Shown here in pieces: positions 1 through 32,027 of a DNA stretch of 32,027 nucleotides. The notes under the pieces were generated by a model, which was not told where the DNA came from, searched no databases, and saw nothing but the letters and a program-made list of their open reading frames with translations. A program made the translations under genes and the position numbers. The stretch lies in NCBI GenBank assembly GCA_030590505.1, contig JAUUYH010000006.1:1-32027 (forward strand). The letters are read 5' to 3'. Within the stretch, counting starts at the first letter, position 1; every line of letters starts with the position of its first letter. Source of the stretch: Kiritimatiellota bacterium (lineage in GTDB: Bacteria; Verrucomicrobiota; Lentisphaeria; Victivallales; JAADHT01).

Positions 1-136
1 CCCCCTGAAGACGAGATTTCCCAGACCGTTAAGGTCTCTAAAGGCTGGTTGAAGACTACAACCTTGATAGGCTGGAGCTGTAAGTACAGTAATGTATTCA
101 GGTTACCAGTACTAATAAGCCGTGCGACTTAACTAC
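1..136 (+). rRNA. rrl: 23S ribosomal RNA, 3' end (partial)
   Basis: The first ~135 bases match the conserved 3' end of bacterial 23S rRNA, including the GGTACTAATAAGCCGTGCG region and the terminal CTTAAC strand that pairs with the 5' end of the molecule. The 5' part lies outside the window. The 3' end is placed within a few bases by analogy with E. coli. It is followed on the same strand by 5S rRNA, the usual operon order. Confidence 0.95.
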
Positions 137-266
137 CTTTTTTTTCAAATTTGCGAATTTCGCAAATCTGAAAGGAAGGCGAGAATACCGTACATTGTGT
201 ATTCTGTTAGCCCTAATCTTCTTTTTTAATATTATAAGCCCTGATTTTCAGGACTTAATCGGTTTT
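137..266 (+). other. 23S-5S spacer with inverted repeats
   Basis: No tRNA is present in this spacer. It holds an inverted repeat at about 143-173 (core ATTTGCGA / TCGCAAAT, flanked by TTTCA / TGAAA), a second at 183-204 (GAATAC / GTATTC) and a third just before 5S (AAGCCCTGA / TCAGGACTT, one mismatch). These are plausible sites for RNase processing of the rRNA precursor. That role is inferred from position only. Confidence 0.5.
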
Positions 267-382
267 ACCCGGTGCGTATAGCGAAGTTGTCACACCCGTT
301 CCCTTCTCGAACACGGACGTTAAGGACTTCTGCGGCGATGGTACTACATTTTAGAGTGTGGGAGAGTAGCACGGTGCCGGGT
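267..382 (+). rRNA. rrf: 5S ribosomal RNA
   Basis: The ends ACCCGGTGC and GTGCCGGGT pair completely (with two G-U pairs) to form helix I, which sets the boundaries. Inside are the conserved CACACCCGTTCC and TCTCGAACACGG segments of loops B and C and the GGGAGAGTAG segment near the 3' end. Length of about 116 nt is normal for bacterial 5S. It lies ~130 bp after 23S and just before a strong terminator. Confidence 0.96.
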
Positions 383-391
383 TTTTATTCT

Positions 392-428
392 AAAAGCGAA
401 CTTATTCATTTAAGTTCGCTTTTTTTTT
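392..428 (+). terminator. Intrinsic terminator of the rRNA operon
   Basis: A perfect stem (AGCGAACTTA / TAAGTTCGCT, loop TTCATT) is followed by eight T residues, starting ~10 bp after the 5S gene. This is a standard Rho-independent terminator in the + direction. Confidence 0.93.
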
Positions 429-440
429 GCCTTTTTTCTC

Positions 441-463
441 AAATCCCACCAAGGTGGGTTTTA
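441..463 (+). terminator. Possible second (back-up) terminator
   Basis: CCCACC-AA-GGTGGG forms a six-pair GC-rich stem, extended by A-T pairs after one mismatch, with a TTTTATTT tract behind it. It follows the main rRNA terminator directly, as a tandem terminator would. The two-base loop means the innermost pair probably opens. Confidence 0.5.
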
Positions 464-1258
464 TTTCTCGTTGCTTGGGGCTATGTTTGTATAGAGGTCG
501 TTTATTTGTGTCCCCATTCAGCTGCCAAATGTGTTTTTTGATCACAGATTGAAGAGTTTTAGTGATTGTTGTAATAAATTTTCTGCGATATTCGCATATT
601 TAGCCCGTATTTTTTGCGAGTTAACGTGTTATTGTAGATCATTGATTGGTAAATATTAGTTGTTGTCCTTCAGGCTGTCAGCGTTAAGTTGAAACGTTCT
701 GATTTTAGCAGTTGAAAAATTGCCACTTATCTTGCTGTATTTTCTTCTGATTTCCTAATTCTTCGTTCTTTTCTTTGATTTTCTTCAAAAAAGTCCAATA
801 AAAATCATCTTTTCCCTCAACCTATATTTTTTTCTATGGATACATCTTTTGATGTGATAAGATAAAAAAGGTTTCATTGCTCACCAGTTTACAAATAAGA
901 ACTAACTGCTGTTTATTGCTGTTCTATGTTGCTAAATAGCATGATGTTCGACACAATTGGAGGCACAAATCTTAACCGTTGCAAGTTTGATGTCAAACCA
1001 ATTTTTACAACTTGATAATTTGCCTGGAGAGTGAAAATATCCGTGAGTCTTTGTGTAGGTTGAGCATTTATCTCGCTTTATTTTCTTTGAAAAACTTCTT
1101 GAAGAATTACTCTCAAGAAGCCTGGCTTTTTATGCCCAAATCCAAAAAAACAACTGTTATATTTGTGTTTAGAGTCATAGATTTAATCCGGTTAATAAAG
1201 GTAATACGCACAAGATAAAAAGCTTATTCGTATTCTTTTGTGTATTTTATGGGCTATG
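464..1258. other. Intergenic region with no gene recognised
   Basis: About 800 bp between the rRNA terminators and the converging membrane-protein gene. Open frames here are short, start with weak codons and look like random AT-rich translation. A small inverted repeat (ACATC-TTTT-GATGT, near 842-855) is the only local structure noted. I see no tRNA, promoter pair or decayed coding frame. Confidence 0.6.
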
Positions 1259-3268
1259 CTATGCTTTTATTTTCTTTCTGCATAAGAATTCTCTGCGAAT
1301 CCATGGGAATATTGAAATAAGGATAATTACTTCTGGAATAATCAATACTCGTTCCATTGCTCTTACATGCCACCATAACGGCATAACTGAAAACATGAAT
1401 GCAAACAATAGCAAAAAAGCACTTAAAACTCCGACCATCACTCCAATATACAAACTTTTCGGCTTCCTTATAGAGCGCTTCCTATAAATGACAAGCAAAA
1501 CTATATAAACGGCCAAGATAGAGACAATAATTCCAAGTCCTCTAATATTATAGAATGTTGTTTCAGTGAATACCTGTAGTATTTTTCCTGATTTTTTCAC
1601 CCATGCCTCGGAAAAGAAAGCAGGCATTCCCGTTATTGAAAAGTCTATTGACGCAGTTCTGAAAATGAATTTAGACATAAATAACGGAAGTAATCCTAGA
1701 ACTCCTGCAACTGTTGTAAAGAAAATAAATCTATATTTGTCTGATGAAATCGCAATTTTAATCTCTTTCCAGGATATCAAAAAAAGTGCGAATGCCATTG
1801 TTAAGGAATAAATCAGACCTTCTGTTTTCCACCAGCAACTCATGCTGAACATAAACATGGATAATATTAGAAAAGATTGTTTTTTCTCTGAATCAACAGC
1901 ATCCAGAAAACATTTAACGCAGTAAAAGCCTGTGAGGGTCTGACATATCAATAACGTTTCAGCATACATCGTGAATGTAATCATAAACCAAATCGTACTG
2001 GAAACAATCAGAGATGCAAGTAATACGGAAACCATACTTTTTCTTTCTGTGCCATAATTAAATAATTTAAGAAGCAGTATATAAGATATCGCACTCCAGA
2101 AAATGGGAACAAGTTTAATCAACCAATCGTCAATTCCTCCTGCAACTGACCAGCACCATGCAAGCATTATTGGATATCCTAACGGGTATTCAGGGTGTAT
2201 ATATATTGTTTCTGGATTTGTATAAAGATTCCCGATCTCTCCAGTTATGCAAAGTATTTTTGCTTTGAAAGCCCAGACCGCAACGCCAGGCCAGCTGGCA
2301 ACGGCCATACTCATGCCGTCAATAATCATCATTATGAAAAAGATAAGAAAGGATCCTGTGGCTATTATTATATAAAATCTATTTTTTTTAAAATTATTGA
2401 TAGATCGTTTGATTAACAGATTAAAATATTTATAAAATAAACTGTAATTTAATCCCTCGGTTACCTTATGGTCTGGACCTGTATTCTTTCTGATTGTCAA
2501 TATTAAACAGATAAAAGACGATAAAATAAGATAGACTGAGATAAAAAGCACGGGGTTCATTTTAAATCCGATTATTAGCAGAAAAAAAGTTATAAATGAC
2601 AAGAGAAAATGCCCAGCAAGAAGAGATGCTGTGAAATATATAAAACTATTGATTTTTAAATTCGGCAATAGGACTTTAAGAGTCCCTGCTCCTGGAAACA
2701 GAGGCAAAAGAAGAGCACATATAATTAAAAACAGTCCAAACATAACGTAGGATAAACTTTTTTTATTTGGAGTAGATGAAACTTTACCGTCAGATTTCAC
2801 ATTTTTACGTGTAAATAGTGTATATTCCTCTTTTGTTTCATTTTTGATAAAGTTATCTGCTTCTCCTTGCTGTTGCAAAAAATATTTGGCATTTAATAAA
2901 GTTTCAATAAGAAGATAATCACACTTTTTAAGATCTGTGTCGTATATAGAATGAACAGGTAGCGGGTAGTAACGATAATTAATCATTCCGAAAGTTGCAA
3001 TATCAATAACAGACGAGGGGGTTGGAGTTTTTGTGAATTTTACAAATAACCCTCTACTTCCTTCTATCCGATCGTCCAGTAATGATGTTATATCCAGTCG
3101 TTGTTTATAAAGTCTGTCATTAAAAACTTTGCCGTCAGTATGATTTTGAACAGCCCACTTTGTTCTGAAAATAATCCCCTGATAATCATAATAAAAGTGG
3201 ATCCCGATAAAGATAAGCAGCACAAGAACAAAACAAACTCTGAAGAATTTTAATAGGCTTAGTTTCAT
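1259..3268 (-). CDS. Multi-pass membrane protein, GT-C glycosyltransferase-like
   Basis: 669 residues. A membrane segment at residues ~5-27 is followed by a ~140-residue non-membrane stretch, then about ten hydrophobic segments from ~172 to the end. Residues 317-366 carry an Asp, then W-x-x-KAK, then HPEYPLGYP (358-366). This arrangement recalls the first extracytoplasmic loop of GT-C enzymes such as PMT/GT39, which transfer sugars from lipid-linked donors on the outer face of the membrane. Family placement is by motif only, and donor and acceptor are unknown. The ATG is preceded by a purine-rich AGAAGAAG, a weak ribosome binding site. It stands alone, converging on the rRNA operon. Alternative: a membrane protein of unknown function with a similar topology. 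Confidence 0.72.
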   Translation of the reverse strand: MKLSLLKFFRVCFVLVLLIFIGIHFYYDYQGIIFRTKWAVQNHTDGKVFNDRLYKQRLDITSLLDDRIEGSRGLFVKFTKTPTPSSVIDIATFGMINYRYYPLPVHSIYDTDLKKCDYLLIETLLNAKYFLQQQGEADNFIKNETKEEYTLFTRKNVKSDGKVSSTPNKKSLSYVMFGLFLIICALLLPLFPGAGTLKVLLPNLKINSFIYFTASLLAGHFLLSFITFFLLIIGFKMNPVLFISVYLILSSFICLILTIRKNTGPDHKVTEGLNYSLFYKYFNLLIKRSINNFKKNRFYIIIATGSFLIFFIMMIIDGMSMAVASWPGVAVWAFKAKILCITGEIGNLYTNPETIYIHPEYPLGYPIMLAWCWSVAGGIDDWLIKLVPIFWSAISYILLLKLFNYGTERKSMVSVLLASLIVSSTIWFMITFTMYAETLLICQTLTGFYCVKCFLDAVDSEKKQSFLILSMFMFSMSCWWKTEGLIYSLTMAFALFLISWKEIKIAISSDKYRFIFFTTVAGVLGLLPLFMSKFIFRTASIDFSITGMPAFFSEAWVKKSGKILQVFTETTFYNIRGLGIIVSILAVYIVLLVIYRKRSIRKPKSLYIGVMVGVLSAFLLLFAFMFSVMPLWWHVRAMERVLIIPEVIILISIFPWIRREFLCRKKIKA

Positions 3269-3665
3269 AAATATTTACTTCTTCTTTTATTACAGATTTT
3301 TACCATGTTTTCGAGCAAGGTAACGATTGCGAAATAACACGCCATGGAGTATCATGAAGGGATACTGATAAGTAAACCAGTAATCTAACTAATCAATCAA
3401 TAAGGGACCTGAGTGATAGAGAAAGCGGATGTGTATTTCACAAGCAATGATGATCAGAATTAAAAGTTTTTTTCGATTCTCTAAAAGCAAATTTCCAATT
3501 CGAGTTCTATTAAAATAAGGCACCCGTTTATTTATCCCGCTGTTGCGGTATTCCAGCAACAGATGAACCAATAAATGTTTTCAACATCTTTCTATTTTTC
3601 TGCTTTTCGCATTCTCTCGTACCTTTATTGGACAGAAATCTTCCTTTATTCGTGTCCATTATTGG
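3269..3665. other. Intergenic region, hairpins only
   Basis: Nearly 400 bp separates the hydrolase stop from the membrane-protein start. It has a stem CTGTTGC / GCAACAG with a nine-base loop near 3540-3565, and TGGACA / TGTCCA flanking an 18-base loop near 3630-3660, just past the hydrolase stop. Neither has a T tract, so neither is a convincing terminator. A 60-codon frame at 3389-3571 on the - strand has no ribosome binding site and resembles nothing I know. Confidence 0.5.
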
Positions 3666-4853
3666 TTAATATTGTTTTTCCTCTTCATGATTTTTAGAAG
3701 CCTTTGTGCTGTTTTTAATACTGAAGAGCCATGGGATTAAATCAGGTTCGGCATAAGCCCAGAGCCAGGCAGCATGGCGGTTTCCTTTTACTTTTTTACG
3801 GTTTCCTTTTGCATCCGTTCGATATTTTATATATTCAGTATATTTCGCTTCCCCTCCACAATTAGCAAATTTAACCAACATCTTTGCTCCACCTTTACGT
3901 GCTTTCATTTTTTCATTTGGATTGTTAAACGCCCAGACAGAATGTTTTTTTATTTTATCGGTAATCATAGGCACCATTTCGTCATATCCGCATGCGACGG
4001 GAAATGCCGCGGCAAAAAAATCAGGAAACTTGAGAAGAGATTCCCAGGCAGCAAAACCACCAGAAGAGAGCCCGGTTACGTAAATACGTTTCTCATCTAT
4101 TCCTGGAAATTCTCTAAGCATTTTTTTTATAATACCTATAACCGGCAGTAGATTCATACTTACGCAACCTTCATTCATATTGCACCAGCTACTACCGTTT
4201 AAAACTTTGCCATTAAGCTGTGGAGCAAGAAAAAAACAGGGATATTTTTTTTGATTTTTAGGATCAATAAAGGTGAAAATTTGCGGATGTTTGGCCAGTT
4301 TGTATTCATCCCCTTTTCCATGAAGAAAAACAACAAGCGGCACCTTTTTATCTTTTTTTATATTCTTTTTATCAGGAACAAAATAAAAATATTCCATTAT
4401 CGGGATTTTGCTTGCAACATAATACGGATCGACTTTCCAGAGCTTATTGCTGCCAGCGAGTTTTGTAAGTTCGCTACCGATATTTTTATACTCATCACGC
4501 TTCAATAAATCAACCATAGGGACAAGTTTTTCTTTGAATTCGTTCAGATTGAAATCATTGGGTAAGCGGCTTTTTACAGGAATGGCCTTCCCGTAAATAT
4601 GAAGTGGCGGCAAGCGTCTTTCTGCTTCCTCCTCAGATAACTGAGAGCGCTTTAAAAGAACTTTTTGCCCATCTGTAAGAATCACCTGTAACTCGTTTTT
4701 TCCACTTCTCCGAAGCACAGAAAATGTCAGTTCCCCCCCGTTTTTTAATTTCAACGGGGCTGCAAAACCCGCAGATATGCTTAGAAGGAGGATCAAGCAT
4801 AAGGGGAATTTGATTCTGCTTCTTTGCCTGAATATTAACTTTGTACATCTCAT
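3666..4853 (-). CDS. Secreted alpha/beta-hydrolase (esterase/peptidase-like) with N-terminal SHD1-like domain
   Basis: 395 residues. A signal peptide (residues 1-31, cleavage near GFA-A) leads into a short beta domain (~33-80, with DGQKVLLKRSQLSEEEAE) resembling the SHD1-like modules common in Planctomycetes and relatives. The hydrolase domain (~165-378) has the oxyanion motif FLHGKG (176-181), nucleophile elbow GLSSGG with Ser263, and C-terminal His360 in NRHAAWLWAY, the pattern of PHB-depolymerase or predicted-peptidase type enzymes. The usual F-H-G-x-x-D acid strand reads F-N-N-P-N-E (309-314), so the acid may be Glu314 or lie elsewhere. The start overlaps the stop of the gene before it as ATGA and has no Shine-Dalgarno, so it is probably translated by coupling. 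It is the last gene of its unit. Substrate unknown. Confidence 0.8.
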   Translation of the reverse strand: MRCTKLIFRQRSRIKFPLCLILLLSISAGFAAPLKLKNGGELTFSVLRRSGKNELQVILTDGQKVLLKRSQLSEEEAERRLPPLHIYGKAIPVKSRLPNDFNLNEFKEKLVPMVDLLKRDEYKNIGSELTKLAGSNKLWKVDPYYVASKIPIMEYFYFVPDKKNIKKDKKVPLVVFLHGKGDEYKLAKHPQIFTFIDPKNQKKYPCFFLAPQLNGKVLNGSSWCNMNEGCVSMNLLPVIGIIKKMLREFPGIDEKRIYVTGLSSGGFAAWESLLKFPDFFAAAFPVACGYDEMVPMITDKIKKHSVWAFNNPNEKMKARKGGAKMLVKFANCGGEAKYTEYIKYRTDAKGNRKKVKGNRHAAWLWAYAEPDLIPWLFSIKNSTKASKNHEEEKQY

Positions 4854-5605
4854 TCTTTTGTTTTAATAACTCTTTTTATCGTGATTGTGTTTAGAACTGT
4901 CTGCGTAGGTGCTTTGCTAGAAAAATCAAGTTGAATTTTTTGCGGGGTCAATTTCCCTGAAACAAGTTTTAATTTTCCTTCCATCGCGTTATCCTGAAAA
5001 AACTGCATCTGTTCATTTCCCATCATCTTTCCGAGATTTTTTTTCTCAGAGCTAATAAGGGTAAAGGTATCATTCGTTGATTTTTTGATTTCTATTTTCT
5101 TAAATGTTGCCATCATTTGCAATTTTTTTATGGAAGCAGGTTTTAGAATAAATGAATCTGAAATTTCAAATTCTTTTTCAGCGGGGATCAATGCTCCGAA
5201 AATGGCACACAACATCATTTTTGAACCTTCATTCAAATCACGTTTATTAATTGCGGGAACAATATCAACCTGCCCGTTCTTTTCGTTCAATAAAAATTCC
5301 CACTTATTGCTTTTGCCATCAAGAGTAGATTTACAGATGAATTTCCATTTTCTGCCCGAATCACTTTTTATCTTTTTGACAACTACCTTAATTGATATAT
5401 TAATCTCATGCTTTCCCTGTGACTTCATCATTTGTTGTTTTTGTTCTTTTGTAAGTTTCTGGAGCATCTTCATTGGAAAATTAGAATTAATCATGGTTTT
5501 TACATTCCCAGAATATTCTCCAGTGAGGTCAATTTCGCCACCAAGTAATGCGCTTGTTGACGCAACTACAATTATTACAAATAATGTATGCATTTTATTT
5601 TTCAT
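4850..5605 (-). CDS. Secreted protein of unknown function (251 aa), paralogue of next upstream gene
   Basis: A signal peptide (residues ~1-22, ending LLGG) is followed by IDLTGEYSG at the mature N-terminus. The rest is Lys-rich and predicted beta-rich, with no catalytic motif I recognise. It shares with the 241-aa product of the neighbouring gene the [IF]-x-L-x-G-x-YS start, an F-[GS]-[AS]-LIP-x-E motif in the middle, and an F-S-x-x-x-P/T then basic C-terminal strand, so the two look like distant paralogues. Its start overlaps the 3' end of that gene by 11 nt, with an AAGGAAAG ribosome binding site inside it, and it overlaps the hydrolase gene by 4 nt. Function unknown; tight coupling suggests the three act together outside the cytoplasm. 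Confidence 0.78.
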   Translation of the reverse strand: MKNKMHTLFVIIVVASTSALLGGEIDLTGEYSGNVKTMINSNFPMKMLQKLTKEQKQQMMKSQGKHEINISIKVVVKKIKSDSGRKWKFICKSTLDGKSNKWEFLLNEKNGQVDIVPAINKRDLNEGSKMMLCAIFGALIPAEKEFEISDSFILKPASIKKLQMMATFKKIEIKKSTNDTFTLISSEKKNLGKMMGNEQMQFFQDNAMEGKLKLVSGKLTPQKIQLDFSSKAPTQTVLNTITIKRVIKTKE

Positions 5606-6320
5606 GTTTGGCTTTCCTTGTTAATATTAATGAATAGCAACCTTTTAAATATTTGTGTAACTTTGTTGTTGGGCTAAAAAAGGTAACCGTAACTTTAGAT
5701 AATGAATACTGCGAGAGGTTTTTCTCTTTAACATAAAGGATCTTTTTCTCTATTTTTGCTACAAAACGATTAGATTTCTTTTCCCCAACCTTAATGCCAC
5801 GTTCTAATCGACCATATCCTGAAAAAAGAAATTTATTGCTATCTCCTGTAATAGAATATTCTTCTGCAAAAGTAAAGGAATCTTTGACCATTAGAAGTTC
5901 AGTTTTAGATTCTGCACCATTTTGTTTTTTTAGTATTATTTTAACATTTTCATTTGGAATTAAACTAGAAAAAAGAAGTTCCTTAATAAGAAAATATTGC
6001 TTCTCAAAATTGTCGCTGCCCTTTTCCTTTTTTATGTATATTTTATCAAGATGCAAAAAATGTGTTCTTTTATTGAATTCAAATGTTATAATAGTATTTT
6101 TTTTATCTTGTATCTTAACATGCAATGTCCCCGTGTCTTTAGGTATAATCTCCATTTTATATTTGGAAGTTAATACATCAACAGACTCTTTGTCTTTTTT
6201 TTCTGACATAACAATCGAATAATGTCCAACAAGATTAAATTCGTCTGCATTTAAGTTTAGGCTGAAAAGCAATGAATAAAATAAATAAATAATTAATAAT
6301 AGTGATTGTAGGATATTCAT
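5595..6320 (-). CDS. Secreted protein of unknown function (241 aa)
   Basis: The N-terminus is strongly hydrophobic (residues ~4-24) and ends ...NLNA-DEF, a likely signal peptide. Mature protein starts FNLVGHYSI and includes LLFSSLIPNE, both shared with the 251-aa product downstream. Very rich in Lys, Ile and Phe; no known domain recognised. Its ATG lies two bases after the stop of a 52-codon ORF and has no Shine-Dalgarno of its own, so translation probably depends on ribosomes finishing that ORF. It is transcribed from the promoter at 6575-6604. Confidence 0.75.
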   Translation of the reverse strand: MNILQSLLLIIYLFYSLLFSLNLNADEFNLVGHYSIVMSEKKDKESVDVLTSKYKMEIIPKDTGTLHVKIQDKKNTIITFEFNKRTHFLHLDKIYIKKEKGSDNFEKQYFLIKELLFSSLIPNENVKIILKKQNGAESKTELLMVKDSFTFAEEYSITGDSNKFLFSGYGRLERGIKVGEKKSNRFVAKIEKKILYVKEKNLSQYSLSKVTVTFFSPTTKLHKYLKGCYSLILTRKAKHEK

Positions 6321-6322
6321 TG

Positions 6323-6481
6323 TTATTTTACGATTGTAAATAGTGCATGAAAAGTAGTGTCAGGCGTTGCGACATATCCTTGAGCCTTGGCTACAGCTAA
6401 GCTAGCATCTGCACCAGTTGCCATGATGCAAAGCATCACCATAATCGAAATCATAAAGATTTCCCAAAATTTCGTTTTCAT
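6323..6481 (-). CDS. 52-residue ORF with signal peptide; leader ORF or truncated gene
   Basis: ATG at 6479-6481 is preceded by GGAGGGTAAGGA, the best ribosome binding site of the unit. The product starts MKTKFWEIFMISIMVMLCIM, then AT, and goes on ~30 residues to TIVK and stop. The first 22 residues equal those of the 121-aa product at 8155-8520, and the DNA differs by one synonymous base there. After that the two diverge. It may be a coupled leader peptide for the 241-aa gene two bases downstream, a very small secreted protein, or what is left of a gene whose body was lost. Too short to decide from sequence alone. Confidence 0.6.
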   Translation of the reverse strand: MKTKFWEIFMISIMVMLCIMATGADASLAVAKAQGYVATPDTTFHALFTIVK

Positions 6482-6648
6482 TCCTTACCCTCCATAAACG
6501 GTTTTAATTTTTAAAGCATACTTTTAGAGTTTATAATTCTGCCTTTTAGTATTCTTCATAACACGAAAAATTGTAAAATACCCCCCCCCTTTTTTGATTG
6601 TCAAGTTGGTTTTTAAAGAAAATTCGTTTTTTGTTTGACATTGTATGG
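6417..6648 (-). repeat. Copy A of duplicated promoter / 5' UTR / signal-peptide cassette
   Basis: About 232 bp that aligns end to end with 8456-8686. Almost identical blocks are: the signal-peptide codons and ribosome binding site, a 5' UTR block of ~42 bp without a mismatch (~6485-6530), and the block around and upstream of the -35 box. The stretch between the -10 box and the UTR block is diverged. Sequences after the signal peptide are unrelated. Confidence 0.9.
6575..6604 (-). promoter_or_regulatory. Promoter of the 52-aa/241-aa/251-aa/hydrolase unit, with poly-G spacer
   Basis: On the - strand, TTGACA (6599-6604) and TATTTT (6575-6580) are separated by 18 bases, about nine of which are a run of G (C on the + strand, ~6581-6589). 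The same -35 and a matching -10 occur in copy B without the run. A homopolymer here can change the spacer length by slippage. Confidence 0.7.
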
Positions 6649-6672
6649 TGTGTGAATTTTTCTCACGTTTTA

Positions 6673-7497
6673 TTAATTCAAAAACTTTTTGGATAAATAA
6701 GTGTTCATCTCTGAAGTGAAAGATGGGGATTGAATTACTTCAAGTTTTGACATTACATCTTTTTTATATTTATTTGGTATATTTATTTTATATTGAGTAA
6801 TGCAATTTTCCCACCATTGTCTAAATTTTTCTTGAAGAAGTAATGAGTGAATCGTATCTTTATTCATTTTAGATGTTGTACCTTGATTTTTAGACTCAAG
6901 GAGCTTATTCTTTTCTTCTGTTTCTTTTTCTGTGATTTGGAAATTGGATTTTAATTTATTAAGCAAAACCCATTTGTATAAATCCATTTTAAATGAACTA
7001 AACGTTTTGCTCAGCATATCCTCCTTTGATTTAGGGGCAAGCATTTCATATTCTGCTATTTTATGTTTAGAATTATATTTTTTTAGTAATGACTTCCACT
7101 CTGTTTCGGAAACTTTTCCTTTTAGTATTTCATTATAAATCAAATCTGAATTATCATTATCAATGTAAACTTTTTTCAGAGCTTTTAGGCGTAAATCTAT
7201 TGATTGTATCAGTTGCGCTGCAATTTCAGAATTAAAGCCAAGATCTTTGAAATAAAACTCCATTATACTCTTGATCTCTTTATCTTTAATTGTGATATTA
7301 TTTTTTAACAGCTCTGCCTGTAATATTTCATTTTTCAAGGTTCTGGCACATTTCATAATAGTAGTTTTATAAGAATTATTCTGAAGGATAATCTTCAAAT
7401 CCTTGTCATTGAATTCCATGATGATATTTGCTGCTTTTAAATGAATGCCAGAAATCATAATTAGCATAATCATACTATTGATATATTTATTTTTCAT
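6673..7497 (-). CDS. Secreted protein with possible SurA-like N-terminal fold
   Basis: 274 residues. A signal peptide (~1-23, ...HLKA-AN) is followed by a helical, Lys/Glu-rich protein. Residues ~45-90 (KNEILQAELLKNNITIKDKEI...) and the C-terminal LLLQEKFRQWWENCITQYKINIPNKY recall the N- and C-terminal parts of SurA/PpiC-type periplasmic chaperones, in which a peptidyl-prolyl isomerase domain usually sits between. No such domain is evident. The start overlaps the preceding frame's end by 11 nt. A remnant of a second copy of its 3' end lies at 8669-8757. The chaperone assignment is a low-confidence guess from helix pattern and motif layout. Confidence 0.6.
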   Translation of the reverse strand: MKNKYINSMIMLIMISGIHLKAANIIMEFNDKDLKIILQNNSYKTTIMKCARTLKNEILQAELLKNNITIKDKEIKSIMEFYFKDLGFNSEIAAQLIQSIDLRLKALKKVYIDNDNSDLIYNEILKGKVSETEWKSLLKKYNSKHKIAEYEMLAPKSKEDMLSKTFSSFKMDLYKWVLLNKLKSNFQITEKETEEKNKLLESKNQGTTSKMNKDTIHSLLLQEKFRQWWENCITQYKINIPNKYKKDVMSKLEVIQSPSFTSEMNTYLSKKFLN

Positions 7498-8161
7498 AGT
7501 TACTTATCCTCTTTAAGAATCTATTTACTATTTTCAAAGACCCTATAAGAACTTCATGAACGTTTTGAGTTTTATTATAGATTGAAGTACAGTGAGCAAT
7601 TCCATCCACTGTTTTTTTGTCAATCCACTTATTATAAGACAATTTTCTCTGTGGAGTTGATGGATCATGGGAACTTGCATATTTCATTTGTTTTTCATTT
7701 TCTTCAAAAGAATATTTGTGATTTTCAACCCAAATAACGATATCCCCTGAATGGTGGCGATGAAATTTCAACCAAGCCGAAGATGCACCTAAGAACAATG
7801 TTTTTCCAATGTTTTTGATTGAATAAACAACATTGTAATTATAAAATTCTGTTGCACCGTGAGTGTAAGCAAAAATACCACCGCCTTCATACTTTCCATA
7901 TCCAAATAATTTTCCTCTAGTTGTTGATATGATTTTAGAGACGGTAGTTTTTATATTTACGCTCCCTCCATAATCTAACGTAAGTTTTATATTTGTCTTC
8001 GTATTTTTGTTTAATCTAAGTTCATCTTGATCAAAGGTAAAAAAGAATTTCCCTGATACTAATTTAGTTTGTTTTTTATTGAAAATGGCTTGTGCAGAAA
8101 AAGCCTTTGGTTCAAGTAAGTAATTAACTTTTGTTGCACTTGGAGTTGTCGCATCTACCAA
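7487..8161 (-). CDS. C-terminal part of a probably frame-split secreted protein (224 codons)
   Basis: The open frame runs from a TTG at 8161 with no ribosome binding site, no signal peptide and no in-frame ATG for well over 100 codons. It overlaps the stop of the 121-aa frame by 7 nt. One extra T in the TTTTT run at ~8162-8166 would join the two into one ~345-residue secreted protein. Content: beta-rich N-terminal half (GKFFFTFDQDELRLN..., GYGKYEGGGIF), then FLGASSAWLKFHRHHSGDIVIWVENHKYSF and a basic C-terminus. No family recognised. It could be a real separate gene made by reinitiation, but the lack of a start signal argues against that. Confidence 0.6.
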   Translation of the reverse strand: MVDATTPSATKVNYLLEPKAFSAQAIFNKKQTKLVSGKFFFTFDQDELRLNKNTKTNIKLTLDYGGSVNIKTTVSKIISTTRGKLFGYGKYEGGGIFAYTHGATEFYNYNVVYSIKNIGKTLFLGASSAWLKFHRHHSGDIVIWVENHKYSFEENEKQMKYASSHDPSTPQRKLSYNKWIDKKTVDGIAHCTSIYNKTQNVHEVLIGSLKIVNRFLKRISNYEK

Positions 8162-8520
8162 AAAGCGGTTGTTCTTGCAGCTACAAATGTTTTAGCTTTA
8201 TCTGGGGGTTCACTGATGCTACCGTCTTTGTACTTGTATGTAGGAGTTACTTTTACTATTGTCGGTTTTTTAAATGTTACTGTTGCTTTAACAGACACCC
8301 CATATCCAGTTCCAGGTCTTTCGGGTGATACCGTTGCGACTGAACTTTTCACATCAATATTCAGTTCAGTGATTTTAGCATTTGGAGGACAGTCAAAAGT
8401 CGCACTTGCAGTTTGTTTTTTAGTGAAATCGATTACACTACCTGCTGCCCTCGCAGTTGCCATGATGCAAAGCATCACCATAATCGAAATCATAAAGATT
8501 TCCCAAAATTTCGTCTTCAT
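8155..8520 (-). CDS. N-terminal part of a probably frame-split secreted protein (121 aa)
   Basis: ATG at 8518-8520 follows GGAGGGAAAGGA. The signal peptide is MKTKFWEIFMISIMVMLCIM-ATARA, cleaved near ARA-AG. The mature part (SVIDFTKKQTASATFDC...VSVKATVTFKKPTIVKVTPTYKYKDG) has the alternating pattern of an Ig-like or other beta-sandwich domain. The frame ends ...TTAFW-stop in the middle of a Thr/Ala-rich stretch that continues naturally (VDATTPSATKVNY) in the -1 frame. It is first in a unit with 7487-8161 and 6673-7497. Function unknown. Confidence 0.7.
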   Translation of the reverse strand: MKTKFWEIFMISIMVMLCIMATARAAGSVIDFTKKQTASATFDCPPNAKITELNIDVKSSVATVSPERPGTGYGVSVKATVTFKKPTIVKVTPTYKYKDGSISEPPDKAKTFVAARTTAFW

Positions 8521-8686
8521 TCCTTTCCCTCCATAAACGGTTTTAATTTTTAAAGCATACTTTTAGAGTCTATAAGTCTGCTTAGTAGTATTCTTTATAA
8601 TAATAAAAAAAATAAATTACCCATCTCTCTCTGATTGTCAAGTAGGTTTTTAAAGAAAATTCGTTTTTTATTTGAAATTGTATGGG
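8456..8686 (-). repeat. Copy B of duplicated promoter / 5' UTR / signal-peptide cassette
   Basis: Counterpart of 6417-6648. The signal-peptide codons differ at a single base and the UTR block before the ribosome binding site is the same. The promoter spacer here is a GA-rich mixed sequence, not a homopolymer. The repeat is in the same orientation as copy A, with 1.8 kb of unique sequence between them. Confidence 0.9.
8614..8641 (-). promoter_or_regulatory. Promoter of the 121-aa/224-codon/274-aa unit
   Basis: On the - strand, TTGACA (8636-8641) and TAATTT (8614-8619) with a 16-base spacer. Position and flanks match the copy A promoter. An A/T-rich block upstream of the -35 is conserved in both copies and could serve as an UP element. 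Confidence 0.62.
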
Positions 8687-8757
8687 ATTCGGATTACTTC
8701 AAGTTTTGATAGTTCCGCTGCATTCACTGCATAACTTTTTTTGTAATGTAAATTGCT
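8669..8757 (-). pseudogene. 3' remnant of a second copy of the 274-aa secreted-protein gene
   Basis: Read on the - strand, this stretch gives ...HYKKSYAVNAAELSKLEVIRIPYNFK-stop. The 274-aa product contains NKYKKDVMSKLEVIQSPSF at the same place relative to its downstream cassette. DNA identity is clearest over ATTACTTCAAGTTTTGA on the + strand (8694-8710 versus ~6734-6750). No start or upstream coding sequence remains, as glnN's terminator lies immediately upstream. Confidence 0.6.
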
Positions 8758-8758
8758 C

Positions 8759-8788
8759 AAAAAAAAGCGGACAACATTGTCCGCTTTT
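8759..8788 (-). terminator. Intrinsic terminator of glnN
   Basis: On the - strand, AAAAGCGGACA / TGTCCGCTTTT with a four-base loop followed by a run of about eight T. It starts ~30 bp after the glnN stop codon. Confidence 0.93.
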
Positions 8789-8820
8789 ATCAGTTTTCAA
8801 TATATTTCTTTATCTGAAAA

Positions 8821-10962
8821 TTAGTAGATAAAGAGCATCTCTGCATATTTTGGCAATGGCCAGAGTGTATCATCTACTTCTTTTTCAAGGCCATCAACAG
8901 CTTTACGAAGTTTCTGCATTGAGGAAAGTATCATTTTTGTTGATTCCGCCTTTGTAGATTCTTCAAGAGCAATTGCAGAATTACAGAGTTCGGCAATAAG
9001 ATTACCTACAACTTCGAGAGTTGATTTTTGCTCTTTAATTCCTGCTTTTGCACCAACAGATTTCAGATTCATAATATTCTTAGAAATAAGTTGCTGTTGT
9101 TTAATTGCCACAGGCAGGATCATTGTTTTAGCTATATCCAGGGCAAGTTCTCCTTCAATCATAATTGTTGTCTCATAATTTTCCAGAAAAACTTCATATC
9201 TTGAATGAAGCTCTTTTTTGCTTAGTACTGCATACTTCTCAAAAAGCTTTTCTGCCTTCTTTGTCAGTATGGGTTTAAGGGCTTCTGGAGTTTTTATAAG
9301 GTTAGGCAGTCCGCGTTTTTCAGCCTCTTTTAGCCAATCTTCTGTATAGTTGTCTCCATTGAAGATAACTTTTTTGTGCTTTTTAACTATATTTTGAAGA
9401 ATGGATTGAAGAGTTTTATTAAATTCACTTTTCTTAACACCTTCAAGTTTTGTAGCAATTTCATCTAAAGCTTCAGCAACGATTGTATTAATTACAATGT
9501 TAGCTCCTGAGCATGATTGATTTGATCCAACGGCTCTGAATTCAAACTTATTGCCTGTAAATGCAAAAGGGCTTGTTCGGTTTCTGTCGGTTGCATCTCT
9601 CGGAAGTACTGGCAGAGTATCAACTCCAACGGCCATTTTACCGCCAGATTTTGCGGATTTAGCAGGTCCCTTTTCTAACTGATTAATTACATCTCCCAAC
9701 TGTTCACCAAGGAAAATTGAGATAATTGCGGGAGGTGCTTCATTCGCTCCAAGTCGGTGATCATTTCCAGCACTGGCACATGTTGATCTCATAAGGTCAG
9801 AATGTGTATCAACAGCTTTAATTACTGCACATAAGAATGTAAGAAAGAGTGCATTCTGATGTGGATTACTGCCTGGATCAAGTAGGTTTTTACCATCACA
9901 TGTTGCAATTGACCAGTTGTTATGTTTGCCAGATCCATTTATACCAGCGAACGGTTTCTCGTGCATAAGGCATGCCAATCCATGTTTGTCTGCAACGGTT
10001 TTTAATATTTCCATTGTCAACATATTGTGATCAACACTTAGATTCAGCTCTTCAAACATAGGAGCGAGTTCGAACTGAGCAGGGGCAACTTCATTGTGCC
10101 TTGTTTTTGCCGGAATTCCGAGTTTCCAGAGTTCTTGATCCACATCAGACATAAAATTTAAAATGCGTGGTTTAATTGTCCCGAAATAGTGGTCATCAAG
10201 CTGTTGATGCTTGGGAGGAACATTTCCGAATAGGGTTCTTCCTGTCTGCATCAGATCTGGGCGAGCAAGGTAAATCTCTTTATCAATAAGAAAATATTCC
10301 TGTTCTGCTCCGAGAGTTGTTATTGCACGTCCTGATACATTTTCTCCGAAACATTTTAGTACACGTCTTGCTTGTTCTGATACAGCTTGCATTGAGCGGA
10401 GTAGCGGTGTTTTTTTATCAAGAGCCTCGCCTGTATATGAACAGAATGCTGTAGGAATACAAAGTGTAGCACTATTGTCATCTCTTTTTATAAATGCTGG
10501 ACTTGTAGGATCCCAAGCCGTATAGCCACGTGCTTCAAATGTTGCACGAATTCCTCCAGATGGAAAACTTGAAGCATCTGGTTCTCCTTGAATCAATGTC
10601 TTGCCTGAAAAGTTAAGAACAACACCACCCTCATGGTCTGGTTCAATAAATGAGTCGTGTTTTTCTGCAGTTGAACCTGTTAGTGGTTGGAACCAATGTG
10701 TATAATGACTGGCACCTTTGCTCAGGGCCCAACGTTTCATTGCATTTGCTACGTCATCTGCAATTCCAGCATCAAGAGTCGTTCCATTTTGAATTGTTGC
10801 GAGCAGTGCTTTGTATGTAGGTTTCGGTAGGTAATCTTTCATCGTTTTGATGTTAAATACATCCTGACCATAGATATCTGAGATACTCTCCGCACGTCGG
10901 CTTGCTGGAGGTTTAGCTCCTTTTGACGCTATACTTGCAATCGCTTTCTTCCTTAAATTCAT
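8821..10962 (-). CDS. glnN: Glutamine synthetase type III
   Basis: Makes glutamine from glutamate, ammonia and ATP in the cytoplasm. 713 residues, the usual size of GSIII (GSI is ~450). Family motifs in order: [40 protein letters not shown] (catalytic core), [21 protein letters not shown], and [23 protein letters not shown] near the end of the catalytic domain, followed by the GSIII-specific helical C-terminus. The ATG at 10960-10962 is chosen because GGAGAA sits five bases before it; an in-frame TTG one codon earlier is too close. Own terminator and probably own promoter; no PII or ammonium transporter gene nearby. Confidence 0.98.
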
Positions 10963-10993
10963 CAATTTCTCCTGTTTTTAATCTTTATAATAT

Positions 10994-11022
10994 ATTATAC
11001 GTAATTATATGAAATTCATTAA
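10994..11022 (-). promoter_or_regulatory. Candidate glnN promoter
   Basis: On the - strand, TATAAT (10994-10999) is a consensus -10 with a weak TTAATG -35 (11017-11022) 17 bases upstream, placing the start ~25 bp before the glnN ATG. No sigma-54 type GG-N10-GC element was seen. Confidence 0.38.
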
Positions 11023-11115
11023 GAGCAAATAATATGCCAAAAATAAATCATGAGTTATAAGGTGTTTATGCTCAAGGCTATAATTCTTTTGGTCTCCTGT
11101 TTCTTAAGGTATCTA

Positions 11116-11160
11116 GTTACGAAAGTGTAACTTTAATTATAAATGTTTCAAAATTGTAAC
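11116..11160. promoter_or_regulatory. Two GTAAC-containing sites upstream of glnN
   Basis: GTTAC-GAAAGT-GTAAC (11116-11131) is an inverted repeat. 29 bp away GTTTCAAAATTGTAAC (11145-11160) repeats much of it. They could be operator sites for a nitrogen regulator, but they do not fit the TnrA/GlnR consensus spacing and may be chance in AT-rich DNA. Confidence 0.25.
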
Positions 11161-11227
11161 AAATTTGCGATATTCATGTTGAAGCATTTATTATTGAAGT
11201 ACTGTTTTTACTACAAAAGTAGAGCAT

Positions 11228-11270
11228 AAAAAAACGGATACAGTATGCAAATGCATATTATATCCGTTTC
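11228..11270 (-). terminator. Intrinsic terminator after rpsS
   Basis: On the - strand, AAACGGATA pairs with TATCCGTTT, with an inner TATGCA / TGCATA stem, followed by seven T. It lies ~130 bp downstream of the rpsS stop and closes the ribosomal protein cluster. Confidence 0.88.
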
Positions 11271-11400
11271 TATTATTGTAAAATAATCTGATCAATTGTC
11301 CAGGTCATTTCTTATATACAAGTTGTGTCTAAAGATAGTAAAGTTAAATGCCCTTAACAGGAATTTATACAATTACTATATTTTAGATTGCCACTAGGCA

Positions 11401-11670
11401 TTATTTACCACTCATCACACCGTGAAGTCTGAAGTGACGTGTAATGGCGAATTCGCCAAGCCTATGACCAACCATATTTTCAGTTACAAAAACAGTCGCA
11501 AAAGTTTTGCCATTGTGAACGCTGAATGTATGTCCAACGAAGTCAGGCATGATCATCGATCTTCTTGACCATGTTTTGATAGGACGTTTCATTCCACTTT
11601 TATTCATCGCCTCAACTTTCTTGAGAAGATGGTCATCGACAAATGGTCCCTTTTTTAATGATCTAGCCAT
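11401..11670 (-). CDS. rpsS: Ribosomal protein S19
   Basis: 89 residues, full length. Starts [19 protein letters not shown] and has the family signature [22 protein letters not shown] and [14 protein letters not shown]. Binds 16S rRNA in the head of the small subunit with S13. The start overlaps the rplB stop by one base (TAATG). In most bacteria rplV, rpsC and rplP follow; here the cluster stops. Confidence 0.98.
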
Positions 11671-12497
11671 TATTTATTCCTCCGTTCAACTATGAATTTG
11701 TTTGAAGCATTGTTTTTATTTCTAGTTCTTTTTCCTTTCGCCAGCTGTCCCCAAGGAGACTGAGGGTGTCCACCACCACTGGTTTTACCTTCACCGCCAC
11801 CCATTGGATGGTCAACTGGGTTCATTGCAACTCCGCGAACATGCGGACGTCTACCTAGATATCTTTTTCTTCCAGCTTTACCGAGTTTTACTTTCATAAA
11901 CTCAAGATTTCCAACCTGGCCAATCGTTGCCCTGCAGTCAATATGGATTAAGCGAATTTCACCACTAGGTAGTTTTACTTGAGCATATTTTCCTTCTTTC
12001 GCACGGAGCTGAGCGACCTGTCCTGCAGAACGTGCAAGTTTTGCACCGCTGTTTGGACGCATCTCGATATTATGTATGTCGAAACCTATAGGTATATCTT
12101 TCAGTTTCATTGCATTTCCGATCTTCGGTTCAGCTTTGTCTCCGCTCATTACAACAGTTCCAACTTCTAATTTATTTGGAGCTATAATATAGCGTTTTTC
12201 ACCATCAGCATAGAAGAGAAGTGCGATATTCGCAGATCTGTTCGGATCGTATTCAATCGCTTTTACAGTTGCAGGAATACCATCTTTATTTCTTCTGAAA
12301 TCGATATCACGGTAACGACGTTTTACACCACCACCACGAAAGCGGGTTGTAATGCGACCATTATTATTTCTACCACCAGTAGATTTTTTACCCCTTGAGA
12401 GGGCTTTTTCAGGTTTTGTTTTTGTTATTTCAGCAAAATCAAGAACCGTCATATCTCTTCTACCAGGAGTAGTCGGTTTATATTTTTTAATAGGCAT
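11670..12497 (-). CDS. rplB: Ribosomal protein L2
   Basis: 275 residues. Signature [22 protein letters not shown] at the N-terminus and [21 protein letters not shown] near the C-terminus, including the His of the peptidyl-transferase-centre loop ([10 protein letters not shown]). One of the primary 23S rRNA binders, near the peptidyl transferase centre. Lies between rplW (18 bp gap) and rpsS (1-base overlap). Confidence 0.98.
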
Positions 12498-12515
12498 TGT
12501 ATTGTATCTCCTAAG

Positions 12516-12797
12516 TTATACGATACTAATCTCACCCTCAGAAAGGGTAACAATAGCTTTTTTCCAATTTGCACGGCGTCCGACCTTGGGAGATTTTCCC
12601 ATTCTTTTCTTTTTGCCGAGACGGTTCATTACATTTACTGCACTGACTTTTACTTCATAGATTGCTTCAATAGCTCCCCGAATGTCAATTTTATTTGCAT
12701 CCGGATTCACTTTGAAAACATACTTATTCTCGTCAGCGAGTTCCATGCTTCTTTCCGTTACGAGTATCGTTTCAATAATTGAGTATGGATTTTTCAT
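12516..12797 (-). CDS. rplW: Ribosomal protein L23
   Basis: 93 residues; contains TERSMELADENKYVFKVNPDANKIDIRGAIEAIYEVKVSAVNVMN, the family core. L23 sits at the polypeptide exit and docks trigger factor and SRP. It shares one base with the rplD stop codon (TAATG), so the two are likely coupled. Confidence 0.97.
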   Translation of the reverse strand: MKNPYSIIETILVTERSMELADENKYVFKVNPDANKIDIRGAIEAIYEVKVSAVNVMNRLGKKKRMGKSPKVGRRANWKKAIVTLSEGEISIV

Positions 12798-13423
12798 TAT
12801 TTGATTCTCCCTGTAAACTCTTCCATCGCATCTTTAGTAAAAAAGATATGAGTATAATGGAGTAACTGATATACATTAACTGATGCTGCTTTGATCAGAA
12901 GAAGTTTATCAATATTTCCGGTTGCTTTAAGGATATTTTCTTCATAGTCCTGAACTACAATAAGAATCTTTCCGCTTACTTTTAATTTATCAAGAATTGC
13001 AATAAAATTCTTTGTTTTATGATCGACGACTTTAAGTTCGTCAAGAACCATAACAGAACCCTCTTCAACTCTTTCTGAAAAAGCTCTTTTTAGTGCAAGC
13101 TTTCTAACTTTTTTATTTACATTTTTCGCAAAACTACGAGGTTTAGGGCCGAAGATTACTCCACCGCCTGTCCATATAGGACTACTTTTTGCACCAGCTC
13201 TTGCTCTACCAAGACCTTTCTGCCTGAATGGCTTCTGGTTTCCGCCTCTTACTTCTGCACGTGTTTTTGTTGATGCTGTTCCTGCACGATTCCCTGAGAG
13301 ATATGCAACAACTACATCATGTACCGCCTGTTCACCTTTTTCAAGCTCAATACACTCTGCTGTAAGAGTGAAATCACCTTTGGAGGATCCGGCGCTATCA
13401 ACTATTTTAATTTTTTTTGACAT
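12797..13423 (-). CDS. rplD: Ribosomal protein L4
   Basis: 208 residues. The rRNA-binding loop reads TRAEVRGGNQKPFRQKGLGRARAGAKSSPIWTGGGVIFGP, the extended loop that lines the exit tunnel. In many bacteria L4 also represses its own operon by binding a leader RNA. It lies second in the unit that starts at the structured leader before rplC. Confidence 0.98.
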   Translation of the reverse strand: MSKKIKIVDSAGSSKGDFTLTAECIELEKGEQAVHDVVVAYLSGNRAGTASTKTRAEVRGGNQKPFRQKGLGRARAGAKSSPIWTGGGVIFGPKPRSFAKNVNKKVRKLALKRAFSERVEEGSVMVLDELKVVDHKTKNFIAILDKLKVSGKILIVVQDYEENILKATGNIDKLLLIKAASVNVYQLLHYTHIFFTKDAMEEFTGRIK

Positions 13424-13463
13424 AATTTTTACCTAAAATTTGTATTTGAAATCACCGTTTATC

Positions 13464-14099
13464 TTATTTTTTCTTAGCGGCACTGATATAAATTGTTCCA
13501 CCCTGAGGTCCTGGAACTGCACCTTTGACACATAATAAGTTGTCGTCTAATGATACTTTGACTATTTGAAGATTCTGAATTGTACGTGTTACGTTACCCA
13601 TCTGTCCCGGCATTTTTTTGCCTTTATTGACACGACCAGGGTATTCGCACTGTCCAATTGAACCAGGTTTTCTTTTCCATCCTCCACCGTGACTATAACG
13701 TCCACCAGCGAAATTATACCGTTTAACCACACCCTGAAATCCACGACCTTTCATTGTTCCTGTAGCGTCAATGAATTCACCTTCAGTAAATGTAGAAACG
13801 TCGATTTTTGCCCCCGGTGCCAGCTCTGAGTCAGCATTAAGTCTGAACTCTTTGATTTTTGCTGGAGGGTTGCTTTCAAGACCTGCATGACGGACATGTC
13901 CGCATACTGCTTTGCTCACATTTTTAGCTTTGCGTTCACCTGCACCCAACTGGATTGCAGAATAGCCGTGCTTTTCCACTGTTTTGCTTTCGATGACAGT
14001 ATTAGGAAGAGCCTGAAGGACCGTAACCGGTGTCAGTTTTCCTTTTTCATCGAAAATCTGGGACATGCCCATTTTTTTTACGATTAACACTTTTTCCAT
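13464..14099 (-). CDS. rplC: Ribosomal protein L3
   Basis: 211 residues. Core signature KRYNFAGGRYSHGGGWKRKPGSIGQCEYPGRVNKGKKMPGQMGN, the extended loop reaching the peptidyl transferase centre (Gln methylation region QMG conserved). ATG is preceded by GGGAG at a six-base distance, and that site directly abuts a predicted RNA structure. 192 bp separate it from rpsJ, the largest gap within the S10 portion. Confidence 0.98.
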   Translation of the reverse strand: MEKVLIVKKMGMSQIFDEKGKLTPVTVLQALPNTVIESKTVEKHGYSAIQLGAGERKAKNVSKAVCGHVRHAGLESNPPAKIKEFRLNADSELAPGAKIDVSTFTEGEFIDATGTMKGRGFQGVVKRYNFAGGRYSHGGGWKRKPGSIGQCEYPGRVNKGKKMPGQMGNVTRTIQNLQIVKVSLDDNLLCVKGAVPGPQGGTIYISAAKKK

Positions 14100-14196
14100 T
14101 TTTTACTCCCGAGTGCTTACCTTGTTCTGAAACATCAGAACTCGTTATACCGATGGTAGCGGCACTCTTGTTATTTGCTTATATGCAATTATAGCA
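14100..14196 (-). promoter_or_regulatory. Promoter and structured 5' leader of rplC
   Basis: On the - strand an extended -10, TGC-TATAAT, lies at 14188-14196. The RNA from it would fold into a three-way junction: outer stem GAGTGC / GCACTC (14162-14167 with 14111-14116), arm TACC-ATC-GGTA (14148-14158) and arm GTTCTGA / TCAGAAC with a four-base loop (14124-14141). The GGGAG ribosome binding site (14106-14110) touches the outer stem. It is in the right place to control rplC-rplD-rplW-rplB-rpsS, perhaps by L4 or L3; the ligand is inference. Confidence 0.55.
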
Positions 14197-14291
14197 TAGC
14201 CAGATCTGAAATTCAGATTTGACTACAACGTATTCTCCAGAATAAAACTGGAAGAATTTTTTATTATCATTAAGTAATCAGTATAAAACTA

Positions 14292-14618
14292 CTACTTAAT
14301 TTTAATAGTAATGAACACACCTGCTGGCAGGTTAAGTTTTTTGAGTTCATCAACGGTTTTTGCTGTTGGATTAAGAATATCCATTAACCGTTTATGAGTT
14401 CTGGTCTCGAATTGATCCATTGATTTTTTATTCACGTGAGGAGAACGGTTAACCGTAATCCTTTCGATACGTGTTGGCAATGGAATCGGGCCAGCCACTA
14501 CTGCACCAGTGCGACGGACAGTTTTCACTATCTCTTCAACTGACTGGTCAAGTATTCTGTGGTCAAATGCCTGCAGGCAAATTCTGATTGCTTGTTGTTC
14601 TTGTACTGCCGGGCTCAT
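14292..14618 (-). CDS. rpsJ: Ribosomal protein S10 (NusE)
   Basis: 108 residues, slightly longer than usual because of an N-terminal MSPAVQEQ. Core [64 protein letters not shown] is standard. Besides its place in the 30S head it joins NusB in antitermination and links NusG to ribosomes. Start overlaps the fusA stop as ATGA. Confidence 0.98.
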
Positions 14619-16732
14619 AATTTATCCTTTTCTAAAATCTTTTCCTGAATTGATGCGGGTACCTTCTCAAAATGAGATGGTTCCATTGAAAAAGCCGCTC
14701 TTCCTTTTGTTAGGGAACGAAGTGCGGTTGCATAGCCGAATAATTCTGAAAGAGGAGCCGATGCCAGTACCTTCGCACTGTCAATCTGGCTGTCAATTTC
14801 TTTAATCATACCTCTTCGACTTGTTATATCTCCAATAACATCTCCCATGTGATCATCGGGAGTTGTTATGTCAAGATCCATAATTGGTTCAAGTAGTGAA
14901 ATTCCTACTTTTTTCGCAGCGTCCTTGAAAGCCATAGATGCTGCTATTTTAAATGCCATTTCAGATGAGTCAACTGCGTGGTGCGAACCGTCAACTATAT
15001 CAATATGTAGATCAATGACAGGGAATCCTGCAATAACACCAGTTTTTGCAGCCTCACGTAATCCTTTCTCTACTGACCTGATATACTCTTTCGGGATATT
15101 ACCACCAACGACTTTATTCTCAACTGTAATGCCATGACCCTGTTCTTTCGGTTCAACATTAATTACTACGTGACCATACTGTCCACGCCCACCGCTCTGT
15201 CTTACAAATTTTGTATCAGATGATGTTGGACCGTTAATTGCTTCTCTATATGCAACTTCAGGTTGTCCTGAGCTTGCACCGACTTTAAATTCACGGATAA
15301 GTCTATCCTTGATGATGTCGAGATGAAGTTCACCCATTCCAGAAATAATGGTCTGACCAGTCTCTTCATCAGTTCTAACCGTAAAGGTAGGATCTTCTTC
15401 AGATAGTGCACCTAAAGCAGTGAAAAGTTTATCTCTATCTGCAGCAGTTTTAGGTTCGATGGCAATTGAAATTACCGGATCAGGGAATGTCATAGACTCG
15501 AGAACGATTTGATCATTCTCCGTACATATAGTATCTCCAGTTGTAACATTTTTCAATCCGACCGCTGCTGCAATATCTCCACTGTAAACAGCCTCGAGCT
15601 CTTCACGTGTATTCGCATGCATCTGTAGAACTCGTCCAAGTCTCTCTCTTTTTCTTGTTCTCGGATTAAATACAGTCATTCCTTTATTTGCAGTTCCTGA
15701 ATAAACCCTAAAGAATGTAAGTTTTCCTACATAAGGATCAGTCATTATTTTAAAAGCGATAGCTGAGAATGGCTGATCATCACCAACGTGTCTTACTATC
15801 TCTTTTTCTGTTTTAGGATCAGTTCCTGTGATATCCCAGATATCAATAGGTGAGGGGAGATAATCGATGACTGCATCTAGAAGTGGCTGTACACCTTTAT
15901 TTTTAAAAGCTGTCCCGCATAGAACTGGGGTTATATCATTTGCAATAGTTGCTCGTCTGATAGCTTTTTTGATTAAGTCAATACCTGGCTTCTTATCTTC
16001 AAGGAATAGTTCCATAATATCTTCATCAATTTCGGCGAGACACTCTATTAGGAACTGTTGTGCAAGGTTAACTTCATCTGCGAATTCCGCAGGAATTTCT
16101 TCTGTGCGCATAACAGATCCAGTCTCATCACCATCAAAGTAAATGGCTTTCTCGTTTACGATATCGATAACACCGACAAAATGTTCTTCAGCCCCGATGG
16201 GGAGTTGAATTGGAATTGCCGTTGCTCCTAGTCTTGTACGAAGATCTTCTACAACCTTATGGAAGTCAGCTCCGACTCTATCCATTTTATTGACGAATGC
16301 CATACTAGGCACGTTATATTTTTTTGCCTGTCTCCATACGGTTTCAGACTGAGGTTGAACACCACCTACTGCACAGAAAACTGCGACAGCAGCATCAAGT
16401 ACCCGAAGGGAACGTTCAACTTCTGCAGTAAAGTCAACGTGGCCAGGAGTATCAATGATATTTACTCTATGATCTTTCCAGAAGCAGGTTGTTGCAGCAG
16501 AAGTTATTGTTATTCCACGTTCTTGTTCCTGGACCATCCAGTCCATTGTTGCAGTTCCTTCGTGGACTTCTCCAATTTTATAGCTTACGCCAGTGTAGTA
16601 CAGGATACGTTCTGATACTGTTGTTTTTCCAGCATCAATGTGAGCCATAATACCGATGTTTCTAACATCTTTAAGCGGGACACCTCGTCCTTCAGCTTCT
16701 TTCGCTTCGTGATTTTTCGGGGTAGTGGTCAT
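14615..16732 (-). CDS. fusA: Elongation factor G
   Basis: 705 residues, full length. GTPase motifs: AHIDAGKTT (G1), [11 protein letters not shown] (G2), DTPGHVDF (G3), NKMDR (G4), and GTAFKNKG (G5 region). Domains II-V follow, including domain IV loop [12 protein letters not shown]. Drives tRNA and mRNA translocation. Placed between rpsG and rpsJ as in the str operon, with a 4-base overlap onto rpsJ. Confidence 0.99.
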
Positions 16733-16805
16733 TTTTATTATATTTCCTCAATTTTTGTTTTAATCCTGTGCTGTGTTAAGAGCTCAGATAAACAAAAACT
16801 ATTAT

Positions 16806-17276
16806 TTACCACCTATAATGAGCAAAGGCTTTATTGGCCGCTGCCATTTTATGTGTATCTTCTTTTTTCTTAACGGCTGAACCAGTATTATCAAATGCAT
16901 CAAGTAATTCAGAAGCAAGCGCATCTTTCATCGGTTGTCCTTTTTTACTTTGTGCATAACCAGTTAACCAGCGGAGAGCTAATGCAACCTGTCTGCTATT
17001 ATCAACTTCAATAGGAACCTGATATGTAGCACCACCTACGCGTCTGCTCTTGACTTCAAGCCTAGGCTTGATATTCTCCAGTGCCTGCAAGAATACCTCA
17101 AGAGGCTCTAAGTCTTTCTTCTTCTGTTTTACTACATCAAATGCTCCGTAAACTATTTTCTGAGCTGTTGCTTTTTTTCCCCTGCCCATAATCGTATTGA
17201 TTAGGCGTGCGACAAGTTCACTGTTGTACTTGACATCAGGAGTCAGCTGTCTTTTTACTGCTTTATGTCTTCTCAT
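16806..17276 (-). CDS. rpsG: Ribosomal protein S7
   Basis: 156 residues. [45 protein letters not shown] and [12 protein letters not shown] are family signatures. Primary binder of the 16S 3' major domain and, in E. coli, repressor of the str operon through the rpsL-rpsG spacer. GGGTAGGGA precedes the ATG. Confidence 0.98.
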
Positions 17277-17459
17277 AATTGTTTCCCTACCCGATACGGG
17301 CCTTTTTATATATTTATGAAAACTTTCTTAAGTCGTTTATTAATGACGACACTTCTATTATTGACCGCAACGGGCGGTTAAATTTTATTTACAACAAAAC
17401 TGTCGGAGCTCTTTAAAGCACCGACAATTAGTAACAAGGTTCACATAGACTAAGGAGTA
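17277..17459 (-). promoter_or_regulatory. rpsL-rpsG intercistronic region with several hairpins
   Basis: 183 nt between S12 and S7. It can form TGTCGG / CCGACA with an inner GCT / AGC (17401-17426), ACCGC / GCGGT (~17372-17386), GTCGT / ACGAC (~17335-17355) and CCCG-TAT-CGGG (17290-17300), the last overlapping the rpsG ribosome binding site zone. In E. coli this spacer holds the S7 autoregulation site; a similar role here is inferred from position. Confidence 0.4.
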
Positions 17460-17831
17460 TTATCTACTTCTTTTTGTTCCATATTTTGAACGACCCTGTT
17501 TACGATCATCTACTCCAAGACTATCAAGTGCACCTCTGACAATATGATAACGTACACCAGGAAGGTCACGAACTCTACCGCCTTTTACAAGTACAACTGA
17601 GTGCTCTTGGAGATTATGTCCTTCACCGCCAATATAAGCAGTAATCTCTTCTCCATTTGTCAAGCGCACTCTTGCAATTTTACGCAGTGCCGAGTTCGGC
17701 TTTTTAGGCGTTCTTGTTGTCACCTGCAGGCAAACTCCGCGTCTCTGTGGGCAATTGCCCAAAGCACGTGATTTGCTTTTCGTCGTCTTCTTTTTTCTGC
17801 CGTGTCTCACTAATTGATTAATTGTTGGCAT
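17460..17831 (-). CDS. rpsL: Ribosomal protein S12
   Basis: 123 residues. Starts [15 protein letters not shown]; has [77 protein letters not shown]. The Lys in PKKPNSAL and the Lys/Pro in [11 protein letters not shown], where streptomycin-resistance changes occur, are wild-type. Sits at the decoding centre. Confidence 0.99.
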
Positions 17832-17887
17832 ATTCTATTCTATCCTATTTTATTCTTATTTTACCCCATCTTTAAAAACGGGCTCAT

Positions 17888-17915
17888 ATAATAATTCAAG
17901 TTCTTGACATTACAA
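17888..17915 (-). promoter_or_regulatory. Candidate promoter of the str (rpsL) unit
   Basis: On the - strand TTGTAA (17910-17915), a 16-base spacer and TATTAT (17888-17893), in the 160-bp gap between rpoC and rpsL, about 55 bp before the rpsL ATG. Confidence 0.45.
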
Positions 17916-17949
17916 ACAGATATTTGCAATGAATATGTTAATTTTATTT

Positions 17950-17975
17950 AAAGAGAGTGTATTACTGCTCTCTTT
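17950..17975 (-). terminator. Hairpin after rpoC, possible weak terminator
   Basis: AAAGAGAG / CTCTCTTT with a ten-base loop, 17 bp past the rpoC stop. On the - strand only three T belong to the tract after it, so termination may be partial. Confidence 0.4.
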
Positions 17976-17991
17976 TTCTTCAAAAATTACC

Positions 17992-20900
17992 TTATTCTTC
18001 GTCCTTTTCTACTTTTTTCTTTTCAGTTGAAGTATCTTCTTCAGTTACTTGAATTGCATTAGCTTCCTCTTCCTCATTCTCATCTCCTATAGATAGAGCC
18101 GCTTTTGCAGCTTCAAGCTTAGTAGGTGTGTCAACTCCTGTATCAGAAGAATCCTCATCCTCATCCTCATCCTCATCCTCATCCTCATCTCCCATAGATA
18201 GAGCCGCCTTTGCAGCTTCAAGCTTAGTAGGCTTGTCAGCTCCTGTGTCAGAAGAATCCTCATCCTCATCTCCTAAAGATAGAGCCGCTTTTGCAGCTTC
18301 AAAATTAGCAGTTTCATTTGCAGTAAGTACATCTGAATCTTCTTCAATAATTTCAGGTTCAGGCTCTATTTCAGTTCCCAGTTTCTTCATTTTGATCGCC
18401 TGCATCTCCGCAGTACCAGTTCCGGCAGGAATAAGGTGTCCTGTAATAACATTTTCCTTAAAACCTTTTAGATTATCAATTTTGCCGAGAGTTGCTGCAT
18501 CTGTGAGGATTCGTGTTGTATCCTGGAATGATGCTGAAGATATGAAACTTTCTGTTTCCAGGGATGCTTTGGTAATACCTAGAAGTACAGGTTCCGCTTC
18601 AGCGGGCTGTCCTCCCCTCATTGCCACATCTTGGTTCTCTTTAAGGAAATTCTGTTTATCAACCTGCTCTCCTGATAGAAACTTAGTGTCTCCAGCTTCA
18701 GTAACTCTGACCTTTTGAAGCATTTGACGAACAATGACTTCAATATGTTTATCATTGATTTCAACACCCTGGGCACGATATACCATCTGTACTTCGTTGA
18801 CCAAGTATGTTTGAAGTGCTTGTGGACCACACACTTCAAGAAGTTCATGTGGGACAACTGAGCCTTCAGTTAGTTTCTGACCTTTTCTGACTTTATCACC
18901 TTTACCAGCAGATAGATGCTTATTGATGGGAACTAAATGTTCTTCAATCTGATCATTTTCAGGGTCTCTGATGATTAACTGTCGTTTTCCTCTCGTTAAT
19001 TTTCCAAGTTCAACGATTCCATCGATTCTTGCGATTTCCGCAGCATCTTTAGGAATACGTGCTTCAAAGAGTTCTGCAACCCTTGGAAGTCCACCCGTGA
19101 TATCTTTATTTTTTGCAGTCTGTCTAGGCATTCTAGCAAGTACAACACCTGCTTTCACCTTAGCTTTCTCTTCAATCATAAGATATGCACTTGCAGGCAA
19201 GCTGTAGTGAGCGATTATTTCACCTTTTGCATCAAGGATTACAACCTGAGGATGAAGATCCTCACGGTGTTCCATAACTGTCATCTCTATGACACCGCCG
19301 CTCTTCTCTTCACGGTTAAGAGTAATACCTTCAATCAGGTCTTTAAACTCAATTGTTCCTGCCTCTTCTGCAATTATCGGAACGTTGTATGGATCCCAGC
19401 TTGCAATCTTTTCGTTGGCTTTTACTTTATCACCATCTTTCTTTGTGAAAATGGTACCAACTGGAAGTTCATAACGGTCAATCTCGTTTCCTTTCTTATC
19501 CGCAACGACAGCAACTCCAGTTTTATTTACAACTACTGTTTCATCTTTTTGATTCGTAATGGTACGTACATCTTCAAGAGAGACAAATCCGGCATTTCTT
19601 ACACGGATCATAGGTTGTTTGAATGATGATGATGCTGTTCCGCCAATATGGAATGTTCTCATTGTTAACTGTGTACCAGGTTCACCAATGGATTGAGCTG
19701 CAATAATGCCCAGAGCATCTCCAATTTCTGCAAGGTTGTCGCAGGCAAGGTTGCGTCCGTAGCATTTTATACAGATACCATGATCGGTTTCACATGTTAG
19801 TACGGAGCGGAGAAGAACTCTATTTATACCTCTGTCGAGGAATTTGTCAGCAATCTCTTCTGTTATCTCTTCATTAGCCGCAACGAGCATATCACCTTTC
19901 TTTCCTAAAGGATCCCTTACATCTGTACCACTGTATCTTCCGACAATACGATCTTTAATAGATATGATCTCTTCGTCACCTTCTACAATGTTGCTGATCC
20001 AGATACCTTTGACTGTACCACAATCTTCCTCTTTACAGATTAGATCCTGTGATACATCAACAAGTTTACGTGTCATATAGCCTGAATCCGCAGTTTTAAG
20101 AGCAGTATCGGCAAGACCTTTTCTGGCACCATGAGTACTAATAAAGTATTCGAGTACTGATAGTCCTTCACGGAAGTTTGAAAGAATAGGTCTTTCAATG
20201 ATATCTCCAGAAGGTTTAGCCATCAATCCACGCATCCCTGCAAGCTGTCTAATCTGGTCACGACTTCCTCGTGCTCCTGAATCAAGCATTGCATAGACTG
20301 GATTTATTGAATTAGCTCCAGTTTTATCAAGGACCTTGAACAGGTCATTTGCTACATGGTTACTTGTCTGAGTCCAGATGTCAATGATTTTATTATGACG
20401 TTCACCCTCAGTTACAACACCTTTTGCAAACTGCTGCTGAACAATCTCAATCTCTTCTCTTGCTTGTTCAATATGTGCTGGTTTTTCCTTAGGAATAACC
20501 ATGTCTGAAATTGAGATTGAAAATCCTGCGAGAGTCGCATGTTTATACCCAAGTTCTTTGAGTTTATCAAGATGTACAACCGTTTTCTCGCGTCCAGCAA
20601 TTTTATATGAATCACTGACAAGCTGTCCAAGGCATTTTTTATCTGCTAATTTATTAAACATTCCTAAAGAGTCATCCCATATCTCATTAAAGATACAGCG
20701 ACCTGGAGTGGTAATGATATATTTAGGCTTTTTATCTCCCCACGGAGTATCTTTTCCTAAATCAGGATTAGGAATTTTAACAGCATCATGGATCTTAATT
20801 ACTTTTATATCAAGCAGAGAAAGAACTTCAAAATAGTCTTTACAAATGCGTGGTTTTTTTACATTAATAGGATTCAATGTTAGGTAATAGGAGCCCAATG

Positions 20901-22428
20901 TAATATCCTGAGTCGGCGCCATAATCGGTTTTCCGTTGGCTGGCGAGAATATATTGTTAGGTGCAAGCATCATCAGCTTGGTTTCAAGCTGTGCGGATGC
21001 AGATAATGGAACATGAACCGCCATCTGGTCACCGTCAAAGTCCGCATTATATGCTGTACATACAAGAGGATGTACGCGTATAGCAGACCCCTCAATCAAT
21101 ACAGGGTTAAATGCCTGAATACTGAGTCTGTGCAGGGTTGGTGCGCGGTTCAGCATTACTGGGTGTCCTTTGGTTACCTCTTCAAGAATATCCCATACCA
21201 TAGGATCACCGCGCTCAATCATCTTTTTTGCACTTCTTACAGTGTGAACATGATTACGCTCTTTTAAATGCCTTATGATAAACGGCTCAAAAAGTACAAG
21301 AGCCATTTTCTTAGGAATACCGCACTGATCCAAACTAAGTTCAGGCCCAACAACGATAACAGAACGTCCAGAATAATCAACTCGTTTTCCGAGCAGGTTC
21401 TGACGGAAGCGTCCGCTTTTTCCTTTCAGCATATCGCTGAGAGATTTTAGAGCTCTATTTCCTGCACCGGTGACAACACGCCCGTGACGTCCATTGTCCA
21501 TTAGTGCATCAACAGCTTCCTGGAGCATTCTTTTTTCATTTCTGATGATCACTTCAGGTGTTCTGAGTTGGAGTAGATTTTTAAGACGATTATTACGGTT
21601 AATCACTCTTCTATAGAGATCATTAAGGTCTGATGTTGCAAATCTGCCACCTTCAAGTGGAACAAGTGGACGCAGATCTGGAGGAATTACTGGAAGCACA
21701 TCAAGAACCATCCAAGCTGGATTAGATTTACTGTTCATAAAACCTTCAACTAATCGCATACGTTTAGCAAGTTTTTTACGAATAGCTTTACTTTTTGTTG
21801 CAGCCATTTTTCCTTTTAACTCTTCCTGAAGAGCCTCAAGATCAAGTTGATCAAGAAGTTGTTTGATAGCGGGTGCGCCCATATCAGCGACAAAAGAGTC
21901 CCCATAACTTTCAACTGCTTCCATATATTCAATTTCATTTAGGGACTGTCCAACCTGAAGTGGTGTATCGCCTGGGTCAATTACAGCCCAGTCTTCATAA
22001 TACACAATCTGTTCTAATGTGCGTGCAGTTAAATCAAGCATTAAGCCGATTCTACTTGGCATACATTTAAAGAACCAGATATGAGTTACAGGAACTGCAA
22101 GTTCAATGTGTCCCATTCTTTCACGTCTGACACGGGACTGAGTGACTTCAACTCCACAACGGTCACAGACCACGCCCTTATGCTTTATACGTTTATATTT
22201 TCCACAGTTACATTCCCAGTCTTTGGTCGGTCCAAAAATTCTTTCACAGAACAGACCTCCCTTTTCTGGCTTAAAACTACGGTAATTTATTGTTTCTGGA
22301 TTTTTAATTTCCCCATGACTCCAGGATCTAACAACATCAGGTGCAGCAACATTAATTGTTACAGCCCCGAAAGATGAAGATTCATCCTGTCCGAGAAGTT
22401 CCCTATATGCAAATTTATTATCAACCAC
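17992..22428 (-). CDS. rpoC: RNA polymerase beta' subunit
   Basis: 1478 residues. N-terminal zinc ribbon [19 protein letters not shown], active-site [15 protein letters not shown] (three Asp that hold Mg), bridge-helix/trigger-loop region including [25 protein letters not shown], second zinc site ending [12 protein letters not shown], and [22 protein letters not shown]. The last ~124 residues are unusual: three copies of an [11 protein letters not shown](ED)n-SSDTGxDxPTK unit, then a Glu/Lys-rich end, all strongly acidic. This tail has no catalytic role in known enzymes and likely projects from the core. 16 bp after rpoB. Confidence 0.99.
18078..18302 (-). repeat. In-frame tandem repeats encoding the acidic RpoC tail
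   Basis: Two full units and one partial unit (starting near 18080, 18190 and 18274) share GATAGAGCCGC-TTTGCAGCTTCAA and, in the full units, TTAGTAGG...TCAGAAGAATCC. They differ in the length of the (ATCCTC)n stretch, six perfect copies at 18151-18186 against two in the next unit. Length changes of one hexamer keep the frame and add or remove an Asp-Glu pair. Confidence 0.9.
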
Positions 22429-22444
22429 GACTACCTCCGTGTAT

Positions 22445-25400
22445 TTAAATTAAAGAAGTCTCTGATGCGTTTACAAGACGGATATCTATACCCAAACTCT
22501 GCATCTCTTTCATTAGAACGTTGAATGATTCTGGACGACCAGACTCTAGAATATTTTGTCCTTTGACAATAGATTCATAGATTCTCGCTCTTCCTGCGAC
22601 ATCATCACTCTTGACAGTTAGCATTTCTTGGAGAGTGTATGCTGCACCATAAGCTTCAAGTGCCCATACTTCCATCTCTCCAAACCTCTGTCCACCGTGC
22701 TGAGCTTTACCCCCCAACGGCTGCTGAGTTACCAAAGAATATGGTCCAACAGCTCTTGCATGTATTTTATTAGCAACAAGATGGTCAAGCTTTAACATAT
22801 ATATGTATCCGACCATAACTCGTTGATCAAACTCTTCACCGGTTCTGCCGTCATAAAGTGCTGTTTTACCATCAAATTTCTGAGATTTACCTTTACCGGT
22901 AAAGCCCCAGTTAAAGTTTTCACCAGTCTCATCTTTCTGTTTTTGATTGGCATCTTTCATATACTGCACAATCTCATCTTCAGATATACCATCAAATACT
23001 GGTGTTGCTACATTAATTCCAAGTATTTTGGCAGCCCATCCAAGATGAGTCTCAAGTACCTGTCCTACATTCATACGACTAGGTACGCCAAGTGGATTAA
23101 GTACGATATCAACAGGAGTTCCATCTGCCAAGTAAGGCATGTCTTCAATAGGTACTATTTTTGCAATAATTCCTTTGTTTCCATGACGTCCCGCCATTTT
23201 GTCTCCAACCTGAATCTTACGTTTACAAGCCACATATACTTTAACTTTTCTAACAATTTTAGGTTCAATTCCGTCACCAGTTTCAAGAGCTGTAATAAGT
23301 TTATCCCTTTCAACTTCATACTCTTCGATACGAGGAGCATATAATTTGATGATTTCATCAATATTGTTCTTTAGAGTACAATCATCCATTCTGTAATGTC
23401 TAAACTTATTTGCCAACTTAATTACAGAGCTTCTTGTTACCTTACGATTTGATGAGATCAAAATCGAATTTGGTTTTGATGATGAATCATCAAATATTGG
23501 ACAAGGAAGTTTCTGGGCAAGCATTATATCTGCAAATTCCTCTGACATCTCTTCAAGTAACTGTGATGTTTCAAGTTTGCAGTTGTCTTTTGCGTGTTTA
23601 ATCTGGCGACGTACTTCTGATTTAGTAAGTGTCTGTCTGTTTGGATCAGATGAGTATTCAACTCTTACATCCATAACAATTCCACCTTTTCCACTACTTA
23701 CGACTAGACTTGAATCTTTTACGTCAGCAGCTTTCTCTCCAAATATTGCACGAAGCAGTCTCTCTTCAGGAGCCAGTTCCGATTCAGATTTAGGTGTGAT
23801 TTTACCTACAAGAATGTCTCCGGCTTTTACTTCAGCTCCAAGTCTTATAATACCATCGGTACCAAGATTTCTTAAAGCATCTTCACTGACATTCGGGATA
23901 TCTCTTGTTATCTCTTCAGGACCAAGCTTGGTGTCACGAGCTATGAGCTCGAACTCTTCTACGTGTACACTTGTATAAACATCGTCCTTCACAAGTTTTT
24001 CACTTATAACAATAGCATCCTCAAAGTTATAACCGCACCATGGCATAAATGCCACCATTACGTTTTTGCCAAGTGCTAGTTCAGCATTATCAGTTGCAGC
24101 ACCATCAGCAACGGGATCACCTTTTTTGATTTTTTGACCCGATTTAAGAAGGGGTCTCTGATTCATAGATGTTCCTGCATTACTGCGGAGAAATTTATTA
24201 AGTTTATATAAAGTACCAATCTCTTCTGTGAAAGGTTCTCCATTTGGTGTAGTTTCAACCCTGTCTGCAGAAACTGAGATAACAACACCGTCCTCTTTTG
24301 CTCTAACAACTGACCTCGAGTCATAAGCAACTTTTCCTTCAAGTCCTGTTCCTACCAGAGGTGCCTCTGTTGTCATAAGCGGAACTGCCTGTCGTTGCAT
24401 ATTTGATCCCATAAGTGCACGGTTCGCATCATCATGTTCAAGGAATGGAATAAGTCCTGCAGCTGCACTTACCAGCTGTTTTGGAGATACATCCATATAT
24501 TGTACCTCTTTACTTGTTACCTCTTGAGAGTCTCCCATATAACGGGACATAACAAGTTTATGGATAAACTTTCCTTTTTCATTAATTGATGCATTTGCCT
24601 GGGCAATTACAAAAGTCTCTTCTTGATCAGCAGTCAAGTATTCAATCTTGTCTGTTACTACTTCATTTTTTACTACACGGTATGGAGTTTCAAGGAAACC
24701 AAAATCATTGATCTGCGAATATAGAGACATTGATGAGATAAGACCAATGTTAGGTCCCTCAGGAGTCTCAATCGGACAGATTCTTCCGTAATGACTTGTA
24801 TGTACATCACGAACCTCAAATCCGGCTCTTTCACGACTCAGTCCACCTGGACCAAGAGCACTTAAGCGACGTTTATTTGTCAACTCAGAGAGTGGATTAG
24901 TTTGATCCATAAACTGTGAGAGCTGGTTTCTTGCAAAGAAATCTCTTATAACACCAGCAAATGCTTTAGGGTTAACCAATTTATTCGGTGTAATATTTGT
25001 CTCTTCAGAACCTAATAGTGTCATGCGTTCACGAATAAGTCTCTCTGTTCTAGATAGACCAACTCTGCACTGATTTTGAAGCAGTTCGCCAACGTTACGA
25101 ACGCGTCTGTTTCCAAGATGATCGATGTCATCAGGGCGACCACCAGTGTTTCTTAAGTTAAGAAGCAGTCTTGTAGCCTCAACCATATCTTCCTTGCGGA
25201 GTATTCGTTCCGTAAGCGGAACATCCTGGTTGAATTTTTGATTCAATTTTAATCGACCAACAGCACCAAGGTCATAACGACGAATGTCAAAGAACAGTCT
25301 ATGTAGTAACTGCTTTGCATTAGGAATGCTCGGAGGATCCCCGGGACGCATTCTTCTGTATATCTCTTTTAGTGCCTCATCGCTTGTACGCGGAGGATCT

Positions 25401-26260
25401 CTTCTTAAACAGGTAATCAGGTAGTTGTTATTTGCCGGGATATAGGCAAGTTCAACCTTTTTAATTTTTGCAGTCTGAAGTGTATGAACATGAGCTTCAT
25501 TTAATTCAACTAACTCATCAAGCACTATCTCTCCAGTTTTGTCTGTTATTGGATCAATTGTATAATATTTTTCAAGATCATCCGTTTTTAGGAGCTGAGG
25601 AATTGTCAGACTCTTAATCTCATGAAGTTGAGAGAGAATTTCTTTGTTTGTTTCATACCCTATGGCACGGAGAAACGTAGTGATAAGAAATTTACGACGA
25701 CGACGACGACGATCCATGTAAATATAGATTAAATCATTAATATCAAATTGTACTTCCATCCAAGATCCACGATCTGGAATTATACGGAATGAGTAGAGGG
25801 TTGATCCACTGGTATGCTGACTTGTTTCAAAGCAGATCCCGGGTGATCTATGCAACTGACTTATTATAACACGCTCAACTCCATTTATTACAAATGTTCC
25901 TCTCTCGGTGATTACCGGCATCTCTCCAATATAAACTTCCTCTTCGGAAACTTCACTGCTGTCTCTTGTCAGTCTGAATGTAGCGTATAAGGGGGAACTA
26001 TAAGTAACACCATCTTTGATGCAATCGATTACATCTCCATTTAAATCTCCAATACGATACGAGACGTACTCAAGAAACAATTTTCCATCGAAACTTTCAA
26101 TAGGAAAAACTTCTCTGAATACCTCTTCTAATCCCTTGTCCCTTTTATTCGCAGGAATATCCTGCTGTAAAAAACCATTGTAGGAGTCAACCTGTACACT
26201 AATCAAGTCAGGTATATCAAGAACATCCACTAGTTTTCCAAAATTTTTGCGCTCAGCCAT
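22445..26260 (-). CDS. rpoB: RNA polymerase beta subunit
   Basis: 1271 residues. Contains the rifampicin region [28 protein letters not shown], then [32 protein letters not shown], the [12 protein letters not shown]-like [35 protein letters not shown], and the C-terminal [41 protein letters not shown]. Forms the catalytic cleft with RpoC. The residue at E. coli position 526 is Asn, not His. 210 bp after rplL. Confidence 0.99.
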
Positions 26261-26470
26261 AAATTCACCTGTCTGTTATTTTCAAACAACCGATTAAAAA
26301 CTAATACAGATAGCCATTAAATCTGTAATTGTTATTTTTATAAAGAAATCAGAATTTTCCCATACACGACAAAATTCGTCGATCCAATTTTAACAGTCGG
26401 AACGACGATATTTTGAAGGATACGGGATCCTCTGATATATTTTGACAATATTAAAAAATATTATTGTCAA
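26261..26470 (-). promoter_or_regulatory. rplL-rpoB spacer with hairpin at the rplL stop
   Basis: A nine-pair stem TTGACAATA / TATTGTCAA (26442-26450 with 26462-26470) starts at the base after the rplL stop codon on the - strand and is followed by AAAATAT, not a T tract. Further short inverted repeats around CGACG (near 26350-26410) follow. In E. coli the same spacer holds an attenuator and an RNase III site that set the ratio of L7/L12 to beta; a similar function is plausible. Confidence 0.45.
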
Positions 26471-26872
26471 TTATTTTACTTCTACTGTTGCTCCAGCTGC
26501 TTCAAGCTTATCTTTTACTTCTTTAGCTTCATCTTTAGCAACGGCCTCTTTCACTGCTTTTGGTGCACTTTCTACGAGGTCCTTAGCATCTTTAAGTCCA
26601 AGTCCAGTAAGAGATCTTACTTCTTTGATTACTGCAATCTTGTTAGCTCCGAATGAAGCAAGGATTACATCAAATTCAGTCTTCTCTTCTTCTGCTGCTC
26701 CATCGCCAGCTACAGGTGCTGCGGCTACTGCTACAGGTGCTGCTGCTGTTACTCCAAGACGATCTTCGAGTGCTTTTACTAGTGATGAGAGTTCAAGAAC
26801 AGTAAGGTTCTCAACGTAGGAAATAAACTGATCCATTTCCTTTGATACTTCAACTTTTGTTTCTTCTGACAT
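26471..26872 (-). CDS. rplL: Ribosomal protein L7/L12
   Basis: 133 residues. N-terminal dimerisation helix pair ([22 protein letters not shown]), Ala/Val/Pro hinge (~residues 43-60) and C-terminal domain [71 protein letters not shown], which recruits translation GTPases. Present in several copies per ribosome, so it usually needs more synthesis than its neighbours. Confidence 0.98.
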
Positions 26873-26905
26873 GATATATTGCCTCCATGTTATTTGTTAA
26901 TTAAT

Positions 26906-27424
26906 TTAATTATCTTTTTTGTTTTTATATGCATTTAATACGTTTAATATCTCAGTGCTCTTAGCATGCAAGACCCCAAGAAGATTTCTTGAAGGAGCTT
27001 CCAGTACGCCAAGTAACTGTGAAAGCAGCATCTCTCTTGGAGGGAGTGTCGCTATTATATTGACATCTTCCTTACTGAGTACTGCACCGTCCATATAACC
27101 AAATTTGGGTTCTACGACGTCGAACGATTTACTGAATGTATGGATGACTTTTGCAATAGTACCAGCATCACCAGTACCGCTTACAATTGCAGTATCTCCA
27201 GTCAATGTCAGTTTCGCAAGATCATCTATGCCTTCGTTGGATGCAGCTTTTAAAATTAGTCTGTTTTTTAGGACATGACATACTGCTTCCTGCTCGGCAA
27301 GCTTGTTACGCAATTCAGAGAAATCCTCTACTTTTAATCCCTTATATGAAATAAAGAATACAAAGTCTGATTCCTTTAGAATTGCACCAATATCTTTTAC
27401 TAGTTGTAATTTCTCTGTTCTCAT
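26906..27424 (-). CDS. rplJ: Ribosomal protein L10
   Basis: 172 residues, normal length. N-terminal rRNA-binding domain ([35 protein letters not shown]) and a C-terminal helix that carries L7/L12 dimers. It overlaps the rplA stop by 4 nt, so there is no room for the L10 leader RNA found upstream of rplJ in many bacteria. Confidence 0.97.
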
Positions 27425-28122
27425 GATGCCGCCTTCACTAGATCTTTAGTCTCAATTTTCATACCTGGACTCATAGTTGATGAGATTGAAAAGTTCTGTA
27501 TGTATATTCCTTTTGCTGAAGCTGGTTTTGCTCTTAAAAGAGCAGCAATAACTGCTTCGGCATTTGCAATAAGATCTTCAGCTGAAAAACTTAACTTACC
27601 AATGCCTGCATGTACACATCCACCTTTATCTGCACGAAGCTCAACTCTACCAGCTTTTGCTTCAGCAACAGCTGCTTCAACGTTGTCCGTAACAGTTCCT
27701 GTCTTTGGATTCGGCATTAGACCGCGAGGTCCAAGTACTCTACCAAGTGGACGAACCTTCTGCATAGCATCAGGAGTAGCGATAAGAATATCAAAATCTA
27801 ACCATCCACCCTGCATCTTTGCAATGAGATCTTCCATTCCGACAAAATCTGCACCAGCAGCTTTTGCCTGATCTGCAGCCGCATCAGCTGCGACAACCGC
27901 AACTGTCACTTTTTTCCCAGTTCCCTTAGGAAGTGGAATAGCAACTCGCACGTTTTGATCTGATTGACGTGAGTCAATTCCGAGTTTTACTGCAATATCA
28001 ACGCTCTCATCAAATTTTACATGAGGCATCTCTTTCAATATAGCAAAAGCTTCTGAAAGCTGATATTTCTTCTCAATATCAATCACTTCTGATTGTGTTT
28101 TATATAGCTTGCTTTTAGGCAT
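27421..28122 (-). CDS. rplA: Ribosomal protein L1
   Basis: 233 residues. [39 protein letters not shown] and [20 protein letters not shown] are the family hallmarks. Forms the L1 stalk and is the usual repressor of the rplKA unit. Start overlaps rplK by 8 nt. Confidence 0.98.
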
Positions 28123-28543
28123 CTTTCACCTCAATTCCCATACTACGGGCAGTTCCTTCAATAATCCGCATTGCAGCTTCTTCTGTTCTAGCATTTAAGT
28201 CTTCCATTTTTGTCTTTACAATTTCAAGAACCTGAGCCTTTGTAACTGATCCAACAATCTCTCTTCCAACTTCGCCAGAACCAGCAGCAAGTCCCGCTGC
28301 TTTCTTTAGTAGTATTGCAGCTGGTGGGGATTTTGTGATAAATGTAAACGATCGATCCTGATAAACAGTAATTACAACAGGAATAATCATTCCTGACTGC
28401 GATTGAGTCGCAGAGTTGAACTGTTTACAGAACTCCATTATGTTAACTCCTGCTTGACCTAAAGCCGGACCAACCGGTGGTGCAGGATTTGCAGCACCTG
28501 CCGGTATCTGCAATTTTATTTGACCTGTAACTTTCTTTGCCAT
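28115..28543 (-). CDS. rplK: Ribosomal protein L11
   Basis: 142 residues. [37 protein letters not shown] includes the Pro residues that thiopeptides contact; C-terminal rRNA-binding domain [50 protein letters not shown]. Stimulates the GTPase centre. AGGAGATG precedes the start. Confidence 0.98.
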
Positions 28544-28798
28544 TTCATCTCCTGTAAAAGGATTTTTTATATTACTTTAAACTCAGCCCAAATAAGAATC
28601 CATAGTTCTTACTCTGCTATTTACTTATCAAATAACTGTCTTGAGGCAGACAGAAATTATTACTATATATTAAATATATGATGTTGAACCTTTATATAAA
28701 AGTACAATATCATAAACTTCTAAATTCTCTTTAACTTTTCAACTTCTTCAACTCTAGAATTTCTTCAACTCTAGAACTTAAAAACTCTAGAACTTCTT
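28544..28798 (-). promoter_or_regulatory. nusG-rplK spacer (255 bp) with tandem repeats and a hairpin
   Basis: The nusG-proximal end holds three copies of CTCTAGAA (+ strand 28752-28759, 28769-28776, 28785-28792; spacing 17 and 16) within longer repeats of TTCTTCAACTCTAGAA. Nearer rplK is CTGTCT-GCCTCA-AGACAG (about 28640-28660). This is where a leader for L1 autoregulation would lie. I could not match the known L1-binding motif by eye. Confidence 0.5.
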
Positions 28799-29383
28799 CT
28801 ACTCTCTCTCAACTTGCCAGAATTCAAGCTCTACTGGTGTGGATCTACCAAATATAGATACTAGTACCTTTAGCTTTCCTCTCTCATGGTCAATATTTTC
28901 TATAGCTCCTTCAAAATTCTCAAATGCTCCATCCTTGATCCTGACGTTTTCACCAACTTCAAAATTAATCTTAGGACGGGCCTTGTTGTCTTTTCCGCTA
29001 GCTTGATCAAGCATAGCTTCAACTTCATGCAACGGTAATGCTGCTGGCTTATCAGCGACACCTACAAAACCTATTACACCTTGTGTATGACGAACAAAAT
29101 ACCAAGTTTTCTCGTTTAATTTTTTCTCATCATCATATAAATCCATTCTAAAAAGCAGATAGCCAGGGAAGAATTTACGAGTTGTAGTCGTCTTCTTGCC
29201 AGCTCTTACTTCAGATACCTGCTCCGTAGGAATAAGAATTTCATATATCTTAATATCTTCATCTTCCTGAGTAAGATGCTTCTCAATAGTATTCTTGACC
29301 TTGTTCTCATGCCCAGAAAGTGCATTGACAACAAACCACTGTCCTTGACTTCTATCAATTTCAACTTCGATATTTTCTTCCAT
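28799..29383 (-). CDS. nusG: Transcription termination/antitermination protein NusG
   Basis: 194 residues. N-terminal NGN domain (QWFVVNALSGHENKVKNTIEKHL...RKFFPGYLLFRMD...WYFVRHTQGVIGFVG) and C-terminal KOW domain (FEVGENVRIKDGAFENFEGAIENIDHERGKLKVLVSIFGRSTPVELEFWQVE). Binds RNA polymerase and, through KOW, Rho or S10. Directly follows secE, as in most bacteria. Confidence 0.98.
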   Translation of the reverse strand: MEENIEVEIDRSQGQWFVVNALSGHENKVKNTIEKHLTQEDEDIKIYEILIPTEQVSEVRAGKKTTTTRKFFPGYLLFRMDLYDDEKKLNEKTWYFVRHTQGVIGFVGVADKPAALPLHEVEAMLDQASGKDNKARPKINFEVGENVRIKDGAFENFEGAIENIDHERGKLKVLVSIFGRSTPVELEFWQVERE

Positions 29384-29426
29384 AATTTCCTACGTCCTGT
29401 AAATAAAAATAGTAATAGATTTTTCT

Positions 29427-29657
29427 CTATTTTGTTATAAGCATCTTCAGTATTTCCATAACAATAAAATCAACACCCGCAACAAATAGTCCGAGTATCG
29501 CAACTGCTACGATAACCAACAGAGTTGATTCCATTAACTCCTTTTTTGGGGGCCAACTTGATTTTTTGAGCTCACTTATAGTATCAAGGACAAACTTTTT
29601 CCCTCTAGGGACTATCGTCAATACTATATTTTTACTTTTCTCATTTGATTCACTCAT
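29427..29657 (-). CDS. secE: Preprotein translocase subunit SecE
   Basis: 76 residues, single-membrane-span type. Amphipathic helix FVLDTISELKKSSWPPKKELMESTL is followed by a membrane segment (~46-68, LLVIVAVAILGLFVAGVDFIV). Clamps SecY in the SecYEG channel. There are two adjacent ATG codons; the second (29655-29657) is chosen because GGGAG lies six bases before it, against three for the first at 29660. Confidence 0.95.
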   Translation of the reverse strand: MSESNEKSKNIVLTIVPRGKKFVLDTISELKKSSWPPKKELMESTLLVIVAVAILGLFVAGVDFIVMEILKMLITK

Positions 29658-29773
29658 CATGAACTCCCAAAATCTTTTTTGCTAAATTAGCAGATCTTCT
29701 CGTTAATACTTTAATATAATGTCTAATGTCAACTAACTTTAATTCTCTACTCTTTACCACTTATCATTAGAAG

Positions 29774-29850
29774 TGGCAGGTGAGCTGAGATTCGAACTCA
29801 GAACCTTCGGTTTTGGAGACCGATGCACTAGCCAATTGTGCTACTCACCT
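29774..29850 (-). tRNA. tRNA-Trp (CCA anticodon)
   Basis: 77 nt with encoded 3' CCA. Acceptor AGGTGAG / CTCACCT, D stem GCAC / GTGC, anticodon stem TCGGT / ACCGA with loop CTCCAAA (anticodon CCA), T stem CTGAG / CTCAG with loop TTCGAAT. Located just before secE, a common place for this tRNA. Confidence 0.97.
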
Positions 29851-29921
29851 AAAAATTCAGCTAATGCTGCCCTCTTGAGTCCCTAGGGATTAAAGAAAAT
29901 AGTTTGTCAACGCCCGAACTT

Positions 29922-30074
29922 CTATCGTGTCTCTTTGTGCAGGGTATGCTTACGTTCAAACTTGCAGTATTTTTTTAACTCAAGTCTGCCCGGTGTGTTG
30001 CGCTTCTCTTTTTTTGTCGTATAGTTACGCTGCTTACACTCTGTACATTCTAATGTTATTATCTCTCTTGCCAT
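29922..30074 (-). CDS. rpmG: Ribosomal protein L33
   Basis: 50 residues: starts [20 protein letters not shown], then [30 protein letters not shown]. It keeps three Cys (CTEC and KYC) but the fourth Cys of the zinc-binding form is replaced, as the C-terminal pair reads [10 protein letters not shown] with one Cys only. Between tuf and tRNA-Trp, the typical position. Confidence 0.95.
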
Positions 30075-30136
30075 AATTTATGCCTAAAGTCAACATACTG
30101 ATTATTTCAGTTTATGCTGAATGTTTACAATAAGTA

Positions 30137-30164
30137 TCCCGAACAGTCAAATGACTGTTCGGGA
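30137..30164 (-). terminator. Strong hairpin between tuf and rpmG
   Basis: TCCCGAACAGTC pairs with GACTGTTCGGGA over 12 bp, about 36 bp after the tuf stop. The - strand behind it is ATACTTATT, not a T tract, so this may be a partial terminator, or a stabilising or processing hairpin that lets tuf mRNA exceed that of the genes behind it. Confidence 0.6.
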
Positions 30165-30200
30165 AGCTCAATTTATATTTTTCGATATAGTAATTATTTA

Positions 30201-31394
30201 CTATTCGATAATTTCTCCAACACGTCCTGATGCAACAGTTCTGCCACCTTCACGAATCGCAAAGCGGAGAGTTTTCTGCATCGCAATCGGAGCGATAAGT
30301 TCAATCTCAACTGTTGTGTTATCGCCAGGCATTACCATCTCTGTTCCTTCTGGTAAGTTTACAATACCAGTTACGTCCGTTGTACGGAAATAGAACTGTG
30401 GACGATAATTTGTGAAGAATGGAGTATGACGTCCACCCTCTTCTTTTGATAGAACGTAAATCTCAGCATTAAACTTTGTATGAGGGTTAATTGATCCTGG
30501 CTTAGCAAGAACCTGTCCACGCTCTACATCGTCTTTCTTTGTTCCACGAAGAAGACATCCAACGTTGTCTCCAGCACGGCCTTCATCAAGAATCTTACGG
30601 AACATCTCTACACCTGTTACAGTTGTAGTTGCAGTATCTTTGATCCCTACGATTTCAACCGTATCTCCAGTATTAACAATACCGCTTTCGATACGTCCTG
30701 TAACAACTGTTCCACGTCCTTCAATTGAGAATACATCCTCAATCGGCATTAGGAAGTCTTTGTCAATTTCACGTTTAGGTTCTGGAATATAGCTGTCAAC
30801 TGCATCCATAAGCTCGAAAATACATTCAGCTTCTGGTCCCTCTCCTTCTGCTTCCATTGCTTTAAGGGCTGACCCTTTAACTATAGGAATGTCATCTCCA
30901 GGGAAATCATATTCTGTTAGTAGTTCACGTACTTCCATTTCTACAAGCTCAATCAGCTCATCATCATCAACCTGATCTGTTTTGTTTAGAAAAACACACA
31001 TTGCAGGAACACCAACCTGACGTGCAAGTAGGATATGCTCACGTGTCTGTGCCATCGGTCCATCTGTCGCAGCAATTACAAGAATCGCTCCGTCCATCTG
31101 AGCAGCACCTGTGATCATGTTTTTAACATAGTCAGCATGTCCAGGACAATCAACGTGTGCATAGTGACGGTTTTCAGTCTCATACTCAACGTGTGATGTG
31201 TTAATAGTTATTCCACGTGCTTTTTCTTCTGGTGCATTGTCAATCTCATCATACTTCATGACATCTCCACCACCACTTCTTTTCATCAGACTCATTGTGA
31301 TTGCAGCAGTTAAAGTCGTTTTACCATGGTCAACATGACCGATAGTACCGATGTTCAAATGCGGCTTATTCCTCTGGAATGTTTCTTTAGCCAT
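30201..31394 (-). CDS. tuf: Elongation factor Tu
   Basis: 397 residues. [15 protein letters not shown] (G1), [15 protein letters not shown] (G2), [25 protein letters not shown] (G3), LNKTDQ (G4, Thr where Cys or Val is common), GSALKA (G5), then beta-barrel domains II and III ending [22 protein letters not shown]. Brings aminoacyl-tRNA to the ribosome. AGGAGG lies before the ATG. Only one tuf copy is in the window; none is next to fusA. Confidence 0.99.
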
Positions 31395-31482
31395 AGTTAT
31401 CCTCCTGAATTATAGACTAAAATACCTTTTTCGTACTTTATTTTTTTATATACTTATTTCACTAATACAATTATTTAAATTT

Positions 31483-31558
<76 letters not shown>

Positions 31559-31606
31559 CAAATACAAGCTCAAACCCTGTTCTCATTAAGACAAAACGAG
31601 TCGCGA

Positions 31607-31633
31607 ATATATAGCAGATCCAATCTTTGTCAA
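31607..31633 (-). promoter_or_regulatory. Promoter of tRNA-Thr / tuf unit
   Basis: On the - strand a consensus TTGACA (31628-31633) and TATATT (31607-31612) with a spacer of 15-16 bases, followed by GCGACTCG, a GC-rich stretch like stringent-control discriminators. It lies ~50 bp before the tRNA-Thr 5' end. Confidence 0.65.
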
Positions 31634-31783
31634 TGCCATATATTATATAATTTCAATTTTTTTTGAAAAAAATGCAAAAAACATCGAATATGCACTCAAA
31701 TCGTGCTTTAATTCATACAAGAATCACATATCCCACACAATTTCTTCAAAATCTACAAATTTTTCAATCATTCCAATAATCGA

Positions 31784-31868
31784 TGGTACTCGGGGGGGGA
31801 TTCGAACCCCCACGGATTACTCCACATGGCCCTCAACCATGCGCGTCTGCCAGTTCCGCCACCCGAGC
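31784..31868 (-). tRNA. tRNA-Leu (GAG anticodon)
   Basis: 85 nt with a long variable arm, typical of Leu, and encoded CCA. Acceptor GCTCGGG / CCCGAGT (first pair G-U), anticodon stem CATGG / CCATG with loop TTGAGGG (anticodon GAG), T loop TTCGAAT. Confidence 0.96.
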
Positions 31869-31901
31869 GCGTTATCCCACAATTTTATTGAAAGGGCTTG
31901 T

Positions 31902-31929
31902 ATTTTATACTCATGCGGGTTTTTTGCAA
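31902..31929 (-). promoter_or_regulatory. Candidate promoter of tRNA-Leu
   Basis: On the - strand TTGCAA (31924-31929), 16-base spacer, TAAAAT (31902-31907), about 33 bp before the tRNA-Leu 5' end. The remaining ~100 bp to the end of the window is AT-rich with no gene seen. Confidence 0.45.
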
Positions 31930-32027
31930 ATCAATTTCATCTTTTTTTTGAAATAAATTATAGATTCTCTCTAAAAAATAGCATCCATCAGTCAACTCTT
32001 TGCCTTTTTTTCCACCAAACTCGAAGG

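Follow-up and report, generated by a model that had tools for sequence, protein, structure and literature searches.

Two adjacent operons of a Kiritimatiellota bacterium begin with nearly the same promoter, 5' UTR and signal peptide and continue into unrelated genes. The question raised by this locus is whether an expression-and-export cassette has been copied in front of different payloads, or whether a larger unit has been duplicated and reworked. The window (the whole 32,027-nt stretch of contig JAUUYH010000006.1 that was analyzed) carries both copies adjacent to one another in direct orientation, with all array genes on the minus strand (Table 1). A self-BLASTN of the window aligns 6415-6648 with 8454-8685 at 89.3% identity over 234 bp (E 2.8e-85), which bears out the alignment of 6417-6648 with 8456-8686 described in an earlier note on this DNA. 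The details given there also stand. The 22 signal-peptide codons common to both copies have one synonymous difference (AAA/AAG at K2), the unchanged part of the 5' UTR (put at about 42 bp) is a run of approximately 43 identical bases, and the coding sequences diverge after the signal peptide, with identity stopping at the cleavage region.

The repeat had been thought to end at 8686. A second collinear match (6726-6750 vs 8684-8709, 92%, E 0.003) extends it to 8709; the copy-1 side of this match corresponds to the 3' end of gene B. Copy 2 lacks 77 bp that separate the two blocks in copy 1 (6649-6725), and a CCAT-type microhomology was read by eye from the sequence at the copy-2 junction of this gap. 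The repeated piece is an operon junction, made up of the gene B 3' end, promoter, 5' UTR and signal peptide, and is not a bare promoter cassette. Since copy 2 keeps a scrap of a B-like gene beside the terminator of the glutamine synthetase gene, it was probably once inside an array. The earlier description of an expression-and-export module on different payloads holds in that a conserved module precedes unrelated genes, but the duplicated unit is larger and spans the junction. Copy 2 leads a payload gene, the frame-split gene A, whereas copy 1 leads a 52-codon stub. A mobile promoter or leader element, similar to an insertion sequence and placed before unrelated genes, would explain the sharp ends and the unrelated downstream genes. 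It is very improbable, because there are only two exact copies, both adjacent and in direct orientation, no transposase is found among the neighboring ORFs, and the module carries a piece of the upstream gene; this remnant of the B 3' end largely refutes an element of that kind.

Table 1. Features of the operon array and its junction modules (window coordinates)
Feature	Position	Strand	Description
Junction module, copy 2	8454..8709	-	Remnant of B 3' end (8684-8709), promoter, 5' UTR, gene A signal peptide (codons down to ~8454)
Junction module, copy 1	6415..6750	-	Gene B 3' end (6726-6750), 77 bp lacking in copy 2, promoter, 5' UTR, signal peptide of stub ORF
Promoter-like site, copy 2	8614..8641	-	TTGACA, 16-nt spacer with (AG)4, TAATTT; consensus match only
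Promoter-like site, copy 1	6575..6604	-	TTGACA, 18-nt spacer ending in G9 (6581-6589), TATTTT; consensus match
Gene A, first part	8155..8520	-	Signal peptide (ATARA cleavage-like) and start of mature protein; stops at -1 frame change in T5
Gene A, continuation	7487..8161	-	-1 frame, 224 aa, no family match
Gene B	6673..7497	-	274 aa, N-terminus resembling a signal peptide; mostly helical in a low-confidence model
Stub ORF of copy 1	6323..6481	-	52 aa, signal peptide and ~30 residues; stop 2 bp before D1
D1	5595..6320	-	Secreted, 241 aa; weak, sub-threshold resemblance to YidC periplasmic domain
D2	4850..5605	-	Secreted, 251 aa; no match outside the source genome in 20 relatives
H	3666..4853	-	Secreted alpha/beta hydrolase, GLSSG nucleophile motif; last gene of the array's downstream operon
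M	1259..3268	-	Multi-pass membrane protein downstream of H; relative at equivalent place on contig C120 and in genome G055
Terminator-like hairpin	8763..8788	+	Between the array and the glutamine synthetase gene (8821-10965)

Most genes of the window array were not assigned to a known family. Searches of A, B, D1 and D2 against Pfam, NCBIfam and PADLOC gave nothing above threshold, and in 40 relatives the best matches to gene B (E 6.6e-6) and to the continuation of gene A (E 7e-4) are not clear homologues. AlphaFold predictions for gene B and for A1, a gene of the C120 array described below, are poor (mean pLDDT 44.9 and 44.1). The reading frame of gene A shifts by -1 within a T5 run (8155-8161, at approximately 8157); the shift may be a mutation, an assembly error or a recoding site. 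Signal peptides were called by eye, and Rfam detected no RNA family in the 5' UTRs. Two copies followed by payloads homologous in protein structure would, according to the earlier note, be an ordinary tandem gene duplication; the downstream proteins appear unrelated, with no homology detectable at the sequence level. The order of secreted gene, helical gene and hydrolase recurs in spite of this. The array lies downstream of a 23S end and a 5S rRNA gene (window 1-382). The genome has two long glutamine synthetase genes (~714 aa, 77% identical), one in the window next to the array and the other at C15:8819-10954. An rpoC-like gene elsewhere in the window has a hexanucleotide repeat of 6.5 units in its acidic C-terminal tail (18151-18189).

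The hydrolase is the exception. Window H matches TIGR01840 with 41.2 bits (E 1.3e-10), short of the curated cut-off of 107.85, and is also below the curated cut-off of NF050058; an H profile matches the esterase 3doh with an E of 2.4e-37. By these profile matches H is an esterase-like alpha/beta hydrolase. It resembles the PHB-depolymerase-like esterases (TIGR01840, 3doh) but has an extra N-terminal domain. The assignment of this domain as SHD1-like was dropped, as Pfam does not report it. Proteins of the H type are rare, being found at E 1e-30 or better in 9 of 198 genomes of the class, and most of these match over the catalytic part only. The source genome has H paralogues on contigs C120, C192 and C117. 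A hexanucleotide repeat (GCCCAC, 5.2 units) lies just upstream of the H gene on C192 (6163-6193).

Many further copies of 6417-6648 would, according to the earlier note, have supported a cassette family. The repeat DNA has a copy number of two in the whole assembly (2.54 Mb, 263 contigs, 86% complete), and the 40 relatives gave only short matches at chance level. Taken alone, two DNA copies would favor a local duplication. The suggested wider cassette family nevertheless has a counterpart in the same genome, which carries four more leaders on C120 and one on C6. All seven leaders align and have a TTGA box at an equivalent place; the window pair forms the more diverged group among them. The leaders before the mature proteins of the window pair and of the C120 units share promoter, 5' UTR and signal peptide while the mature protein differs, and the payload has been lost in two of the seven (one each at the window and C120 arrays).

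The C120 array has four tandem A-B-H units, and the DNA of their four leaders is 76-92% identical. From 5' to 3' it reads leader and stub, B4, truncated H; A3, B3, truncated H; A2, B2, truncated H; A1, B1, full-length H; and then a membrane protein related to M of the window. The copies are in direct orientation. On C6 the same kind of leader, more diverged, precedes another A-B pair whose mature protein is not shared; a profile of A1, A3 and the A protein of a relative (G001) matches the C6 gene only over positions 2-30, which is the signal peptide. A dispersed intergenic repeat also connects the two contigs (C6, 2324-2398 and C120, 18099-18173; 88% over 75 bp). The arrays with repeated junctions are known from this one draft Lentisphaeria MAG, in which contigs C192, C117, C197 and C19 break off inside or close to H-like genes. 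Contig ends of this kind are what repeats cause and could speak for an assembly artefact; they also suggest further arrays that broke the assembly. An artefact is the least probable of the explanations considered here, since the window copies differ at approximately 11% of sites and by indels, each has distinct flanks, and the pattern recurs on another contig.

Comparison of the C120 units shows where conservation stops. Before the ATG, windowed identity between units 1 and 2 and between units 2 and 3 is generally 93-98%, with a minimum of 81-91% in one part of the spacer; it is approximately 80% over the first 15 codons and then 26-60%, which is chance level. Between units 1 and 3 the identity declines gradually after the signal peptide, in line with the 42% protein identity of A1 and A3, which are homologous to each other and to A of G001. 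A2, which lies between them, is hardly related beyond the leader (E 5e-6 to A1 over a stretch that includes the leader), and the A profile misses it at E 1e-4. One internal deletion is common to all three truncated H copies, whose pairwise identity is about 90-96%, although the neighboring payloads are unrelated (A2 vs A1/A3) or, within related B pairs, 24-33% identical. This deletion suggests that a derived, probably dead segment was duplicated together with the junction inside the array. Since the unit spans the junction, from the B 3' end through the deleted hydrolase remnant on C120 to the promoter, UTR and signal peptide, it points to tandem operon duplication combined with recombination or gene conversion.

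These patterns could result from ordinary tandem operon duplication and very fast divergence of the secreted genes, with the leader under purifying selection and neither payload exchange nor switching. The gradual fall in identity between A1 and A3 agrees with this, as does the fast evolution of A and B everywhere; in the relatives G055 and G001 both are barely recognizable, while H is recognizable. It is an improbable account of the whole, because the non-coding spacer and the deleted H remnants are approximately 90% identical beside a chance-level A2, and steady substitution cannot easily give both. The steady divergence of a single duplication is hard to sustain on these grounds, and the synonymous positions of the signal peptide are kept as well. 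For the window pair, selection alone could still have kept the leader.

Recombination is the simplest addition, either as replacement of payloads or as homogenization of junctions by gene conversion. If homogenization alone were at work, the leaders of old paralogous operons would evolve in concert and the payloads would be old, with no exchange of cassettes. This accounts for the same data, and conversion tracts would be expected to run only as far as the homology does, into the signal peptide and the B 3' end; the direction of transfer is not readable from one genome. It is rather unlikely, since a non-homologous A2 between A1 and A3, both homologous to A of G001, speaks for replacement of the unit-2 payload and fits three old payloads less well. 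The preferred reading, with a probability of roughly two in three, is a tandem array of secreted-protein operons (A-B-H, then M) that has conserved junctions, turns over its payloads by recombination and has candidate slippage sites in its promoters.

The operon type also occurs in two relatives. A-B-H occurs once in G001 (WFSE01000004, Lentisphaeria bacterium S016_21), the only locus found by a scan of genome contigs with H, and A-B-H-M occurs in G055, which belongs to another family of the class. The leaders of both are without a repeat tract, and the G001 contig ends approximately 100 bp upstream of A. In five loci read from relatives, none has the array beside a glutamine synthetase gene.

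The promoters of the arrays contain short repeats. C120 units 1 and 3 have TTGACA(TACA)5, unit 2 has (TACA)3 after TTGACA, and unit 4 has no tract; the C6 leader has (TATAA)5.8 behind the TTGA box. In 117 kb of the source genome, all four tetra- or pentanucleotide repeats of at least 4 units fall in array promoters, and repeats as long as those of C120 units 1 and 3 occur in 12 of 29,038 random windows. The tracts of the window, above all (AG)4, are individually less striking: 40-nt windows with a repeat as long as G9 make up 1.2% of the background, and those with one as long as (AG)4 approximately 4%. The G9 of copy 1 is the sole TTGAC-linked tract of at least 8 G in the genome assembly. A repeat enriched over background lies between the putative -35 and -10 boxes at C120 units 1-3, C6 and window copy 1, where the boxes are consensus matches only, and promoter-like sites in the window are no more frequent than in shuffled sequence. 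The three C120 tracts derive from one another by copying, which leaves approximately three independent cases. The spacer optimum of sigma-70 promoters is 17 nt, and the C120 spacings of 21 and 13 nt are far from it. That each of the three loci has a repeat in the putative -35/-10 interval suggests phase-variable promoters, and phase variation through promoter spacing is a plausible second layer on top of recombination.

The array would then work as follows. Each operon has A, a leader-bearing secreted protein; B, a secreted and mostly helical protein; and H, which is esterase-like and full-length only at the array end, before M. Unequal recombination between junction modules, or gene conversion between them, would lengthen and shorten the arrays. 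The promoter, UTR and signal peptide would thereby be kept similar, whereas the payloads would be exchanged, lost (leaving stubs) or diverge quickly. Slippage of the short repeats in the -35/-10 interval may alter promoter spacing and turn units on or off in single cells, and such switching could diversify the secreted or displayed products.

The Vlp family of Mycoplasma hyorhinis likewise has a conserved promoter and signal peptide before divergent surface proteins. The array resembles it in this and in the candidate spacer repeats, but Vlp proteins are single-gene lipoproteins from a different phylum, and the array consists of multi-gene operons with a hydrolase. Transcription of vlp, maa2 and vmm is turned on or off by indels between the -35 and -10 boxes (PMC2268961). 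The Vpma family of Mycoplasma agalactiae and the Vsp family of M. bovis also conserve the 5' UTR and signal-peptide region and vary in the mature parts, as in the array (PMC2268961). Their switching relies on site-specific inversion (by Xer1 in Vpma), which brings a gene to the one active promoter (PMC2268961). The array copies differ in being in direct orientation, each with its own promoter, and the inverted copies and site-specific recombinase of the Vpma, Vsa or Bacteroides type were not seen at the window, C120 or C6, where no recombinase was recognized among the ORFs. The T-tract of vpma was found not to cause switching (PMC2268961), which calls for caution in the reading of repeat tracts. 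As a functional class, with no claim of descent, the array may work like the mycoplasma Vlp, Vpma and Vsp families. A palindrome of 15 bp, TTGCGAAATTCGCAA, lies within the codons for KFAKFA in the C120 and C6 leaders and also occurs elsewhere in the genome. It was set aside as a recombination site; most genomic matches are unrelated coding or intergenic sequence. A near-perfect inverted repeat with this palindrome lies at window 143-173, and the palindrome is also present in a few intergenic places.

The best-known families that combine a conserved leader, variable payloads and slippery promoters belong to host-bound mycoplasmas and to other pathogens. In the partly covered literature on Lentisphaerae with phase variation or simple repeats, no paper on such arrays was found. 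A phase-variable, recombining repertoire of secreted or surface proteins in Lentisphaeria, with at least three loci, seven leaders, locus-specific slippery repeats and payload exchange at junctions, is a tentative proposal, somewhat short of an even chance. The junction module together with the promoter repeat provides a ready signature for finding more arrays. If the proposal is true, an operon-scale version of such families in Lentisphaeria would suggest bet-hedging of the surface or secretome in a little-studied phylum.
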